Notes under the pieces: generated by a model
Told to the model about the DNA's origin: nothing
Database searches by the model: none
What the model saw: only the letters and a program-made list of their open reading frames with translations
Assembly (NCBI GenBank): GCA_902786545.1
Contig: CADACU010000010.1
Coordinates: 19,589-83,588, forward strand
Reading direction: 5' to 3'
From: an uncultured Anaerovibrio sp.
GTDB lineage: Bacteria; Bacillota; Negativicutes; Selenomonadales; Selenomonadaceae
Length of the DNA: 64,000 nucleotides
Part shown: positions 1 to 64,000 of the stretch, in pieces
How the letters are laid out: every line of letters starts with the position of its first letter
How positions within the stretch are numbered: the stretch's first letter is position 1
Position numbers and translations under genes: made by a program

Positions 1-83
1 CGGAAGAAATTGCTTCAGCATCTGATGCTTTGGCCAAGCTGGCTCAGGATGTACAGTCTGTTTTGAGAAGGTTTAAGTTCTAA
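1..83 (+). CDS. Methyl-accepting chemotaxis protein, C-terminal end (partial)
   Basis: The reading frame is open from the window edge to a TAA at 81-83. It encodes an alanine- and serine-rich helical tail (EEIASASDALAKLAQDVQSV, then a basic end). This resembles the end of the signalling domain of chemotaxis receptors, as in the complete receptor at 23600-25621. Only 26 residues are visible, so sensor type and ligand cannot be judged. Confidence 0.6.
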   Translation, partial: EEIASASDALAKLAQDVQSVLRRFKF

Positions 84-103
84 CTAAAAGCAGTATTGCA
101 CAT

Positions 104-137
104 AAAAAGACTATCGCTTTTTAGCGGTAGTCTTTTG
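104..137. terminator. Bidirectional rho-independent terminator
   Basis: An AAGACTATCGCT/AGCGGTAGTCTT stem with a TTTT loop has A-rich and T-rich flanks. It lies between the convergent receptor and cobT genes and can serve both. Confidence 0.85.
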
Positions 138-156
138 TGTTAAAGAATGTATTTAT

Positions 157-2115
157 TTAGTGAACCAGTTCCTGTCTTCCGGCACCGGGACCGTCGTTGG
201 CTACAGCGACCTTGGCTTCGGCGAAGGTCTTCATGGTGTTTAGCATATATATGGCAGCCTGTACCAACCGCATACCCAGCCAGGCGGTAATGCCTGGTAT
301 TTTAATGTTCAGCTGATACAGCTGCGGTTCCATTGGCAATAAAAATGGCTCTACTTCCGGGACAAGTTGAGCGGCGTAGCTGGCAATGGCTATGACGCCC
401 CGGTCACCTAAAATTACCATGGAACGGTTGTGGCTGGCGGCAATTAAAGCGCCCATTATAGCAGAGGCCAAAAGTTGTTTATCTTTGGGTAGATGGCTGA
501 GAAAATCTGTTTTATCCCATTTTAGGGTTCCGTCCGGGTGGCAAAGCATATCAGCCAGTTCATCAGCCAGGGCGATATCTTCATCCAGGAGGGATATTCC
601 AATGACATGATGATACATGGACAGATTTTCCCCTTGTAGCCGGCCGAATTCAAAAGCATCCATTTGACTGCGGTTTTGGGTCAAAAGCGCCAATGTAGTG
701 AGTGGTGGACCTTCTTGGGCCTGATGAGAAAAGCTGTGTAGACAGGCCAACTGGTCCGTCACCAGTTCCTTATCATTCAGGCCAAAGCAGAGAAGATGTT
801 GGGATATTTCCTCAGGGTGAGGCAAATCATCACAAAGTATGCCACTTAACTGGGCCGCTATCTGTTCAATAACTCCCAGACTATAAATTGGCTTGGCCAG
901 ATTATCCAGGCGCAGCTGGCATTGTTCCATGCTGTCCTTAGCCAGACTTGGCATGGTTTTTGTGTAATAATCAAAGGTTTTATGGGTAAGGGATATGGAG
1001 GCAGGTGGAATAATTTCCCGTTGTATTTTGTTGCGCATCAATAATTTTGCTTCCACATCATCGGCAAGATTATTATAGGCTTTTATGGACATATCAAGTA
1101 TATCAGCCAATAGGGATGAGCCAATGGCTTCTCCCAGCTTAATGTTAAGGGTCATAAAAGGTGTTAGCCCTAATTCTTGTAAAATAAGGGGATGTCCCTG
1201 TTCGCCGGCCAGATGAGATGGCAACAGATAATCGGTAACCACTGGATTAAGGCGGGCCGCTATAAGGGCGGCAGCACTGGAATTAAAGCCATCCAAGATG
1301 GTGATGGAATGAGAGGTGGCAGCTCCCAGAATTAGGCCGGCAATGGCCCCCAGCTCAAATCCTCCGACCTTGGCCAGTACATCGATGGGGTCAGCTGGAT
1401 TTGGCTTATTGGTTGTCAGTATCTTTTTCACAGTAGCTAGCTTGGTTTTATAACGGCTATCGGAAATGTTGGTTCCCCGACCGGTGGTGTTTTCCGCCGG
1501 TTCCTCCAGCAGCGCCGCTGTAATGGCTGCACTGGCTGTGGTGTTGGAAATCCCCATTTCACCAGGCAGGAATACTGTTACGCCTTGTTGCTGGTGCAGC
1601 TGCTGGGCCAGGTTTATTCCGTAATAAATGGCCTGAACAGCCTGTTCTCGGGTCATGGCTGCGCCCTGTGCCGAGTTGTTGGTACCGGAGGCAATGTGGA
1701 AATCAATCAGACCAGGCAGGTCGTCAATTGGCTTGTTGATGCCTAAATCTGCCACGGAAAGATGGGCTCCGATAAAATCAGCAAAGGAGTTGGCCGCTGC
1801 CCCTCTGGATATAAGATAATTGGCTACCATATGCAGGGTGGTTTCCGGAGGATATGCACTCACATTTTCTTTAGCCACCCCATGATCTGCGCAGCAAATA
1901 GCTACAGCCTTTATCGGGGTAGCAGGAAAGGTTGCGGTACCAATGGCGGCAGCGTATTTTTTTAATAAATATTTTATGGCGCCAAAGGCCTCAATAGGAA
2001 TAAATGATTTTGACAGGGCTGTTTCAACGGTTTCGGCATATTTGGCATCAGCTTTGGGGATGTCCTGTATAAGCTGCAGCAAAGTGTCTTCGCTGACAGC
2101 TGTTAATTTCTCCAT
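157..2115 (-). CDS. cobT: Nicotinate-nucleotide-dimethylbenzimidazole phosphoribosyltransferase with a second CobT-like half
   Basis: CobT makes alpha-ribazole phosphate for the lower ligand of cobalamin. The first ~360 residues carry family motifs: GEMGISNTTASAA, ILDGFNSSAAA, HLAGEQGHP and LGEAIGSSLLADIL, the last with the catalytic Glu. At 652 residues it is nearly twice the usual ~350. The extra C-terminal part (about 440-652) looks like a second, degenerate CobT unit: it keeps ASHNRSMVILGDRG and an LNIKI segment but has PGITAWLG where an active copy has GEGTGA. Its start codon overlaps the tex stop by one base, so translation is probably coupled. The CobT assignment is firm; the function of the second half is inferred. 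Confidence 0.88.
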   Translation of the reverse strand: MEKLTAVSEDTLLQLIQDIPKADAKYAETVETALSKSFIPIEAFGAIKYLLKKYAAAIGTATFPATPIKAVAICCADHGVAKENVSAYPPETTLHMVANYLISRGAAANSFADFIGAHLSVADLGINKPIDDLPGLIDFHIASGTNNSAQGAAMTREQAVQAIYYGINLAQQLHQQQGVTVFLPGEMGISNTTASAAITAALLEEPAENTTGRGTNISDSRYKTKLATVKKILTTNKPNPADPIDVLAKVGGFELGAIAGLILGAATSHSITILDGFNSSAAALIAARLNPVVTDYLLPSHLAGEQGHPLILQELGLTPFMTLNIKLGEAIGSSLLADILDMSIKAYNNLADDVEAKLLMRNKIQREIIPPASISLTHKTFDYYTKTMPSLAKDSMEQCQLRLDNLAKPIYSLGVIEQIAAQLSGILCDDLPHPEEISQHLLCFGLNDKELVTDQLACLHSFSHQAQEGPPLTTLALLTQNRSQMDAFEFGRLQGENLSMYHHVIGISLLDEDIALADELADMLCHPDGTLKWDKTDFLSHLPKDKQLLASAIMGALIAASHNRSMVILGDRGVIAIASYAAQLVPEVEPFLLPMEPQLYQLNIKIPGITAWLGMRLVQAAIYMLNTMKTFAEAKVAVANDGPGAGRQELVH

Positions 2116-4307
2116 TATGCCAGAGCCTCCTTGGGAACCTGTTTCAAGCTGAGACCAATGCGGCCCCTGGCTTCATCTACACTTATGACTATTACCGTGA
2201 TGATATCTCCCACGCTTAGCACATCCAATGGGTGTTTTACCCGCTTGTTGCTCAGTTCGGAAATATGAATCAGTCCGGCGGTTTTAATGCCAATATCTAC
2301 AAAGGCACCGAAGTCAGTTACATTGCGAACTGTACCCCGCATAATGGTACCAACCTGAATGTCAGAGAGCTTGACGATAGCCTTGCGGGTCAATGGTGCA
2401 GGGAGCTCTTCCCGGGGATCTCGGCCTGGTTTGGCCAAAGCATCCAAAATATCCTTCACTGTTGGTACTCCGGCATTCAAATCTTTGGCTAATTTTTCCG
2501 GATCTATCAGTTTTATTTTTGCCTGTAAAAACTCCAGCTGTTTTTTGTCAGTAAGGATATCTATATCAGCACCGAGTTTTGCCAGAATGTTTTTAGCCAA
2601 TTCATAGGATTCTGGGTGAACAGGTGTGTTGTCCAGCGGCATATTGCCACCGTTAATCCGCAAAAAACCGGCACATTGGGTATAAGCGGCATTGCCCAAC
2701 CGGGCTACCTTCAACAACTCCTTGCGGGAGCTGAATGGTCCGTTCTCGTTTCGGAAGGCCACAATATTTTTGGCAATGGTGGCGTTTATGCCGGCCACAT
2801 GCTTTAACAGGGCCGGTGAGGCGGTGTTTAGCTCAACGCCTACATGGTTTACCGCAGACTCAATGGTCTGGTCCAGGGTGTTGGCCAGCTCCTTTTGGTT
2901 TACATCATGCTGGTATTGCCCTACGCCAATCGCTTTCGGATCGATTTTAACCAGTTCTGCCAATGGATCCTGAACCCGACGGGCAATGGATACGGCGCCC
3001 CGGATGGTTACATCGTATTCAGGCAGCTCTTCCTTGGCCAATGGGGAGGCAGAGTATACAGAAGCTCCGGCTTCGCTGGTCACGATATAGCGTGTATCAA
3101 GGTTATTGTCCTTGATTAGCTTGGCAGCAAATTCTTCGGTTTCAAAGGAAGCGGTACCGTTACCAATCGAAATAAGGGTTACATTATATTTTTTGATAAG
3201 GGACAGAGCTTTTTTGGCAGACTCGGCGGCACCCTTGTCTCCGTGGGTGATGTAAAGTACCCCGTGGTCCAATACATGGCCTGTGGCGTCTACTATAGCC
3301 ATCTTACAGCCCGTGCGGTAACCAGGGTCAAGACCCATTACAGTAAACCCGGATAATGGAGCCTGCATGAGCAACTGTCGCAGATTGGTGCCAAAAATGG
3401 TAATAGCCTGTTTTTCAGCAGTTTCAGTGAGCTGGTTGCGTATTTCCCGTTCCAGAGAAGGCTGGATAAGGCGTTTCCAGCTGTCAGCAATGGTTTCTGT
3501 CAGTAATTCTGTAAAAATAGAGTCATTGGTGATAAATCGTTTTTGGATTAGACTATTTATTTTTTCATCATCTGATTCCAGCTTTACCTTCAGGCATTCC
3601 AGCTTTTCTCCCCGATTTATGGCCAAAATACGGTGGGACGGCAAGGTACGCACCAGTTCCCGGTACTCCTTGTACATAAGGAATACCTTGCCCTCCTCGG
3701 TAGTTTCCTTTTCTTCGTCCAGGGTGGTGGAAATAAAGGAATTGTTCCACAAATATTTACGCAGTTCCTGGCGCAGCTGGGCATCCTCGGAAATGGTTTC
3801 GGCAATAATATCCTTGGCACCAGCCAAAGCATCTGCGGAGGTTTCCACTTCCAGCTCCGGATTGATGTATTCAGTGGCAATATCTTCCGGATTACCACTG
3901 TTGAGCTGCTGTAGCATGATGGTATTGGCCAAAGGCTCCAACCCTTTTTCTTTGGCTTTTTGCGCCCTGGTCCGTTTCTTTTGCTTGTAAGGAAGGTAGA
4001 TGTCCTCCAACTCCTGCAGTTTGGTGGTTTTTTCAATGGCTGCCAAAAGCTCATCAGTGAGCTTGCCTTGTTCCTCGATTTTGTTGATGATTTCTTCCTG
4101 GCGTTTCACAAAGTTTCTCAGATATGTTAGCCGCTCGGAAATTATTCGTACCTTTTCTTCGTCCAGCTCGCCGGTCTGTTCCTTTCTATAGCGGGAAATA
4201 AATGGGATGGTGTTGCCATCGTCTAAAAGTTCTATTACAGCCTTGGTCTGAAAAGGCTTGATTTTAAGTTCAGCGGCAATTATTTCGCCGATATTTTCCT
4301 GTTTCAT
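2115..4307 (-). CDS. tex: Tex-family RNA-binding transcription accessory protein
   Basis: At 730 residues this is the normal length for Tex. It has an N-terminal helical domain, a YqgF/RNase H-like fold with GLDPGYRTGCKMAIVD near residue 325, helix-hairpin-helix segments around 500-560 (HVAGINATIAKNIV and following), and a C-terminal S1 domain from about 648 (GTIMRGTVRNVTDFGAFVDI). Tex binds RNA and elongation complexes; its bacterial role is still only partly defined. The ATG has AGGAGG upstream. It forms a two-gene unit with cobT, whose start overlaps its stop. Confidence 0.95.
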   Translation of the reverse strand: MKQENIGEIIAAELKIKPFQTKAVIELLDDGNTIPFISRYRKEQTGELDEEKVRIISERLTYLRNFVKRQEEIINKIEEQGKLTDELLAAIEKTTKLQELEDIYLPYKQKKRTRAQKAKEKGLEPLANTIMLQQLNSGNPEDIATEYINPELEVETSADALAGAKDIIAETISEDAQLRQELRKYLWNNSFISTTLDEEKETTEEGKVFLMYKEYRELVRTLPSHRILAINRGEKLECLKVKLESDDEKINSLIQKRFITNDSIFTELLTETIADSWKRLIQPSLEREIRNQLTETAEKQAITIFGTNLRQLLMQAPLSGFTVMGLDPGYRTGCKMAIVDATGHVLDHGVLYITHGDKGAAESAKKALSLIKKYNVTLISIGNGTASFETEEFAAKLIKDNNLDTRYIVTSEAGASVYSASPLAKEELPEYDVTIRGAVSIARRVQDPLAELVKIDPKAIGVGQYQHDVNQKELANTLDQTIESAVNHVGVELNTASPALLKHVAGINATIAKNIVAFRNENGPFSSRKELLKVARLGNAAYTQCAGFLRINGGNMPLDNTPVHPESYELAKNILAKLGADIDILTDKKQLEFLQAKIKLIDPEKLAKDLNAGVPTVKDILDALAKPGRDPREELPAPLTRKAIVKLSDIQVGTIMRGTVRNVTDFGAFVDIGIKTAGLIHISELSNKRVKHPLDVLSVGDIITVIVISVDEARGRIGLSLKQVPKEALA

Positions 4308-4455
4308 ATTGATATCCTCCTCAATTTTGTAACCAAATAATTATACCATAAAAAGTATGGCATACAAACTTAAGCCATCCTGTATGAGCTATTGCCTAAA
4401 GTATTTATTGCACTTTGAGGCATAGCACCCTTCAATGGGGACGCCTGTATTCTTT

Positions 4456-4484
4456 TTGACGATTGGGGCAAATTTTGGTATGTT
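4456..4484 (+). promoter_or_regulatory. Sigma-70-type promoter for the walJ-htrA-rlmH run
   Basis: TTGACG and TATGTT are separated by 17 bp, about 70 bp before the first plausible start. Confidence 0.6.
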
Positions 4485-4598
4485 ATATAGTGTTTTTGGG
4501 TTTTAACCAAAAACTAATAATCTTTACAGAATTTTTTCAGTAGGCCTGCTTATACTATGGGTGTAAGGAGGATGATAAGCAGGGGTGAAGGACTCCGG

Positions 4599-5360
4599 AT
4601 GAAATTTTCGGTTTTGGCCAGTGGAAGCAAAGGGAATTGTTCCTTTATTGAGATGGAGGGGAGCTGCCTTTTGGTGGATGCTGGTATAAGTGCAAGAAGG
4701 ATAAAACAGGAGCTGGGCAATATTGGTCACTCCATTGAGGATTTGGATGGGATTTTTATTACCCATGAGCATATTGACCATATAAAGGGCTTGGCTACGC
4801 TTACCAAGAAATATCGTATTCCGTTGTATAGCCGCCCGGATACCTTTCGGGCTATGAGCTGCTACAATGAGCTGCCAGTGGAATGCATCAATCCGATTAT
4901 TGATCAGGTACGGCTGGATAAGCTGACTGTCAGGGCGTTTTCCATTCCACACGATGCGGCTGATCCGGTGGGATACTCCATAATAGGCAGCATCAAGTGT
5001 GTGGTGGCAACGGATATTGGTTTTGTGGACAGCAAGCTCAGGAAAGAGTTGGAAGCAGCCCGGGTTATGGTCTTGGAGGCAAATCATGATGTAGATATGT
5101 TGAGAAATGGTGATTATCCTTGGCCGCTTAAACAGCGGATATTGAGCAACCGGGGACATTTATCCAATACAGATACGGCATGGGCTCTGGTGAATTTAAA
5201 GCAGCGGCCCCAAACGGTTTTTTTGGCTCATCTGAGTCAGTCCAATAACCTGCCGGATTTGGCCATAAATACAGTACAGCAAATTCTGGACCAACAGGGT
5301 GTAAAGAATTTGGAATTGATTTTGACGAATCAGGACAGATGCGTTAGTGTGGACTTTTAG
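4599..5360 (+). CDS. walJ: WalJ/YycJ-family metallo-beta-lactamase-fold hydrolase
   Basis: The 253-residue product begins with the typical MKFSVLASGSKGNC and carries the metal-binding THEHIDHIKG motif, a later HDAADPVGY histidine and a C-terminal SNRGHLSN segment. WalJ proteins are associated with the WalKR cell-wall regulon; a nuclease activity has been proposed. The ATG at 4599 is preferred to an in-frame ATG at 4557, because family homology begins there and GGGGTGAAGG lies just upstream. No walKR genes are nearby, but htrA follows, a frequent neighbour of this gene in Firmicutes. Confidence 0.9.
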   Translation: MKFSVLASGSKGNCSFIEMEGSCLLVDAGISARRIKQELGNIGHSIEDLDGIFITHEHIDHIKGLATLTKKYRIPLYSRPDTFRAMSCYNELPVECINPIIDQVRLDKLTVRAFSIPHDAADPVGYSIIGSIKCVVATDIGFVDSKLRKELEAARVMVLEANHDVDMLRNGDYPWPLKQRILSNRGHLSNTDTAWALVNLKQRPQTVFLAHLSQSNNLPDLAINTVQQILDQQGVKNLELILTNQDRCVSVDF

Positions 5361-5399
5361 GGGGATTAACCCCAAAAGATAATGATAGGGGGAAGAAAA

Positions 5400-6485
5400 A
5401 TGATTAAGAAGAAAGGTTTCGTTCAATCCTGCATGCCGGTAGTAATGAGCTTATTGGTGGCAGGCTCCATAATGTTAGGTGGCTGTGGTAACAGCAAGGC
5501 GGCCGAGGGGATTCCGGCTCCGGCTCCAAACACATCCATTTCTTCTGCAAGAAATACTCCGGTAGTGCAGGCTGCCAAGGCTGTAGGTCCAGCTGTGGTT
5601 GGTATTACCAATAAAGCCATTGCCAGGGATTTCTTCAATATGCCAAGGGATGTAGAGGGCTATGGTTCCGGCGTAATATTCCGCAAGGATGGCTACATTG
5701 TTACTAACAATCATGTTATTGAAGGTGCCAAGGAAATTATCGTGTCCCTGTCCGATGGCCGTAGCCTTACCGGCAAGCTGATTGGTGCAGACGAAATTAC
5801 CGATCTGGCCGTAGTAAAGGTGGACGCTGATGATTTGCCGGCTGCTGAATTCGGTGATTCCGATGATGTTATGGTGGGAGAACCAGCCATTGCTATTGGT
5901 AACCCAATGGGATTGGAATTCCAGGGTAGTGTTACCACTGGTGTAATCAGTGCCGTAAACCGTATACTGAATAAGGGCGAAAGCAATATGAAGCTTATCC
6001 AGACTGATGCGGCGATTAACCCTGGCAACTCCGGTGGAGCATTGGTAAATGCAGATGGCAAGGTAATCGGTATCAATTCCCAGAAGATTGTGACCAACGC
6101 AGTTGAAGGCATGGGATTTGCCATTCCAATCAATACCGTTAGAAGTGTAGTGGAAGACCTTATGACGCATGGTCAGGTTATTCGGCCATATCTGGGTGTT
6201 GGGGTGTTCGACAAGGAAAGTGCGGCACGCCAGGGCTATATACTGAATATTAAATCCGGTGTATATGTAGAACGGGTAACTTTGGATGGCCCGGCTGGAC
6301 GGGCTGGCATTCGTCGTGGGGATATTATTTTGGCTGTAGGCGGTACTGAAGTAAATACTGTAGGTGAGCTACGGGCTGCTATTATCGCCCACAAGGTTGG
6401 TGAGACCGTGGATGTGAAGTACAGTTCCAACGGTTCAACCTACACTGTCAGCGTTAAACTGGATGCTATGCCAAAAGAGGACTAA
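5400..6485 (+). CDS. htrA: HtrA/DegP-type serine protease, lipoprotein form
   Basis: This envelope protease degrades or refolds damaged exported proteins. The N terminus is a lipoprotein signal ending in LGGC, so it is probably anchored to a membrane. The trypsin-like domain has the triad His105 (NNHVIEGA), Asp135 (ITDLAVVKV) and Ser211 (NPGNSGGALVN). One PDZ domain follows at about 255-355 (AGRAGIRRGDIILAVGG). An in-frame ATG at 5382 exists, but the ATG at 5400 has AGGGGGAAG at good spacing. It lies between walJ and rlmH, a common Firmicute order. Confidence 0.94.
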   Translation: MIKKKGFVQSCMPVVMSLLVAGSIMLGGCGNSKAAEGIPAPAPNTSISSARNTPVVQAAKAVGPAVVGITNKAIARDFFNMPRDVEGYGSGVIFRKDGYIVTNNHVIEGAKEIIVSLSDGRSLTGKLIGADEITDLAVVKVDADDLPAAEFGDSDDVMVGEPAIAIGNPMGLEFQGSVTTGVISAVNRILNKGESNMKLIQTDAAINPGNSGGALVNADGKVIGINSQKIVTNAVEGMGFAIPINTVRSVVEDLMTHGQVIRPYLGVGVFDKESAARQGYILNIKSGVYVERVTLDGPAGRAGIRRGDIILAVGGTEVNTVGELRAAIIAHKVGETVDVKYSSNGSTYTVSVKLDAMPKED

Positions 6486-6491
6486 TTCCCA

Positions 6492-6971
6492 ATGAAAATA
6501 AGCATAGTTGCCGCAGGGAAGCTCAAGGAAAAATATTTGACGGAGGGTATAAAGGAGTTTTTAAAACGACTGACTCCCTTTGCCAATGTTAATATCATTG
6601 AAATAAATGAAGAAAAGATGAAGGATAATCCATCCGAGGCAGAAAAACAGCAGGTACTGGCCCAAGAGGGCCAGCGTCTGCTAAAGCAGGTGCCGGAGGG
6701 CAGTTATCTGATTGTCCTGGATGTTTATGGAAAAAATCTTTCTTCCGAGGAATTGGCGGCCAAAATTGACAGCCTGGCTCTCAATGGCAAAAGCCATATC
6801 ACCTTCCTTATCGGTGGGGCTTTTGGACTTTCTCAGGAGGTGCGTCAGGCAGCCGATTTGCTGTTGAGCTTTTCTAATATGACCTTTACCCACCAGATGG
6901 TACGGCTTCTGTTGGTGGAGCAAATTTACCGGGCCTTTAAGATAAACCGGGGAGAAAAATATCACTGGTAG
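6492..6971 (+). CDS. rlmH: 23S rRNA pseudouridine-1915 N3-methyltransferase RlmH
   Basis: At 159 residues this is the usual length for the SPOUT-class enzyme that methylates pseudouridine 1915 of 23S rRNA. The cofactor knot contains IGGAFGLSQEV, and the end has the characteristic INRGEKYH before a final Trp. It starts six bases after the htrA stop, so it is almost certainly co-transcribed. A strong terminator follows. Confidence 0.95.
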   Translation: MKISIVAAGKLKEKYLTEGIKEFLKRLTPFANVNIIEINEEKMKDNPSEAEKQQVLAQEGQRLLKQVPEGSYLIVLDVYGKNLSSEELAAKIDSLALNGKSHITFLIGGAFGLSQEVRQAADLLLSFSNMTFTHQMVRLLLVEQIYRAFKINRGEKYHW

Positions 6972-6985
6972 ATATATCCAATAAA

Positions 6986-7022
6986 AAATGCTGATTTCCC
7001 AAAGCTGGAAATCAGCATTTTA
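6986..7022. terminator. Rho-independent terminator
   Basis: A 14-bp perfect stem (AAATGCTGATTTCC and complement) lies between convergent rlmH and the Lrp-type gene, with A/T runs on both sides. Confidence 0.9.
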
Positions 7023-7050
7023 ATTTCATATTCAGTCTTTCGAGGTAAAA

Positions 7051-7497
7051 TTATTCCACCGTAACAGACGGCCTGTCCACAATGGAGGACAGCACCACAA
7101 TAGTTTGTGTCTTAACCACACCTGGCTGCTCTTTGATGCGGTTTAACAGAGCTTCAAGGGAACTGGTATTTTGGGTAATAATCTTTAATGAATAATCGAA
7201 ATCGCCGGTAATATAAAAACATTCCTTGATATCCGGCTCATCAACAACAAATTTAGTAAAGCTTTCACCATGACTTGGACTGTCAATGCTGAGGAAAATT
7301 ATGGCCATCAGCTGTTTGTCCACGAGGGCAGGGTCCAAAATGGCCGTATATTGCTTTATTACTCCGGCGGCCTCCAGCTTGCGTAAGCGTTCGCTGATTG
7401 CTGGCATGGACAGAGAAATCTCGGAACTAAGGACAGAAATCGTCACACGGGCATTTTCTTGCAGTCGTTTAAGAATTTTCTTATCAATATCATCCAT
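7051..7497 (-). CDS. Lrp/AsnC-family transcriptional regulator
   Basis: The 148-residue protein has an N-terminal winged helix-turn-helix (DDIDKKILKRLQENAR, then ISLSMPAISERLRKLEAAG) and a C-terminal RAM/AsnC effector domain (GDFDYSLKIITQNTSSLE). Such proteins respond to amino acids or related metabolites. An upstream in-frame ATG at 7512 is possible, but it lies only ~10 bp from a TATAAT box, so the ATG at 7497 is preferred. No neighbour points to the effector. Confidence 0.88.
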   Translation of the reverse strand: MDDIDKKILKRLQENARVTISVLSSEISLSMPAISERLRKLEAAGVIKQYTAILDPALVDKQLMAIIFLSIDSPSHGESFTKFVVDEPDIKECFYITGDFDYSLKIITQNTSSLEALLNRIKEQPGVVKTQTIVVLSSIVDRPSVTVE

Positions 7498-7521
7498 TTT
7501 TAACACCACCATTCTGCCTAC

Positions 7522-7551
7522 ATTATACCAATGAAAAGATAAAAAAGTAAA
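7522..7551 (-). promoter_or_regulatory. Promoter of the Lrp-type regulator
   Basis: On the minus strand TTTACT and TATAAT are separated by 18 bp. The -10 lies 24 bp before the chosen start. Confidence 0.6.
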
Positions 7552-7626
7552 CTTTTATCTTTAAAATAGCAAAAAAATAATTTTTTTTCCACATTTTATC
7601 AAATTTTATTTTGCGAGCGTTAAATT

Positions 7627-7655
7627 TTGGCATTTGTTTAATAATAGTGTAAAAT
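7627..7655 (+). promoter_or_regulatory. Promoter of the PBP gene
   Basis: TTGGCA and TAAAAT are separated by 17 bp, 34 bp before the start codon. Confidence 0.55.
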
Positions 7656-7689
7656 ATAAAGTTAGAAAAGTGTAATTTGGAGTAATAAT

Positions 7690-9663
7690 ATGGCGAAAAA
7701 ACAGGTAAATTTAAACGCAAGGATTTTTTTTCTGTACATGGGAATGACCCTTCTTTTCTTGGTGCTTATAGTCCGCTTCGGTATTTTACAGATTTTTCAG
7801 CACCAGGAAATGACTGAAAGGGCTTTGGCTGCCGCTCAGGATAATGTGGTCAGGCAGTCACCCCGAGGGAAAATATTGGACCGTAATGGTCGGGAGTTGG
7901 CTATAAGCCGTATAGCCAAGCTTTTGGTAGTTCGTCCTGACCGGGTGGGCAGTGAGGAAGATATACAGGTGTTGGCTGCGGAGCTGAGCCCTATTGTGGG
8001 GATAAAGGCGGAGGAAATTGCCAACAATATCCGGGAAGGCGGCACTTATTATGCAGTGAAGCATGGTCTGGAAAGTGACGAGGAAGCGGCTATTAACCAG
8101 CTGAAAAAGGACAAGGGTTATGAGTGTATTTGGATGGATGATGAGGTCAAGCGCTGTTATCCAAATGATATGCTGGCAGCCAATGTCATCGGCTTTATCG
8201 GTATGGAGGACAAAGGCCTGGCCGGATTGGAGTATTCCTTGGACAGTGTGGTCAAGGGGGATGTGCAGGAGGACAATGTTATCACCGATATGAAGGGGCA
8301 GACTATTTTTGATTCCATTTTCTCTCTGTCCCAGCATCGTTATCAGGGGGATAACTGCAAAACCGTTACGCTGACCATTGATGCCTCCATGCAGTTTATT
8401 GTGGAGCAGACATTGGATAAGGCCATGCTGGATAACAATCCAAAATCAGTTACAGCGATTGTTATGGACCCAAAGACTGGCGAGGTCCTGGCTATGGCTT
8501 CCCGTCCAAGCTATAATCCAAATAAATTTGGCGATTATTCTATGGATGCCATGCGAAATATTGCGGTATCGGATATTTATGAGCCTGGTTCCACATTTAA
8601 ATCTATTGTAGCCGGTGCGGCCCTGGAGGATGGTGTAGTAACGCCGGATCAGACCTTCTATGACCCGGGCCGGATTACTGTATCAGAAAAACATATTCAA
8701 AACTGGAACGGCGAAAGCTTTGGTACTGTTACCTTTACTGATATTGTTAAAAATTCAATTAACACCTGTTTTGCCATGATTGGGCAGATACTTACGGGTA
8801 AGCGGCTGAACGAGTATGCCAGAAATTTCGGTTTTGGTGAAATTACTGGCATAGAACTGCCGGGAGAGGAACCGGGGATGCTCTTTGAATCCAGTGAAAT
8901 GCTGGACTCAGATGTGGCTACCATGTCCATTGGCCAGAGTATTGCGGTGACGCCATTGCAGCTGGTAACGGCTATGTCGGCCATTGCCAATGATGGTGTA
9001 TTGCTAAAGCCACATATTGTTAAGGAAATAACCAATGCTGATGGCTCGGTATACAAAGAAAATGGCCGGGAAGAGGTGCGCCGGGTTTTGAGCTCAGCCA
9101 CGGATAAGACCCTGATGGGGCTGTTGGAGCAGGTTGTTGCTACAGGTGGTGGACAAAAAGCCCAGGTAAAGGGCTATCGAGTGGCCGGCAAAACCGGTAC
9201 GGCCCAAAAAATTAACAAGGATACTGCCGGATATATGGAGGGGCGCTATATTGCTTCGTTCTGTGGTTTTGCCCCTGTGGAAAATCCTGAACTGGTAGTA
9301 TTGGTTATTATTGATGATCCGACCTCCGGGGAATTTTATGGTGGTCAGATTGCGGCACCGGTGGCCAGTGAGATTTTCTCCCAGCTGCTACGCTACAAGC
9401 ACATTGAACCATCATCGGACCCGTTTGCCGATATGGACAAGAACAATAAGAATCTGCCACAGTATGAGGTGACGAAAGCACCGCCAGGGAAACAGGTTAT
9501 GCCTGATTTACATGGCTTGAGTATTCGGGAGGTTTCCCAAAAGCTGGGGGAACTGGGAATAGGCTTGAGCATTCAAGGGACGGGATTGTCCTCCGGACAG
9601 AGCATACCTGCCAATACTGTGGTGGAGCCGGGAACCAGCGTTACAGTATATTTCACTCCATAG
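7690..9663 (+). CDS. Class B penicillin-binding protein (FtsI/SpoVD type) with PASTA domain
   Basis: This peptidoglycan transpeptidase has a short cytoplasmic start, a membrane segment at about 12-34, a PBP dimerisation domain at about 55-220, and a transpeptidase domain with STFK (301-304), SIN (356-358) and KTG (501-503). The C-terminal PASTA domain (about 600-657) is typical of SpoVD and Firmicute divisome PBPs. It stands outside any mra/mur cluster, so whether it serves division, elongation or another stage cannot be told. GGAG precedes the ATG, and a Cof-type hydrolase follows 27 bp downstream. Confidence 0.93.
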   Translation: MAKKQVNLNARIFFLYMGMTLLFLVLIVRFGILQIFQHQEMTERALAAAQDNVVRQSPRGKILDRNGRELAISRIAKLLVVRPDRVGSEEDIQVLAAELSPIVGIKAEEIANNIREGGTYYAVKHGLESDEEAAINQLKKDKGYECIWMDDEVKRCYPNDMLAANVIGFIGMEDKGLAGLEYSLDSVVKGDVQEDNVITDMKGQTIFDSIFSLSQHRYQGDNCKTVTLTIDASMQFIVEQTLDKAMLDNNPKSVTAIVMDPKTGEVLAMASRPSYNPNKFGDYSMDAMRNIAVSDIYEPGSTFKSIVAGAALEDGVVTPDQTFYDPGRITVSEKHIQNWNGESFGTVTFTDIVKNSINTCFAMIGQILTGKRLNEYARNFGFGEITGIELPGEEPGMLFESSEMLDSDVATMSIGQSIAVTPLQLVTAMSAIANDGVLLKPHIVKEITNADGSVYKENGREEVRRVLSSATDKTLMGLLEQVVATGGGQKAQVKGYRVAGKTGTAQKINKDTAGYMEGRYIASFCGFAPVENPELVVLVIIDDPTSGEFYGGQIAAPVASEIFSQLLRYKHIEPSSDPFADMDKNNKNLPQYEVTKAPPGKQVMPDLHGLSIREVSQKLGELGIGLSIQGTGLSSGQSIPANTVVEPGTSVTVYFTP

Positions 9664-9690
9664 GCTGATGGGCCGGGAAAGGATGGTATA

Positions 9691-10485
9691 ATGAAAGCAA
9701 AACTTTTTGTTACTGATATGGATGGTACCTTGTTGAACAGTCAACGGAAAATTACTGACAAGGTCAAGCTGGCTATTAAAAAAGCTGTGAAAGCCGGGGT
9801 GATATTTACGGTTGCTACCGGGCGTATGCATATTTCGACTCTGCCGTATGTGCAGGAGTTGGGCATCGATGTGCCTGTAATCACCTATAATGGGGCTTTG
9901 ATAAAATACGCATCCGGAGATGAGGTCTTTGCCTCCTATCTGGATAAGCAGCTGGTCCAATTATTGGTTGATTATGCCCAGGAACAAAATATCCATATTC
10001 AATTGTATAGTGATGATAAATTGTATTATTCCCAGGAAAATGAACTGTCGAAGTTTTATCAGACGGCGGCAGGTGTTACGGGGCATCCGGTGGGGGATGC
10101 TTTGGTTGAATATATGGACAAGGTTCCCAAGCTGCTGCTTATCGGAAGAAACCCTGAGGAGGCAGATCGGGCGGCCAGGGATATTGCGGCAAAGTTTGCC
10201 GGGCAAATCGTGGCGGTAAAATCCACACCGATTTATGTGGAGCTGATTAAGCCGGGAATCAATAAGGCCTCAGCCATTGCTAAAATGGCCGAGATTTATA
10301 AGGTTCCGTCAGAAGCCATATTGGCCATTGGGGATTCCAACAATGATATAACCATGCTGCAGTCCGCTCATTACGGTGTAGCTATGGGTAATGCCAACGC
10401 GGATGTGAAAAGGATTGCGAAATATCAGGTGGCAGACTGTGACCATGATGGTATTGCGGAAGCCATAGAGCGTTTTTGCTTTTAA
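9691..10485 (+). CDS. Cof-type HAD-superfamily phosphatase
   Basis: The 264-residue protein has HAD motif I (TDMDGTLLNSQ), a motif II Thr in VATGRMH, a Cof-type cap domain, and motif IV GDSNNDITML with the typical MGNANADVK ending. Family members dephosphorylate sugar phosphates, flavin mononucleotide or other small phosphates; the substrate cannot be read from sequence. It is the second gene after the PBP and 42 bp before rapZ. Confidence 0.9.
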   Translation: MKAKLFVTDMDGTLLNSQRKITDKVKLAIKKAVKAGVIFTVATGRMHISTLPYVQELGIDVPVITYNGALIKYASGDEVFASYLDKQLVQLLVDYAQEQNIHIQLYSDDKLYYSQENELSKFYQTAAGVTGHPVGDALVEYMDKVPKLLLIGRNPEEADRAARDIAAKFAGQIVAVKSTPIYVELIKPGINKASAIAKMAEIYKVPSEAILAIGDSNNDITMLQSAHYGVAMGNANADVKRIAKYQVADCDHDGIAEAIERFCF

Positions 10486-10527
10486 ACATATAGAGAAGAC
10501 TTCCTGAATGGAGAAAAGGAGGCTGTT

Positions 10528-11430
10528 ATGGATAGAGACGACAAAATGAATTTTATCATTGTAACAGGTATGTCCGGAGCAGGAAAAACCCAGGCCTGCC
10601 GTTATATGGAGGATGTGGGATATTTCGTTATCGACAACCTGCCCCCTGTGTTTATTCCTAAATTTGCAGAGCTGTGCCGTCATTCCGGCGGCCATGTCAA
10701 CAAGGTAGTATTGGTGGTGGATACCCGCAGCCGAGAATTTTTTGATACCTTTATTCATGTTTTGGAAAATATGGATCGGGATAATCAGCCATATGTAATG
10801 TTGTTTATGGATGCATCAGATGCAGCTATTATACGCCGTTACAAAGAGACCAGACGGCGGCATCCAATGGCGCCTAGCTCCCGTATCAGCGAGGGGGTGG
10901 CCAAGGAGCGGGAACGACTGGCTCCGATTCGCAACAAGGCTACATATATTATTGATACATCTGATTTAAAGAAAATTGAGTTGAAGGAAAAAATACTGAA
11001 GCTGTTTGCAACCAAGGAAGGCGAAAAGATTAACATCAATGTAATGTCCTTTGGTTTCAAATTTGGTATGCCGTTGGATGCAGATTTGGTATTTGATGTG
11101 CGTTTCCTGCCTAACCCGTTTTATGTTGAATCCATGCGCCACAAGAGTGGTGCAGTGCCAGAGGTGGCCCAGTATATTGAGCAATACCCGGTGACAAAGG
11201 AATTTGAGCAGCATTTGGACGGTATGATAGATTTTCTTATTCCGCAGTATGTCAAAGAAGGGAAAATGCAGCTGGTGATTGCCATAGGCTGTACTGGTGG
11301 TATGCACCGGTCCGTGTTTATCGCCAAGCATATTTTTGACAGGCTGAAGGACATGGGCTATCAGGTCAATCTGGAGCATCGTGATTTGATGAAGAACGAT
11401 GTGTGGGAGCATGTCCGGGAAGAGCGTTAA
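10528..11430 (+). CDS. rapZ: RapZ/YvcJ nucleotide-binding protein
   Basis: At 300 residues it is full length, with the P-loop GMSGAGKT at 13-20 and the C-terminal signature IAIGCTGGMHRSVFIA. In enterobacteria RapZ controls glmZ RNA and amino-sugar synthesis; in Firmicutes YvcJ hydrolyses nucleotides and affects competence. AAAAGGAGG precedes the ATG. It leads the conserved rapZ-yvcK-whiA block, with 12- and 17-bp gaps. Confidence 0.96.
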   Translation: MDRDDKMNFIIVTGMSGAGKTQACRYMEDVGYFVIDNLPPVFIPKFAELCRHSGGHVNKVVLVVDTRSREFFDTFIHVLENMDRDNQPYVMLFMDASDAAIIRRYKETRRRHPMAPSSRISEGVAKERERLAPIRNKATYIIDTSDLKKIELKEKILKLFATKEGEKININVMSFGFKFGMPLDADLVFDVRFLPNPFYVESMRHKSGAVPEVAQYIEQYPVTKEFEQHLDGMIDFLIPQYVKEGKMQLVIAIGCTGGMHRSVFIAKHIFDRLKDMGYQVNLEHRDLMKNDVWEHVREER

Positions 11431-11442
11431 GGAGTAATAAAG

Positions 11443-12756
11443 ATGAGCTTTCTAAAATGGCTGTATCCAGGAATGAAGTTTAAACGCTGGCTGCTGCTGT
11501 TTGCCAGTGGCGTTATGTTGGCCAGCCTGGGCATAGCGATTATGTTTAACTACAAATACATAGATAGCATTGAGGAAGCCATATTCCGCACGGTATATCT
11601 GTGGTCCGGGGAATACACCTATACGGCCACCGGAATTATCGGCTCGGTGGTGGTGATTTTAGGCTTTGCTATTATGGTATTGGCGGCTAAATTTATTATT
11701 CAGTCGGTAGTTTCAGTGGTTTATCCATCCAGCTCAGAGAAGCTGGTAGATCTTATTTATGAAAAGCGGATGCTGGGCAAGGGGCCGGCTGTTACCGTAG
11801 TAGGTGGCGGGCACGGGCTTTCCGTCTTGCTTCGTGGCATCAAACAGGTGACTACCAATGTTACAGCAGTAGTCACAGTGGCCGATGATGGTGGCTCTTC
11901 TGGTCGGCTGCGGGAAGAACTGGGGATAATTCCACCGGGAGATTTGCGAAATTGCCTGGTGGCTTTGGCTGATACCGAGCCCTTGATGGAAAAACTGTTC
12001 CAGCATCGGTTTGGTGGAAACAGTACTTTGTCTGGTCATAGCTTTGGCAATCTGTTTATAGCGGCCATGGCAGAGGTTACCGGTGATGTGGAGACGGCGT
12101 TGATTGAGTCTTCCAAGGTTCTGGCCGTGAAGGGCCGGGTTTTGCCGGCCAGCAAAGAGCATGTGCGATTGGATGCCATTATGGAGGACGGCAGTATTGT
12201 TTGCGGAGAGTCAGCTATACCGGAGGCCAAAAAGCGCATTCATCGGGTTAAATTATATCCGGAGCATGTGGAGGCTGTGCAATCCTCCTTGGATGCCATT
12301 CGTGATGCCAATGCTATTGTGCTGGGCCCGGGCAGTCTGTATACAAGCATTATGCCAAACTTGTTGGTGGAAGGCATTGGTGATGCCATTTGCCGCAGCA
12401 AGGCCATTAAAATTTATGTCTGCAATGTTATGACCCAGCCGGGAGAAACAGATGGCTATACTGCCTCCATGCATGTCAAGGCTATTTTGGACCATGCGGG
12501 ACGCCACGCCATTGATTATGTCATTGTCAATTCCACCCCGGTCCCAAAGGATATTCGGGAAATGTATGCTGAAAAAGGCTCTTATCCGGTCAAGGTGGAT
12601 GAAGAAGCCTTGAATGCACTGGGAGTTGGCTTGATAAAAGCGGATTTGATTACCAGCAAGGATGCGATTCATCATGATCCGAAAAAACTGGCCAGCAATG
12701 TAATGCGGGCAATATACGGAATTAAGGCTGGGCTGGATGACCTGAAGAAATATTGA
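11443..12756 (+). CDS. yvcK: YvcK/GlmR-family gluconeogenesis and cell-envelope regulator, membrane-anchored form
   Basis: The 437-residue protein has two N-terminal hydrophobic segments (about 16-35 and 63-85) and then a CofD-like fold from about 118: VTVVGGGHGLSVLLRG, VTVADDGGSSGRLR and GPGSLYTSIMPN. YvcK binds UDP-GlcNAc and links carbon metabolism to envelope synthesis in Bacillus. The membrane extension is longer than in the ~320-residue Bacillus protein; I infer it tethers the domain to the inner membrane. AAGGAGTAATAAAG precedes the start. Confidence 0.93.
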   Translation: MSFLKWLYPGMKFKRWLLLFASGVMLASLGIAIMFNYKYIDSIEEAIFRTVYLWSGEYTYTATGIIGSVVVILGFAIMVLAAKFIIQSVVSVVYPSSSEKLVDLIYEKRMLGKGPAVTVVGGGHGLSVLLRGIKQVTTNVTAVVTVADDGGSSGRLREELGIIPPGDLRNCLVALADTEPLMEKLFQHRFGGNSTLSGHSFGNLFIAAMAEVTGDVETALIESSKVLAVKGRVLPASKEHVRLDAIMEDGSIVCGESAIPEAKKRIHRVKLYPEHVEAVQSSLDAIRDANAIVLGPGSLYTSIMPNLLVEGIGDAICRSKAIKIYVCNVMTQPGETDGYTASMHVKAILDHAGRHAIDYVIVNSTPVPKDIREMYAEKGSYPVKVDEEALNALGVGLIKADLITSKDAIHHDPKKLASNVMRAIYGIKAGLDDLKKY

Positions 12757-12773
12757 TGGGAGCTTGGTGAATC

Positions 12774-13742
12774 ATGCCATCATTTGCTGCTGATGTAAAA
12801 AATGAGCTAGCCCATAAACTGGACAAAAAGATATGCTGCCAGACGGCTGAGCTGGCAGCACTTTTGCGTATGGGAGCGTCCATAACCCTTGGGACAAATT
12901 TGATGCTGGGGCTTAGCTTCGTGACTGAAAATGCGGCAGTTGCCCGTAAAACCCTGACTCTTTTGAAGAGTGCCGGGGATGTTCAGACCGAGGTCACGGT
13001 AAGCCGCAGTCAGCGTTTGAAGAAAAATAACCGCTACTCCCTGCGGGTGGTGCCATCCCCCAATGTCAGACCCCTGATGGAACAATTGGGTATGCTGGGC
13101 GATACGGAAGGCTCTATGGGGCGGGATAAAGCACTTTTGAAGAAACAGTGCTGTCGCCGGGCTTATTTACGGGGGGCCTTTATGGGGGGCGGTAGTATAA
13201 ACCGCCCGGAGGCCGAATGTCATTTGGAAATGATAACTGACAATTATGGCTTTGCTGATACCATAGTGGGCGTATTAAGACGAATGGGGTTTCCGGCTGG
13301 ATTTACTGACCGGAAAAATCATTATCTTATATATATAAAGGACGGAGAGGCCATAATGGACTTTCTCTCCATCATTGGAGCCACAAAATCATTGGATGAG
13401 TTTGAAAGTGGCCGAAATTTGAAGGAGGTCCGCAATCAGGTTAATCGCCTGGTAAATTGCGAGACAGCCAATCTGCAGAAAACAGTGGATGCAGCTCATT
13501 ATCAAAATGCATGTATAAAACTATTGAAGGATAGCGGTGTACTTAATGCTTTGTCCGCTGCTTTGAATAAAACTGCCATCTGCCGGCAGGAAAACCCCGA
13601 CGCGACATTGGCGGAATTGGCAGAAATTTTGCTGGTCAGCAAATCATGTGTTAATCATCGGCTGAGGAAGCTGGTGTCATTGGCAGAGGAATTAAAGGAA
13701 AAACAGAAGGAGACAGGTGAACCTATTGAAAAAAATCATTAA
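12774..13742 (+). CDS. whiA: WhiA DNA-binding protein
   Basis: The 322-residue protein has the expected layout: a degenerate LAGLIDADG-type N-terminal half (SFAADVKNELAH start, RAYLRGAFMGGGSINRP) and a C-terminal HTH (TLAELAEILLVSKSCVNHRL). WhiA affects sporulation in actinobacteria, and cell division or chromosome segregation in Firmicutes. It is third in the rapZ-yvcK-whiA block. Its last 26 bases overlap the GTG start of the deacetylase gene, suggesting coupled translation. Confidence 0.95.
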   Translation: MPSFAADVKNELAHKLDKKICCQTAELAALLRMGASITLGTNLMLGLSFVTENAAVARKTLTLLKSAGDVQTEVTVSRSQRLKKNNRYSLRVVPSPNVRPLMEQLGMLGDTEGSMGRDKALLKKQCCRRAYLRGAFMGGGSINRPEAECHLEMITDNYGFADTIVGVLRRMGFPAGFTDRKNHYLIYIKDGEAIMDFLSIIGATKSLDEFESGRNLKEVRNQVNRLVNCETANLQKTVDAAHYQNACIKLLKDSGVLNALSAALNKTAICRQENPDATLAELAEILLVSKSCVNHRLRKLVSLAEELKEKQKETGEPIEKNH

Positions 13743-14529
13743 AATTGCTTTTGGGCTGATAGTAGCTGCGCTAGTTATCATTTGGGCAGGGATACAGTAC
13801 TTATTGGCTCAGCCGGAGCCGGAGGGGTTCCCGATATTGGAATATCACATGGTACAGGAGCATAATCCTGACAAGGCCTACGAATACAATGTTCCTCCCC
13901 GGGATTTTGAGGAGCAGCTGGATTATTTAAAGGAAGCTGGCTATACTACGATTTCTATCCGGGATTTTCTGCGGGCGAAAAAGGGCTTGCAGCAGCTGCC
14001 GGATAAGCCGATAATCCTTACCTTTGATGACGGCTATGAAACCAACTATACGGAGCTGTTGCCCATATTGGAGCAGCGTGGCCTGAAGGCTACTATATTT
14101 ATGGTAGGTAATGACATAGGCCGGGAAAATTATATGAGCTGGGATCAGCTGAAGGATATCCAGCATCGGGGCGTGGAAATAGGCAGTCATACGGCCAATC
14201 ACTTGCCACTGACCGAAATGGACCTGAATACGGCCCGGGATGAAGTAAAGTTGTCCAAGCTATTGATGGAATGGAACGGTATGGATACCATTTATACATT
14301 GTCTTATCCCAATGGAAAATATACCAGTGAGTTGTTGGAGGTTTTAAAGGAAGAGGAGTATCTGGCTGCAGTGACCGGGGATGCCGGCCTGAATACCTTT
14401 GAAACCAATCCGTATTTGTTGCAGCGGATAAATATTCCGCATCCTACCTTTGGGTTGACGGAGTTTAAGTGGCGCCTTCTTAAGGGGCGTATCTTTGCTC
14501 AGTTGGGAATAGCCCAGCATAAGGAATAG
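13717..14529 (+). CDS. Membrane-anchored polysaccharide deacetylase
   Basis: The 270-residue protein has one N-terminal membrane segment (about 5-25) and a NodB-type domain with TFDDGYETN (catalytic and metal Asp), SHTANH (metal His pair) and LSYPNGKY. It probably acts outside the inner membrane on peptidoglycan or a surface glycan. It starts at GTG with AGAAGGAGA upstream, inside the end of whiA. The exact substrate is unknown. Confidence 0.88.
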   Translation: MNLLKKIIKIAFGLIVAALVIIWAGIQYLLAQPEPEGFPILEYHMVQEHNPDKAYEYNVPPRDFEEQLDYLKEAGYTTISIRDFLRAKKGLQQLPDKPIILTFDDGYETNYTELLPILEQRGLKATIFMVGNDIGRENYMSWDQLKDIQHRGVEIGSHTANHLPLTEMDLNTARDEVKLSKLLMEWNGMDTIYTLSYPNGKYTSELLEVLKEEEYLAAVTGDAGLNTFETNPYLLQRINIPHPTFGLTEFKWRLLKGRIFAQLGIAQHKE

Positions 14530-14570
14530 GTTATTGGCTGTGTTGATTGAGGCTAACTTTACAGTGGGTC

Positions 14571-14599
14571 TTGCATATACCGCCAAAAAAGGGTAAAAT
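14571..14599 (+). promoter_or_regulatory. Promoter of the SCIFF gene
   Basis: TTGCAT and TAAAAT are separated by 17 bp, 38 bp before the SCIFF start codon. Confidence 0.65.
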
Positions 14600-14637
14600 A
14601 GCTTAGGAATTTATTTGTGGCGAGGAGGTTACTTAAT

Positions 14638-14781
14638 ATGAAGCACATTCAGACTGTAAATGCACCTACTTTGCAGGCAACCAAGAACAGCGGTGGCTGT
14701 GGTGAGTGCCAGGCATCCTGCCAGTCCGCATGCAAGACTTCTTGCACTGTTGGCAATCAGGTTTGTGAAAGCAAGAAATAA
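14638..14781 (+). CDS. scfA: SCIFF ribosomal peptide precursor (six cysteines in forty-five residues)
   Basis: The 47-residue peptide begins MKHIQTVNAPTLQATKNS and carries six cysteines in a short C-terminal block (GGCGECQASCQSACKTSC and one near the end). This is the hallmark of SCIFF, a near-universal clostridial RiPP precursor in which thioether bonds are installed by the adjacent radical SAM enzyme. GAGGAGG lies upstream. The biological role of mature SCIFF remains unknown. Confidence 0.96.
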   Translation: MKHIQTVNAPTLQATKNSGGCGECQASCQSACKTSCTVGNQVCESKK

Positions 14782-14795
14782 TTTTTTGTGATAGA

Positions 14796-14822
14796 AGGGC
14801 TCCCCCTAGGGGAGCTCTTTTA
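14796..14822 (+). terminator. Terminator between SCIFF and its maturase
   Basis: A ~10-bp stem (AGGGCTCCCC with GGGGAGCTCT, one G-U) and TTTT lie 15 bp after the SCIFF stop. Partial read-through would give excess peptide mRNA over maturase mRNA. Confidence 0.75.
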
Positions 14823-14847
14823 GCGTTGATGTGTTGTTTAGGAGATT

Positions 14848-16263
14848 ATGATGAATAAAGAGATGCGGACAAAAATCCACAAATTTGTTCAAAACGGTAT
14901 GTATATATTGTTGGATATTAACAGCGGGGCCGTCCATGTGATTGATGAAATGATTTATGACATCATGGATTATTTTGATGGTGAAAATGACAGCGAGGTC
15001 CTGACTGCCTTGGCTGATAAATATTCTGAGGAAGATATGAAGGAGGCCTTGTCAGAGCTGCATGCCCTGATGGACCTTAATCAGCTTTTTGCACCGGATA
15101 TTGATGTGCCCCCAACCTTTAAGGCCAAGGGCTTAGTTAAATCCTTGTGCCTGATGACAGCCCACGACTGTAATATGCGTTGCAAGTATTGCTTTGGTGA
15201 CACCGGTGAGTATGGCGGTGAGCGGCAGATGATGAGTGAGGAAGTAGGTCGGGCAGCGGTAGACTATATTATTTCACACAGTGGATTGAGGAAGCATTGT
15301 GAAATCGATTTCTTCGGCGGCGAACCACTTATCAATATGCCGCTGGTCAAGGCCGTAACCGAATATGTCAGAAAGCGGGAAAAGGAAACCGGCAAGGAAT
15401 TCAAACTGACTCTGACCACCAACGGTCTGGCTTTAAACGATGACAATATTAAGTGGCTGAATGACAATAACATTAGTCTGGTACTTAGCACTGATGGCCG
15501 GAAGGAAACCCATGATAATATGAGACCAGACTGTGGTGGCCAGCCGACCTATGACAAGATCATGAAGAATTTCCGCAAGTGTGTGGATGCCCGTAATGGG
15601 GAGAATTACTATATGCGGGGGACCTATACCGCAGAAAATTTGGATTTTACGGAGGATGTCAAGGCGATGGCGGATGCCGGGTTTGATATCCTGTCCATGG
15701 AGCCGGTGGTGTTGAAGGACTCTCCATATGCGCTTACTGACGATATGCTGCCGGAAATTTTTGCCGAGTACGATCGGCTCACCGAGTTTTATTTGAAACG
15801 GCATCGGGAAGGTAAGGGCTTTTTCTTCTTTCATTTCAATATGGATTTGTCCAACGGTCCGTGTGTGGCCAAGCGGTTGGCGGGCTGTGGCTCCGGACAT
15901 GAATATTATGCTGTGGCGGCCAATGGAGATTTGTATCCGTGCCACCAGTTTGTTGGGCGGAAGAAATACAAGCTGGGTGATGTGTTTAACGACCTGGATG
16001 ATGGAGCCGAAGAAATCACCAGCTATTTCCGGGAGTCTCATGTGCTGAACAAGGAAAAGTGTCGGGACTGCTGGGCCAAGTTTTTCTGTAGTGGTGGCTG
16101 TCATGCCAATGCGGATTTGTTCAATGGAGATATCCGTATACCGTATGAAACCGGCTGTGCCATCCAGAAGAAGCGTCTGGAGTGTGCTTTGGCGGTTCAG
16201 GCCACTTTGGCGTTGGAGAAAATTCAAACGAAAGAATTTAATCCGGCTAGTGTGAATTGTTAA
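14848..16263 (+). CDS. scfB: SCIFF thioether maturase, radical SAM/SPASM enzyme
   Basis: The 471-residue enzyme has an N-terminal peptide-recognition region, the radical SAM cluster motif CNMRCKYC (Cys108, Cys112, Cys115), and a C-terminal SPASM region rich in Cys for auxiliary [4Fe-4S] clusters (CHQF, CRDCWAKFFCSGGCHANADLF). Family members form Cys-to-Thr-type thioether links in SCIFF. It lies directly downstream of the precursor gene, separated by a weak terminator. TTAGGAG precedes the first ATG of an ATGATG pair. Confidence 0.95.
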   Translation: MMNKEMRTKIHKFVQNGMYILLDINSGAVHVIDEMIYDIMDYFDGENDSEVLTALADKYSEEDMKEALSELHALMDLNQLFAPDIDVPPTFKAKGLVKSLCLMTAHDCNMRCKYCFGDTGEYGGERQMMSEEVGRAAVDYIISHSGLRKHCEIDFFGGEPLINMPLVKAVTEYVRKREKETGKEFKLTLTTNGLALNDDNIKWLNDNNISLVLSTDGRKETHDNMRPDCGGQPTYDKIMKNFRKCVDARNGENYYMRGTYTAENLDFTEDVKAMADAGFDILSMEPVVLKDSPYALTDDMLPEIFAEYDRLTEFYLKRHREGKGFFFFHFNMDLSNGPCVAKRLAGCGSGHEYYAVAANGDLYPCHQFVGRKKYKLGDVFNDLDDGAEEITSYFRESHVLNKEKCRDCWAKFFCSGGCHANADLFNGDIRIPYETGCAIQKKRLECALAVQATLALEKIQTKEFNPASVNC

Positions 16264-16350
16264 AATATTATTACTCTTTCTTAATTGAGAATTGCTTTGA
16301 TACGATATATATTATTTATGCTATAGTTATTAGAGGTTATGGATTTTGCG

Positions 16351-16380
16351 TTGACAATATGGCGGAATTTGGTGTACTAT
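16351..16380 (+). promoter_or_regulatory. Promoter of gap, with a ~125-nt leader
   Basis: TTGACA and TACTAT are separated by 18 bp. Transcription from here gives a long leader (about 16387-16511) containing a small palindrome (AAGATGTATCTT) and a T-rich stretch. I see no known riboswitch in it. Confidence 0.65.
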
Positions 16381-16511
16381 AGTGTTGATTAAGGGATAAG
16401 GTGCACTGGGACCAAAGATGTATCTTATGTCTGTTTTTTTCCGGCATTTGACATTTCCCGGTGTGTTCTCAAATTAAATTATCTATATATTTTTTAGGGG
16501 GTATTTTACAA

Positions 16512-17525
16512 ATGGCAGTAAAAGTAGCTATTAACGGTTTTGGTCGTATTGGTCGTTTGGCATTCCGTCAGATGTTCGACGCTGAGGGTTATGAGGTTGT
16601 TGCAATCAACGATTTGACCAGCCCTAAGATGTTGGCTCATCTTTTAAAGTATGACTCTTCCCAGGGTAAGTACAAGTACGCTGATAAGGTAACCGCTGGT
16701 GAAGATTCCATCACCGTTAACGGCAAGGAAATCAAGATTTATGCAAAGGCTAACGCTGCAGAAATTCCTTGGGCTCAGCATGATGTTGATGTAGTTCTCG
16801 AGTGCACCGGTTTCTACACTTCCAAGGAAAAGGCTTCTGCACATCTGACTGCAGGTGCTAAGAAGGTTGTTATTTCCGCTCCAGCTGGCAAGGATCTCCC
16901 TACCGTTGTTTACAATGTAAACCACAAGATCCTCACCAAGGAAGATAAGGTTATCTCCGCTGCATCCTGCACCACTAACTGCTTGGCTCCAATGGCTAAG
17001 GCTCTGAACGACTTGGCTCCAATCAAGTCCGGTATCATGGCTACTATCCATGCTTACACTGGTGACCAGATGACTTTGGACGGCCCACAGCGCAAGGGCG
17101 ATCTCCGTCGTTCCCGTGCTGCAGCTGTTAACATCGTTCCTAACTCCACTGGTGCTGCAAAGGCTATCGGCCTTGTAATTCCTGAGTTGGACGGCAAGCT
17201 CATCGGTGCTGCACAGCGCGTTCCTACCCCTACTGGTTCCACCACTCTGCTCTACGCTGTAGTTGAGGGTGAAGTTACTGTAGATCAGGTAAATGCTGCT
17301 ATGAAGAAGCAGGCTACTGAGTCCTTCGGTTATAACGAGGACGAGATCGTTTCCAGCGATATCGTTGGTATGAGCTACGGTTCCCTCTTCGATGCTACCC
17401 AGACTATGGTTAGCCCAGTAGGCAACGGTACCACTCAGGTTCAGGTTGTTTCCTGGTATGATAACGAGAACTCCTACACCAGCCAGATGGTTCGTACCAT
17501 TAAGTACTTTGCTGAGTTAGGCTGA
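16512..17525 (+). CDS. gap: Glyceraldehyde-3-phosphate dehydrogenase
   Basis: This glycolytic enzyme oxidises glyceraldehyde-3-phosphate to 1,3-bisphosphoglycerate with NAD. The 337-residue product shows the Rossmann start [14 protein letters not shown], the active-site [12 protein letters not shown] with its catalytic Cys, and the C-terminal SWYDNENSY. The ATG at 16512 is chosen over an in-frame upstream start because homology begins there and AGGGGG lies upstream. Codons are strongly restricted (GCT, GGT, AAG, CGT), as in highly expressed genes. Confidence 0.98.
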
Positions 17526-17565
17526 TAATCGTCATCAAAACACAATAGCAAAAAAAGATCCATTG

Positions 17566-17600
17566 AGGTCCGGCCTTTGTTTGGGCCGGACCTATTTTAT
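17566..17600 (+). terminator. Terminator between gap and pgk
   Basis: AGGTCCGGCC and GGCCGGACCT form a 10-bp perfect stem followed by a weak T-rich tract (ATTTTATT), 23 bp before the pgk start. It probably allows partial read-through. Confidence 0.7.
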
Positions 17601-17622
17601 TAAGCGGAGGTTTTGTATTAAC

Positions 17623-18822
17623 ATGGGTATGAATAAGAAAACCATTAAAGATGTAGATCTTAAGGGTAAGAAAGTATTTTGCCGCGTGGATTATAATGTT
17701 CCATTTGATGAGAATATGAATATCACCAATGATACTCGTATTCAGGCTACCAAGGAAACTGTTAAGTACATGCTGGAGCAGGGCGCAGCAGTTATCCTGG
17801 CTTGCCATATCGGTCGTCCTACCGAAGAGCGTGAGGACAAGTTCTCCACTAAGCACATTGTTAAGCGCGTATCCGAGGTTATGGGTGTAGATGTTAAGTG
17901 GGTTTCTGATTGCGTTGGACCTGAGGCTGAAAAGGCAGCTGCTGATTTGAAGCCAGGTGAGATTCTCCTCTTAGAGAACCTCCGTTATCACAAGGAAGAG
18001 AAAAAGAACGATCCAGGCTTTGCAAAGCAGTTGGCATCCTTGGCCGACATTGCTGTAAATGATGCATTTGGTGTTTCCCACCGTGCACATGCTGCCAATG
18101 TAGGTATAGCTCAGTATCTGGAGTCCGTAGCCGGCTTCCTGATGGAAAAGGAAATCAAGTTTATCGGCCAGACCCTGGAAGCTCCTAAGCGTCCATTCGT
18201 AGCTATCATTGGTGGTGCAAAGGTATCTGATAAGATTGGCGTCATCTCCAATATGATTGATAAGGTTGATACCATTATCATCGGTGGCGGTATGGCACAT
18301 ACCTTCGATGCAGCACAGGGCTTGCCAATCGGTAATTCCATCTGCGAAAAGGATAAGTTCGAGGAGGCTCTCGGTCAGTTGAAGAAAGCCAAGGAAAAGG
18401 GCGTAAAGGTTGTTTTACCGGTAGACCTTACCATTGCTGATAAGTTCGCAGCTGATGCCAAGACCAATATCGTAGATGTTGACAAAGTTCCTGAGGGCTG
18501 GGAAGCTCTCGATTCCGGTCCTAAGACCTGTGATGAGTATGTCAAGGCACTCGAGGGTGCTAAGACTGTTATCTGGAATGGTCCAATGGGTGTATTCGAA
18601 TTTGACGCTTTTGCCAAGGGTACTCTGGCTGTTGCTGAGGCAGTTGCCAAGGCTACTGAAAATGGCGCAACCTCCATCGTTGGTGGTGGTGACTCCATCG
18701 CAGCCCTGAAGAAGACTGGTCTTTCTGACAAGATTTCCCATATTTCTACCGGTGGCGGCGCTACTCTCGAATTCCTTGAGGGCAAGGAACTGCCTGGTAT
18801 TGCAGCTATTGCTGACAAGTAA
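17623..18822 (+). CDS. pgk: Phosphoglycerate kinase
   Basis: The 399-residue enzyme makes ATP from 1,3-bisphosphoglycerate. Visible motifs are FCRVDYNVPFDEN near the N terminus, LLLENLRYHKEE, AIIGGAKVSDKIGV and the nucleotide-binding end GGGDSIAALKKTG. GGAGG lies 12 bases before the ATG at 17623. Codon use is highly biased, as in gap. It is followed by a long repeat-filled gap before tpiA rather than by close linkage. Confidence 0.98.
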   Translation: MGMNKKTIKDVDLKGKKVFCRVDYNVPFDENMNITNDTRIQATKETVKYMLEQGAAVILACHIGRPTEEREDKFSTKHIVKRVSEVMGVDVKWVSDCVGPEAEKAAADLKPGEILLLENLRYHKEEKKNDPGFAKQLASLADIAVNDAFGVSHRAHAANVGIAQYLESVAGFLMEKEIKFIGQTLEAPKRPFVAIIGGAKVSDKIGVISNMIDKVDTIIIGGGMAHTFDAAQGLPIGNSICEKDKFEEALGQLKKAKEKGVKVVLPVDLTIADKFAADAKTNIVDVDKVPEGWEALDSGPKTCDEYVKALEGAKTVIWNGPMGVFEFDAFAKGTLAVAEAVAKATENGATSIVGGGDSIAALKKTGLSDKISHISTGGGATLEFLEGKELPGIAAIADK

Positions 18823-18841
18823 TCCTATATGCTTGTCTTTT

Positions 18842-19170
18842 CGCTGCCTAGCGTTGTCAAACCTTGTAAATATTCCTCGATGTACCATTATAAGTACAAC
18901 TGCGGATATTTACGGCGGTTTTCCTAGCTATACAGCGAAAATCCTGCGCATAGAACCTTATCGTTGCGTAGCGTTCTAAACCTTGTAAATATTCCTCGAT
19001 GTACCATTATAAGTACAACTGCGGATATTTACGGCGGTTTTCCTAGCTATGCAGCGAAAATCCTGCGCATAGAACCTTATCGTTGCGTAGCGTTCCAAGC
19101 CTTGTAAATATTCCTCGATGTACCGTTGTTTCACTGTTTAGCGTTGTGGTGAAAAAACTGCGCATAGAGA
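18842..19170 (+). repeat. 119-bp tandem repeat between pgk and tpiA
   Basis: Two near-identical 119-bp units (about 18842-18960 and 18961-19079) and a shortened third are read by eye from recurrence of CCTTGTAAATATTCC at 18862, 18981 and 19100. Each unit contains a nested hairpin: GTAAATATTCC with GGATATTTAC, and inside it TGTAC with GTACA. A second stem (GGTTTTC/GAAAATCC) follows. No protein-coding frame is evident. This repeat and the leader element fill most of the 467-bp gap. Confidence 0.85.
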
Positions 19171-19289
19171 GTATGCCTTCCCTTATGGGGAAGCACCCGA
19201 TGGTACTAGACTTGCGTCGGTGCCTGTTGGGCAGATGAGGTTTTACTCATTTTTTTAGATATATAGATAATTTAAGGAGGATTTTTATT
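19171..19289 (+). promoter_or_regulatory. Structured leader upstream of tpiA
   Basis: The stretch folds as GCCTTCCC/GGGGAAGC, then a GCACCCGA/TCGGTGC stem with a bulge, then ATGAG/CTCAT followed by seven T residues, 31 bp before the tpiA start. The last looks like a weak intrinsic terminator, so an attenuated leader is possible. I match it to no known riboswitch. Confidence 0.4.
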
Positions 19290-20042
19290 ATGTCTCGTAG
19301 ACCGATTATTGCTGGTAACTGGAAGATGAATAACACTATTGCTGAGGGCGTAGAGCTGATTAAGGCTTTGGCTCCATTGGTAGCAGATGTAGAGGATGTT
19401 GATGTAGTAGCTTGCCCTACTGCAACTGCATTGGCTGCTGTTACTGAGGCTGCAAAGGGCTCCAAGATTCATATCGGTGCACAGAATGTTCATTGGGAGC
19501 CAAAAGGCGCATACACTGGTGAGATTTCCACCGGTATGCTCAAGGAGATTGGCGTAGAGTATGTTATTCTCGGCCATTCCGAGCGTCGTGATTACTTCGG
19601 TGAAACTGATGAGGGCGTAAACAAGCGCGCTCGTGCTGCTTTTGCTGCAGGTCTTACTCCTATTATTTGCTGTGGTGAGTCTCTGGAAATCCGTGAGGCT
19701 GGTACCTACATTGCACATGTTGTAAAGCAGATTAAGGCTGCTCTCGACGGCTTCACTGCTGACGAGGTTGGCAAGCTGGTTATCGCTTATGAGCCAATCT
19801 GGGCTATTGGTACTGGTAAGACTGCTACCTTCGAGCAGGCTGAGGAAGTTTGCAAGGCTATCCGTGAGGCTGTTGCAGAAGTATTTGGTCAGACTGCAGC
19901 AGATGCAATCCGTATTCAGTATGGCGGCTCAGTAAAGCCAGCTACCATTAAGGATCTTATGGCTCAGCCAAATGTTGATGGTGCTTTGGTTGGCGGTGCA
20001 TCCTTGAAGGCTGCTGACTTCTCCGCTATTGTAAAATTCTAA
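19290..20042 (+). CDS. tpiA: Triosephosphate isomerase
   Basis: The 250-residue TIM barrel interconverts dihydroxyacetone phosphate and glyceraldehyde-3-phosphate. Catalytic residues are in place: Lys12 (GNWKMN), His96 (ILGHSERR) and Glu168 (AYEPIWAIGTG); the phosphate-binding YGGSVKP and GGASL loops follow. AAGGAGG precedes the ATG. Codon use is highly biased. gpmI follows after 17 bp. Confidence 0.98.
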   Translation: MSRRPIIAGNWKMNNTIAEGVELIKALAPLVADVEDVDVVACPTATALAAVTEAAKGSKIHIGAQNVHWEPKGAYTGEISTGMLKEIGVEYVILGHSERRDYFGETDEGVNKRARAAFAAGLTPIICCGESLEIREAGTYIAHVVKQIKAALDGFTADEVGKLVIAYEPIWAIGTGKTATFEQAEEVCKAIREAVAEVFGQTAADAIRIQYGGSVKPATIKDLMAQPNVDGALVGGASLKAADFSAIVKF

Positions 20043-20059
20043 TTGAGGTTGATACAATA

Positions 20060-21592
20060 ATGGCAAAATTAAAAAACGCACCTGTTGCATTGATTATTAT
20101 GGATGGTTATGGTAACGGAAAGACCAATGACCCGAACAATGCAATTCAGATTGCTAAGACTCCGGTTATTGATGGTTTAAAGCAGAATTTTCCCACCACC
20201 CACATTCAGGCATCAGGCGAGTTTGTAGGCCTGCCTGATGGGCAGATGGGTAACTCTGAGGTTGGTCACACCAATATTGGCGCCGGCCGGATTGTTTATC
20301 AGGCCCTTACCCGTATTACCAAGGCAATCAAGGACGGAGAGTTTTTTGAAAACAAAGCACTGCTGAGCGTTGCCAAGGCAGCCAAGGATAACGGTGGGGC
20401 ACTTCATCTTATGGGGCTCGTTTCCCCTGGCGGTGTTCACAGCCATAGCGAGCATCTCTACGGATTGCTGGAGTTTGCTAAAAAGCAGGGCATAAAGGAT
20501 GTATATGTTCATGCATTCCTGGATGGTCGTGATGTTGACCCATCTTCGGCAGCCGAGTATGTTGCGGATCTGGAAGCAAAAATTGCTGAAATTGGTTGTG
20601 GCAAGGTTGCAACCGTTGCTGGCCGCTATTATGCAATGGACCGTGATAAGCGCTGGGATCGTGTTCAGAAGGCTTATGATGCTATTGCCAGCGGCAAGGG
20701 TGTTGAGGGCGCTGATGCTGTGGAGGCTATTAAGGCATCCTATGCAGATGAGGTTACCGACGAATTTGTGCTTCCGGTAGTAGTTGGTGATTACAAAGGT
20801 ATGAAGGATGGTGATGGAGTTATCTTCTTCAACTTCCGTCCAGATCGGGCCCGTGAATTGACCCATGCCTTTACTGATGCTGAGTTTGATGGTTTCCAGC
20901 GCAAGGAATTGAAGCTTTCCTTTGCAACCATGACTCGGTACGAGGAAGGCCTCAATGTTCAGGTGGCTTATCCGCCTGAGTCCATTGATAACACCTTGGG
21001 AGCAGTTATTTCCCAGAATGGTATGACCCAGCTTCGTATTGCTGAAACTGAGAAGTATGCGCATGTTACCTTCTTCTTCAACGGTGGCGTTGAGGAACCG
21101 TACAAGGGTGAGGATCGGATATTGGTACCATCACCAAAGGTTGCTACCTACGATTTGCAGCCTGAGATGAGTGCCATTGAGGTTACCGACAAGGTGGTTG
21201 AGGCTATTAAGTCAGGCAAGTATGATTTCATTATCCTGAACTATGCTAACGGTGACATGGTTGGTCACACCGGTGTTATTGAGGCGGCTGTCAAGGCCGT
21301 TGAAACAGTGGATACCTGTGTAGGACGGTTTGTTGATGCTATCCGTGAGGTTGGTGGTGTTGTTTGCATCACAGCTGATCACGGTAATGCTGATCAGATG
21401 GTAGATCCGGAGACGGGGGCACCATTTACGGCCCATACCACGAATCCGGTACCGTTTATTGTGGTAGCTGACAATGTAGGCTGGATTGCCAGTGATGGCG
21501 CACTCTGTGATATTGCTCCAACCCTGCTTACTTTGGCTGGTATGGAAATTCCGGCAGAAATGACCGGCACTCCGTTGGTTAAGCTCAAGTAA
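20060..21592 (+). CDS. gpmI: 2,3-bisphosphoglycerate-independent phosphoglycerate mutase
   Basis: The 510-residue Mn-dependent enzyme converts 3- to 2-phosphoglycerate. It has an alkaline-phosphatase fold with IMDGYGNG (metal Asp), MGNSEVGHTNIGAGR containing the phosphoserine, FNFRPDRARE, and the later metal-ligand blocks YANGDMVGHTG and TADHGNADQM. It completes the glycolytic gap-pgk-tpiA-gpmI set; no eno follows in this window. Confidence 0.98.
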   Translation: MAKLKNAPVALIIMDGYGNGKTNDPNNAIQIAKTPVIDGLKQNFPTTHIQASGEFVGLPDGQMGNSEVGHTNIGAGRIVYQALTRITKAIKDGEFFENKALLSVAKAAKDNGGALHLMGLVSPGGVHSHSEHLYGLLEFAKKQGIKDVYVHAFLDGRDVDPSSAAEYVADLEAKIAEIGCGKVATVAGRYYAMDRDKRWDRVQKAYDAIASGKGVEGADAVEAIKASYADEVTDEFVLPVVVGDYKGMKDGDGVIFFNFRPDRARELTHAFTDAEFDGFQRKELKLSFATMTRYEEGLNVQVAYPPESIDNTLGAVISQNGMTQLRIAETEKYAHVTFFFNGGVEEPYKGEDRILVPSPKVATYDLQPEMSAIEVTDKVVEAIKSGKYDFIILNYANGDMVGHTGVIEAAVKAVETVDTCVGRFVDAIREVGGVVCITADHGNADQMVDPETGAPFTAHTTNPVPFIVVADNVGWIASDGALCDIAPTLLTLAGMEIPAEMTGTPLVKLK

Positions 21593-21618
21593 TTTTCTCA
21601 TTGTTTAATGTTAGTGAC

Positions 21619-21651
21619 TGGTGGCTCTGATATATCAGAGCTGCCAGCCAT
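21619..21651 (+). terminator. Hairpin after gpmI
   Basis: GGCTCTGATATATCAGAG is a near-perfect palindrome inside an outer GGC/GCC pairing. It lacks a T run, so it could be a weak terminator or a leader element of the next gene. Confidence 0.35.
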
Positions 21652-21686
21652 GGTGTATTATTATATAGTGAAGAGAGGAATACGAA

Positions 21687-22382
21687 ATGATTCATTATGA
21701 TAAGCATGTTGAAGATATGACATGCATTGCAAAAGAAGTAAACCATGGTCCAGCTCCAATTCCAGAAGAGGGCAAATGGGTACAGTCCAAGGAAATTAAG
21801 GACATTAGCGGTCTTACTCACGGTATCGGCTGGTGTGCACCTCAGCAGGGCGGCTGCAAGCTTACCCTGAATGTTAAGGACGGTATTATTGAAGAGGCTT
21901 TGGTAGAGACTATCGGTTGCTCCGGTATGACTCACTCTGCTGCTATGGCTTCTGAAATCCTCCCAGGCAAGACTATCCTGGAGGCTTTGAACACTGACTT
22001 GGTTTGCGATGCTATCAACACTGCAATGCGCGAGCTCTTCCTGCAGATTGTATATGGCCGTACTCAGACTGCATTCTCTGATGATGGTCTGCCAATTGGC
22101 GCAGGTCTGGATGACCTGGGCAAGGGCCTCCGCAGCCAGGTAGGTACTCTGTACTCCACCAAGCTGAAGGGTCCTCGTTACCTCGAATTAGCCGAAGGTT
22201 ATGTTACTAAGATGGCTGTTGACAAAGAAGACCGTGTTATCGGTTATGAAGTTGTTCATCTTGGCAAGGCTATGGAAGCTATTGCTGCTGGCGTTGATGC
22301 CAACGAAGCAATCAAGAAGAACACCTCCACCAAGGGCCGTTATGCAGATGCTGCCCGTTACATCGATCCTCGTAAGGAATAA
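21687..22382 (+). CDS. NifU/IscU-like iron-sulfur scaffold-family protein paired with GGGtGRT protein
   Basis: The 231-residue protein has Cys residues in WCAPQQGGCKL and ETIGCSGMTHSAA, resembling the IscU/SufU scaffold fold. It differs from standard scaffolds in its long C-terminal part (GKAMEAIAAGVDANEAI). In anaerobes this family is commonly found next to the GGGtGRT protein, as here with a 33-bp gap. A role in Fe-S or metal handling is inferred from the fold; no reaction is established. Its codon use is as biased as the glycolytic genes, suggesting high expression. Confidence 0.8.
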   Translation: MIHYDKHVEDMTCIAKEVNHGPAPIPEEGKWVQSKEIKDISGLTHGIGWCAPQQGGCKLTLNVKDGIIEEALVETIGCSGMTHSAAMASEILPGKTILEALNTDLVCDAINTAMRELFLQIVYGRTQTAFSDDGLPIGAGLDDLGKGLRSQVGTLYSTKLKGPRYLELAEGYVTKMAVDKEDRVIGYEVVHLGKAMEAIAAGVDANEAIKKNTSTKGRYADAARYIDPRKE

Positions 22383-22415
22383 TTTGAGATAACGACAGGA
22401 AGGACTGAAAAAGAA

Positions 22416-23417
22416 ATGGCATTATTTGAAGGCTATGAGCGCCGCATTGACGGTATAAATGAGGTTTGCAAGAAATATGGTATTGCTTCCATTGAAGCTG
22501 CCGCTGATATTTGTAAGGAAAAGGGCTTTGACCCAGCTGCTATCGTTTCTGATTTGCAGCCAATCTGCTTCGAGAATGCAAAGTGGGCCTACACTCTTGG
22601 TGCAGCTATTGCTATCAAGAAGGGTGTAAAGACTGCAGCAGATGCTGCCAGGGCTATCGGCGAAGGTATTCAGGCATTCTGCGTACCTGGTTCTGTAGCT
22701 GACCACCGTAAGGTTGGTCTTGGCCATGGTAATCTGGCTGCTATGCTCCTCACTGAGGATGCTGAGTGCTTCGCATTCCTGGCTGGTCATGAGTCCTTTG
22801 CGGCTGCTGAGGGTGCTATTGGTATCGCTCAGACTGCAAATAAGGTTCGTAAAAATCCTCTCCGGGTAATCCTCAATGGTCTTGGTAAGGACGCTGCTCA
22901 GATTATTTCCCGTATCAACGGCTTTACCTATGTTCAGACTCAATATGATTACAAGGCTGGTAAGGTTAATGTTGTAAAAGAGGTTTCCTACTCTGATGGT
23001 CCTCGCTCCAAGGTTAAGTGCTATGGTGCTGACTCTGTTCCAGAGGGCGTTGCCATCATGCATTTGGAGAAGGTTGATATCTCCATTACTGGTAACTCAA
23101 CTAATCCTACCCGCTTCCAGCATCCAGTAGCTGGTACCTACAAGAAGGAGTGCATTGAGCTTGGCAAGAAGTACTTCTCCGTTGCTTCCGGTGGTGGTAC
23201 TGGTCGTACTCTGCATCCAGATAATATGGCAGCAGGTCCTGCTTCCTATGGTATGACCGATACTCTCGGCCGTATGCATTCTGATGCACAGTTTGCTGGT
23301 TCTTCTTCCGTACCTGCCCATGTAGATATGATGGGGCTTATCGGTGCCGGCAACAACCCAATGGTTGGTATGTCCGTAGCAGTTGCTGTAGCAGTTGCTG
23401 AGGCAATGAACAAATAA
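22416..23417 (+). CDS. GGGtGRT protein, function unknown
   Basis: The 333-residue protein carries the family-naming motif GGGTGRT at residues 259-265, followed by LHPDNMAAGPASYGMT. Other conserved-looking blocks are GSVADHRKVGLGHGNLAAML and GLIGAGNNPMVGM. The glycine-rich motifs suggest nucleotide or phosphate binding, but this is inference. It is co-directional with the NifU-like gene and shares its biased codon use, so the pair is probably abundant and functionally linked. Confidence 0.85.
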   Translation: MALFEGYERRIDGINEVCKKYGIASIEAAADICKEKGFDPAAIVSDLQPICFENAKWAYTLGAAIAIKKGVKTAADAARAIGEGIQAFCVPGSVADHRKVGLGHGNLAAMLLTEDAECFAFLAGHESFAAAEGAIGIAQTANKVRKNPLRVILNGLGKDAAQIISRINGFTYVQTQYDYKAGKVNVVKEVSYSDGPRSKVKCYGADSVPEGVAIMHLEKVDISITGNSTNPTRFQHPVAGTYKKECIELGKKYFSVASGGGTGRTLHPDNMAAGPASYGMTDTLGRMHSDAQFAGSSSVPAHVDMMGLIGAGNNPMVGMSVAVAVAVAEAMNK

Positions 23418-23439
23418 TAGATAAATTAGTTCAGTAAAA

Positions 23440-23480
23440 ACGGGCTGTATGATGATAATTCATCTTACAGCCCATTTTTT
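23440..23480 (+). terminator. Terminator after the GGGtGRT gene
   Basis: GGGCTGTA and TACAGCCC pair around a 16-nt loop and are followed by ATTTTTT. Confidence 0.9.
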
Positions 23481-23599
23481 ATTGCAGATATTCCCACATA
23501 GTAACAAATAAATTTAATAGTGGTTTTACAAAGCAGGAAAAATCACGAGTATGGAGAATAATCTAATAAAAATATAAAAAGGTGAGAGGTGATTTTGGG

Positions 23600-25621
23600 A
23601 TGTACAACGAAAACGATGATGGTTATTCGAAACTGGTATCAACCAGGGATTCCTTTCGAACCAGACTGATTGGCATAATGCTGCTGCTGGTGTTTGTTCC
23701 TATGGTATTGTCCACTGTTATAAGCTATGTATCTTCCACCGATAAGGCTGAGGAAGATGCCCAGGAGCGTCTGCAGTGGCAGGCAAGCTATATGGAAGAT
23801 CTTTTCGCCAAGGTCATCGAAAAAAATGTGTCTGCCTTGAAAGTATTGGCCACTACACCTTCAACTATAGTATATTTAAAAGACCCAAGCGGAAATGCTG
23901 CCTTGGGTAATGATGTGTTTGCTCAGATGAAAGGCATTGATGCCTACATGGATGACGGTAATGGTACGACCCTCACCGGAACAGATGGCAATCAGCTATT
24001 GAGAACCGTCGGCAAATGTGTAAATATTTCTGACCGAGAGTATTACAAGCAGGCCATGAAAGGAACCCCGATTTATGTATCGGATGTAATGGTATCCAAG
24101 GCCACAGGCATACGCCAGATATGCATGATAGTTCCGGTTTTTGATGAAACAGGCAAGGTAATTGGCAGTGTTCAGCGAAATTACGACATGGAGGATTTCC
24201 ACGACCTGTTGGCTGGGGCCTTTGAGGATGCATTTATATTGGACAGAACCGGATTTGTTGCCGCTCATTCCCAGTATGTTATTGGCAAGGATCACGAAGA
24301 GGAAGACAGATCAAAATCTGTGCCTATGACCAGCGGAAAGGATAAGGGATTCTACATTACAGACACAGGCAAGGGATATTCCGCCCATATTGCCTATGTT
24401 AAAGAGCCATATTCTGCTTTCAGGGTTGTTGTAGCAACAGATTCGACAAAAATCTTGGGTGCAGCTAAAAAATCAGCGATTATAGTTGTAATTGTTGCCC
24501 TTATAATGGTGGGCATAGCGGCCTTTTTTGCCGTGCTCACAGCCAGAGGATTCTATAAGCCGGTCAAGAATATAACCAATGCCCTTAAAGAAATGTCAGA
24601 AGGCAAGTTTGTGGAAATAGTTGATGACCGTGACAGAAAAGATGAATTTGGTGTAATGGTCAATTCAGCCAATTCCCTGGTCAAAAAGCTTACCCAGATT
24701 GTGGGAAATATTAAAAATGGAGCCAAAAGTGTGGCAAACTCCTCCGATAATTTGTCAGGGACATTGGATCAGATTTCCCGGACTACGGATGATGTTACCA
24801 AGGCTATTCAGGAGGTTGCTACCGGTGCGACCCAGCAAGCCAATGAAATTCAGACCGCTTCAGAGAATGTGGTGACTATAAGCGAAGCGGTTATGTCAGT
24901 ACAGTCAAGTGCTGAACGGCTTGAGTCATTATCAAATACCATGAAAGAAGCATCAACGGCCTCGACCAAGTCTTTGGAGAACCTTCAGAAATCAGCAGAG
25001 GATATGACCATCAAGATTACTGATATATCCGAAGCTATACAGGAAACCCAAAACGCAGTCAGCAATATTCATGAAAAGGTTGATGGCATCAATAGCATTG
25101 CCAGCCAGACCACGCTGTTGTCGCTTAATGCCAGCATAGAAGCAGCCAGAGCCGGTGAGGCTGGACGAGGCTTCTCTGTTGTTGCGGAGGAAATTGGTAA
25201 ACTGGCCGGCGAGTCCAAATCCTTGGCTGATGAAATTAAGCAGGAGATGGATATATTGATCAGCAGAGCTGGTGGCGCAGTAGCAGCTGCTAATGAAGTT
25301 AAGACGGCAAATACTGAGCAGCAGACATCTCTTGGCGAAACAATACAGTCCATAAACGGCATGATTGGTGATATAAACGAGACCGTAAACGGCGTATATG
25401 AAATTTCTGATGGGGCAAAGCAATGTGAGACTTCCAAGGATAAGGTATCGAATGTGATAACATCACTCAGCGCTATTTCAGAAGAAAATGCAGCCAGCGC
25501 GGAAGAAACCAGTGCCTCTATGCATGAACTGTCGGCTACAGTTTTGAGCCTTGCCGAATCAGCTGGTGGATTAAGACAGGTAGCGGAGAAGCTTTCCAAA
25601 GACATGGAATTTTTCAAGTAA
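23600..25621 (+). CDS. Methyl-accepting chemotaxis protein with dCache-type sensor
   Basis: This 673-residue receptor has a first membrane helix near 20-45, a large extracellular sensor (about 50-285, dCache-like: [20 protein letters not shown]), a second membrane helix around 290-315, a HAMP region and a signalling hairpin with the conserved tip [20 protein letters not shown]. Cache domains usually bind amino acids or carboxylates; the ligand is not evident. The ATG at 23600 is preferred to an in-frame GTG at 23582 because GAGAGGTG then fits as the ribosome site. Confidence 0.92.
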
Positions 25622-25643
25622 TCTGGAATCGAAAATACAAAAA

Positions 25644-25676
25644 AGCTCAGGACAAAGTCCTGAGCTGAATTTTTTA
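25644..25676. terminator. Bidirectional terminator between receptor gene and tRNA-Glu
   Basis: AGCTCAGGAC and GTCCTGAGCT form a 10-bp stem with an AAA loop. A T-run follows on both strands. Confidence 0.9.
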
Positions 25677-25751
25677 TGGTGACGCGTAGGGGATTCGAAC
25701 CCCTGAAGCCGCCGTGAGAGGGCGGAGTCTTAACCACTTGACCAACGCGCC
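25677..25751 (-). tRNA. tRNA-Glu (anticodon CTC)
   Basis: The minus strand folds as a full cloverleaf of 75 nt including encoded CCA. The acceptor is GGCGCGT/ACGCGTC, the anticodon loop is CTCTCAC between CCGCC and GGCGG, and the T-arm is GGGGTTCGAATCCCC. Confidence 0.96.
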
Positions 25752-25887
25752 GTTGACAACAAATATGATACCTCATTTTGAGGTAGGTTGTCAAATATTT
25801 TTTTTAGATTTTTAAAAATTATAACGCCATTGTTCAAATTTTTCTTCTTTAGAAGAAAAATCTTCCAATTAGCGTTTCCCTAAAGGA

Positions 25888-25957
25888 CTAGCTTCGCGTC
25901 GCAACGAGCTGGTGTTTTCCCCCACCTAAAGAGGTGGGGGAAATCTTAAAGCTCGTT
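25888..25957. repeat. Nested hairpin element downstream of gltX
   Basis: A 12-bp stem (TTTCCCCCACCT and complement, AAAG loop, 25916-25943) sits inside an outer AACGAGCT/AGCTCGTT pairing. A 21-bp segment at 25888-25908 recurs with one mismatch at 27861-27881. Neither strand has a clear T run, so it is not a canonical terminator; it may be a mobile-element remnant or repeat family. Confidence 0.6.
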
Positions 25958-25960
25958 ATA

Positions 25961-27430
25961 TTATCCTTGAATCTTGCTAAGACCGAAGTTCAGTCGTTTC
26001 AATGATTCATCTCTTCCCAAAAGGTAGAGCAGCTCGGTAACACCGCCTGGAGTTACCTTTTGTCCAGACAGGGCAATTCTTACAGGCCACATAAATGTAC
26101 CCATCTTGATTCCGCTGTCGGCAATGGCCGGTTGGAGCTTGTCGTCAATACCCTCAGGGGTCCATTCAGCAACTGTGTTTAGAATATCAATTGCCTGTGG
26201 GATGATTTCCGCTGCCTTTTCCGGAGTGACCTTGTTCCGCTTGTTATTGAACAGATCGATATCATATTCCGGCAATTCCTTGAAGAACCCAATCTGTTCC
26301 GGGATTTCATTATAACGGTTTACCCGGGTACGAAGAAGTGCAGCCAGATATTCCCATTTATCATGCAGGGATTCAGCAATAATTCCGCCAAAGGCACTGG
26401 AGTGTTTAGCAAACTCTGAGTCACTCATTGCCTTGAAATATTCCCCATTTACCCAATCCAGCTTGTTATAGTCGAACACAGCTGGGGATTTGCTGAGGCC
26501 TTCCAGAGAGAACTTATTGATAAGCTCTTCCATGGTAAAAATTTCTTGTTCGGATTTTGGACTCCAACCTAATAGCGCCACATAGTTGGTGATGGCTTCC
26601 GGCAGGTAACCCATATCAACCAGCTGGCTAAAGCCGGTAGCACCATGGCGTTTGGAGAGCTTGGAAACGGATCCATCCTCATTTTTCCCCATTACAGGCG
26701 GCAGATGGATGAATACAGGTGGCTCCCAGCCAAGATACTGATATAGGAGTACATGCTTTGGTGTGGAAGTGATGAATTCTGTCCCGCGGAAAATATGACT
26801 GATATCCATAAGATGGTCGTCAATAACATTGGCAAAATTGTAGGTTGGCATACCATCCCGTTTCAGGATGACCTGATCCTCCAAAGTGTCACAGGCGATA
26901 GTTATATTGCCGTGTACCACATCATGGAAGGTAACTTCCCCTGTCAGTGGCATTTTCTGGCGGATAACATAAGGACGGCCTTCCGCCAGATATTGGTCAA
27001 TAACAGACTGATCCAAATCCCGGCAGGCCCGATTATAACCGCCAAAGCTTTTTGCATCACCGGCTTCCTGGGCTGCATGCTGTTCTTCACTGCAATCGTT
27101 ACAGAAGCAGCGATAGGCATGTCCTTTTTCAATAAGCTCTTCTGCATATTTTTTATAAATGTCCAGACGCTGACTCTGAATATATGGACCACAGTTACCA
27201 CCTATATCAGGGCCTTCATTGGGAATGATATTGGCGGCTTTCAGGGTGTTTTGAATAAATTCTACTGCATCAGCCACATAGCGCTTCTGGTCAGTATCCT
27301 CTATACGGAGCAGAAAATCACCATTATTGGCTTTGGCAAACAGATACCCATAAAGAGCGGTGCGCAAATTACCAATATGCATATAGCCGGTAGGGCTAGG
27401 TGCAAAACGGGTACGAACACGACTTATCAA
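25961..27430 (-). CDS. gltX: Glutamyl-tRNA synthetase
   Basis: The 489-residue class I synthetase charges tRNA-Glu. It shows RFAPSPTGYMHIGNLRTALY (HIGH box as HIGN), a CFCNDC zinc-type cysteine cluster with an upstream partner, and SKLSKRHGA (KMSKS box). The start is TTG at 27430 (ISRVRTRFAPSPTG), with AGGAGG six bases upstream; earlier in-frame codons would read through a terminator-like hairpin. Its substrate tRNA-Glu(CTC) is encoded just downstream on the same strand. Confidence 0.95.
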   Translation of the reverse strand: MISRVRTRFAPSPTGYMHIGNLRTALYGYLFAKANNGDFLLRIEDTDQKRYVADAVEFIQNTLKAANIIPNEGPDIGGNCGPYIQSQRLDIYKKYAEELIEKGHAYRCFCNDCSEEQHAAQEAGDAKSFGGYNRACRDLDQSVIDQYLAEGRPYVIRQKMPLTGEVTFHDVVHGNITIACDTLEDQVILKRDGMPTYNFANVIDDHLMDISHIFRGTEFITSTPKHVLLYQYLGWEPPVFIHLPPVMGKNEDGSVSKLSKRHGATGFSQLVDMGYLPEAITNYVALLGWSPKSEQEIFTMEELINKFSLEGLSKSPAVFDYNKLDWVNGEYFKAMSDSEFAKHSSAFGGIIAESLHDKWEYLAALLRTRVNRYNEIPEQIGFFKELPEYDIDLFNNKRNKVTPEKAAEIIPQAIDILNTVAEWTPEGIDDKLQPAIADSGIKMGTFMWPVRIALSGQKVTPGGVTELLYLLGRDESLKRLNFGLSKIQG

Positions 27431-27442
27431 AGTTATTCCTCC

Positions 27443-27472
27443 TAAAAAGAGATTGCTGCAGGGGCAATCTCT
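27443..27472 (-). terminator. Terminator-like hairpin directly before the gltX ribosome-binding site
   Basis: On the minus strand AGAGATTGC pairs perfectly with GCAATCTCT and is followed by TTTTT, which runs straight into AGGAGG of gltX. This is the form of an attenuator. I see no T-box sequence upstream. Confidence 0.65.
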
Positions 27473-27481
27473 TGGCAATAC

Positions 27482-27667
27482 TTAATGGCACGGGCAAAGA
27501 CCAATCCAACGGCCTTTGTCGAGTGATTATCACTAAGCTCCAGCTGCGTTTATAGCTTGCTGTCACTAAGTGTTAATGGCACGGGAAAAGACCAATCCAA
27601 CGGTCTTTTTCGAGTGATTATCACTAAGCTCCAGCTGCGCTTATAGCTTGCTGTCACTAAGTGTTAA
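27482..27667 (-). repeat. 91-bp tandem repeat in the gltX leader
   Basis: Two 91-bp units and the start of a third are marked by TTAATGGCA at 27482, 27573 and 27664. In the minus-strand sense each unit has a 7-bp stem (AAAGACC or AAAGGCC with GGTCTTT) and a GTGATAATCAC palindrome. The array fills the space between tRNA-Ser and gltX. The third start coincides with the encoded CCA end of tRNA-Ser, suggesting the array grew by duplication from the tRNA 3' end. Confidence 0.85.
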
Positions 27668-27756
27668 TGGCAGAGAGGGTGGGATTCGAACCCACGGTGG
27701 CTATTAACCACACTTGATTTCGAGTCAAGCACCTTCGACCACTCGGACACCTCTCC
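27668..27756 (-). tRNA. tRNA-Ser (anticodon CGA)
   Basis: The 89-nt minus-strand sequence has the long variable arm of tRNA-Ser, an anticodon loop with CGA between CTTGA and TCAAG, a T-arm GTGGGTTCGAATCCCAC and an encoded CCA. The first acceptor pair is a G-U. Confidence 0.95.
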
Positions 27757-27924
27757 ATAGATATGCACGGATTTTCTATCCGCGTAACAGTAGTATTATA
27801 ACGCAATCGTTAAAATTTTTCCATATAATATAAAAAATATTCTGCTCAGCATTTTTTAGGCTAGCTTCGCATCGCAACGAGAGATAGTTTATTTACCTGT
27901 TTTAGGGGGGTACTGCCTGCATAT

Positions 27925-27950
27925 AAAAAAGAACCGGGAACGGTTCTTTT
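27925..27950. terminator. Terminator of the small coiled-coil gene
   Basis: AAAAGAACCG and CGGTTCTTTT pair around a GGAA loop just downstream of the minus-strand gene ending at 27966. It is symmetrical, so both directions are possible. Confidence 0.85.
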
Positions 27951-27965
27951 AGCTGGTGGTAATTA

Positions 27966-28175
27966 TCAAATATTTCGCAATTCACTTTGTAGGTCATGGA
28001 TATCCTGTTCCAAAAGCTGCATTTTGTCAATTATGTTTCTCAGGTCGGCTTCCATATCAATAAAGTTGGTTATAAGCCACCCCCATAATCCTTCAAGCTT
28101 CTCACTGGTAACATATGGGGCAGTATCATAGTATCCATTGATTTTTGATTGTTTACTGGCTGACATACTGGACAT
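27966..28175 (-). CDS. Small helical protein, unknown function
   Basis: The product has 69 residues and I do not recognise the family. It begins MSSMSASKQSKINGYYDTAPYV and ends in a heptad-like amphipathic helix (FIDMEADLRNIIDKMQLLEQ and on), which suggests coiled-coil pairing. The ATG at 28175 is chosen because AAAGGTGGGG lies seven bases upstream; a longer frame from 28211 has no ribosome site. A clear terminator follows, supporting a real gene. It is divergent from the 62-residue gene at 28341. Confidence 0.6.
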   Translation of the reverse strand: MSSMSASKQSKINGYYDTAPYVTSEKLEGLWGWLITNFIDMEADLRNIIDKMQLLEQDIHDLQSELRNI

Positions 28176-28340
28176 AATACCCCACCTTTCATAAAAAGTC
28201 CCTCTAGCCATTATATCGTAAGCCGGCAGGGTAATTTTAAATAATTCTATGGGATTGAAGTACCAATTAAGTGTAGAACTTCCTGGTTAACTACGGTATA
28301 ATAATACTATAAGTTATTTTTTTTTAGGCAGGATAGTATT

Positions 28341-28529
28341 TTGAAAAATAAAGATTATGAAATATTGGCCATGAAAATTCACCGAAGTCTGCTGGAAGTG
28401 CAGGATATGAATGGTGCGCTGCGGCAGATTGACCGTATGCTGGATAATATAAGCAGAAAAATTGGAATCGTGGATGAAGTAACATGGCATGAACTGGAAC
28501 GAAGACGAAAAATCAATGATAAAGGTTAA
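28341..28529 (+). CDS. Small helical protein, unknown function
   Basis: This 62-residue charged helical protein starts at a TTG with AGGCAGGAT upstream (MKNKDYEILAMKIHRSLLEV start). No domain is recognised. An 'MLDNISRKIG' stretch suggests a short coiled coil. Its stop codon lies inside a strong terminator, which supports it as a transcribed gene. It could work with the divergent 69-residue helical protein, but only the arrangement suggests so. Confidence 0.55.
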   Translation: MKNKDYEILAMKIHRSLLEVQDMNGALRQIDRMLDNISRKIGIVDEVTWHELERRRKINDKG

Positions 28530-28560
28530 AATGTAATGGTTGCATTTTAACCTTTATTTT
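28521..28560 (+). terminator. Terminator overlapping the stop codon
   Basis: GGTTAAAATG and CATTTTAACC form a 10-bp stem followed by TTTATTTT. The TAA stop of the preceding gene lies in the left arm. Confidence 0.88.
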
Positions 28561-28606
28561 GTGCTGCATTAACAGAGACGATGAACTTATAAGAGGTTTT
28601 TTGATT

Positions 28607-29194
28607 ATGGACCGGTATGATGTATTGCGGGATATTACCGTTCTGGCAGGCAAATTAAACAATTTTGCCGGACGGTTACTGGTAGCTATTGACGGGCGTT
28701 GTGGGGCTGGAAAGACCACCTTGGCCAGTTTTTTGCAAAATAAAATAGAGGCAACGGTATTTCATATGGATGATTTCTTTTTGCGGCCGGAGCAGCGCAC
28801 CGCCGAACGGTTGAATACACCAGGCGGTAATGTGGATCGGGAGCGGCTTGAATCAGAGGTCTTGATACCGTTGCGGGCAGGGGAAAAAAACTTCTCCTAT
28901 CAGCGCTTTGACTGTAAAACTCAGTCCTTGCAGGAACCGGTTCTTATTGAACCAAAGTCGGTCTGCATTGTTGAGGGATCCTATAGTTGTCATCCGGCCT
29001 TGCAGAAATACTATGATTATCGCATTTTTATGACAGTGTCTCCTAAGGAACAAATGGAGCGGATTATTCAGCGAAATGGGCCGACAGCGGCCCGCATGTT
29101 TAAAACACGCTGGATACCACTGGAAGAACAGTATTTTGCCAAGTGTGATGTTGAGGGAAAATGTACCTGTTCGATAGATACCAGTACAAAATAA
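28607..29194 (+). CDS. Uridine kinase/phosphoribulokinase-family P-loop kinase
   Basis: The 195-residue protein has the Walker A motif GRCGAGKTTLA near residue 26, then VFHMDDFFLRPEQR with acidic residues typical of the uridine kinase-like fold, and CIVEGSYSCHP as the Walker B/substrate block. Family members phosphorylate uridine or other small hydroxyl substrates; this one is closer to the short unassigned 'uridine kinase' group than to Udk. The ATG at 28607 follows AAGAGG by ten bases. Confidence 0.82.
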   Translation: MDRYDVLRDITVLAGKLNNFAGRLLVAIDGRCGAGKTTLASFLQNKIEATVFHMDDFFLRPEQRTAERLNTPGGNVDRERLESEVLIPLRAGEKNFSYQRFDCKTQSLQEPVLIEPKSVCIVEGSYSCHPALQKYYDYRIFMTVSPKEQMERIIQRNGPTAARMFKTRWIPLEEQYFAKCDVEGKCTCSIDTSTK

Positions 29195-29199
29195 ATGTA

Positions 29200-29231
29200 C
29201 AGAAGCCGGTGGAACACCGGCTTCTGTTTTT
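29200..29231. terminator. Bidirectional terminator
   Basis: AGAAGCCGGTG and CACCGGCTTCT form an 11-bp stem with a GAA loop and GTTTTT. It lies between convergent genes. Confidence 0.9.
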
Positions 29232-29240
29232 AGTGTAAAA

Positions 29241-30065
29241 TTACCATTTCGGCGGGAAGAATTGTTCCTTTAGATGATTTTCTGCCGACAAAATCCGCCA
29301 ACCTTTATCTGGGGTTAATATCATTTGGGCCATACCATCAAATACCTGTACTACATTGGTTTCATTCGTCGAATCCTTTGCTGTTAGCGTATATTCCAAG
29401 GCAAGTTCGTTGAAGCTGTCGGCAACAGGGACGATATTGCTGACATCACTGCTTACAGTGGTAGTGAAGCCACTGCAAAATGTAGAAAAATCGCCAAAGG
29501 AAGGCTTATAGGTGTCATCCAGCATGTTCCAGGCCGCCCGCAGTTCCCTATTGGTGATACATTCGTGATAGCTTCTTAGCACTGCAGCTGCTGACTGATA
29601 TGAATTCAGCTCAGTTCGCTCCAACAGTTCGCCGGTGCCACTGTCTATCAGCCAGTTGCCGTCTATTTTTTTCAGCACAGTTGTGCATTCAAAGGTCTGT
29701 TCAACTATGTGATGATTAGCCAGCATATCCCGTGATTTTACAATATATGTTAATGTTGCCCTGTGGTCTGTTTGCTCACTCATACGATAATTTTCGGGCT
29801 TACTGGTCAAAGTGGTGGAATATCCCTTTTTGAAATCGTCGTAACTCTGAAAGAAGTTTTTATAATCCTCTGTCAGCACATCATGGGCCAACCCATAATC
29901 ACCATCCACAATTTTATGATGGAAGTAATTTATGGTTTGGACCGGAGTCATTCCAGTGGGGAAGGTATAACCTTTGGGAACTCCGCCGTTGGGATTGGCA
30001 GACACTAATACCGTGCCGGTCAAAACAAACATTACCAACATTGCCAGATGAAGAATTTTTTTCAT
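29241..30065 (-). CDS. Exported protein with two NTF2-like domains
   Basis: The 274-residue product has a cleavable signal peptide (MKKILHLAMLVMFVLTG, cleavage near VSA-NP). Two similar alpha+beta halves follow at about 38-150 (TPVQTINYFHHKIVDGDYGL) and 155-270 (SAAAVLRSYHECITNRELRA). Both resemble NTF2/SnoaL-like folds, which often bind small ligands or other envelope proteins. No catalytic residues stand out. The start has GGGAGG upstream. Function unknown. Confidence 0.75.
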   Translation of the reverse strand: MKKILHLAMLVMFVLTGTVLVSANPNGGVPKGYTFPTGMTPVQTINYFHHKIVDGDYGLAHDVLTEDYKNFFQSYDDFKKGYSTTLTSKPENYRMSEQTDHRATLTYIVKSRDMLANHHIVEQTFECTTVLKKIDGNWLIDSGTGELLERTELNSYQSAAAVLRSYHECITNRELRAAWNMLDDTYKPSFGDFSTFCSGFTTTVSSDVSNIVPVADSFNELALEYTLTAKDSTNETNVVQVFDGMAQMILTPDKGWRILSAENHLKEQFFPPKW

Positions 30066-30214
30066 TGTGGATGCCTCCCCCCGATTAACCCAAATTATAT
30101 TTTATTACCTGTAATATACTATATTGGTGGGGAAAATCCTTTGCTGTTCATATAGGATGATGGCACTATTTTTCAGGATATTTCTCAGAAAAAACAATAG
30201 ATTTAAAAATAGGG

Positions 30215-30243
30215 TTGTGTAAATTCTTTTCTTGATGTATAAT
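30215..30243 (+). promoter_or_regulatory. Promoter of tRNA-Ala
   Basis: TTGTGT and TATAAT are separated by 17 bp, 33 bp before the mature tRNA. Confidence 0.7.
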
Positions 30244-30276
30244 CTAACACGGTTGATAAAAAGACTTGAAACTCAT

Positions 30277-30352
30277 GGGGGCGTAGCTCAGCTGGGAGAG
30301 CACATGCCTGGCAGGCATGGGGTCAGGGGTTCAAGCCCCCTCGTCTCCACCA
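30277..30352 (+). tRNA. tRNA-Ala (anticodon GGC)
   Basis: A complete 76-nt cloverleaf with encoded CCA. D-stem GCTC/GAGC, anticodon loop CTGGCAG between CATGC and GCATG, T-arm GGGGTTCAAGCCCC. Confidence 0.97.
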
Positions 30353-30362
30353 TATGAAAAAT

Positions 30363-30412
30363 AACCTCGAAACCTTTAGAGATAAAGGCTTCGGGGTTTT
30401 GTTTTTTCATAT
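30363..30412 (+). terminator. Terminator of tRNA-Ala
   Basis: AACCTCGAAACCTTTA pairs with TAAAGGCTTCGGGGTT and is followed by TTGTTTTTT. Confidence 0.88.
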
Positions 30413-30433
30413 TTCTTTTAGTCGTTATATGCA

Positions 30434-30469
30434 AAAAGGCCGGCAGAGCAATCTGCCGACCTTTTGAAT
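30434..30469. terminator. Terminator of hsp20
   Basis: On the minus strand AAAAGGTCGGCAGA and TCTGCCGGCCTTTTT pair around a four-base loop, about 30 bp after the hsp20 stop. Confidence 0.85.
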
Positions 30470-30495
30470 TACGGTGCGCCTATGACGCTTGCTTA

Positions 30496-30957
30496 TTATG
30501 CGGAGTGAATAGGTATCTGCTTTGGTGTATCAACCCGTTCAGCAGCCTTAGGTAAGGTAACAGTAAGAATACCATCCTTAAAATCCGCCTGACAGTTATT
30601 TTCATCCACATTGTCAATGTAGAAGGAGCGACTCATGCTACCACTGTAACGCTCCCGACGAATGTAGCAGCCATCCTCATCTTTTTCTTCCTGAGATTTT
30701 TCCTGCTGGGTGGAGATGGTAAGATAGTTGTCCTTATAGGAAAGGTTTATATCGTCCTTGGATACACCTGGAAGCTCGGCTTTCAGCTCATAGCTGTTGC
30801 CGGTATCCTTCACATCAACATTAAAGGCTTTTCCGCTAAAACCAGCATCATTAAAGAAGCTGGAAATTGGACGATTCATCCAGTTGAACAGGCGATCGAA
30901 ACCGTCTTCCCGTGCTGCTAAATCATTTCTCATATCAAATGGAATAATGCCAAACAT
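30496..30957 (-). CDS. hsp20: Small heat-shock protein, Hsp20/alpha-crystallin family
   Basis: The 153-residue chaperone has the alpha-crystallin core from about 45 (FNVDVKDTGNSYELKAELPG) through ILTVTLPKAA near the end, plus short flanks for oligomer assembly. It holds unfolded proteins without ATP. AAAGGGGAT precedes the ATG. A structured leader and a good promoter lie upstream. Confidence 0.95.
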   Translation of the reverse strand: MFGIIPFDMRNDLAAREDGFDRLFNWMNRPISSFFNDAGFSGKAFNVDVKDTGNSYELKAELPGVSKDDINLSYKDNYLTISTQQEKSQEEKDEDGCYIRRERYSGSMSRSFYIDNVDENNCQADFKDGILTVTLPKAAERVDTPKQIPIHSA

Positions 30958-31051
30958 AATAACGATCCCCTTTCATTGTATATTTTGTTGTTTGGTGAGG
31001 CGCGTTGCTGAACATCTCTGTTCCGGAACTCTTTCCCTTGCCTCAATTATT

Positions 31052-31079
31052 ATTATAGTCAGAATAGTCAAAAAGTCAA
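31052..31079 (-). promoter_or_regulatory. Promoter of hsp20
   Basis: On the minus strand TTGACT and TATAAT are separated by 16 bp. The ~90-nt leader that follows has TGAGGC closing onto GCCTCA and an internal GTTCCGGAAC palindrome. No CIRCE element is visible. Confidence 0.6.
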
Positions 31080-31119
31080 TAAGTCAAAACAACAATTTTT
31101 ATATTTTTTTTAAAATTAA

Positions 31120-31164
31120 AAAAGTACCCTCTTTACTGGTCTGCCCAATAATGAGGGTACTTTT
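31120..31164. terminator. Terminator of the ScpB-like gene
   Basis: AAAAGTACCCTC and GAGGGTACTTTT form a 12-bp stem around a 21-nt loop. Confidence 0.82.
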
Positions 31165-31207
31165 CCCAAAAGTCACCGTATTTACCGTAAATACCGATAT
31201 AGGAACT

Positions 31208-32008
31208 TCAGTCTAAATCCGAAGCTTTGCCTTTATAGTTTGGTGCCCGTTTTTCCAGGAAGGAATTGATGCCCTCCTTGTAATCATCACCGCCATATAC
31301 TTTTTGACGATACGCATTGATGCGTTCAAAGCTCTCGGCACTGATAACCGTGGATGCCCGGGAAAGAATGCGGAATTGGCGTTTAATTGCACTGACTGAC
31401 AGAATACTGTTCCGGCGAAGCGGTGCCAAAAAATGCTCCTCCAACAGCTTTTCCAGAGCTTCGTTATCCTCTGCTACATGATTTATGAGCCCTACATTCA
31501 AAGCATCTTCTGCCTCTATTGGGGTGCCCAGAAAAAACATTTCTCTTGCTTTATTGATGCCTAGCTGATTGATGAAGTGGAGCAGGCCGGAAGCGTTATA
31601 AGGAATGCCAATTTTGGCCGGAGTAATGGCAAAGGTGGCATTCTTGGAGCTGACAATCATATCGCAGGACAGGCACAGGTCACAGGCACCACCCCAAACC
31701 GTACCATCTACACAGGCAATAACCGGTATAGGCACATCCTGTACCTCCCGTAATAGCTCCTCCATAGGGACATTAAACGCTAATGGGTCGCTGCCATCCA
31801 ACGGCAGCTCACGAATATCATGACCGGCACTCCAAACCTGACGGTTCACCTCAGCCCGCAGAACAATTCCTACACATTCCTGTGCATAGGCTTCCTTTAT
31901 GGCTGTAATGAGATCAAGGCACATTTCCTCGCTGAGACAATTAAAATGTTTGCCGTTTTGCATTTTTATATAAGCAATTCTGTCTTTTATTTCAGTATTG
32001 ACTAACAT
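31208..32008 (-). CDS. scpB: Methylmalonyl-CoA decarboxylase-like crotonase (ScpB/YgfG type)
   Basis: The 266-residue crotonase-fold protein matches the ScpB/YgfG pattern: WSAGHDIRELPLDGSDPLAF, then VIACVDGTVWGGACDLCLSCD and FAITPAKIGIPYNASG. That enzyme converts (R)-methylmalonyl-CoA to propionyl-CoA. In a propionate-forming Negativicute this would bypass the Na-pumping decarboxylase. No mutase or CoA-transferase is adjacent; budA lies upstream on the same strand. AGGAGG is ten bases before the ATG. The substrate is inferred from family motifs. Confidence 0.82.
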   Translation of the reverse strand: MLVNTEIKDRIAYIKMQNGKHFNCLSEEMCLDLITAIKEAYAQECVGIVLRAEVNRQVWSAGHDIRELPLDGSDPLAFNVPMEELLREVQDVPIPVIACVDGTVWGGACDLCLSCDMIVSSKNATFAITPAKIGIPYNASGLLHFINQLGINKAREMFFLGTPIEAEDALNVGLINHVAEDNEALEKLLEEHFLAPLRRNSILSVSAIKRQFRILSRASTVISAESFERINAYRQKVYGGDDYKEGINSFLEKRAPNYKGKASDLD

Positions 32009-32047
32009 ACATTGTAGGCCTCCTGTAGTTTTCTAAATAAATTTGGT

Positions 32048-32869
32048 TTATTGGGCGTTGTTCATAGCACTTTGGGTGTCTTGTTCAGCACTGCGAATGT
32101 CGGCGGACATATCCTTGGCCAGATTTATTTCATGGAAATGCTTGTCTTTATGCAATGTCATTGAAAATTTATCGGTTTTGTCCAACTGGATTTCACCATC
32201 CTTGATAGCAAGCTCCAGAATGTGGCCACCGTGTTTACGGTCATCAGAAATAAAGTGGAAATGCCACCCGACAGAGTTCAGCTCACCCATGTAATTAGGA
32301 CAGTACAATCCCACCAGTGTACCCTTTATATTCTTATGAGTGAATTCGGTTTGCTTGCCTTTGAGGGCTTCTACCAGGGTCGGATAAGGCTTGCTGCTGC
32401 CATATTCACTGCGGAACAGAATGGAAGGGAATTTAGTGTGCAGCTTCACCATATAAAAGCTGTTCTCACCCTGCTCCTTCACGGCCTGGTTTAAGATTTT
32501 TTCCAAGGAGGCCTTATCTGCAATGTTGGACAGCTTGATAGAAATATCATTGTCAAAATAAGTGACATTGGCAAAAGGAATGATTTCCGTATCAGGGGCT
32601 ACAACAACTCTGCCATCACCCAACGCCTGATAAACTGTGCCATCCAGTACAATCATTTCCCCGTTCAGCCCTTCAAAGGTGCCGATACCGGTGTCACCCA
32701 TAGCACGCAGGTCCTTGACAGTGACCGTACCGCCGAAATACCCCTGAGCCAAAGATTGCAGCAGGGCTACCTGGGCAAGATTTTCCCTGTCAGCAGTTGC
32801 CGCATATCCGGTGCTGCCAATCAGCAAGCCAGCCAGAATTGATGCAATTAGTTTTTTGGATATTAACAT
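32048..32869 (-). CDS. budA: Alpha-acetolactate decarboxylase with signal peptide
   Basis: The enzyme converts alpha-acetolactate to acetoin. The 273-residue product has the zinc-site region VGWHFHFISDDRKHGGHILEL, plus GTFEGLNGEMIVLDG and VGLYCPNYMGELN. Unlike the cytoplasmic enteric enzyme, it begins with a clear signal peptide (MLISKKLIASILAGLLIGS, cleavage near YAA-TA), as reported for an exported Brevibacillus enzyme. No acetolactate synthase is nearby. AGGAGGAG precedes the ATG. Confidence 0.92.
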   Translation of the reverse strand: MLISKKLIASILAGLLIGSTGYAATADRENLAQVALLQSLAQGYFGGTVTVKDLRAMGDTGIGTFEGLNGEMIVLDGTVYQALGDGRVVVAPDTEIIPFANVTYFDNDISIKLSNIADKASLEKILNQAVKEQGENSFYMVKLHTKFPSILFRSEYGSSKPYPTLVEALKGKQTEFTHKNIKGTLVGLYCPNYMGELNSVGWHFHFISDDRKHGGHILELAIKDGEIQLDKTDKFSMTLHKDKHFHEINLAKDMSADIRSAEQDTQSAMNNAQ

Positions 32870-33085
32870 TTTTAATACTCCTCCTATAAACTGTAGAAAA
32901 TATTAAATCCGCAAGATAAGCCCAATGACCATCTTCATTCGATGGCAATATCAATGGCTAAGTTTTATTATCTGTATATTATCATTCAGAATTATGGTTG
33001 TAAATATTATATTCCCTAAACATTATTTGATGACATTATATTTTGGAAATTATATAATTTACGCATAAAGTAGTTATAAGGGAAA

Positions 33086-33211
33086 GTGGAAAGTCAGGAA
33101 GAATTGTCAGAAATCACTCGGTGGGAAAATAAGCACAGATACTTAAAAGCCGCTGCTTTGGCTGTGCTGGGAGCAATATTGTATTTTTTGTATTCAATGC
33201 AGAGTGGATAA
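33086..33211 (+). CDS. Small single-span membrane protein (41 residues)
   Basis: A GTG start with AAGG just upstream opens a 41-codon frame. Its product has a charged N-terminal half (ESQEELSEITRWENKHRY) and one hydrophobic helix (AALAVLGAILYFLYS), and ends MQSG. A strong terminator follows eight bases later. I do not recognise it; such proteins often modulate membrane complexes. The remaining upstream intergenic sequence (32870-33085) is AT-rich with nothing else recognised. Confidence 0.5.
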   Translation: MESQEELSEITRWENKHRYLKAAALAVLGAILYFLYSMQSG

Positions 33212-33218
33212 GAGCTGA

Positions 33219-33252
33219 AAAGGCACCTTAAAAGTAAGGTGCCTCGTTTATT
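33219..33252. terminator. Bidirectional terminator
   Basis: AGGCACCTTA and TAAGGTGCCT form a 10-bp stem with a short loop, between the small membrane gene and the convergent crotonase gene. Confidence 0.85.
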
Positions 33253-33266
33253 AAGCTTAGTATATT

Positions 33267-34046
33267 TTATTTTCCGTTAAATATTGGTGAGCGCTTTTCC
33301 GCAAAGGCTTTTATACCCTCCTGAAAATCTTCTGTCCCCAGCAACATAGCCATGGCCATGGATTCATAGGTCAAAGTATCCTCCAGGGATGCACCATAAT
33401 TATTGATTTCCTTTTTCATCATAGCCAGTGCCAATGGGGCTGCTCCCGCGATTTTTCTGGCCACAGCCAAGGTTTTTTCCCGTAATGCGTCTGCTGGGAA
33501 TACATCATTTACCAGTCCAAGAGTATGGGCTTCCTCGGCTTCTAGCGGCCTTGCAGTAAACATCAATTCTTTGGCCTTGGCCAACCCCACGGTTTTGGCC
33601 AGAAAATAATATCCACCACAGTCGGGGGCCAGGCCTATGTTGGCAAAGCTCTGGATGAATTTTACTCCTTGGGCGGCGTAACAAAGGTCGCAGGCAATGG
33701 CAATGTTAAAGCCGGCTCCGGCGGCTACGCCATTTACCATGGCAATAACCGGCTTGGACATACAGTGAATGAGCTTGACTATCATACCGGCCTGGGCAAC
33801 AAATTGCCGTCGTTCCTCCGTGGTGTTTAGCTTATCCAGAGAGGCTAAATCTCCGCCGGCACAAAAGCCCCGTCCAGCTCCGGTCAGGATGACAACCCGT
33901 ACCTCCGGGTCGTGCTCTGCCTGATGTAATTTTTCTATCCAGCCATTGATAAGATCCAGACTCATAGAATTTAAGCTCTTGGGTCTATTAAGTGTCAAAA
34001 TGGCAATCCGGTCTTCCTTTTCGTACTTAATAACTTCTTCGGCCAC
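33267..34046 (-). CDS. Enoyl-CoA hydratase/isomerase family protein, PaaG-like
   Basis: The 259-residue crotonase has the oxyanion-hole blocks GRGFCAGGDLASL and MVNGVAAGAGFNIAIACD. The position of the first hydratase Glu is not Glu (FIQSFANIG), whereas IGLAPDCGGYYFLAKTVG matches isomerase-type members such as PaaG. An isomerase is therefore likelier than a hydratase. It starts at GTG with GGGAG upstream. No beta-oxidation partner is adjacent, so the substrate is unknown. Confidence 0.78.
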   Translation of the reverse strand: MAEEVIKYEKEDRIAILTLNRPKSLNSMSLDLINGWIEKLHQAEHDPEVRVVILTGAGRGFCAGGDLASLDKLNTTEERRQFVAQAGMIVKLIHCMSKPVIAMVNGVAAGAGFNIAIACDLCYAAQGVKFIQSFANIGLAPDCGGYYFLAKTVGLAKAKELMFTARPLEAEEAHTLGLVNDVFPADALREKTLAVARKIAGAAPLALAMMKKEINNYGASLEDTLTYESMAMAMLLGTEDFQEGIKAFAEKRSPIFNGK

Positions 34047-34124
34047 AATATCACACTCCCAATATTATGATTATTAAATGTATTTTCTGATGAAATTATA
34101 CAATAAAATATCAAGCACAAAAAT

Positions 34125-34166
34125 AGGGTTGGCAGATTGATTTTTAGCAATATGCCAACCCTGTTT
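34125..34166. terminator. Terminator of the exported 149-residue protein gene
   Basis: AGGGTTGGCA and TGCCAACCCT form a 10-bp stem around an 18-nt loop, with T-rich sequence on the minus-strand exit. Confidence 0.8.
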
Positions 34167-34167
34167 C

Positions 34168-34617
34168 TTATTTACCGGCTAATTCGGCCAAATCAATTTT
34201 TATGATATTGCCAATGGATGCATTCCCCTGCGAATCCTTGGTTATGAACATCAACGCATAGTACGGTTTTGCATTTGGCACAACCACTTTTGCTTGACAA
34301 AGTATGCAATATTTTGTGTTGTCTGCCGATTGACCAAGGAAAGCCATTGGCTTATAACCTACCCCGACAAGACCCTTGGTAGCTATTTTATAGGCATCCA
34401 GTACCGGTTGGGGAATTTCTGATGAGTACTCTGTACTCCAGTCAGTACCCATCGATGTTTTTGCCTCACCGGAAGCGGTTGGTGGCGTAGCTTCATCAGC
34501 TACTGCCGTTGGTTTAGTCTCGGTGGTAACATCCTTTGGTGGTGTCGCAGCAAAAGCTACACTGCTTAAAATAATAAGCGCACAAGCGGAAAGCATAGTT
34601 ATAAATTTTTTCATCAT
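34168..34617 (-). CDS. Exported protein of unknown function
   Basis: The 149-residue product has a signal peptide (MMKKFITMLSACALIIL, cleavage near AFA-AT), a low-complexity Thr/Pro/Glu linker (about 24-55), and a compact domain of ~90 residues with a possible redox or metal pair of Cys (YCILCQAKVV). AGGAGG lies six bases before the first ATG. No family is recognised. Confidence 0.72.
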   Translation of the reverse strand: MMKKFITMLSACALIILSSVAFAATPPKDVTTETKPTAVADEATPPTASGEAKTSMGTDWSTEYSSEIPQPVLDAYKIATKGLVGVGYKPMAFLGQSADNTKYCILCQAKVVVPNAKPYYALMFITKDSQGNASIGNIIKIDLAELAGK

Positions 34618-34900
34618 ACATTACCTCCTAGTAATTGTTGTTATAGGCCTATCATTGTTTACATTTTAAATTAGCAATATGGAAAAAAGATGATTAAGTG
34701 TAACAAAATTATAAAGTGATGATGTACAATTTCGTCTTTGGGAACAGTGGTTAAAAAAATATCTCTTTGGAAGGAATTTTTGTTTATAGTGGCGAATATG
34801 CGAAATATATAACGATTTTGGTCGGTTAATTGGGCGGTATGGTGGTTATTTTGTTGCCATAGCTACGGATATTATCCTTATACAAAGGAGGAGATAGAAT
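34618..34900 (+). promoter_or_regulatory. Intergenic region upstream of the efflux operon
   Basis: This 283-bp region separates divergent genes and must hold promoters for both. It is AT-rich. I can point to AAAGGAGGAG before the tolC-like start, but to no convincing -35/-10 pair or operator. Confidence 0.3.
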
Positions 34901-36247
34901 ATGAAATTACGCCGCAAAAAAGTCGGGGCAGTCGTAATGGCACTTATGTTGTCCATGGTCGGAAGTGTTGCTTCAGCTGAAAAATTGGATATAACGCTGG
35001 ACGAGGGGATTCGTCTGGCCTTGGAACGCAATTATTCAATTGAAGCGAGTGCCAGCGATTTGGACAGTGCTTATTGGGGGTTAAGAGAAGCACGGCGAAA
35101 TGCCGGCCCCAAAGCAAGCTGGTCCAGCAGTGCTTATAAAGTAGGCGGCAAAGCCTATGAAGGATGGCCACATGATGGCTTGTACGCGAATCAGTTCTCC
35201 CTGTCCATGCCAGTTTATTCCGGCGGGATGGTAGAAAACAATATCAAAGCAGCTGAAATGGGGCTTTCCGGGGCCGAACTGGAGCTGGAGCGGACCAAGC
35301 AAAATATTCGTAACACGGTATCAACGGATTACTACAATATACTGAAGTGTCGCAGTGAAGTGGAAGTATATCAGGAATCCGTCAACAATTTGAAAGCGCA
35401 TTTGGACAATGTAGATGCCAAATTTCGGGCTGGTGTAGTGGCACAAAAGGATGTGCTTAGCTCGGAGGTTTCTCTGGCACAGGGTAAACAACAGCTGGTA
35501 ACCGCCGTCAATGATTTGCATGTGGCGGTGGCAACCTTTAACAAGGATGTGGGCTTGCCAATGGAAACAGAAACTGTACCACGGGAACAGTTGGCCTATG
35601 AACAGTACACCGCCACCTTGCCTGAATGTGATGACTATGCCAGACTGCATCGGCCGGATCTGTTTCAAAAGCAATTTAACCTGCACCAGAAAAAGGCCGA
35701 AATGGATGTGGCAAAGTCTGGTATGCGGCCGAAGGTAGATGCGGCAGTTAGTCGGAATATAGGTGGCAGTTCGCCTTTTAAGAATGACAATATCACATCG
35801 GATAGCTGGAGCGCCGGTCTATCACTAAAATGGAATGTTTTTGACAGTGGAGTGACTACAGCTCAGGTGAATAGGAAGAAATCAGCGGTGCACCGTGCTG
35901 AGGCGGAATTGAAGGATAAGGTGAACAGTGTAAAGCTGGAGGTACATACTGCTTATTTAAATATGCGGGCTGCCGAGGAAAATATCGGCACAATGCAGGA
36001 AGCTTTGACTAAAGCTCAGGAGGATTACCGCATTGAAATGGTTCGTTATGAAGCTGGCGTTGGGACAAACCTTGAAGTTATGGATGCGCAGGATAAATTG
36101 GTATCGGCCAAAGGTAAATATATTTCAGCACTGTATAAATATAATACCAGCAAGGCCAGCCTGGATACTGCTATGGGAGTGCCAGTGGATTTGGATATAA
36201 CTCCTTATCGTCAATTTGTTGACAGCAACGGGAAAAAGGGGGAATAA
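34901..36247 (+). CDS. TolC-family outer-membrane efflux protein
   Basis: The 448-residue protein has a signal peptide (cleavage near ASA-EK) and two OEP repeats of long alpha-helices (LTLDEGIRLALERNYSI-type start as ITLDEGIRLALERNYSIEAS; later YEAGVGTNLEVMDAQDKLVS). It forms the outer-membrane channel of a tripartite pump. It is first in the three-gene operon with the adaptor (3-bp gap) and the RND transporter. It is direct evidence of an outer membrane in this organism. Confidence 0.95.
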   Translation: MKLRRKKVGAVVMALMLSMVGSVASAEKLDITLDEGIRLALERNYSIEASASDLDSAYWGLREARRNAGPKASWSSSAYKVGGKAYEGWPHDGLYANQFSLSMPVYSGGMVENNIKAAEMGLSGAELELERTKQNIRNTVSTDYYNILKCRSEVEVYQESVNNLKAHLDNVDAKFRAGVVAQKDVLSSEVSLAQGKQQLVTAVNDLHVAVATFNKDVGLPMETETVPREQLAYEQYTATLPECDDYARLHRPDLFQKQFNLHQKKAEMDVAKSGMRPKVDAAVSRNIGGSSPFKNDNITSDSWSAGLSLKWNVFDSGVTTAQVNRKKSAVHRAEAELKDKVNSVKLEVHTAYLNMRAAEENIGTMQEALTKAQEDYRIEMVRYEAGVGTNLEVMDAQDKLVSAKGKYISALYKYNTSKASLDTAMGVPVDLDITPYRQFVDSNGKKGE

Positions 36248-36250
36248 CCG

Positions 36251-37444
36251 GTGACAGGATTTTATGGGAAAAAAATGGGAGCTTTAGTGAGCGCCCTTGT
36301 GTTAGCCACTAGTATTATGTTGGCTGGTTGTGGCAGTGAACCCCAGGAGACGGCTCAAAAGGTTCCTGTGAAGGCCATGAAGGTTATTCAGCAGGATGCA
36401 CCGCTTACCTATAGCTATCCGGGACACCTGAAGGGGACGGATGATGTTGAAGTTCATTCCCGGGTTTCTGGCAGTATTATGGAAAAGTATTTTAAAACTG
36501 GTGATGAGGTTAGTGTTGGGACTCCTTTGTATAGAATTGATTCTCGGCAATATGAATCGGCTATTATAGAGGCAGAGGCCAATCTGCACAAGGCAGAGGC
36601 CGCCCTCAGGTCTGCTCAGGACGAATTGGCCAGAGATGAAATGCTGTTTTCGGAAAAAGCCATTTCCGAACAGTCCTTGGTCAATCAACGGGAAGAGGTA
36701 GTAGCAAATCAGGCTACGGTAGAATCCCAGCGGGCAGCTGTACAAAAAGCTCGGGAAAATTTGAATGATACGATTGTTTATGCACCAATGAGTGGGAGAC
36801 TTTCCGTGGATGATGTAGCTGTTGGTACCTACGCCACAGCTGGCAGCACCAAGCTGGTTTCCATTGGTTCTGTTGATCCGATTTATGCCCAGTTCAGTAT
36901 CAGTGAAGCTGAGTATCTGAATATTCTGTCCGAAGCTTATAAAAAAGGAACCTGGGACGAAGCCGATAATTATGTGCCAAAAATAAAGATTATATTGTCC
37001 AATGGTGATGAATACCCATTGGAAGGTGATGTTACGGCGGTGGATCGGTCCTTTAAGGACAAGTCGGCTTCCCTGACCGTAAATGCTATATTGCGTAATC
37101 CGCGGGGCGTCTTGTTGCCAGGAATGTTTGCCCGGGTGCGCTTTGTAGGTGTTACAGCCAAGAATGCCATCTTGGTTCCGCAACGGGCTGTACAGCAGCT
37201 TTTGGAGGAATCCTTTGTGTTGGTGGTAGGTCCGGACGGTAAATCTGTCTCCAGAAATGTTGTTTTGGGTGAAAAGGTAGGCAGCTATTATATTGTCAAG
37301 AGTGGTCTGACAGTCAATGATACCGTTATAGTGGATGGCCTTACAAATCTTCAGTCAGGCAAGGACCTTGATGTCACCATGGTAACAGCTGAAGATATGG
37401 GTTTCTCCCTGAAAGAATCTACTGAAGTTGTAAACAAGTCATAA
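36251..37444 (+). CDS. RND efflux periplasmic adaptor, lipoprotein
   Basis: The 397-residue membrane-fusion protein starts at GTG with GGGGG upstream. It has a lipoprotein signal ending LAGC, a lipoyl/barrel-sandwich region (VEVHSRVSGSIMEKYFKTGD), an alpha-hairpin (about 95-165) and beta-barrel and membrane-proximal domains (PGMFARVRF, VPQRAVQQLLEESFVLVV). It links the TolC-like channel with the RND pump in the same operon, as AcrA does. Confidence 0.95.
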   Translation: MTGFYGKKMGALVSALVLATSIMLAGCGSEPQETAQKVPVKAMKVIQQDAPLTYSYPGHLKGTDDVEVHSRVSGSIMEKYFKTGDEVSVGTPLYRIDSRQYESAIIEAEANLHKAEAALRSAQDELARDEMLFSEKAISEQSLVNQREEVVANQATVESQRAAVQKARENLNDTIVYAPMSGRLSVDDVAVGTYATAGSTKLVSIGSVDPIYAQFSISEAEYLNILSEAYKKGTWDEADNYVPKIKIILSNGDEYPLEGDVTAVDRSFKDKSASLTVNAILRNPRGVLLPGMFARVRFVGVTAKNAILVPQRAVQQLLEESFVLVVGPDGKSVSRNVVLGEKVGSYYIVKSGLTVNDTVIVDGLTNLQSGKDLDVTMVTAEDMGFSLKESTEVVNKS

Positions 37445-37456
37445 GGAGGCGGGATT

Positions 37457-40400
37457 ATGGCTCGATTTTTTATACATCGTCCGATTTTCGCCATCGTTAT
37501 AGCCATTATTATCGTTATTGTTGGTGTTTTGGCAGGATTCAATCTGCCAATTGCCCAATACCCGCAGATTAGCCAGCCAACTATCAATGTAACCACCACC
37601 TATATTGGTGCTAATGCCAGGGTTATAAATCAGACGGTGGCTCAGGTTATTGAGGAACAGGTAAATGGTACTCAGGGTATGGATTATATGTCTTCCACTT
37701 CGGATGATAGTGGTAGTTATAGCCTGGATGTGAGGTTCACCTTGGGCACCGACGGTAATATGGACTCGGTATTGGTACAGAACAATGTGTCTATTGCCAC
37801 TGCCAGCCTGCCATCTGATGTTCAGGATACCGGTGTTACCACGAGAAAATCATCCAGTGATATGGCTTTTATGTTTGCGATGGTTTCACCAAATGGTACT
37901 TTCAAGCGCACCTTTTTGATGAACTATGCAGATATATATATTGTGGACAGCCTCAAGCGAATTCCAGGCGTAGGCGAGGTATCTTCCTTTGGTTCCACTT
38001 ATGCCATGCGTGTTTGGCTGAATCCGGACCGACTGGCTGAATTGGGGATTACTATTTCACAGGTAAAAACTGCCATTCAGGAGCAGAATATTCAGGCTCC
38101 GGCGGGGACCATTGGTCAACTTCCGGCACCGGCTAACCAGGAAAAGCAGTACACAGGCAGTGTGGAAGGGCGTTTGGTAACTCCGGAGGAATTTGGCAAT
38201 ATTGTTATAAAGGCGAATTCTGATGGCTCCTGTGTATACTTGAAAGATGTGGCTCGGGTTGAGACCGGAGCCAAGACCACCTCGATTATTTCGGATTGTG
38301 ATGGTGCCCCGGCTGCTGGTTATGGTATCAAGCTGACCGATGATGCCAATGCCATGGAAACCATCGGCGAGGTAAAAAAGGTATTGAAGGAAGCCTCCAA
38401 GAATTTTCCGGATGATATGGCATATGTGAATATCATTGATAATACCGAATTTATCAGCGAATCCATTGGCGAAGTGGTGCAAACCTTTAAAGAAGCCTTG
38501 GCGTTGGTTATTATCATCGTATTTCTTTTCCTTCAGAGTTGGCGAGCAACCCTTATTCCGGTTTTGGCTATCCCGGTATCCCTTATCGGAACCTTTGCCA
38601 GCTTTATCATTTTAGGGTTTTCCATTAACACTTTGACGCTGTTTGCTATGGTACTGGCCATAGGCTTGGTTGTTGATGATGCCATAGTAGTGGTGGAAAA
38701 TGTCGAATCCCATATGAAGCGTGATGGACTGGGCCCGGTGGAAGCTACTGAAAAGGCCATGGACGAAGTGCAGGGGCCGGTAGTGGCTATTGCCTTTGTG
38801 CTTTCTGCTGTGTTTATTCCGGTGGCGTTCCTGGGGGGGACGACAGGGGTTCTTTATCGGCAGTTTGCGTTGACAATTGTTGTGTCAATGGCTTTGTCAG
38901 CGTTTATTGCCTTAACGCTTACCCCAGCCCTTTGTGCTACCTTGATGAAGCCACATAATCCAAATTCCAAAAAGAATTTCCTGGATAGATTTTTTGACAA
39001 ATTTAATGATTGGTTTGAACGCACTCAAAATCGTTACATTGGTGGGGTTAGCTGGATAATTGACAACTTTAAGGCTGGGCTGGCTTCACTGCTGGTAATA
39101 TGTGTGTTGGCGGGATTTTTCTATACTAAGTTGCCGTCAACCTTCGTTCCGAATGAAGATCAGGGGTACTTTATCGCTGCAGTGACTATGCCGGAGGGCA
39201 CATCATTGAACCGCACCTATGAAACCATGGATGCGTATAGCAAGGAGCTGCAGGAGGTACCTGGAATATCACATATTTTGAGGGTTTCCGGTTATGATGT
39301 TCTTTCGTCAGGTACCAAGTCCAATGCAGGAGCCATGTTTATCTGCTTGGACAACTGGGGGGAGCGTACTACTGCGGAACGATCCATTATGTCTATTATT
39401 CAAAAGGCTAATCTTTTGGGTGTTGAATACCCTGAGGCACAAATTATGGGTATTCTTCCACCGTCATTACCTGGTTTGGGTATGGTAGGTGGCTGGAGTA
39501 TGGAGCTGCAGGATGTGACTGGTCACACGGATCAGGAGCTGGATGCTATCATAAAGGAAATTTTGACGGCCGCTAATCAACGGCCGGAGTTGGCCATGGT
39601 ATACAGTACTTTCTCGATTGCTTCCCCGGTGTGCAAATATGAGGTGGATCGGGAAAAGGTAAAAAAGATGGGGGTAAACCTGGCTGATGTATTTATGGCA
39701 TTGCAGATAAATTATGGTGGCACCCAGGTTAATGATTTCGTTCAATTTGGACGGACCTATAAGGTTATGATGCAATCTGATGCCCAATATCGAAGCGCAT
39801 CCGAGGCATTGAAGTTCTGTTTTGTAAGTAATAGTTCTGGAGACATGGTTCCGTTGGATAGTCTTCTTACACCAAAACTTTCTACCTCAACTTCAGTTAT
39901 TACCCGCTTTAATGGAGCCCGCAGCGTTAGTATTCAGGGAGCTGTAGCTGAGGGTTACAGTTCCGGGCAGGCGATAGCTGCTATGGAGGAAGTGGTACGG
40001 GAAAAAGCCCCAGCTGGTTTTATGGTGGAATGGTCGGGCCAGAGCCGTGAAGAGAAAAAATCGGCTGGAACCACCGGACAGATTCTGATGCTGGCACTGG
40101 TATTCGTATTCCTCTGTTTGGCAGCCCTTTACGAGAGCTGGAGTGTTCCTTTTGCTGTACTGCTTTCGGTACCTACCGGTTTGTTTGGAGCATTTTTCGT
40201 GCAGTGTAGTTTGCTTTACATTGAGGCATTTTGTGGTCATCTGAATCCTGGCCTGCAAAACAGTATTTATATGCAGATTGGTGTAATTATGCTGATGGGT
40301 CTGGCGGCCAAGAATGCAATTCTCATAGTTGAGTTTGCCAAGGTCCGTGTAGATGCTGGAATGGATCCTATCAAGGCGACCATCGAGGCGGCTGGACTCC

Positions 40401-40615
40401 GATTGCGGCCAATACTTATGACTTCCTTGGCGTTTATTATCGGCTGTCTGCCATTGGCTTTGGCCAGTGGGGCCGGTGCTGCCGCCCGAAACAGCATGGG
40501 TACAGCGGTAGTAGGTGGTATGCTTTTTGCCACTGTTTTGGGTATTTTCCTCATACCGGTACTGTATTGCGTTGTGATGTGGATTACACAAAGAATAAAA
40601 GGCAGCAAGTCGTAA
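37457..40615 (+). CDS. RND multidrug efflux transporter, AcrB/HAE1 type
   Basis: The 1052-residue proton-driven pump begins MARFFIHRPIFAIVIAIIIV and has the usual twelve membrane helices with two large periplasmic loops. The proton-relay Asp pair is visible in GLVVDDAIVVVENVE. AAGGAGG precedes the ATG. With its adaptor and channel it forms a complete tripartite pump, probably for hydrophobic drugs or bile-like compounds. No local repressor gene is present. Confidence 0.96.
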   Translation: MARFFIHRPIFAIVIAIIIVIVGVLAGFNLPIAQYPQISQPTINVTTTYIGANARVINQTVAQVIEEQVNGTQGMDYMSSTSDDSGSYSLDVRFTLGTDGNMDSVLVQNNVSIATASLPSDVQDTGVTTRKSSSDMAFMFAMVSPNGTFKRTFLMNYADIYIVDSLKRIPGVGEVSSFGSTYAMRVWLNPDRLAELGITISQVKTAIQEQNIQAPAGTIGQLPAPANQEKQYTGSVEGRLVTPEEFGNIVIKANSDGSCVYLKDVARVETGAKTTSIISDCDGAPAAGYGIKLTDDANAMETIGEVKKVLKEASKNFPDDMAYVNIIDNTEFISESIGEVVQTFKEALALVIIIVFLFLQSWRATLIPVLAIPVSLIGTFASFIILGFSINTLTLFAMVLAIGLVVDDAIVVVENVESHMKRDGLGPVEATEKAMDEVQGPVVAIAFVLSAVFIPVAFLGGTTGVLYRQFALTIVVSMALSAFIALTLTPALCATLMKPHNPNSKKNFLDRFFDKFNDWFERTQNRYIGGVSWIIDNFKAGLASLLVICVLAGFFYTKLPSTFVPNEDQGYFIAAVTMPEGTSLNRTYETMDAYSKELQEVPGISHILRVSGYDVLSSGTKSNAGAMFICLDNWGERTTAERSIMSIIQKANLLGVEYPEAQIMGILPPSLPGLGMVGGWSMELQDVTGHTDQELDAIIKEILTAANQRPELAMVYSTFSIASPVCKYEVDREKVKKMGVNLADVFMALQINYGGTQVNDFVQFGRTYKVMMQSDAQYRSASEALKFCFVSNSSGDMVPLDSLLTPKLSTSTSVITRFNGARSVSIQGAVAEGYSSGQAIAAMEEVVREKAPAGFMVEWSGQSREEKKSAGTTGQILMLALVFVFLCLAALYESWSVPFAVLLSVPTGLFGAFFVQCSLLYIEAFCGHLNPGLQNSIYMQIGVIMLMGLAAKNAILIVEFAKVRVDAGMDPIKATIEAAGLRLRPILMTSLAFIIGCLPLALASGAGAAARNSMGTAVVGGMLFATVLGIFLIPVLYCVVMWITQRIKGSKS

Positions 40616-40734
40616 AATATTTGCTGTTAAATCGTATGTAAGTATAAAAATAAGGACACATAGAAGCAGTTATATTTTTCCAAAGGAATTGTACAGCTAC
40701 TTTCAGTGTCAGGCCAAAATATTAAAGGCGGATG

Positions 40735-40765
40735 GTGGGACTATAGTCAACACCTCCGCCTGTTT
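40735..40765. terminator. Terminator between the RND gene and mgsA
   Basis: AGGCGGA and TCCGCCT pair, with an inner GGTG/CACC extension, between convergent genes. Confidence 0.65.
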
Positions 40766-40793
40766 CAATTCATATGCTGTTGTGGTACAAAGA

Positions 40794-41183
40794 CTATTCG
40801 CTTACAACCGTATTTTCAATAGACACATACTTTAACATAATATGTCCGCTTTTACGGTTGGTGGCCAGTGGTACATTATGAACATCGCACAGCCTGAGCA
40901 GAGCGTTGATATCTGGCTCATGGGGCTGAGAAGTTAATGGGTCCCGCAGGAATATTACATAGTCGATTTCACCGGTTGCCACCTTTGCCCCGATTTGCTG
41001 GTCACCGCCAAGAGGGCCGGACATCATTGTTTCAACTTCTATACCATATTTTTCTTTGATTCTTGTGCCGGTAGTGTTTGTAGCAATCAAGTGACATTCC
41101 TGCAGCAAATCCAGATGCTGCCCCACAAAGTCCAGCATTTCATCCTTTTTCTTGTCATGTGCGATTAGCGCAATAGTTTGCAT
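40794..41183 (-). CDS. mgsA: Methylglyoxal synthase
   Basis: The 129-residue enzyme converts dihydroxyacetone phosphate to methylglyoxal and phosphate, an overflow branch from glycolysis. Motifs include [13 protein letters not shown], the phosphate loop [20 protein letters not shown] with the catalytic Asp region, and [18 protein letters not shown] precedes the start. It stands alone between convergent efflux and divergent STAS genes. Confidence 0.96.
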
Positions 41184-41315
41184 ATAATTCTACCTCTTTT
41201 CTGTTCAACAGTTTTACAAAACACATTATCATAGCATATCTCTAAAATTGTATTTACTATATCATATTTTTTCAACCAAAGAAAATATAATCTTGGTCAG
41301 TTTTTTTGTATCATT

Positions 41316-41349
41316 CATTTCCAAATATATTTCATTTCCAAATATATTT
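41316..41349. repeat. Two-copy 17-bp direct repeat
   Basis: The 17-bp unit CATTTCCAAATATATTT occurs twice in tandem upstream of the STAS gene. It could be a repeated regulator site or simple slippage. Confidence 0.7.
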
Positions 41350-41421
41350 CTGAATTTGCAGGGATTTTACCAAGGCGAGGAGAATCGTACAATAGTATTT
41401 TGTTAGAAAGGGGTTGGCGCC

Positions 41422-41718
41422 ATGCGATATGATAACAGCGAGGGAGTCCTCACAATTTTTCTTAAAGGAGATATGGATGCTCTGAATGCCACTGACATAC
41501 AGCAGGAAATTGGCGAGATACTTAAAACGCAGAAGGGGACTTCCCTGATATTTGATGCCCGGGAACTGGAGTATATTTCCAGTGCTGGCTTGCGGGTCAT
41601 CCTGACTATACAAAAAGAGCTGGGCAGTAAAATTTCTGTCATCAACCTGTCGGAGGAGCTGCTGGAAATTTTTAAAATGGCAGGTTTTCAGTATTTGATG
41701 GAGCTTAAGGGAGTATAG
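41422..41718 (+). CDS. STAS-domain anti-sigma-factor antagonist
   Basis: The 98-residue protein is a single STAS domain of the SpoIIAA/RsbV type. The phosphorylatable Ser is in YISSAGLRVI. When dephosphorylated such proteins bind a kinase-type anti-sigma factor and free its partner. The next gene is the matching PP2C phosphatase, but no HATPase kinase or sigma factor is encoded here. AAAGGGG lies before the ATG. Confidence 0.9.
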   Translation: MRYDNSEGVLTIFLKGDMDALNATDIQQEIGEILKTQKGTSLIFDARELEYISSAGLRVILTIQKELGSKISVINLSEELLEIFKMAGFQYLMELKGV

Positions 41719-41741
41719 GCAGGCTTCGGAGGAGGCCGGAA

Positions 41742-43952
41742 ATGGATAAACTACGCAAAATTATCGAAATTATTTTGCAGCGGGGCGAACAGAATATTTA
41801 TCGGCGCATTCTTCATACAGCTCTTTGGGGTAGTTGTGTAACTTTTATGGTCATGGGAGGAATTTTCCTTGTCAGCATGTTGATATTGCATTATGGATTG
41901 CATGAGCAGGGCAAAGATTTTTCCCAGAAAATGGGTGATTATCTGGAGAAGAATTTCCAGGAAGAAGTAAAGGACCGGCTTACGGAAACTGCTGAATTGA
42001 GGGCCCAAATGGTAGGGCGACTGCTGAAAGGCTGCTCTCTTAGTGTGGAATATTTGGCTGAAACAATGTCCGATACTCTGCAACACCCAGTTGATTACAA
42101 ACCAAAGGAACTGCCAGTGGCTAATTTTGAAGAAGTGGCGGACAATGTACCTTATGTATATTACCTTCCGGAGCTGTTGAAGCAGGGGCTGTCCCCGGAG
42201 CTGAATCAAGAGGTTGCCGTAGTGTCATCGGTTGAGGATGATATCAGGCGGATGAGCCGTCGCTATCAAGGTAGTATTTTGGCCGTATCTACCAAGGGAT
42301 ATCTGATTCGTATGGATATGCTCGATTTGGATGGAAAAGGGGCAGTGCTGAGTCATGAACCCTTGTGTAGTACCTATGACTATAGAAATAAAGAATGGTA
42401 TCAGTCCGTCATTACGGAAGACCGATTGATATTTACCAACCCATATATGGCGTCATATGGCCGTCCATGCATATCTATATGTGCACCCTACCATGATGCT
42501 GGTGGCGTTGCCGGGGTGGTAGTGGCGGATATTGATACGGACTATATATGTAGGCAAATGGACGGTTCAGATGTAGATGGCTCTAATTTTAGCTTTATTA
42601 TGGACCGAAAGGGTGATGTCATTATCTCTTCCCGCAAGGAGGGGGCCTTTGCTGCTACTGATATGAATCAGAACCTTACGAAGGCAACCGACAAGGCTAT
42701 GGCTGAAACAGCTGAGCGTATGGTAGCAGGTGAAACGGGAATTGCTTTGGTGCATGTTGATGGAGGCGAATACTATTTGGCGTATGCTCCTTTACCGGAG
42801 ATGGGCTGGAGTGTAGGCACTGTTATAGATACGACAGTAATATCTGCCAGTGGTGATCAGGCTGAGGAATATGTCAACGATGTTTTTGAAAGCTATGATT
42901 ATGAATTGGGAAAATTCTTTTTGATTAAGGCTATTGGTGCCATATTGCTGTTTGTTCTGACCTTATATCTGATTTTACGGCGCAATGTAAAAATGGCTCG
43001 GGGGTTTGCCGAGCCTATAAACACCCTTATAAAGGGGGTAAAGGAAATTGCGGAGGGGAATTTGGACCGAAAGCTGTCCATTCAAACCGGTGATGAACTG
43101 GAAACCTTGGCGGAAAGTTTCAATAATATGACAAATGAGCTGACCATATATATGGACAGTCTTGCCAAAACCACCGCCCAAAAAGAGCATATTGAAACGG
43201 AGCTTTCCGTTGCTACCCGCATTCAGACCGGTATGCTGCCGGATGGCACCCATCCTTTCCCGGAGCGCCAAGATTTTGATATGGCGGCTCTGATGCGCCC
43301 GGCCAGAGAAGTGGGAGGGGATTTTTATGATTTCTACTTTTTGGATGAGCACCATCTGGTCCTGACGGTGGCCGATGTGTCTGATAAAGGGGTTCCAGCG
43401 GCTCTTTTTATGGCGATTTCCAAGACCATGCTGAAGGAAAACCTTTTGTTTGCCGGTGATCCGGAACGGCTTGGTGAGGTGTTTACTGAAACCAATAGCG
43501 CACTCATCAGGAGCAACAAAGAGAATATGTTTGTGACAGTTTTCTGTGGCGTGCTGGATACTGTTACTGGGGTGTTTACCTATGTAAATGCCGGACACAA
43601 TCCGCCGGTTATTCGTCAGAATGGTCGGTGTCGATATTTGGAATTGGCACAACACCCTATTATGGGGATAGTGGAAGATTTATCTTATGGTGTGTCGCGA
43701 TTGCAATTAAAAAATGGCGATGCCATATTTCTCTATACGGATGGTGTTACTGAAGCTGCGAATGAGAAGAGGAAGTTTTCTGTCTCCAGGGACAGTGCTG
43801 AACATGAGATAGAGGGAATATATGACGCAGTTCGTGAATTCGCTCAGGGTGCAGCCCAGTCGGATGATATTACCATGCTGGAATTGATATATTATGGTTC
43901 ATCACAGGAAAGTCACATGCTGGATGAACAGAAATATTATGCCGCACCATAA
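41742..43952 (+). CDS. Membrane-bound RsbU/SpoIIE-type PP2C phosphatase with extracellular sensor
   Basis: The 736-residue protein has a membrane helix near 30-52, a large extracellular Cache-like sensor (about 60-385; ICAPYHDAGGVAGVVVADID), a second helix at about 390-412, HAMP (about 415-470), a linker helix, and a SpoIIE phosphatase domain from ~500 with EVGGDFYDFYFL, VADVSDKGVPAALFM and YTDGVTEAANE. It should dephosphorylate the STAS protein encoded 23 bp upstream in response to an outside signal. AGGAGG precedes the ATG. Confidence 0.93.
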   Translation: MDKLRKIIEIILQRGEQNIYRRILHTALWGSCVTFMVMGGIFLVSMLILHYGLHEQGKDFSQKMGDYLEKNFQEEVKDRLTETAELRAQMVGRLLKGCSLSVEYLAETMSDTLQHPVDYKPKELPVANFEEVADNVPYVYYLPELLKQGLSPELNQEVAVVSSVEDDIRRMSRRYQGSILAVSTKGYLIRMDMLDLDGKGAVLSHEPLCSTYDYRNKEWYQSVITEDRLIFTNPYMASYGRPCISICAPYHDAGGVAGVVVADIDTDYICRQMDGSDVDGSNFSFIMDRKGDVIISSRKEGAFAATDMNQNLTKATDKAMAETAERMVAGETGIALVHVDGGEYYLAYAPLPEMGWSVGTVIDTTVISASGDQAEEYVNDVFESYDYELGKFFLIKAIGAILLFVLTLYLILRRNVKMARGFAEPINTLIKGVKEIAEGNLDRKLSIQTGDELETLAESFNNMTNELTIYMDSLAKTTAQKEHIETELSVATRIQTGMLPDGTHPFPERQDFDMAALMRPAREVGGDFYDFYFLDEHHLVLTVADVSDKGVPAALFMAISKTMLKENLLFAGDPERLGEVFTETNSALIRSNKENMFVTVFCGVLDTVTGVFTYVNAGHNPPVIRQNGRCRYLELAQHPIMGIVEDLSYGVSRLQLKNGDAIFLYTDGVTEAANEKRKFSVSRDSAEHEIEGIYDAVREFAQGAAQSDDITMLELIYYGSSQESHMLDEQKYYAAP

Positions 43953-43980
43953 AAAAGTTAAAAAAATTACACCAATGCTA

Positions 43981-44009
43981 TTGATTTATAAGCTAAAATG
44001 TTTTATACT
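43981..44009 (+). promoter_or_regulatory. Promoter of structured RNA copy 1
   Basis: TTGATT and TATACT are separated by 17 bp, beginning 28 bp after the phosphatase stop. The same layout recurs before copy 2. Confidence 0.72.
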
Positions 44010-44015
44010 TTAGTC

Positions 44016-44179
44016 ACACAGATATCACATTCTTTCCATCTTGATATGGATTTCTTTTTTCATATCATACTCCTTCCTATGGTTGTTGGAAGATAGGCGC
44101 CAACAACGGGCTATAGGATTCTCCCACTTTTCTTTATAGCCAACTTCACAACAGGGTCGCTACGGCGGCCCATTTTTGT
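44016..44179 (+). ncRNA. Unrecognised structured small RNA, copy 1
   Basis: The predicted transcript of ~164 nt starts ACACAGATATCACATTCTT. It folds into GATATG/CATATC (44043-44066), GTTGTTGG/CCAACAAC (44082-44107), GGCTATA/TATAGCC (44109-44141), and a terminator GGGTCGC-TACG-GCGGCCC (44154-44171) followed by ATTTTT. The terminator loop is of the UNCG class. No open reading frame of note lies inside. It has a second copy at 44788-44953 with stem-preserving changes. I match it to no known RNA family; 6S RNA was considered and does not fit. Confidence 0.75.
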
Positions 44180-44260
44180 TGCCATGAAATAGCTTTACTG
44201 TTGATTTTAGATTGGTTTTCAGGCAGTTTCCGTTATGAGGAATCGAATCTTTTTTTGAAG

Positions 44261-44292
44261 CAAAAAAAGAAGCCGCCATGCGACTTCTTGGG
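44261..44292 (-). terminator. Terminator downstream of GG-leader peptide gene 1
   Basis: On the minus strand AAGAAG-T-CG pairs with CG-G-CTTCTT and is followed by a run of T, about 90 bp after the peptide stop. Confidence 0.7.
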
Positions 44293-44381
44293 AGGGGTCG
44301 ATGCCAGGTACTCGGCATCTGGGTTTTATTGGAAATCGGTTTTTTAGATGGAAAGTGATTGGTAATATTTTGTAAGGTTAT

Positions 44382-44630
44382 TTAAGCTTCGATCAGCGGA
44401 CCGGTTTTAGTGAGCGGGCCAGTTTCATTAAGAGGACCGGTTTCATTGAGAGGAGCGATTTCATTTATAGGGTCCGGTCCTGGAGCCAAAGGTCCGTGCG
44501 TCTTTTCGTACGGTTCGTGATTCAATGGATTAGTATTGTCAGTCTTGCCCAGCGGTCCGGTTCCACCTGCTACATTTTCCATTTCCGCTACATTTAGTTC
44601 GCTCTTTTTCATAGTATCGGTCTTTTTCAT
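44382..44630 (-). CDS. Double-glycine-leader peptide with Pro-Leu repeat core
   Basis: The 82-residue product begins MKKTDTMKKSELNVAEMENV followed by AGG, a leader like those cut by peptidase-containing ABC exporters. The predicted mature part is acidic and repetitive, with APLNET, GPLNET, GPLTKT and GPLIEA in series. It could be a bacteriocin-like, signalling or modified peptide; no exporter or modifying enzyme is in the window. AAAGGAG precedes the chosen ATG; a longer frame from 44723 lacks support. It lies antisense between the two structured RNA copies. Confidence 0.72.
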   Translation of the reverse strand: MKKTDTMKKSELNVAEMENVAGGTGPLGKTDNTNPLNHEPYEKTHGPLAPGPDPINEIAPLNETGPLNETGPLTKTGPLIEA

Positions 44631-44667
44631 ATTTAAGCACTCCTTTCTGCTGTTAAGTTTTTCTTCT

Positions 44668-44708
44668 TGTCTATACATACGATTAGTTGTGAATATTATT
44701 ACAAAAAA
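44668..44708 (-). promoter_or_regulatory. Shared promoter block of GG-leader peptide 1
   Basis: On the minus strand TTTTTTGTAAT and CGTATGTATAGACA are separated by 16 bp. The same two blocks with the same spacing stand before the second GG-leader gene (45809-45849). The left block is not a standard -35. Confidence 0.65.
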
Positions 44709-44752
44709 GTCAACTGCTGTCAAAAAAAGTTAAAAATTTTACACTATAACTA

Positions 44753-44781
44753 TTGCTTTATAGGTTAAAATGTTTTATACT
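44753..44781 (+). promoter_or_regulatory. Promoter of structured RNA copy 2
   Basis: TTGCTT and TATACT are separated by 17 bp. Flanking sequence matches the copy 1 promoter closely. Confidence 0.72.
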
Positions 44782-44787
44782 ATGTAT

Positions 44788-44953
44788 ACACAGATATCAC
44801 ATTCTTCCATTTTTGATGTGAAATACATTGTTTCACATCAAATGCTTTTCTATGATTGTTGGATAATAGGCGCCAACAATAGGCTGTAAGGTTCTTCGTA
44901 CCTTTCCTTATAGCTATTTCGCACACTGGGTTGCTTCGGCAGCCCATTTTTAT
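44788..44953 (+). ncRNA. Unrecognised structured small RNA, copy 2
   Basis: This ~165-nt transcript has the same order of elements as copy 1: ACACAGATATCACATTCTT; a 12-bp hairpin TTTGATGTGAAA/TTTCACATCAAA (44812-44842); ATTGTTGG/CCAACAAT (44855-44880); GGCTGTAAGG/CCTTATAGCT (44882-44915); and a terminator GGGTTGC-TTCG-GCAGCCC (44928-44945) with a T run. Changes from copy 1 keep pairing: a G-C becomes A-T in the second stem and a C-G becomes T-A in the terminator stem. The gap between the peptide gene and the His-rich gene is otherwise empty. Confidence 0.75.
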
Positions 44954-45004
44954 TTTGCTGTCATTTTCGTTACAGTTGAATGATGGGGAAATGGCCTTTA
45001 TAAT

Positions 45005-45036
45005 AAAAAAACAGAGCCATTATTGACTCTGCTTTT
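45005..45036 (-). terminator. Terminator of His-rich peptide gene 1
   Basis: On the minus strand CAGAGTC and GGCTCTG pair (one G-U) and are followed by TTTTTTT. Confidence 0.82.
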
Positions 45037-45066
45037 AGAGGGATGTATGGAGATTTGTTTTACTTA

Positions 45067-45342
45067 TTAGCCACGCCCTTTGTCGGTAATACCGGTTTCC
45101 CATTCAAACCAATCATTATGGCGTATGTGCTTTTTGTTGTTTTTGTGATTTTTCTTAACTTCCTTATGATATTCAGGTTTTATTTCTTTTTTGTGATGTT
45201 TGTTATGTCTGTTATGGTGATGTTCGGACAATTCCTGATGAATGGTTGTTTTCTGGTCATGGTGTGGGGTGGCTGCAAAAGCAGGAACTGCGGTCAACAA
45301 CATAATACCGGTAATAATGGCTGCTATAGTTTTCTTTGTCAT
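45067..45342 (-). CDS. Secreted histidine/lysine-rich peptide 1
   Basis: The 91-residue product has a signal peptide (MTKKTIAAIITGIMLLTAVP, cleavage near AFA-AT). The mature chain is packed with His and Lys (TPHHDQKTTIHQELSEHHHN, then HNKHHKKEIKP) and ends in GRG. Its paralogue at 50419-50676 shares the signal, the start TPHHD and the end GRG. Metal binding in the periplasm is a natural guess from the histidines; a polyanion-binding role is the alternative. Its upstream region carries a response-regulator-like direct repeat. Confidence 0.8.
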   Translation of the reverse strand: MTKKTIAAIITGIMLLTAVPAFAATPHHDQKTTIHQELSEHHHNRHNKHHKKEIKPEYHKEVKKNHKNNKKHIRHNDWFEWETGITDKGRG

Positions 45343-45370
45343 AATTATCGCCCCTTTCTTTTATGTGTTT

Positions 45371-45402
45371 ATTATAGGGCTGTATTTTAAGAAAATCCTA
45401 AG
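45371..45402 (-). promoter_or_regulatory. Direct-repeat operator and -10 of His-rich gene 1
   Basis: On the minus strand CTTAGG-N5-CTTAAA is followed by nine bases and TATAAT. The hexamer-5-hexamer form is like PmrA/QseB-type OmpR-family boxes. The paralogue has the same spacing throughout. Confidence 0.6.
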
Positions 45403-45452
45403 CATAGGATTAAAAGTAGCTTAGATTTTTCGTGATTATTTTACTCCGGATG

Positions 45453-45497
45453 CCAAAAGAACTGCCAATGATGAAAACATCAAATGCGGCAGTTCTT
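45453..45497 (-). terminator. Terminator of GG-leader peptide gene 2
   Basis: AAGAACTGCC and GGCAGTTCTT form a 10-bp stem with an inner GATG/CATC stem and a TTTT exit on the minus strand. Confidence 0.8.
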
Positions 45498-45554
45498 CGG
45501 GCCTATTAGCAGTCCTTCACTAAATCCTCTTAGATGAATGGACTGTTATGTTGT

Positions 45555-45758
45555 TTATGCAGCTTTTTGTGGTGGATTCTGTTGTGGCTGTTTAGGCTGA
45601 GGGTTATCCTTTTTAGGTGTTGCGATATCCCTTATCAAATCAATAATATCCCTAACTAGCTGAAACGGCTTACGGCGTGGCCCATGGAGACGAATTCTTG
45701 GGCGGCCTCCTGCTACGGTGTTCAGTTCCATTTCATTGAGTTCAATTTTCTTGCTCAT
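45555..45758 (-). CDS. Double-glycine-leader cationic peptide
   Basis: The 67-residue product has the leader MSKKIELNEMELNTVAGG. The mature part of 49 residues starts with a basic stretch (RPRIRLHGPRRKPF), continues with an amphipathic helix (LVRDIIDLIRDIA), and ends in a Pro/Gln tail. This is compatible with a class II bacteriocin-like or membrane-active peptide. No immunity gene or ABC exporter is seen. AAGGGAG precedes the ATG. It shares leader style and promoter block with the gene at 44382-44630. Confidence 0.75.
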   Translation of the reverse strand: MSKKIELNEMELNTVAGGRPRIRLHGPRRKPFQLVRDIIDLIRDIATPKKDNPQPKQPQQNPPQKAA

Positions 45759-45808
45759 AGTATTATCTCCCTTCTTGCATGGGGTGTGTACCCATGTTTC
45801 TTGCTCTC

Positions 45809-45849
45809 TGTCTATATATACGGACCATGAAGGGAATCATTACAAAAAA
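45809..45849 (-). promoter_or_regulatory. Shared promoter block of GG-leader peptide 2
   Basis: On the minus strand TTTTTTGTAAT and CGTATATATAGACA are separated by 16 bp, as before the first peptide gene, ending 50 bp before the start codon. Confidence 0.65.
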
Positions 45850-45872
45850 ATAAAAATACGAGGAGTTGGCTT

Positions 45873-46400
45873 ATGCAATATATTTCATTTTTTGATTCTC
45901 CAGTAGGTAAGCTGTATCTTACAGCAGATGAACAGAGCTTAAAAGGGGTGTATTTTGAACGGGAAAAGGGCAATAGCATTCCTATTGAACTAAATGATGT
46001 GGAATTTAGTGATAATCATCCGGTGATTATGGATACCAAATTGTGGCTATCTCTGTATTTTAATGGCAGTGTTCCGGATTTTGTTCCCAATATTTCTTTG
46101 TCAGGAACGGAATTTCGCCAACAGGTATGGGAAGTTGTGAAACAAATACCCTATGGGCAAACCATGTCCTATGGTGAAATAGCCCAGATTGTAGCTCAGG
46201 AGCGGGGCACTAAACCGTCTGCTCAGGCCGTTGGGAGTGCAGTGGGCAATAATCCTATTCCTATTATAATCCCCTGCCACCGAGTATTAGCAGCTGGTAA
46301 GTTTATCGGCGGTTATAGTGGTGGTATAAATAATAAGAAGTTTCTTCTGGATTTAGAACAGATACAGTATAATTTCACACGCTGGAAATTAGGTGTATAA
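45873..46400 (+). CDS. ogt: Methylated-DNA-protein cysteine methyltransferase
   Basis: The 175-residue protein repairs O6-alkylguanine by moving the alkyl group to its own Cys135 in the IPCHRVL motif. The DNA-binding EFRQQVWEVVKQIPYGQTMS segment and the GGYSGG loop are present. It is the short Ogt form without an Ada regulatory domain. GAGGAG precedes the ATG. The gene lies divergent from the GG-leader peptide gene. Confidence 0.95.
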   Translation: MQYISFFDSPVGKLYLTADEQSLKGVYFEREKGNSIPIELNDVEFSDNHPVIMDTKLWLSLYFNGSVPDFVPNISLSGTEFRQQVWEVVKQIPYGQTMSYGEIAQIVAQERGTKPSAQAVGSAVGNNPIPIIIPCHRVLAAGKFIGGYSGGINNKKFLLDLEQIQYNFTRWKLGV

Positions 46401-46466
46401 TAGGAGTCAGAGAATTATTTAATATATGTTCAATAATGAAGGGGTATTTCAAGGGGGTTGGTTTAA

Positions 46467-46961
46467 ATGAAAAGAACGCTTCTAGCTGTAGTTGTGTTAC
46501 TGTCGCTATGTCATAGCATAGCGTGGGCTCACTGGATGCCACGCGAGGAGATGTATGTCGGTGGCGTAGGAGCAGGATGCACACTGGAATATGTTACAAG
46601 CATTTATGGTGAGCCCCAGGAAAAAAGATGGTTCAATACAGCTGGTGTGCGTGGTGTGACATATATTTATTCAGATGCTTTTTCCATTACCGGGCGCACA
46701 GGCAAAGATGATCTGCGGCAAGAAGAGGAACTGCTGGTGGTGGGCTTCTCTCTGAAGGATAATTCCCTTGCTACACCAAATGGCCTCACTGTTGGGATGC
46801 CTTATGAGACAGTGTCAGCCATGTTTGGAAGTGTAGATAAACATACTATTGGTGGCCGAACATTCTATTCATATGGTGCGCCAAATTCTGCAGTTGAGCT
46901 GACATTTTATGTCAATGACAAGGGGATTATTACGGAAATCTATGAGGGGACGGAGTTTTAA
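46467..46961 (+). CDS. Exported protein of unknown function
   Basis: The 164-residue product has a signal peptide (MKRTLLAVVVLLSLCHS, cleavage near AWA-HW). The mature domain has repeated short motifs (GVGAGCTLEYVTSIYGEPQE and GLTVGMPYETVSAMFGSVDK) that look like two SmpA/BamE-like or DUF-type beta-alpha units. AAGGGGG lies before the ATG. No neighbour indicates its role. Confidence 0.72.
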   Translation: MKRTLLAVVVLLSLCHSIAWAHWMPREEMYVGGVGAGCTLEYVTSIYGEPQEKRWFNTAGVRGVTYIYSDAFSITGRTGKDDLRQEEELLVVGFSLKDNSLATPNGLTVGMPYETVSAMFGSVDKHTIGGRTFYSYGAPNSAVELTFYVNDKGIITEIYEGTEF

Positions 46962-46973
46962 GGGGAATACATA

Positions 46974-47036
46974 GCCAGCTATACCCCAAGAGTCCTTGAG
47001 AAATGCGGTTTTATTCCTTCTGGAGTCCATTGGTGA
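46974..47036 (+). pseudogene. Remnant of a GNAT acetyltransferase C terminus
   Basis: A 20-codon frame ending in TGA encodes ASYTPRVLEKCGFIPSGVHW, which matches the acetyl-CoA-domain end of GNAT enzymes (A-S-x-R-V-L-E-K-x-G-F). No start or upstream domain is present. In the rest of the 46962-47305 gap I see only terminators. Confidence 0.5.
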
Positions 47037-47071
47037 TGAAGGACCTCAATTTTATAGAGAAAGCTAATGCA

Positions 47072-47098
47072 CGGCCCCAGCGAAAGCTGGGGCTTTTC
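47072..47098 (+). terminator. Strong hairpin terminator
   Basis: GCCCCAGC and GCTGGGGC form an 8-bp stem with a GAAA loop and TTTT. A near copy is at 57473-57498. Confidence 0.8.
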
Positions 47099-47140
47099 GT
47101 ATGTAAGGGGGACAGCTCCCCATTCGCCTCCGCTCCACCC

Positions 47141-47175
47141 TAAATAAAAACGGCACCTTGCGTAACAAAATGCCG
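47141..47175 (-). terminator. Terminator region of the 185-residue gene
   Basis: On the minus strand CGGCA and TGCCG pair around a 15-nt loop and are followed by TTTTTATTT. A longer AT-rich stem lies just before it. Confidence 0.55.
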
Positions 47176-47305
47176 TTGAGTAAGTTATTTTTTTACTGTC
47201 CTTGCAGTAAAAATTAACTCATCACTTTTATTCAAATTAAGTGTATATGTGTATTTTCCATTATTTTGCTATGACTATAAAAAACATGTCAAGGGCATGC
47301 CTTTT

Positions 47306-47863
47306 CTAATGCTTGGGTTTATTATGCAACTGGGCGGCTTTTTCATCAGCCTGAATTTTCTTTATGGCTTTGTCAGCAATGAATTGGTGGAGCAGCTGCA
47401 GGAAGGTGGTCCGGTTTATGGCCAAATTATCCTTCCGGAAAATTTTGTGCTGCATATCCTTGATGTTGTAGCCGGTGCATTGGGTGGTGTTGGCCCACTG
47501 ATCCAATCCCAGAAAGAAGATGTAGGTGGAATCCAGCAAGGTGAATTGGCAATTCAGCCCGTTCTGGTAATCTTCTTCTATTCGCAGCCGTGGTTTGGGT
47601 ACGCATCGCAGTGTCTCCGAGTCGAATATACCAAAGGGCGTATTCCCCAGCATAATATACCGGGAGTGGAGCCAGCCACTTCGGGTGTCCTGAATTTCCT
47701 CATCGCCGCCCCGCAGGGGTGAGACCTTGTTGGGGCCGATGAGGAAATTATACAAATTGTGGTAGTCAATGATGTACTTGTTCATGTCCACGGTGGAATC
47801 AAATATTTTTAGATGGCGGATTGCTTCGTAATAATTCTCCGCCCGGGGCCGGTAGAGAACCAT
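47306..47863 (-). CDS. Hypothetical protein, 185 residues
   Basis: I do not recognise the family. The product is soluble, rich in aromatic and charged residues (YYEAIRHLKIFDSTVDMNKY; WLHSRYIMLGNTPFGIFD), with a basic C-terminal helix (FIADKAIKKIQADEKAAQL). AAAGGAG stands nine bases before the ATG. It has its own terminator. An overlapping plus-strand frame is less convincing because it lacks a ribosome site. Confidence 0.65.
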   Translation of the reverse strand: MVLYRPRAENYYEAIRHLKIFDSTVDMNKYIIDYHNLYNFLIGPNKVSPLRGGDEEIQDTRSGWLHSRYIMLGNTPFGIFDSETLRCVPKPRLRIEEDYQNGLNCQFTLLDSTYIFFLGLDQWANTTQCTGYNIKDMQHKIFRKDNLAINRTTFLQLLHQFIADKAIKKIQADEKAAQLHNKPKH

Positions 47864-47981
47864 GGGATTTTTGCTCCTTTCTATAGGAAATAGATTGAAT
47901 AATCGAATGCTTGTTTGTTATAATAATAGCAGAATAGTTGTTCGATTACAAGCGAACTTTTTGCGGTAATTTAAAGGTTTT

Positions 47982-48104
47982 TTAGGTTTTTGTAGAAGTG
48001 TGTACCCGTGTTTGAATAGAGGTTTCCAGCACGGAAATCCACTTTTTACAGGTGCGGGTGTCAATTCCAACTGCATTTACGATTAAATCAACATTTGGAT
48101 GCAC
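47982..48104 (-). pseudogene. Remnant of an AAA ATPase/DUF4143-type gene
   Basis: The minus strand encodes HPNVDLIVNAVGIDTRTCKK followed by WISVLETSI. This resembles the winged-helix stretch of DUF4143-family ATPases (new-subfamily HTH, then 'W-x-x-x-L-E'). No ATPase domain is present. The surrounding 47864-48334 gap has no intact gene. Confidence 0.4.
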
Positions 48105-48123
48105 AAATAATCGTAAAAAGCAA

Positions 48124-48222
48124 GTGTTAATGTTTGATATAGTGGATTTGGATGAGCCTTGCAATGAGGACTTGCTGGAATCTATAAATGTGCAGCAGTT
48201 TTCTTTTGCCCGAAATGTATAG
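48124..48222 (+). pseudogene. Possible ACT-domain remnant
   Basis: A 32-codon frame (FDIVDLDEPCNEDLLESI, ending FARNV) resembles the C-terminal ACT strand-helix pattern of serine metabolism enzymes. It has no upstream domain. Weak evidence. Confidence 0.25.
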
Positions 48223-48334
48223 CAGCTGGAAAGAAATATATTGTTTTTGCAGGATTACGTTGTAGGAGGATAGAATTGTACAGGACAAGGTATTATGAAT
48301 AACCAGTGGGTTCTTATATGAGGAGGATTTTACT

Positions 48335-49666
48335 ATGAAAAGGAAAAACTTTGTGGCAATATGGTTTTGCGCTTTATTGCTGGCAATGAGCACGCTGTGG
48401 ATAAGCGAGGCAATAGCTGCGCAAGCTGAACAGCCATCAGGTATTTCGATGGCTGTAGGGCGGACAAAAGCTTCCACAAGCTTCAGGGAGGTAATGATTA
48501 ACAATCCTGATATACGAATATTGGTGGAAAAGTCTATTAAACAGGCATCAATTATCAATCCGGACAGGAAAACCAATCCAGTGCAATCTTTGAATGAGCT
48601 CTATGGTTTCCTGGACTATACAGTAACCTGTATGCCTTGGAATATCATGCCAGAGGAACGATACGGAAACTTTTCCACAAAATGTGATCAGAGCATCCTC
48701 TATGTGTACTGGCTTTTGGATCAACCCCTGGAAGAGCTTAAGGACAAAGAGCTGTTCTATCCGTCTGTAGAGTACCTTGAACCAATATATACATGGTTGA
48801 CAGAGTACAACAATACATGGCGGGATTTTCTGGATTCAGAAGCATCGTGGAAACAGGAGTACTTGGATATGCTTCTTCGTGATCCATCCTGGAATCTTGA
48901 TAAGGGGTGGTATGAATCACCGGATAACTGGCATTCATTCAACGAATTTTTCTCCAGAAAGCTGTCAAATGGAAATGCCCGTCCGATTGCCGAACCTAAC
49001 GACGATAGGGTTGTTGTTTCACCTGCGGATTCCCTTCCTCAGGGCGTGTGGAATATCGATGAATCCGGAAGGTTCTATGCCGATCCTATTAAAAGGGAAG
49101 ACGGTGTAATAATTAAGGATTCCACTTTTGTGTCTGTTGAGCAGCTGCTGGGGGAGCCGGGAGCTGAGTACGCGAAATTATTTCACAACGGAATATTGAC
49201 ACATACGTATCTAAATTATGATGATTATCACAGATATCATTTCCCTGTGTCCGGAGTCGTTGAAGCAGTATATAAAATTCCTTATGCCAATGCGGTTGGA
49301 GGAATTGTTTATTGGGACAAGAATAAAGATTTGTATGTTTTGGAATCAAATTCCCTTTCATGGCAAAGTGTGGAGACAAGAGGCTGTGTTCTTATAAAGA
49401 CAGACTATGGAATGGTGGCCGTTATTCCAGTGGGGATGGGGCAGGTTTCCAGTGTTAATTTTATTGAAACGATAAAGCCTGGGACAAAAGTGAAAAAGGG
49501 GGACGAACTGGGCTATTTCTTATTCGGTGGTTCCGACTGTGTAATGCTGTTTGAAGGCAAATCCGGTTTTAAACTGTCTGTAGGTAAAGGTGAAAAAGGC
49601 GGTTATTCCGCAGGTTATCGTCATGTCTTCTGTAGGGAAGAATATGGGAGATTTTTGGGTAAATAA
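48335..49666 (+). CDS. Exported phosphatidylserine decarboxylase-related protein
   Basis: The 443-residue protein has a signal peptide (MKRKNFVAIWFCALLLAMS, cleavage near IAA-QA). An N-terminal region of ~120 residues resembles the domain that precedes some PSD-like enzymes. The PSD fold follows: FNEFFSRKL, ARPIAEPNDDRVVVSPADS, NYDDYHRYHFPVSG, and FGGSDCVMLFEG where the self-cleaving Gly-Ser of PSDs sits. A pyruvoyl decarboxylase acting outside the inner membrane on a lipid or amino acid is inferred. GAGGAGG precedes the ATG. Confidence 0.82.
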   Translation: MKRKNFVAIWFCALLLAMSTLWISEAIAAQAEQPSGISMAVGRTKASTSFREVMINNPDIRILVEKSIKQASIINPDRKTNPVQSLNELYGFLDYTVTCMPWNIMPEERYGNFSTKCDQSILYVYWLLDQPLEELKDKELFYPSVEYLEPIYTWLTEYNNTWRDFLDSEASWKQEYLDMLLRDPSWNLDKGWYESPDNWHSFNEFFSRKLSNGNARPIAEPNDDRVVVSPADSLPQGVWNIDESGRFYADPIKREDGVIIKDSTFVSVEQLLGEPGAEYAKLFHNGILTHTYLNYDDYHRYHFPVSGVVEAVYKIPYANAVGGIVYWDKNKDLYVLESNSLSWQSVETRGCVLIKTDYGMVAVIPVGMGQVSSVNFIETIKPGTKVKKGDELGYFLFGGSDCVMLFEGKSGFKLSVGKGEKGGYSAGYRHVFCREEYGRFLGK

Positions 49667-49696
49667 CCGGATAAGGTCTAACCAGTGGCTCATTGA

Positions 49697-49728
49697 AACA
49701 GCGGGGGGCATTCATGCCCTCCGCTGTT
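49697..49728 (+). terminator. Hairpin after the PSD-like gene
   Basis: AACAGCGG and CCGCTGTT close a 14-bp GC-rich stem with a TTCA loop. There is no T run, so termination efficiency is uncertain. Confidence 0.55.
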
Positions 49729-49796
49729 CATGTGTGCGCCCAGCATGGACGCACTATAATATTTACATATGTATAATAAGTGATTATAACGCCATT

Positions 49797-49859
49797 CACC
49801 CACGCCCCAGTTCCATAGAAAGAATACAACCGGCATATGCCGGCTTTTCTTTTTCTATG
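49797..49859. repeat. Nested-hairpin repeat, copy A
   Basis: CACCCACGCCCCAG leads into CATAGAAAGA, a CCGGCATATGCCGG palindrome and TTTTTCTATG, giving a hairpin in a hairpin. Copy B is at 50781-50851. Between the PSD-like gene and the ACT pseudogene (49667-50047) I see no gene, only this and the hairpin above. Confidence 0.7.
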
Positions 49860-50047
49860 CAGGAAAAAAAGATTTTATATGGAAGTTTTAGAACATACAT
49901 CACAATATCCTTTTGTGAGGAAAGTGAAATTGTTGAGGACAGATTGAATATGGAAATTGCGCATAAAATATAATTATGCAAAGCTGAAGTAATATCATAT
50001 TCAGCTGGCAAGCTATATTCTTAAATAATGAAATAGGGGATTAAAGA

Positions 50048-50361
50048 ATGGAACTGACAGAAATAAAGGGAAATCTTACAGTTTGCAAGCTGGCGGATAT
50101 GTAGAGGATGTGCCCAATAAATGTACTGAAAGGGAAGATGGCTGGAAAGGTTTTTATATCAACGGCGTTCTGGAATTTTCCATGGTGGGTATACTGGCCA
50201 AACTATCCACTTTGCTTGCTGATAATGGCATCAGCATTTTTGCGGTTTCCACCTACAACACAGATTATATTCTGGTAAAAATTGGTCAGTGGAAAAAGAC
50301 CGTTGATGTACTGGAAAAAGCTGGGTATAAATTCAAAATCAGCGGGAATAGTATTGATTAG
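50048..50361 (+). pseudogene. ACT-domain protein gene, frameshifted by an internal loss
   Basis: The ATG at 50048 begins MELTEIKGNLTVCKLADM and then hits a stop. The family continues in another frame from about 50100 as EDVPNKCTEREDGWKGFYIN and then SMVGILAKLSTLLADNGISI and VSTYNTDYILVKIGQW. About 30 residues normally found between the parts are missing, so a deletion with frameshift is likely. The 3' frame could start at a TTG at 50083, but the N-terminal ACT unit would be lost. Confidence 0.75.
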
Positions 50362-50377
50362 ATAGCTGAATAAAGAG

Positions 50378-50410
50378 AAAAGCAGGGCCGTTGGGCTCTG
50401 CTTTCTGTTT
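50378..50410. terminator. Bidirectional terminator
   Basis: AAAGCAGGGCC and GGCTCTGCTTT form an 11-bp stem (one G-U) with a GTTG loop. It lies between the ACT pseudogene and the convergent His-rich gene 2. Confidence 0.85.
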
Positions 50411-50418
50411 GCCGGGAA

Positions 50419-50676
50419 TTAGCCCCGGCCTTTATTATTTTCTATTGGAGGTAATGGTTTTTTGTCCTTATGATGAATGTCTTTCTTTTCTGGTGCCGGT
50501 GCTGGCTTTACTTCCTTATGAGGCTTTACCCCATTTTTATGCTTGGTATCAGCTGAATGGTGCACAGCATGATGTGGGGCGGAAATCTCGTCATGGTGTG
50601 GAGTTCCGGCAAAGGCTGGAACAGTTGTAAACATCATAATACCCATAATACCGGCTATAATACTTTTCTTAGTCAT
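50419..50676 (-). CDS. Secreted histidine/lysine-rich peptide 2
   Basis: The 85-residue product has a signal peptide (MTKKSIIAGIMGIMMFTTVP, cleavage near AFA-GT). The mature chain is His-, Lys- and Pro-rich (TPHHDEISAPHHAVHHSADT; PHKEVKPAPAPEKKDIHHKD) and ends NKGRG. It is a diverged paralogue of the peptide at 45067-45342, with the same promoter architecture. GAAAGGAAG precedes the ATG. Metal chelation is inferred only. Confidence 0.8.
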   Translation of the reverse strand: MTKKSIIAGIMGIMMFTTVPAFAGTPHHDEISAPHHAVHHSADTKHKNGVKPHKEVKPAPAPEKKDIHHKDKKPLPPIENNKGRG

Positions 50677-50705
50677 AATATCGCTTCCTTTCTGTTGATG
50701 TGTTT

Positions 50706-50737
50706 ATTATAGGAGAAGGATTTAAACAAAATCTAAA
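50706..50737 (-). promoter_or_regulatory. Direct-repeat operator and -10 of His-rich gene 2
   Basis: On the minus strand TTTAGA-N5-TTTAAA, nine bases, then TATAAT and AATAAACACAT. The first gene shows the same order, the same spacing and the same post -10 sequence. Confidence 0.6.
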
Positions 50738-50780
50738 CTGACAATAAAAAGAAAATAAATAATAGGGGTACGAAGGAAGC

Positions 50781-50851
50781 CACCCACACCCCAGCTCCAT
50801 AGAAAGACTGCAGCCGGCATTTATGCCGGCGTTCGTTTTCTTTCTGTGGAG
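50781..50851. repeat. Nested-hairpin repeat, copy B
   Basis: CTCCATAGAAAGA pairs with TCTTTCTGTGGAG, enclosing a GCCGGCAT/ATGCCGGC stem. The lead-in CACCCACACCCCAG matches copy A. A CACCCA/TGGGTG pairing may extend the structure to about 50878. Confidence 0.7.
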
Positions 50852-50859
50852 CCATTTCA

Positions 50860-51100
50860 CTACTGGGTGCTTTTGACTGAAAGTGAGCTGGGGGGCAGGC
50901 CTTTGCTTCCCATACCGTCCAGCCGGTCCCTTCCCCGTCTGCACAGTTCGGAGGCTACGGCTGGATGAAAGAGTATGTCCATATCCAGATCTGGTCCATA
51001 CCCTTTCACCAGTATAGGGGCTATCGTCTGTTAAGACCTCATCCACCGCTAAAGCGGTATTAATTCGGTCACTGCAAGCAGTCACCGAATTGACATACTA
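50860..51100. other. GC-rich structured intergenic stretch upstream of the XRE operon
   Basis: This gene-free segment of the 540-bp gap folds strongly. An arm at about 50962-51011 pairs GTATG and TGAAAG with CATAC and CTTTCA. ACCGCT/AGCGGT follows, then AATTCGGT/ACCGAATT around 51062-51092. It may be an untranslated RNA or the palindromic end of an IS200/IS605-like element; no transposase is nearby. Confidence 0.4.
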
Positions 51101-51216
51101 TAAAAGCAAACTACTCATTTTGAAGATAATATACTCTCAAATTGTTGATTGATGTTCGTTATGAGTTGACATAAAATATAATCAACAAATCAAACAACAG
51201 TGAGGAGCGATTAGAT

Positions 51217-52257
51217 ATGAATACTATCAAATCAAATATAAGCAATTCCTTCGGAGAAAATCTGAAGGAGCAGCGAAGCAAGAAATACAAGACCCAGAAA
51301 GAGTTTGCAGATATTTTAGACTTACCGGCCACAACATACGGCCAGTATGAAAATGGCAAAAGAGAGCCTGATTTTGACCTACTGATTAAAATGTCTAAGT
51401 TGTTAAATACCACAATAGATTACTTACTTATTGGTAAGAAAAGAAGAGATGATGTTCTTACAGTTCGTAATCATTTAAATGACTGTTTGTTGCCTGGCGA
51501 GGAAGTAGTTGAAAAAAATAAAAACAAAGATGAAGAGACAATTACAGTCAGAACGCCTAATGGTCAGATAAAAATTGAGCCAAATGTTTGTGGGGACATA
51601 ATGTATTCCGCTAAGAAAAAATATGAACAGTACATAGAAGAAAGTATCAAACTTTTACTGAATAGACATAGAGATAATTTATATGAAAAAGCAGTAATCG
51701 GAAGGAATATTACTGAAGCAACCTCATTATGTGAGGCTTTGAATTACGATTACTCAGTGATAGTGAAAATGGTGGAAAAATCTAATGTAGAATCACCATT
51801 AAAGCAGATGGAAATACTGAATACAATTTTTTGGATGTATTTTACAGGGCTCAATACCGATGGCGACCTTGTTGATACTTTAAGACTATTAGGGAATTAC
51901 AAGAGAGCCGTAAAGGAATTACGCTTCCTAATTAGTATTGAGCATGTTAAATATCAAAGATATATGTGGCAGTCTGCATATCCGGATACAGTCAGTGATG
52001 AAACCTTAATGGCAATTGATGATATGTGTGATATAGCTGATTTCTATCCTGATAGTATTAATCCAATTGTGGAACTGTTTTTAAATATGCATTGGGGAAT
52101 AGGCAAAAAGGTTATTCAAGAGATAAATGATCCTTTTCAAGGGAGAAGAAAGCTGTTTTTTGAATTTGGAATTATGAAAATAAATGAAGACGATGACTGG
52201 GTACTGCTAGTTGCTAATGAAGAATACAATAAATGTGATGAGCCGGAGGTAGTTTAA
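51217..52257 (+). CDS. XRE-family regulator with large C-terminal domain
   Basis: The 346-residue protein has an N-terminal HTH_3 domain (about 10-66: FGENLKEQRSKKYKTQKEFA, then LPATTYGQYENGKREPDFD). The remaining ~275 residues are helical and unrecognised; they could sense a signal or bind a partner. Its stop is one base before the ClpP-like gene, so it is the first gene of an operon with the protease and the VirD4-like ATPase. GTGAGGAGCG precedes the ATG. Confidence 0.85.
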   Translation: MNTIKSNISNSFGENLKEQRSKKYKTQKEFADILDLPATTYGQYENGKREPDFDLLIKMSKLLNTTIDYLLIGKKRRDDVLTVRNHLNDCLLPGEEVVEKNKNKDEETITVRTPNGQIKIEPNVCGDIMYSAKKKYEQYIEESIKLLLNRHRDNLYEKAVIGRNITEATSLCEALNYDYSVIVKMVEKSNVESPLKQMEILNTIFWMYFTGLNTDGDLVDTLRLLGNYKRAVKELRFLISIEHVKYQRYMWQSAYPDTVSDETLMAIDDMCDIADFYPDSINPIVELFLNMHWGIGKKVIQEINDPFQGRRKLFFEFGIMKINEDDDWVLLVANEEYNKCDEPEVV

Positions 52258-52258
52258 T

Positions 52259-52846
52259 ATGAACACAGTAATATACAGCAACAGCGGCTATCAGGAGCTG
52301 ACAGTTGATGGTATGCTCCACAGCAAGAGAATGATATACATAGAAGGGGAAATCAATGATGCTATGGCGGTGAAGGTCTCTAAGGAGATTAGCCAGCTAA
52401 CTCTGGAAGATGCCACTGAGCCAGTGAAGATTTTTATTAACTCCGGGGGCGGCAGCATTGATGCCGGTATGGTGATATATGACATTATCCAGAGTGCCCC
52501 AATGCCAATTAAAACCTATTGCCTGGGCAGGGCCTACAGCATGGCGGCAGTGCTTTTCTGCTGTGGTGGCCATGGCCGTTATCTTTTGCCCCATAGCAAG
52601 GTCATGATTCATGAGCCATTGATTCCTTATGGGGCTGGTGGAAAGACTTCCTCAGTTCAGACCATTGCGGATGATTTGAAGAAAACCAAGGAAGAAATGG
52701 TGGAGATCCTTTCCAAGCACACGGGCCAGACCAAGCGCAAGTTGCGGAGAATTACCCTGAATGATGCGTTTTTTAAAGGGGAGGAAGCGGTGAAATTTGG
52801 CCTTGCAGATAAAGTGATTGGATTTGCTGAGATGATGGAGGCGTGA
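52259..52846 (+). CDS. ClpP-family serine protease
   Basis: The 195-residue protein has a complete ClpP triad: Ser94 in RAYSMAAV, His118 in SKVMIHEP and Asp169 in TLNDAFF, followed by GLADKVIG. It differs from housekeeping ClpP in its N terminus and lies with no Clp ATPase gene but next to two other ATPases. Prophage-type ClpPs process capsids, but no capsid genes are visible. The gaps to its neighbours are one and three bases. Confidence 0.9.
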   Translation: MNTVIYSNSGYQELTVDGMLHSKRMIYIEGEINDAMAVKVSKEISQLTLEDATEPVKIFINSGGGSIDAGMVIYDIIQSAPMPIKTYCLGRAYSMAAVLFCCGGHGRYLLPHSKVMIHEPLIPYGAGGKTSSVQTIADDLKKTKEEMVEILSKHTGQTKRKLRRITLNDAFFKGEEAVKFGLADKVIGFAEMMEA

Positions 52847-52849
52847 ATT

Positions 52850-54229
52850 ATGGATAAGAATAGCAATGGAAATGAAATATTCCCTTTGGGTGAGGACGAG
52901 CGGTGCCATATTTCCACGGACTGCAACAAGACTGGACTTAACAATAATATTATAGTGGTGGGAGGTTCCGGCTCTGGCAAGACCATGAGCGTTATGCTCC
53001 CTATGATCTGCAATCTTGAAAGCTCCAATGCAGTGGTGGTTCACACCAAGCGAGGAATTTACGACAAGAGCAGGAAAATTCTGAAGGAAAAGGGGTATAA
53101 TGTACTTTTTGTGGACCTTAACGATCCGACCAAAAGCCCCTATGGCTATGATCCATTGCTTCAATGCAATTCCCTTACTGATGTGCGGAACCTGGCCCAT
53201 ACCATTGCTTATGCGGAAACGGCAAAAAATGATCTGCCAAGAGACCCCTTTTGGTTGCAGAAAGCAGAAAGCATATTGAATTTGGTTTTGCGTTATGTGT
53301 ATGAAGGGCATTACGAAAAGGGTAATACCATGAAAGAAGCATTGACGTTGTTGGATTATCTTAATTATACAGAGGATAGGGATGTAAAGAGTGATCCACC
53401 TACTGATAATGAAATCGAGGAAGCTGCTGATTATGCCAAAGAATGTGGTGATGAAGGAAACTCAGCGCTGGAAATGGAGCAAGAGCGGAGAGAGAGGATT
53501 AAGAGGAAATATCCTCTCCATGGTGAAATGCGTAATTGGTATAACATTGACCGAGCTGCCTATATGCAGTGGAAGAATTTTATTGATTTACCTGAAGGAA
53601 CAGGGGGGTGTGTAGCTGAATCAACCAAGGCTCCCCTAGAAAACATTTTTAATAGCGATATAAGGAATATATTGGGGGGAAATCTTCCCCAGTTTGATGC
53701 CAGGGAACTGCTTAAGCCCAAGACGGTAGTATTTATCTATGTCTCTCCGGTAAACACGGCTCAGCACCGCTTCTGTTCCATAATTTATCAGCAGCTTTTC
53801 AAGCGACTTTTTGAGATGGGAGAAAGGGGAACGGAAGGAGTATTGCCACAACCAGTCCATGTTCTTTGTGATGATTTTGCCACGGGTTGCAAGGTGCAGG
53901 ATTTTCAGGATCTGATTTCCATATTTAGGGAAAAGGGTATATCTGCTACCATACTTGTCCAGTCCGAGACCCAGCTTTCTGCTATGTACGGCAAGGATAA
54001 TGCTACCACCATCATCAATAATTGTGATACCTATATTTATCTTGGAGGCATGGACATGGATACTGTCACCAATGTGAGCAAACGCCTGAACCGTCCCCTG
54101 AATGACGTGCTGGATATGCCTTTAGGGCAGGAACTGTTTTTCCGCCGTGGCCAGAAGCCTGTAGTAACGAAACGGTATGATATTATGACGGATATGAGAT
54201 TATATGGACATGAAATGAGGACAGTATAG
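52850..54229 (+). CDS. VirD4/TraG-like (type IV coupling protein) ATPase lacking membrane helices
   Basis: The 459-residue protein has Walker A GGSGSGKT at residues 38-45 and a Walker B-type block VLCDDFATGCKV, plus SAMYGKDNATTIINNCDTYI and LGQELFFRRGQKPVV, all typical of conjugative coupling ATPases. The usual N-terminal membrane segments are absent, and no relaxase or mating-pair genes are encoded here. It may be a domesticated or defence-type relative that moves DNA or protein for its operon partners. That is inference. Confidence 0.82.
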   Translation: MDKNSNGNEIFPLGEDERCHISTDCNKTGLNNNIIVVGGSGSGKTMSVMLPMICNLESSNAVVVHTKRGIYDKSRKILKEKGYNVLFVDLNDPTKSPYGYDPLLQCNSLTDVRNLAHTIAYAETAKNDLPRDPFWLQKAESILNLVLRYVYEGHYEKGNTMKEALTLLDYLNYTEDRDVKSDPPTDNEIEEAADYAKECGDEGNSALEMEQERRERIKRKYPLHGEMRNWYNIDRAAYMQWKNFIDLPEGTGGCVAESTKAPLENIFNSDIRNILGGNLPQFDARELLKPKTVVFIYVSPVNTAQHRFCSIIYQQLFKRLFEMGERGTEGVLPQPVHVLCDDFATGCKVQDFQDLISIFREKGISATILVQSETQLSAMYGKDNATTIINNCDTYIYLGGMDMDTVTNVSKRLNRPLNDVLDMPLGQELFFRRGQKPVVTKRYDIMTDMRLYGHEMRTV

Positions 54230-54333
54230 TAAAAAATTATTCGTAGTAAAAAATATGAAGGATATGATAGAATGAAGTGAAAGAAAGCTACACTTTATAT
54301 TGAATTGTGTCTGATGAAATGAGGGACGGATAA

Positions 54334-56826
54334 ATGCTTGATTTTCTAAAAAAACAGAAGGCAAAATATGAACCGCAACATAGACAGTTAAAACTTGTAG
54401 GTGAGTTTTATGTAGATGAAGATTCAATTTCGCTTGATATGGATAATCAAATACTGTCAGCTGTTGTACATGGCTTTGGTGAGGCGGGAGTTGATTGTTC
54501 TTATATAACATTGCCATTTTCCATAGAAAAATTCACATATTATACAATAGTAGAGGAATCGAAGTATTCATTCATATCAAAAAAATACACATATAGAGAC
54601 TATAATGCAAAAGATATGCGTTATGATAATAATCATCCAGTAGGTATATTGTATAATAAGTATCGTGCTAGATTTGGCTCTTTGATTCGTTCTGGCATGA
54701 ACAGCTTGTGGCGTTTAATTGAAACCAATGATAATTATTTTTATTATGATATAAACAGTGTACGAATAAATAATAATACAATTCTTGTAACCCTTGCTAA
54801 AAATAGAGATTTAGGTGGATTAGTTGTATATGCTGTTAAAATCAATACTAATACTTGGGAAATGACAGATTTAGAAGCCGGTGAATTCAATCATCAGGGA
54901 GTGCGAGTTGCTACGGGTTTTCCTGATAATTCATGGGTTGCCCCTATAACTGAAAAAATAGGTAAAGATATATTAGAGTTGGCACCGCAATTATCGCAAG
55001 ACAATACTAATATTGCAGCTTTGGGTGATAATTATAAAATAATGCAGTGCAAACATATTTTGTCAGATTTTGTTGGGATGTCTGACATTAAGGAACAAAT
55101 ATTAAAACAATGTAGATATATTGTAGGTATGCAAAATAGAAATGCCAAAAATCCTAATCAGCGGGAAGAGCTTATGCCACTTCATATGATATTCTTAGGT
55201 AACCCGGGCTGCGGAAAAACTGAGTTTGCCCGTGCAGTAGCTAAGATTTATTCTGTTTTGGGCGTGTTTAGTGGTGATAAATTTAAAGAATTAGGTCGTA
55301 AGGATTTAATTGGTAAGTGGCAAGGGCACACTGCAAAGCAAGTTGAAGAAGTTTTTAATGAAGCTCAGGGAGGAGTCATTTTTATAGATGAGGCTTATGC
55401 GTTAGCATCAGATGACACGGATACTTTTGGAAAAGAAGCTGTAGCAACGCTGATTCAATTAATTGAAAATAAAAAAACTGGTTATGCTATAATTTTGGCA
55501 GGATATAGAGTAGAAATGATGGAATTTTTGGACACAAATTCTGGATTAAAATCTAGATTCCCCACTGTTTTAGATTTCCCAGATTATACAGTGGATGAAC
55601 TTATCGAAATTGTTATCAAATTTTTTGTGAAAGAGAAATATGAATTCGGAGAAAATTTTGAATCAGAGCTTTCAAACTATGTAAAAATTAGAAGTCACCA
55701 GACGGGTAAAAATGCAGGTAATGCTCGTTTGGCGTCCAATATTTTTAACGAAATTAAAGCAGAACAAATCGCAAGAACAGCGGGTGCAAATAAAACCGTT
55801 ATTGTAGATGATATACCACACCAAAATAGAGGTGAGAAGAACTTATCATTTAATCTTGAAGATGATTTTAGTAAAATTATCGGACTGGAGAATGTTAAAG
55901 AGATATTACGGTCATTACAAAATACATTGATTATAAATCAAAAAAAGAAGGAGTTAGGATTAGAGGTAGATGCATATCCAGTATTAAATATGGTTTTTAA
56001 AGGCAACCAAGGTACTGGAAAAACCACTATTGCACGTTTGGTCTCTAAACTGTTGTTTAATATTGGTGTTGTACCACGTGATATATCATTAGAATATCAT
56101 GGACAAGATTTGATAGCTAATAGAGCAGGAGCTACATCAGAAAGAATATCGAATATCATTAATAGTGCTTTAGGTGGTGTGCTGTTTATTGATGAGGCAT
56201 ATTCACTGTTAGCTTCAGATTATGGACAAGAGGCTATAGATACGTTGGTAAAGGAAATTGAAGATAATAAAGGCAGTTTAGTTGTTATAATTGCTGGTTA
56301 TCCTGAACAGATGGACAAATTGCTCGATTCTAATGCTGGTATGGCTTCGCGGTTTCCTTTTACGGTTGATTTTCCGGATTATTCTATTGATGAATTATTG
56401 CAAATTGCAAAAAATAGATTTGGCAAATATCGCCTAGATGCAGAGGCTGAGAATGCTATTAAATTGCGGCTAAGTAAAGAAAAACAGGATCCACATTTTG
56501 GAAATGCACGTGCTGTGCGTACATTGGTGGATGATGCTGTAATTAAGCAAAGTAATAGATTAAAGAATGAATTTGATATTGCCAATCTTACGAAAGAAGC
56601 TGTGTTGACTATTACGGCCTCTGATATTTTGGGAAAAGATTATGATACAATTTTGTCCACGAGTTTAAAAGATGATTTAGATGACAATCAGTTAAAGGTG
56701 TGTCCTGAATGTGGGAGAACGATGGTAATACGTACATCGAAAACAGGTCCTAACATAGGAAAAAAATTCTGGGGCTGCACAGGTTTTTCTAATGGTTGTC
56801 GCTATACAGAAAATTATGAAGAATAA
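54334..56826 (+). CDS. Tandem CbxX/SpoVK-type AAA+ ATPase with C-terminal zinc finger
   Basis: The 830-residue protein has an unrecognised N-terminal region (1-235) and AAA+ module 1 with Walker A GNPGCGKT near 289 and Walker B GGVIFIDEAYAL near 350. AAA+ module 2 has GNQGTGKT near 557 and GGVLFIDEAYSLL. A topoisomerase-type zinc finger follows at about 790-825 (CPECGRTMVIRT, FWGCTGF and a last Cys). Base composition is clearly more AT-rich than its neighbours, a sign of transfer. It lies 104 bp after the VirD4-like gene. CbxX-type proteins remodel other proteins; its target is unknown. Confidence 0.85.
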   Translation: MLDFLKKQKAKYEPQHRQLKLVGEFYVDEDSISLDMDNQILSAVVHGFGEAGVDCSYITLPFSIEKFTYYTIVEESKYSFISKKYTYRDYNAKDMRYDNNHPVGILYNKYRARFGSLIRSGMNSLWRLIETNDNYFYYDINSVRINNNTILVTLAKNRDLGGLVVYAVKINTNTWEMTDLEAGEFNHQGVRVATGFPDNSWVAPITEKIGKDILELAPQLSQDNTNIAALGDNYKIMQCKHILSDFVGMSDIKEQILKQCRYIVGMQNRNAKNPNQREELMPLHMIFLGNPGCGKTEFARAVAKIYSVLGVFSGDKFKELGRKDLIGKWQGHTAKQVEEVFNEAQGGVIFIDEAYALASDDTDTFGKEAVATLIQLIENKKTGYAIILAGYRVEMMEFLDTNSGLKSRFPTVLDFPDYTVDELIEIVIKFFVKEKYEFGENFESELSNYVKIRSHQTGKNAGNARLASNIFNEIKAEQIARTAGANKTVIVDDIPHQNRGEKNLSFNLEDDFSKIIGLENVKEILRSLQNTLIINQKKKELGLEVDAYPVLNMVFKGNQGTGKTTIARLVSKLLFNIGVVPRDISLEYHGQDLIANRAGATSERISNIINSALGGVLFIDEAYSLLASDYGQEAIDTLVKEIEDNKGSLVVIIAGYPEQMDKLLDSNAGMASRFPFTVDFPDYSIDELLQIAKNRFGKYRLDAEAENAIKLRLSKEKQDPHFGNARAVRTLVDDAVIKQSNRLKNEFDIANLTKEAVLTITASDILGKDYDTILSTSLKDDLDDNQLKVCPECGRTMVIRTSKTGPNIGKKFWGCTGFSNGCRYTENYEE

Positions 56827-57627
56827 TTTTTTAGATAAGGTTTGGATTGATTACGTTGAAAAAATGGTTGCGGCAAATAGCTACAACTATGTTTTATCTG
56901 TCTGATAAGTCTGTTTCCATTTTTTGTATTTCTTGTTCAGGTGATCCGGTGAATAGAACAATGTGCAGTGAAGATGGTGCATCAGGGGCAACTTCTTATA
57001 GTAAGGATTAGAAGCAGTAGTCATTAATATTACATTGCCATCTTTTTTTCAAAGGTAGGAAATACTGCCCCAGCTCACACATGATCTTACCGTGATCATA
57101 TGATTGGAATACGCGTCAAATCTATATTGAAAAACAAATAATTTCAATTTCATACAAGCCTGTCCCTTCTTGTAGATTTTATGTATAGTTTTTCTAGTAT
57201 TAGACTAATATAAATCATTTGTAAAGAAATATAACAGACAAGGCCCATATTTTAGACTCCAACAGCAAGATGTTTCCAATATTTGGACAGTCGGTTTTTT
57301 TACGCTACTAGGTGCATTGATTGATGTGAGCCACTTGCAGTGTTTGTTCTACCATACGCCCGGGTAGCCACACTCTATCGTCTTAAACACCGACTCGAAA
57401 AGGTGTTTAAGACGGCAGGGTATGTCTTGGAAATCCTCTTTTTGTATAGATTTTGAATTTTTATAACTACATGGCCCTGGCAAAGCTGGGGCTTTTTGTA
57501 TAGAAAAGTTCGATACTCATTTTGCCTTATTAACCACTCAAATCGTTGATTGATAAGGCTTTGTGGGATTGATATTATGATAAGTAACCTAACAAGAATG
57601 GGGGATTTTGCCCAGAGGGGAACAAAT
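56827..57627. other. Gene-free 0.8-kb gap with a strong hairpin
   Basis: No convincing gene is visible. The main structure is a 12-bp perfect stem, GTCTTAAACACC with GGTGTTTAAGAC (57380-57413), loop GACTCGAAAA. Just upstream CTACC/GGGTAG form a small hairpin whose loop (CATAC) could pair with GTATG downstream of the big stem, a possible pseudoknot. The 5' part (56830-57200) may hold decayed coding sequence. Confidence 0.45.
57473..57498 (+). terminator. Hairpin terminator
   Basis: GCCCTGGC and GCTGGGGC pair (two wobbles) with an AAA loop and TTTTT. It is a near copy of 47072-47098 and could end a transcript carrying the structured sequence upstream. Confidence 0.7.
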
Positions 57628-57912
57628 ATGAAAGATTATGAAGTTATTGAACAAATAGAAATATTTCATGAGTTATTTTGGGGGTTGCTTGCTGATTTGC
57701 ATAGGGTGACAGGCAACAAAGTGTTGATATCATCGGATACTTTATCCATATTTGGAGATAAACTGGCGGAGATATGCAACAGCTTATTAGGCCCAGAATA
57801 TTCTACAATGGAAGATATGCTCCGCGTGCGCGGAATATATGAATTTGCCAGAGATTATATAAAAGCATTGGAAACGGCAGGAACACAAAATGCAGCATGT
57901 GGGTACAGGTGA
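57628..57912 (+). CDS. Hypothetical helical protein, 94 residues
   Basis: I do not recognise it. It is predicted helical and acidic (MKDYEVIEQIEIFHELFWGL; SIFGDKLAEICNSLLGPEYS). AGAGGGG precedes the ATG at 57628; a longer frame from 57550 has no ribosome site. It precedes the HAD gene by 43 bp. Confidence 0.6.
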   Translation: MKDYEVIEQIEIFHELFWGLLADLHRVTGNKVLISSDTLSIFGDKLAEICNSLLGPEYSTMEDMLRVRGIYEFARDYIKALETAGTQNAACGYR

Positions 57913-57955
57913 AATGAACGCCTAAGTTAGGTAAGGATATAAGGATTGTGATGTT

Positions 57956-58450
57956 ATGTTTTACATATTTCTGGATGTGGACGGGGTGCTGAATACGGAA
58001 ATGGACTGGAAGCGCCCTTTCACCTTAAATAGCAAATGTATCAGCTGCTTTCTTGAATACATGGCTTATCTGAACGAGAAGCACAAGCACGAGGTGGGCA
58101 TAGTCCTTACTTCTTCATGGAAAACGGGCTTCAACAGTGACGGAAAGCATGCAGTGTATATAAAGGAGTTGATTCACGCTATGGCCCCTGAAAAAATCCG
58201 CATACTGGATAAAACTGAGGAGCTTGACCAGCTGGACAGGGGGCGGAGCATACTTAATTACTGCAAGGCGCATAATATCAGGGATTATATCGTTTTCGAT
58301 GATGACAAATCACTGTTTAAAACCGCCCCGGAGCTTAATATTTATTACACCAACGCTACCAGGGGCTTTACTGGGGAAGATGCCAAAAAGCTGATGTGCA
58401 GTGATAAATCCAGTTGGCAGAGGATAAAGAATTTCTTTGGTGGAAAGTAA
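57956..58450 (+). CDS. HAD-fold phosphatase-like protein (Swiss-Army-knife HAD type)
   Basis: The 164-residue protein has HAD motif I FLDVDGVLNTE, motif II LTSSWKTGF and acidic motif IV VFDDDKSLF. It matches the compact HAD domains seen in nucleic-acid repair polyproteins and in phage or plasmid genomes. A nucleotide or RNA 3'-phosphate substrate would fit, but is inferred. It leads a run of small genes with a metallophosphoesterase and a DHH phosphoesterase. Confidence 0.8.
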   Translation: MFYIFLDVDGVLNTEMDWKRPFTLNSKCISCFLEYMAYLNEKHKHEVGIVLTSSWKTGFNSDGKHAVYIKELIHAMAPEKIRILDKTEELDQLDRGRSILNYCKAHNIRDYIVFDDDKSLFKTAPELNIYYTNATRGFTGEDAKKLMCSDKSSWQRIKNFFGGK

Positions 58451-58467
58451 ATTGAGGGGGAGCCGAT

Positions 58468-58641
58468 ATGGACAGAAAAGAACAGAAGAAATTCCAACGC
58501 AGCGATCGCCCATTATCTGAAGTCATTGAGTCCTGTCGGCAATCCTTTATCAAAGCAAATGGAAGACTGTTGACAGAGGAAGAGGCCGTAAAATTCATTG
58601 ATGACATAAGAAAAGAGCTAAGAGAAAAGGGTGAATTATAA
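58468..58641 (+). CDS. Hypothetical 57-residue charged protein
   Basis: This short frame has GAGGGGGAG ahead of the ATG. It encodes a basic then acidic helical protein (MDRKEQKKFQRSDRPLSEVI; LLTEEEAVKFIDDIRKELRE). It lies 17 bp after the HAD gene and one base before the next start, so it fits as an operon member. Function unknown. Confidence 0.55.
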   Translation: MDRKEQKKFQRSDRPLSEVIESCRQSFIKANGRLLTEEEAVKFIDDIRKELREKGEL

Positions 58642-58642
58642 C

Positions 58643-58858
58643 ATGCTTATCCCAATCACCAAGGAAATCTTCAAAAAATATCTTCTCTCTCCAGAATATA
58701 AATCACATCTGGATAAGCCCTTGCAGCATTTGATGGAGGACTATTGCTTCTATTGCCCTTATTGTAGGGGAGAGATGTGTGAAAGCGCTGATATTAAGCT
58801 GGAAGATGGTGGGGCTTCTGATACGGAAGTCAGGAACTGCGATATTCCCGACAAATAA
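58643..58858 (+). CDS. Small protein with zinc-binding cysteines
   Basis: The 71-residue product contains CFYCPYCRGEMC, a dense Cys cluster suggestive of a zinc knuckle, and a late lone Cys. The ATG at 58643 is chosen because AAAAGG is then at workable spacing; a GTG at 58631 would abut it. It lies between the 57-residue gene and the metallophosphoesterase. Function unknown. Confidence 0.55.
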   Translation: MLIPITKEIFKKYLLSPEYKSHLDKPLQHLMEDYCFYCPYCRGEMCESADIKLEDGGASDTEVRNCDIPDK

Positions 58859-58887
58859 CTGAGAGCATTTTTAGCGGGTGAGAAACT

Positions 58888-59586
58888 ATGATTTACATAA
58901 CCGGGGATACTCATATTCCCCTCGATATATCTAAACTGAATACTACTTTGTTTCCCCAGCAGGCGGAAATGACCAAGGAGGATTATGTCATTATTCTGGG
59001 TGATTTCGGCCTTTACTGGCATGAGGACAAGACCTTTAGGCACTGGCACAAGTGGCTGCAGGAAAAGCCGTGGACTACCCTTTGGCTTGATGGAAACCAC
59101 GAAAACCATGATTGGATAAACAGTATGGAAGTCAGCCAGTGGCACGGTGGGATGGTACACAAGGATGGCAGCATTATCCACCTTATGCGGGGACAAGTTT
59201 ATGAAATAGAGGACCAGTCCTTTTTTGTGCTTGGTGGAGCTGATTCCACCGACAAGGAACACCGCAGAGAGGGCTTGAGCTGGTGGCCACAGGAGGTACC
59301 TTCCTGGGCGGAGTTTAATGAGGCCGTGGATAATCTTGAAAAGGTTGGCAACAAGGTGGACTATATTCTTACCCATACTTGTCCCATTGATTTGATAAGG
59401 CCAATGTTTCACTTAAATCCAATAGGGTACAGCACTGTGGAAAAGGCCCTTCAGCTAATATACAACCACAACCCGGAATTTAAGCGGTGGTTCTTTGGCC
59501 ACTGGCACCAGAGCAGGGACTTTAGCAAATTCACCTGTCTTTATAACAGGGTAATACGGCTGGATGAGTATAAAGTCAAGGATTGA
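58888..59586 (+). CDS. Metallophosphoesterase
   Basis: The 232-residue calcineurin-like protein shows the five metal motifs: GDTHIP, LGDFGLYW, LDGNHENHDW, THTCPI and FGHWHQSRD. These enzymes hydrolyse nucleotides, cyclic nucleotides or protein phosphates; the substrate is not evident. AGCGGGTGAG precedes the ATG. It lies 95 bp before the DHH gene, so two different phosphoesterases stand side by side. Confidence 0.88.
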   Translation: MIYITGDTHIPLDISKLNTTLFPQQAEMTKEDYVIILGDFGLYWHEDKTFRHWHKWLQEKPWTTLWLDGNHENHDWINSMEVSQWHGGMVHKDGSIIHLMRGQVYEIEDQSFFVLGGADSTDKEHRREGLSWWPQEVPSWAEFNEAVDNLEKVGNKVDYILTHTCPIDLIRPMFHLNPIGYSTVEKALQLIYNHNPEFKRWFFGHWHQSRDFSKFTCLYNRVIRLDEYKVKD

Positions 59587-59681
59587 ATGGGGATCAAATC
59601 TTTGCTGAAAGTACAAAAGCATAAAATATAGATTTTAAACAGGTGAAGATTGAAGGTAGGAGACGGGAGGAGCTGGCAATA

Positions 59682-60650
59682 ATGAAACCATATAAGTTAC
59701 TTACCCATACAGATATGGATGGGGCGGCCTGTGCTATACTGGCCAATATTGCCTACAGGGGAAATACAGATATCACATACATAAACAATCCCAATGACTG
59801 CACCAAAAAGCTGATAGCCATGGGGACAGAATACAAGAATTATGAAGGGATTTTTGTTACGGACTGCAGCTTTGATGTTGAGGAAGTGCAGCAACAGAAT
59901 CCCAAAATTCTTAATCATATAAAGCTCTTTGATCACCATCTGACAGCAGTGGAAGCCTTCAAGGGTTATAAGTGGGCAACTGTTACTGAAATGCTGGATG
60001 GCAGACCTACCTGCGGGGCGGAACTGTTTTACAGATATTTGCAGAATAAGGGGCTTATTACCAAAAGAGATTTTTTCATTGAGCAGGTACGCCTTTTTGA
60101 TACATGGGATTATGCCAAGTATCCCAGCCAAATGCCAAAATATCTGGCAACAATGGTGTTTAAGCTGGGCTTGCAGTATACTGTGAAAACCTTTACGGAG
60201 CGTCTGGCCAAAAAGGATTTGAATGAGCTTACCTTATTTAATGAGTACGAGCGGACTATCCTGGCCTACGAAGCGGAGCGGGAAGCCAAGGATGTAAGCA
60301 GTTTTATGCAAACCGCATATAAGGGGAGGCTGGAAAGTGAAGGCAAAGAATACAACTTCTGCCTTACCTACAATAACAGCATGTACACATCTTCCGTTGG
60401 TAATAAAATATGTGAGGAATATGGCGTGGATATAGCCTTCATGGTAAATCTTAATAACGATAAAATAGAAGTCCGTACCACACGAGATGACCTGAATCTG
60501 GGCGAAATAATGAGTAAGTTCTATGCCGGGGGCGGCCATCCCAAGGCAAGTGGCGGGGATATAGCCGGCATTGCCGAAGACACCGCCAAAGCCATACTGG
60601 GCAAAATGGGCAAAGTGATAGAAATAGGGAAAACGAAACAGAGTTTGTAA
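59682..60650 (+). CDS. DHH/DHHA1-family phosphoesterase
   Basis: The 322-residue protein has LTHTDMDGAACA, VTDCSF and FDHHLTAVE (DHH motif) in the first domain, and GGGHPKASGG in the DHHA1 domain. Relatives are oligoribonuclease/pAp phosphatases (NrnA), cyclic-di-AMP/GMP hydrolases and RecJ. The size fits a small-substrate NrnA-like enzyme. The ATG at 59682 has GGGAGGAG upstream. Genomic company with HAD and metallophosphoesterase suggests nucleotide turnover. Confidence 0.87.
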   Translation: MKPYKLLTHTDMDGAACAILANIAYRGNTDITYINNPNDCTKKLIAMGTEYKNYEGIFVTDCSFDVEEVQQQNPKILNHIKLFDHHLTAVEAFKGYKWATVTEMLDGRPTCGAELFYRYLQNKGLITKRDFFIEQVRLFDTWDYAKYPSQMPKYLATMVFKLGLQYTVKTFTERLAKKDLNELTLFNEYERTILAYEAEREAKDVSSFMQTAYKGRLESEGKEYNFCLTYNNSMYTSSVGNKICEEYGVDIAFMVNLNNDKIEVRTTRDDLNLGEIMSKFYAGGGHPKASGGDIAGIAEDTAKAILGKMGKVIEIGKTKQSL

Positions 60651-60699
60651 GTTTAAAATGAAAATAAGAGAGGTCCTGCTTTAGTGGACGACTCAAAAT

Positions 60700-60732
60700 A
60701 AGTGGGCTATGAGTTTTCCCAGTAGCCCACTT
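60700..60732 (+). terminator. Terminator-like hairpin after the DHH gene
   Basis: AAGTGGGCTA and TAGCCCACTT form a 10-bp stem around a 13-nt loop. No T run follows. Confidence 0.5.
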
Positions 60733-60783
60733 GACACAAACACCTTCTAATGGGAGGGGGATTCAGCTCATGAGGTGGGATTT

Positions 60784-61062
60784 ATGGAATATACCATGAA
60801 ATTGATTTTTACCAAGAAAGCTGATATGGCTGAAATGGAAAATCATATAAAAGATATATGCCAACGGGCTGGCAGCGTTATTTTGGAAGTGAAAGATAAT
60901 ACTATCACCTATGGAGCTGACAGCTTTGATGAATTCGGACCAGCGTTTATACATCTAATATTTGAAGATGATGTAAAACTTCAAATCATTGATGCTATCT
61001 GGTCAGATCCAGATGATGTGCCACATTCTTGTAAAAAGAATTTATTGAGGGAAATCATGTGA
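60784..61062 (+). CDS. Small paralogous protein A (92 residues)
   Basis: The product begins MEYTMKLIFTKKADMAEMEN and contains DAIWSDPDDVPHSCKKNLL. The gene at 61870-62148 encodes a 92-residue relative with the same layout (KKSADYKEI, DASWKDANGMVSCRKDLL). I recognise no named family. GAGGTGGG precedes the ATG. Two diverged copies in an array of small genes recall immunity or antirestriction cassettes, but there is no direct evidence. Confidence 0.65.
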   Translation: MEYTMKLIFTKKADMAEMENHIKDICQRAGSVILEVKDNTITYGADSFDEFGPAFIHLIFEDDVKLQIIDAIWSDPDDVPHSCKKNLLREIM

Positions 61063-61120
61063 GTTAAGTCAGTCCTCCACACCCAATGGAGGCGGCAATT
61101 GATATGAGGTGATGTTTGCT

Positions 61121-61306
61121 ATGTCAGCAGAGAATAATGGTAAAAGAATGACATTAGAGGAACTTGAAGATATGCAGCTTTTGCGTCTGGCCGAGGATAG
61201 AATTAAGAATACTTCCGGGAAGTTATATACTCATGAAGAAATAATGGAACAGTTGGGAATTACTGATGAAGAGCTAGATTCCATGGAGGATGTAGAAATA
61301 GAATGA
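61121..61306 (+). CDS. Antitoxin-like small acidic protein (61 residues)
   Basis: The acidic helical product (LEELEDMQLLRLAEDRIKNT; YTHEEIMEQLGITDEELDSM) resembles small antitoxin or RelB-like proteins with a C-terminal helix-turn-helix-like segment. No toxin of a known family follows; the next frame is a zinc-ribbon-like peptide one base later. GAGGT lies ten bases before the chosen ATG. Confidence 0.55.
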   Translation: MSAENNGKRMTLEELEDMQLLRLAEDRIKNTSGKLYTHEEIMEQLGITDEELDSMEDVEIE

Positions 61307-61307
61307 C

Positions 61308-61463
61308 TTGGAGTGTCAAAACTGCGAATATGAGCTATTTCCCCGAGTTAGGCCGTTAAACATGTGCTGGAACTGTTGTGTGAGGTTACCCGACGAGGGG
61401 ATTACAGTTAAACGAGAGGGCAAAAATGGTGCATCGTTAAACATAGAACACATTAAGGCGTGA
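61308..61463 (+). CDS. Zinc-ribbon-like 51-residue peptide with TTG start
   Basis: A TTG one base after the previous stop opens a frame encoding MECQNCEYELFPRVRPLN then CWNCC, a CxxC...CxxC pattern typical of zinc ribbons. Its last part overlaps hairpin copy 1 (61407-61442), which encodes VKREGKNGASLN in this frame. Hairpin copies 2 and 3 would encode VERGRKNGASFN and VERGSKNGASFN in the equivalent frame. The others may therefore be worn copies of this gene's end, or the frame may be fortuitous. Confidence 0.45.
   Translation: MECQNCEYELFPRVRPLNMCWNCCVRLPDEGITVKREGKNGASLNIEHIKA
61407..61442 (+). repeat. Small-gene-array hairpin, copy 1
   Basis: GTTAAACGA and TCGTTAAAC pair with one A-A mismatch around the conserved core GAGGGCAAAAATGGTGCA. 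Confidence 0.8.
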
Positions 61464-61468
61464 TTGTT

Positions 61469-61699
61469 ATGATTCTTCTAAAAAATATTGAAAAGAATGA
61501 CAATGTTATTTCTTTTACGGGATATGAGGAAGGAAAAATATATAAAAATTTCTATATGAAATTAGATGCAGAAACATTTGATGTTCTGCATCTAAGTTGC
61601 AAACCATCTATTTATACCCAACAGGCTTGTATGAGAATCATGTTGTTAATGCAGGAAAGTTCTGAATTACCTAGTGAAAGTATTGGATATTGGAATTAA
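61469..61699 (+). CDS. Hypothetical 76-residue protein
   Basis: The product (MILLKNIEKNDNVISFTGYE; YMKLDAETFDVLHLSCKPSI) looks like a small alpha/beta protein. I recognise no family. AAGGCGTG precedes the ATG at 61469. It is bounded by hairpin copies 1 and 2. Confidence 0.55.
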   Translation: MILLKNIEKNDNVISFTGYEEGKIYKNFYMKLDAETFDVLHLSCKPSIYTQQACMRIMLLMQESSELPSESIGYWN

Positions 61700-61716
61700 T
61701 TCAATAATAGCAGTAG

Positions 61717-61758
61717 TTGGTTGAACGAGGGAGGAAAAATGGTGCATCGTTCAACCAA
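61717..61758 (+). repeat. Small-gene-array hairpin, copy 2
   Basis: TTGGTTGAACGA pairs perfectly over 12 bp with TCGTTCAACCAA around GGGAGGAAAAATGGTGCA. The core looks like a ribosome site plus ATG; a 38-codon frame (from 61739) could start there. Confidence 0.85.
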
Positions 61759-61869
61759 AATGGAATCGCTGCATAATACATTGCTAAATTCCAAAGGCTG
61801 GACAAATCCAGAATATTTTGGAATAAGTACATGTAAAAATCACTTACATGATTAGAAAGGATGATAGAT

Positions 61870-62148
61870 ATGGCAACTTATGAAATAAAAATGGTCTTTA
61901 AGAAATCTGCTGATTATAAGGAAATAGCCACTGAGATAGATTCTATTTGTGAAGAAACAGGGATTAACTTGTTAGAGTTTACAGGCAATATGGTGTTGAT
62001 GGGAACAGAAGATATGACTTGTTTTGGTTGTACATACGTTTCGCTAATATATTCAACAATAATTAAAACCTCTTTGTTGGATGCTTCTTGGAAGGATGCT
62101 AATGGAATGGTTTCATGTAGAAAAGATTTGTTAGAACCGGTGGCATAG
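61870..62148 (+). CDS. Small paralogous protein B (92 residues)
   Basis: The product begins MATYEIKMVFKKSADYKEIA and is a same-length relative of the protein encoded at 60784-61062. It retains FGCTYVSLIY and the SCRKDLL block near the end. AGAAAGGATGATAGAT precedes the ATG and is repeated exactly before the next gene, showing duplication of the leader. Its stop codon lies in hairpin copy 3. Confidence 0.65.
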   Translation: MATYEIKMVFKKSADYKEIATEIDSICEETGINLLEFTGNMVLMGTEDMTCFGCTYVSLIYSTIIKTSLLDASWKDANGMVSCRKDLLEPVA

Positions 62149-62184
62149 TTGAACGAGGGAGCAAAAATGGTGCATCGTTCAACT
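62147..62184 (+). repeat. Small-gene-array hairpin, copy 3
   Basis: AGTTGAACGA pairs over 10 bp with TCGTTCAACT around GGGAGCAAAAATGGTGCA. Confidence 0.85.
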
Positions 62185-62208
62185 TAGCAGATAGAAAGGA
62201 TGATAGAT

Positions 62209-62484
62209 ATGGGGCTTTATCAATATATATCTTTCCCTGATGGTACAGAGATTTCTTGCTCAGAAATCCTTACAGATGAAAATAATCAGAAATCTGTTAG
62301 GGTTTATGTTGAACAATGGAATGATGATATTAGAGACTTCAATGCCTTAGAAATCTACCTTCCTGAAGGAAATGTTACAAAATTATCAGGTTTCTCTAAA
62401 AAGGTGGCTGATGAACATATTAAACATATCATGAATTTGAAAACTACTATAAGGGAAATCGCTTCTGAAAGGAATAGGTTATAA
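62209..62484 (+). CDS. Hypothetical 91-residue protein
   Basis: The product (MGLYQYISFPDGTEISCSEI; VRVYVEQWNDDIRDFNALEI) appears to be a beta-rich domain with a C-terminal helix. No family is recognised. It shares the exact leader AGAAAGGATGATAGAT with paralogue B although the proteins are unrelated, which suggests cassette-like copying of regulatory sequence. Hairpin copies 3 and 4 bound it. Confidence 0.6.
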   Translation: MGLYQYISFPDGTEISCSEILTDENNQKSVRVYVEQWNDDIRDFNALEIYLPEGNVTKLSGFSKKVADEHIKHIMNLKTTIREIASERNRL

Positions 62485-62514
62485 TGCCAAAGTTAATGGA
62501 AATCCTGGGCTATA

Positions 62515-62555
62515 TTAGTTGAACGAGGGACAAAAATGGTGCTTAGTTCAACTAA
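62515..62555 (+). repeat. Small-gene-array hairpin, copy 4
   Basis: TTAGTTGAAC pairs over 10 bp with GTTCAACTAA around GAGGGACAAAAATGGTGC. One base is missing from the core relative to copies 2 and 3. Nothing else is recognised before the IS region. Confidence 0.8.
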
Positions 62556-62639
62556 AAAACTCAGATGGCACAGTGTTTACCATGCACATAAAATATCACT
62601 GAGATAGGAATTATCTCGCGTATAGAGCGAGAGTGTGAA

Positions 62640-64000
62640 AGTTTTTCTGTAAATAATAACAACAGTAACAGTTAAGGTCTTCTATGGTAAAATATAAAAT
62701 CATAGGAGGCCTTTTACTATGGCAAAGAAAGCAAAGAAACCCGTTCACCATGTTCAGATGACAGAAGGTAAGCGACAGATCATTCAGCAGCTCTTGTCTG
62801 AATATGAGATTGAAACCGCGGAAGACATTCAGAATGCTTTGAAAGATCTACTGGGTGGAACCATCAAAGAGATGATGGAGGCTGAAATGGACAGCCATCT
62901 CGGCTACCAGAAATCTGAGCGTTCAGACAACGAGGATAGTCGTAACGGCTACAAGACTAAAACCGTCAACAGCAGTTATGGCAGTTTTCAGATTGATGTT
63001 CCCCAGGACAGGCAGTCCACCTTTGAACCACAAGTCGTCAAGAAGCGCCAGAAGGACATTTCTGACATTGACAAGAAAATTATATCCATGTATGCCAAAG
63101 GCATGACCACAAGACAGATTTCGGACACCATCGAGGACATTTACGGCTTCGATGTTTCTGAGGGCTTCATTTCTGATGTTACGGATAAATTGTTGCCTGA
63201 AATACAGGACTGGCAAAATAGAGCCTTGTCCAGCATATATCCTGTTGTATTTGTTGATGCAATTCATTACTCTGTAAAGGATAACGGCATCATCAGGAAA
63301 ATGGCAGCTTATGTAATATTAGGAATTAACAGAGACGGAATAAAAGAAGTATTGGGCATCTACATTGGCGAAAATGAGAGTGCCAAGTATTGGCTCAATT
63401 TATTCAATGAACTTAAAAACCGTGGTCTTAGGGATATCTTAATTATCTGTGCCGATGGCCTGACCGGCATGAAGGAAGCCGTTGTAGCAGCATTCCCCAA
63501 AGCCGAATACCAGCGCTGCATTGTTCACCAGGTACGCAACACTTTAAAATATGTGGCAGATAAAGACCGCAAGGAATTTGCTACTGACTTAAAGAGCATT
63601 TACCACGCCGTTACCGAAGAACAGGGCCGCAAAAACCGCGATGCCGTTACCGAAAAATGGAAGGATAAATATCCTAATGCCATGAAGAGCTGGAAGACAA
63701 ATTGGGATGTAATAACGCCCATTTTCAAATTTTCGTCGGAGGTCAGAAAGGTTATTTATACTACTAACGCTATTGAAAGCCTCAACTCCAGCTACAGACG
63801 CCTTAACCGCCAGCGCAGCGTTTTCCCGGATTCACAGGCCTTAATGAAGGCACTATATCTTGCTACTCTGGAAGCCACTAAAAAATGGACTTTGCCGATT
63901 CGTAATTGGGGCCGTGTATACGGCGAATTAAGCATTATGTACGAAGATCGGCTTGAATATTAGGCTATTTCTTGTTACAGCTTTATTAAAATTGAGGCCT
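62640..64000 (+). mobile_element. IS256-family insertion sequence (right end outside window)
   Basis: The transposase gene and adjoining non-coding sequence make up this element. A candidate left terminal region with GTTTTTCTGTAAATAATAAC lies around 62650-62670. The matching right inverted repeat is not seen before the window ends, so the left boundary is only approximate. Confidence 0.6.
62719..63963 (+). CDS. IS256-family (mutator) transposase
   Basis: The 414-residue transposase is full length. The DDE residues are Asp180 (VVFVDAIHYSV), Asp246 (ICADGLTGMKEA) and Glu353 (TTNAIESLNSSYRR), with the family signature YQRCIVHQVRNTLKYV between them. CATAGGAGG precedes the ATG. The intact frame suggests a recent or active insertion at the end of the small-gene array. 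Confidence 0.96.
   Translation: MAKKAKKPVHHVQMTEGKRQIIQQLLSEYEIETAEDIQNALKDLLGGTIKEMMEAEMDSHLGYQKSERSDNEDSRNGYKTKTVNSSYGSFQIDVPQDRQSTFEPQVVKKRQKDISDIDKKIISMYAKGMTTRQISDTIEDIYGFDVSEGFISDVTDKLLPEIQDWQNRALSSIYPVVFVDAIHYSVKDNGIIRKMAAYVILGINRDGIKEVLGIYIGENESAKYWLNLFNELKNRGLRDILIICADGLTGMKEAVVAAFPKAEYQRCIVHQVRNTLKYVADKDRKEFATDLKSIYHAVTEEQGRKNRDAVTEKWKDKYPNAMKSWKTNWDVITPIFKFSSEVRKVIYTTNAIESLNSSYRRLNRQRSVFPDSQALMKALYLATLEATKKWTLPIRNWGRVYGELSIMYEDRLEY

Follow-up and report, generated by a model that had tools for sequence, protein, structure and literature searches.

A covariation-supported, multicopy family of structured small RNAs in Anaerovibrio that may act as sibling anti-Shine-Dalgarno regulators

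We identified a family of structured small RNAs (sRNAs) in Anaerovibrio, with three homologous copies in the genome studied here and three in Anaerovibrio sp. JC8. Two of them lie in the window, a 64,000-nucleotide stretch of contig C10 in a 2.23-Mb draft genome of an Anaerovibrio sp. (Selenomonadaceae, Negativicutes). An earlier note on this DNA had described them as twin copies of an unrecognised RNA; both are present, but "twin" understated the number of copies. Comparison of the sequences indicates that the stems of the family are kept by compensatory change. The family itself is new, and the kind to which we assign it, sibling trans-acting sRNAs with anti-Shine-Dalgarno (anti-SD) motifs, is already known. 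We lean towards the reading that the copies are co-regulated siblings that would block ribosome binding, working like the LhrC and NmsR sRNAs of other bacteria, on the strength of sequence and analogy.

The coordinates given earlier for two intergenic RNA-like sequences of ~165 nt were confirmed, and the features of the window copies are collected in Table 1. Identity between copies 1 and 2 is 77% across 230 nt that take in the promoter, and 78% when counted in the two blocks (110 and 68 nt) that align without gaps. The 17-bp-spaced promoter that the earlier note assigned to both can be read directly in the sequence, and so can the common 5' sequence: the predicted RNA 5' end, ~7 nt past the -10 element, starts with ACACAGATATCACATTCTT in either copy. 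A consensus promoter scan listed the copy 1 promoter (9 of 12) and placed that of copy 2 below its threshold; sigma-70-like sites in the scanned region were overall mildly over chance (7 vs 3.8 expected). A conserved block 5' of the -35 element, absent from the earlier note, accompanies the sRNA promoters. As had been claimed, both predicted folds contain three hairpins in the same order and a UNCG terminator, the latter a G+C-rich hairpin with a UACG loop in one copy and a UUCG loop in the other, followed by a T run. Terminator-like sites in the scanned region exceed chance (7 vs 0.8 expected). The folding energies lie well below those of dinucleotide shuffles (z -4.9 for copy 1 and -5.4 for copy 2), with 0/200 shuffles as stable for either. 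Single-base gaps between the two copies break a common reading frame, which argues against a coding frame; each copy has its own promoter and terminator, as sibling trans-acting sRNAs would. An Rfam search of the whole window returned three tRNAs and no match to the sRNA copies. Over the sRNA region its best score, for another family, was 13.3 bits where the gathering cut-off is 86, and LhrC was not matched, in keeping with the view that the RNA is unrecognised.

Table 1. Features of the two sRNA copies and the neighbouring double-glycine-leader peptide ORFs in the window.
Feature	Position	Strand	Basis or remark
sRNA copy 1	44016..44180	+	shuffle-tested fold, alignment, terminator scan
Copy 1, hairpin 1	~44042-44067		
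Copy 1, CU-rich linker	44068-44081		
Copy 1, hairpin 2	44082-44107		
Copy 1, hairpin 3	44109-44141		
Copy 1, terminator stem	44154-44171		
Copy 1 promoter, TTGATT-17-TATACT	43981..44009	+	-35 43981-43986, -10 44004-44009; read from sequence, promoter alignment, scan
Copy 1 upstream block, GTTAAAAAAATTACAC	43957..43972	+	common to copy 2 and C16, partly to JC8-C5; possible activator site
sRNA copy 2	44788..44955	+	shuffle-tested fold, alignment, terminator scan
Copy 2, hairpin 1	~44812-44842		
Copy 2, hairpin 2	44855-44880		
Copy 2, hairpin 3	44882-44915		
Copy 2, terminator stem	~44927-44946		
Copy 2 promoter, TTGCTT-17-TATACT	44753..44781	+	-35 44753-44758, -10 44776-44781; read from sequence, promoter alignment
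Copy 2 upstream block, GTTAAAAATTTTACAC	44729..44744	+	promoter alignment
GG1, ORF for a double-glycine-leader peptide of 82 aa, between copies 1 and 2	44382..44630	-	ORF list; possible target
GG2, ORF for another double-glycine-leader peptide, of 67 aa	45555..45758	-	ORF list; possible target

The third copy in this genome lies on contig C16 and was reached through a search with the upstream block. There the upstream block is followed by ACTATTGC and, after a spacer of 17 nt, by TATAAT; hairpins with CU-rich linkers and a terminator come next. A covariance model built from copies 1 and 2 alone, run over 9.3 kb with filters off, scored this copy at 43.9 bits (E 1.2e-10). A three-copy covariance model (R3, from copies 1, 2 and C16), in the making of which no JC8 sequence was used, matched JC8 at C10:80045-80185 (E 5.3e-4) and C6:67858-68020 (E 8.6e-4), so that homologues with the further covariation anticipated in the earlier note were obtained. 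Both JC8 copies have AACTATTG upstream; they carry AACTATTGATT with TATAAT 18 nt further on, and the linker CATACTCCTT(C/T)CTT, and they keep hairpins 1 and 3 plus the T-run hairpin; hairpin 2 is absent. The remaining JC8 copy, JC8-C5, was located by its promoter and aligns poorly to the RNA model (R3 E 0.594). We include it on the basis of the promoter, a partial hairpin likeness to C16 (GCTGG...ATTCCTCCAGC) and a 3' module (AGACGTA.ACCGGGATA..., a stem and a second terminator) that JC8-C5, JC8-C6 and JC8-C10 have in common. All three JC8 copies continue into this second module with its large G-poor loop and second terminator, and for two of the three the predicted fold allows the inner terminator to pair with the final one.

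Between copies 1 and 2, three pairs differ at both bases yet can still form, and five pairs differ at one base. The two compensatory changes that had been named before are both real, and the third, an A-U to G-C exchange, lies in hairpin 1. Among the three copies of this genome, 98.1% of 107 pair cells are standard pairs (82.9% in shuffles) and 16 of 36 pairs show double-sided changes (6.1 in shuffles); for five copies, JC8-C5 being left out, the values are 97.5% of 160 cells (75.6%) and 22 of 36 pairs (9.4), in alignments of few, related sequences that were fitted to the model structure and therefore lean towards structure. When the pairing partners were shifted by 1-3 columns, 39-50% of cells paired in the three- and five-copy alignments. 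The first helix, of three pairs, is doubtful, as RNAalifold did not predict it from the three-copy alignment. The earlier suggestion of selection on RNA structure has thus gained from a third paralogue and two JC8 homologues, in which the stems persist through numerous double-sided changes.

The promoters of copies 1, 2, C16 and JC8-C5 are invariant in 27 of 68 alignment columns. Although the promoters are conserved in these four copies, the upstream block is not enriched genome-wide: TTAAAANNTTTACA occurs in this genome at 34 places with at most one mismatch, and its reversed control at 35. We therefore rejected the block as a genome-wide regulator site; its use lay in pointing to C16.

With looser filters across 16 Anaerovibrio genomes, the R3 places read confirmed copies just in this genome and JC8, and a further copy was confirmed in none of the other 14. 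With stricter filters over 41 relatives, two distant places were read and rejected, and strict filters over 189 genomes of the bacterial family gave no additional accepted copy among the places read, and one new weak match (G125:C58, E 0.048) besides. Over the same number of family genomes, model R1 returned two strong matches, which are the window copies, and 12 others that were read and found unconvincing. Strict filters applied to every search that covered more than 40 genomes, and only a small number of candidates was scored in each genome (15, or up to 69 for R3 on the 41 relatives); R1 missed C16 under strict filters, so the absence of copies elsewhere is not firmly shown. One further place in this genome (G000:C36:16938-17073; R1 E 3.9e-4, R3 E 0.0027) has CU-rich loops and a terminator end. 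It is without the shared promoter, overlaps an ORF on the other strand and was left out of all counts. The 21 weaker R3 places that were read comprised the two JC8 homologues (C10 and C6), the C36 place again, G010:C68:772-887 (-), and others that look like terminators, tRNA or coding DNA. The G010 place (R3 E 0.258) has the words ACTCCTT, ATAGGCGTC and CAAACTTCACACAGGG scattered as in copy 1, is without the ACTATTG promoter just upstream and is perhaps a decayed copy. Beyond its four training promoters, a promoter profile (R2) gave 20 weaker places that were read, none of them sRNA-like. The exact hairpin-2 pattern found no match in the genome_contigs and viral_contigs collections, from which records near the genome of the window were possibly excluded. 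A promoter pattern matched three genome contigs and one viral contig; one of the genome contigs, NZ_ANBM01000005.1 of JC8, had contributed its promoter to the pattern, and the other matches precede or sit inside apparent coding sequence.

Several known systems resemble the Anaerovibrio family, as judged from the parts of the reports cited here. LhrC1-5 of Listeria monocytogenes are several homologous copies under a single regulator, LisRK; CU-rich motifs in their loops and single strand bind mRNA at the Shine-Dalgarno region, and promoter DNA upstream of -53 matters (PMC4132741). The Anaerovibrio RNAs are also multicopy and have CU-rich linkers and a conserved upstream block at about the place of that promoter DNA, but have another set of hairpins and no sequence or Rfam match. 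NmsRA and NmsRB of Neisseria meningitidis are two tandem siblings, 70% identical, with a near-equal fold and two anti-SD motifs (PMC5362039). Related neighbouring siblings of similar fold occur in Anaerovibrio too, with accessible anti-SD motifs beyond chance in copy 1 and not in copy 2; homology is not detectable, the neighbouring copies are separated by a gene, and others are found elsewhere. The csRNAs of Streptococcus pneumoniae are likewise multicopy, similar sRNAs, which act additively under one regulator, CiaRH (named in PMC4132741), whereas the Anaerovibrio upstream block was tied to no known regulator. In a search of an open paper library, no paper retrieved was, by title and start of abstract, on an sRNA of Anaerovibrio or Selenomonas, and for sRNAs and Hfq of Negativicutes the library yielded, on the same basis, work on OLE RNA-associated proteins alone. 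The present family, with copies in the named strain JC8, is a covariation-supported sRNA family in a bacterial group for which we found no such RNA described in this library. It suggests that a further bacterial class has sibling anti-SD sRNAs, whose homology to those already described is not detectable.

Exposed anti-SD stretches, such as ACUCCUUUC or ACUCCUUCC, are found in four of the six copies. Scored with a list of anti-SD 5-mers of our own choice, the accessible count was reached by few shuffles for copy 1 (4/200), C16 (0/200), JC8-C6 (2/200) and JC8-C10 (5/200), with no significant excess in copy 2 (51/200) and JC8-C5 (24/200). Depletion of unpaired G was rejected as an anti-SD sign because the shuffles were equally low or lower for copies 1, 2 and C16. 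Hfq is encoded in 16/16 genomes of the genus, although the G007 gene is a fragment that lies at the edge of a contig. By sequence, the siblings have a common promoter type and a fold, kept by compensatory change, of a 5' single strand, hairpin 1, a CU-rich linker, one or two further hairpins and a terminator of the intrinsic kind; each would be transcribed independently. Whether or not Hfq takes part, we infer that they could pair with the ribosome-binding sites (RBSs) of several mRNAs and so block translation; divergent copies could contribute dose and target range, and one regulator at the conserved upstream block might induce the siblings together. By analogy with LhrC and NmsR, the RNAs probably act in trans as repressors at RBSs, and the mRNAs of double-glycine-leader (GG) peptides are possible targets of some siblings.

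GG genes adjoin several copies: those of the window, where the antisense GG-leader peptide gene reported earlier between the copies is indeed in place (ORF 44630 to 44382), and JC8-C6, with GG genes 0.7 and 1.3 kb away. The family could be imagined as dedicated silencers of a GG (bacteriocin-like) peptide regulon, whose RBS AAGAAAGGAGU would be paired through ACUCCUUUCUU, with little else as a target, an account that we regard as unlikely. In predicted pairing against 198 background RBSs, the C16 linker places 9/10 GG-peptide RBSs within the top 8.6% and the JC8-C6 linker 8/10 within the top 5.6%. These ranks come from ten RBSs that are related to one another and from segments chosen post hoc, and the cut of the GG1 site lay 3 nt upstream of that used for the rest. 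Of the 13 segments, the remaining 11, those of copies 1 and 2 among them, have no set-wide preference of this sort, the JC8-C10 linker favouring GG2 alone (3.0%), and a regex scan of 10.8-14 kb around C16, JC8-C5 and JC8-C10 found no GG gene. Whole-sRNA duplex energies, by which GG1 and GG2 rank 16-17, 22-30 and 8-12 of 42, were set aside as uninformative because they ignore the RNA's own stems. With a predicted preference in two of six siblings, GG-peptide mRNAs are possible targets, a lead rather than a result. We regard an extended version as equally unlikely: genus-restricted, fast-diverging sRNAs would form a translational brake on an exported GG-peptide regulon, each sibling tuned through its linker to a subset of the mRNAs, and would travel with some peptide loci by segmental duplication.

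Loop motifs might instead act without base pairing, as protein-binding decoys of the CsrA-sponge type. In copy 1 and C16 the loops of hairpins 2 and 3 do begin with GGA, as does the hairpin 2 loop of copy 2, but hairpin 3 of JC8-C6 and JC8-C10 carries GUUUCCC at the place of GGA, and we consider such decoys quite improbable. That the RNA serves a gene 3' of it as a cis-acting leader or attenuator, for which a same-strand DNA-alkylation-repair gene 95 nt past the C16 terminator could be cited, is very improbable. The downstream genes differ between copies, and past copies 1 and 2 the first convincing same-strand gene start is at 45873 (the + strand ORFs before it, up to 115 aa, overlap other-strand ORFs), which makes a leader role unlikely for the window copies. 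Equally slight is the chance that the sequences have no function as RNA and are a repeat that duplication or mobile DNA has spread: JC8-C6 and JC8-C10 do lie within a 354-bp duplicate of 94% identity that includes the end of the upstream GIY-YIG gene, the latter in an island that also encodes a phage integrase and an amidase, but every helix has double-sided changes, diverged copies keep promoter and terminator, copies per genome are few, and neither phage records (for copy 1) nor plasmid records (for copy 2) gave a match.

The gene 5' of copy 1 encodes a phosphatase of the SpoIIE/RsbU type (PF07228, E 3.1e-42) that also contains Cache and HAMP domains, so the adjacency to an RsbU-type gene recorded earlier is true; a tie between the two is unsupported. 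G002 has a 77%-identical orthologue and G015 has fragments of one, and in blastn of window positions 40001-49000 against these loci the likeness stops at 43912, with no RNA after the gene, from which we conclude that the sRNA is not tied to the phosphatase gene. At least six further homologues of this phosphatase type (E 1e-60 or better) occur in the genome, making seven places in all, at window positions 41742-43952 and on contigs C4, C9, C59 and C60, several in tandem. On G002:C3, the phosphatase orthologue is followed 3' by a frame that, read by eye, opens STAS-like and continues with what seems to be a condensation-type domain.

Also in the window, positions 45067-45342 (-) encode a small protein rich in His and Lys, whose start resembles a signal peptide and whose match to the acid-shock protein Asr falls below the cut-off (E 5.3e-4, 20.8 bits vs 50). 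The GG1 ORF is without a Pfam or NCBIfam match. Across 12 GG-peptide gene sequences compared in all, those of several Anaerovibrio genomes have a promoter-like layout of (T)GTAATA, ~16 nt and CGTATRTATAGACAAGA, and a second group has TAACACTT, ~14 nt and GGATATAAAGGACAAGA. The layout, which we take to resemble an alternative-sigma promoter, is also seen 5' of window positions 44630 and 45758 (-).
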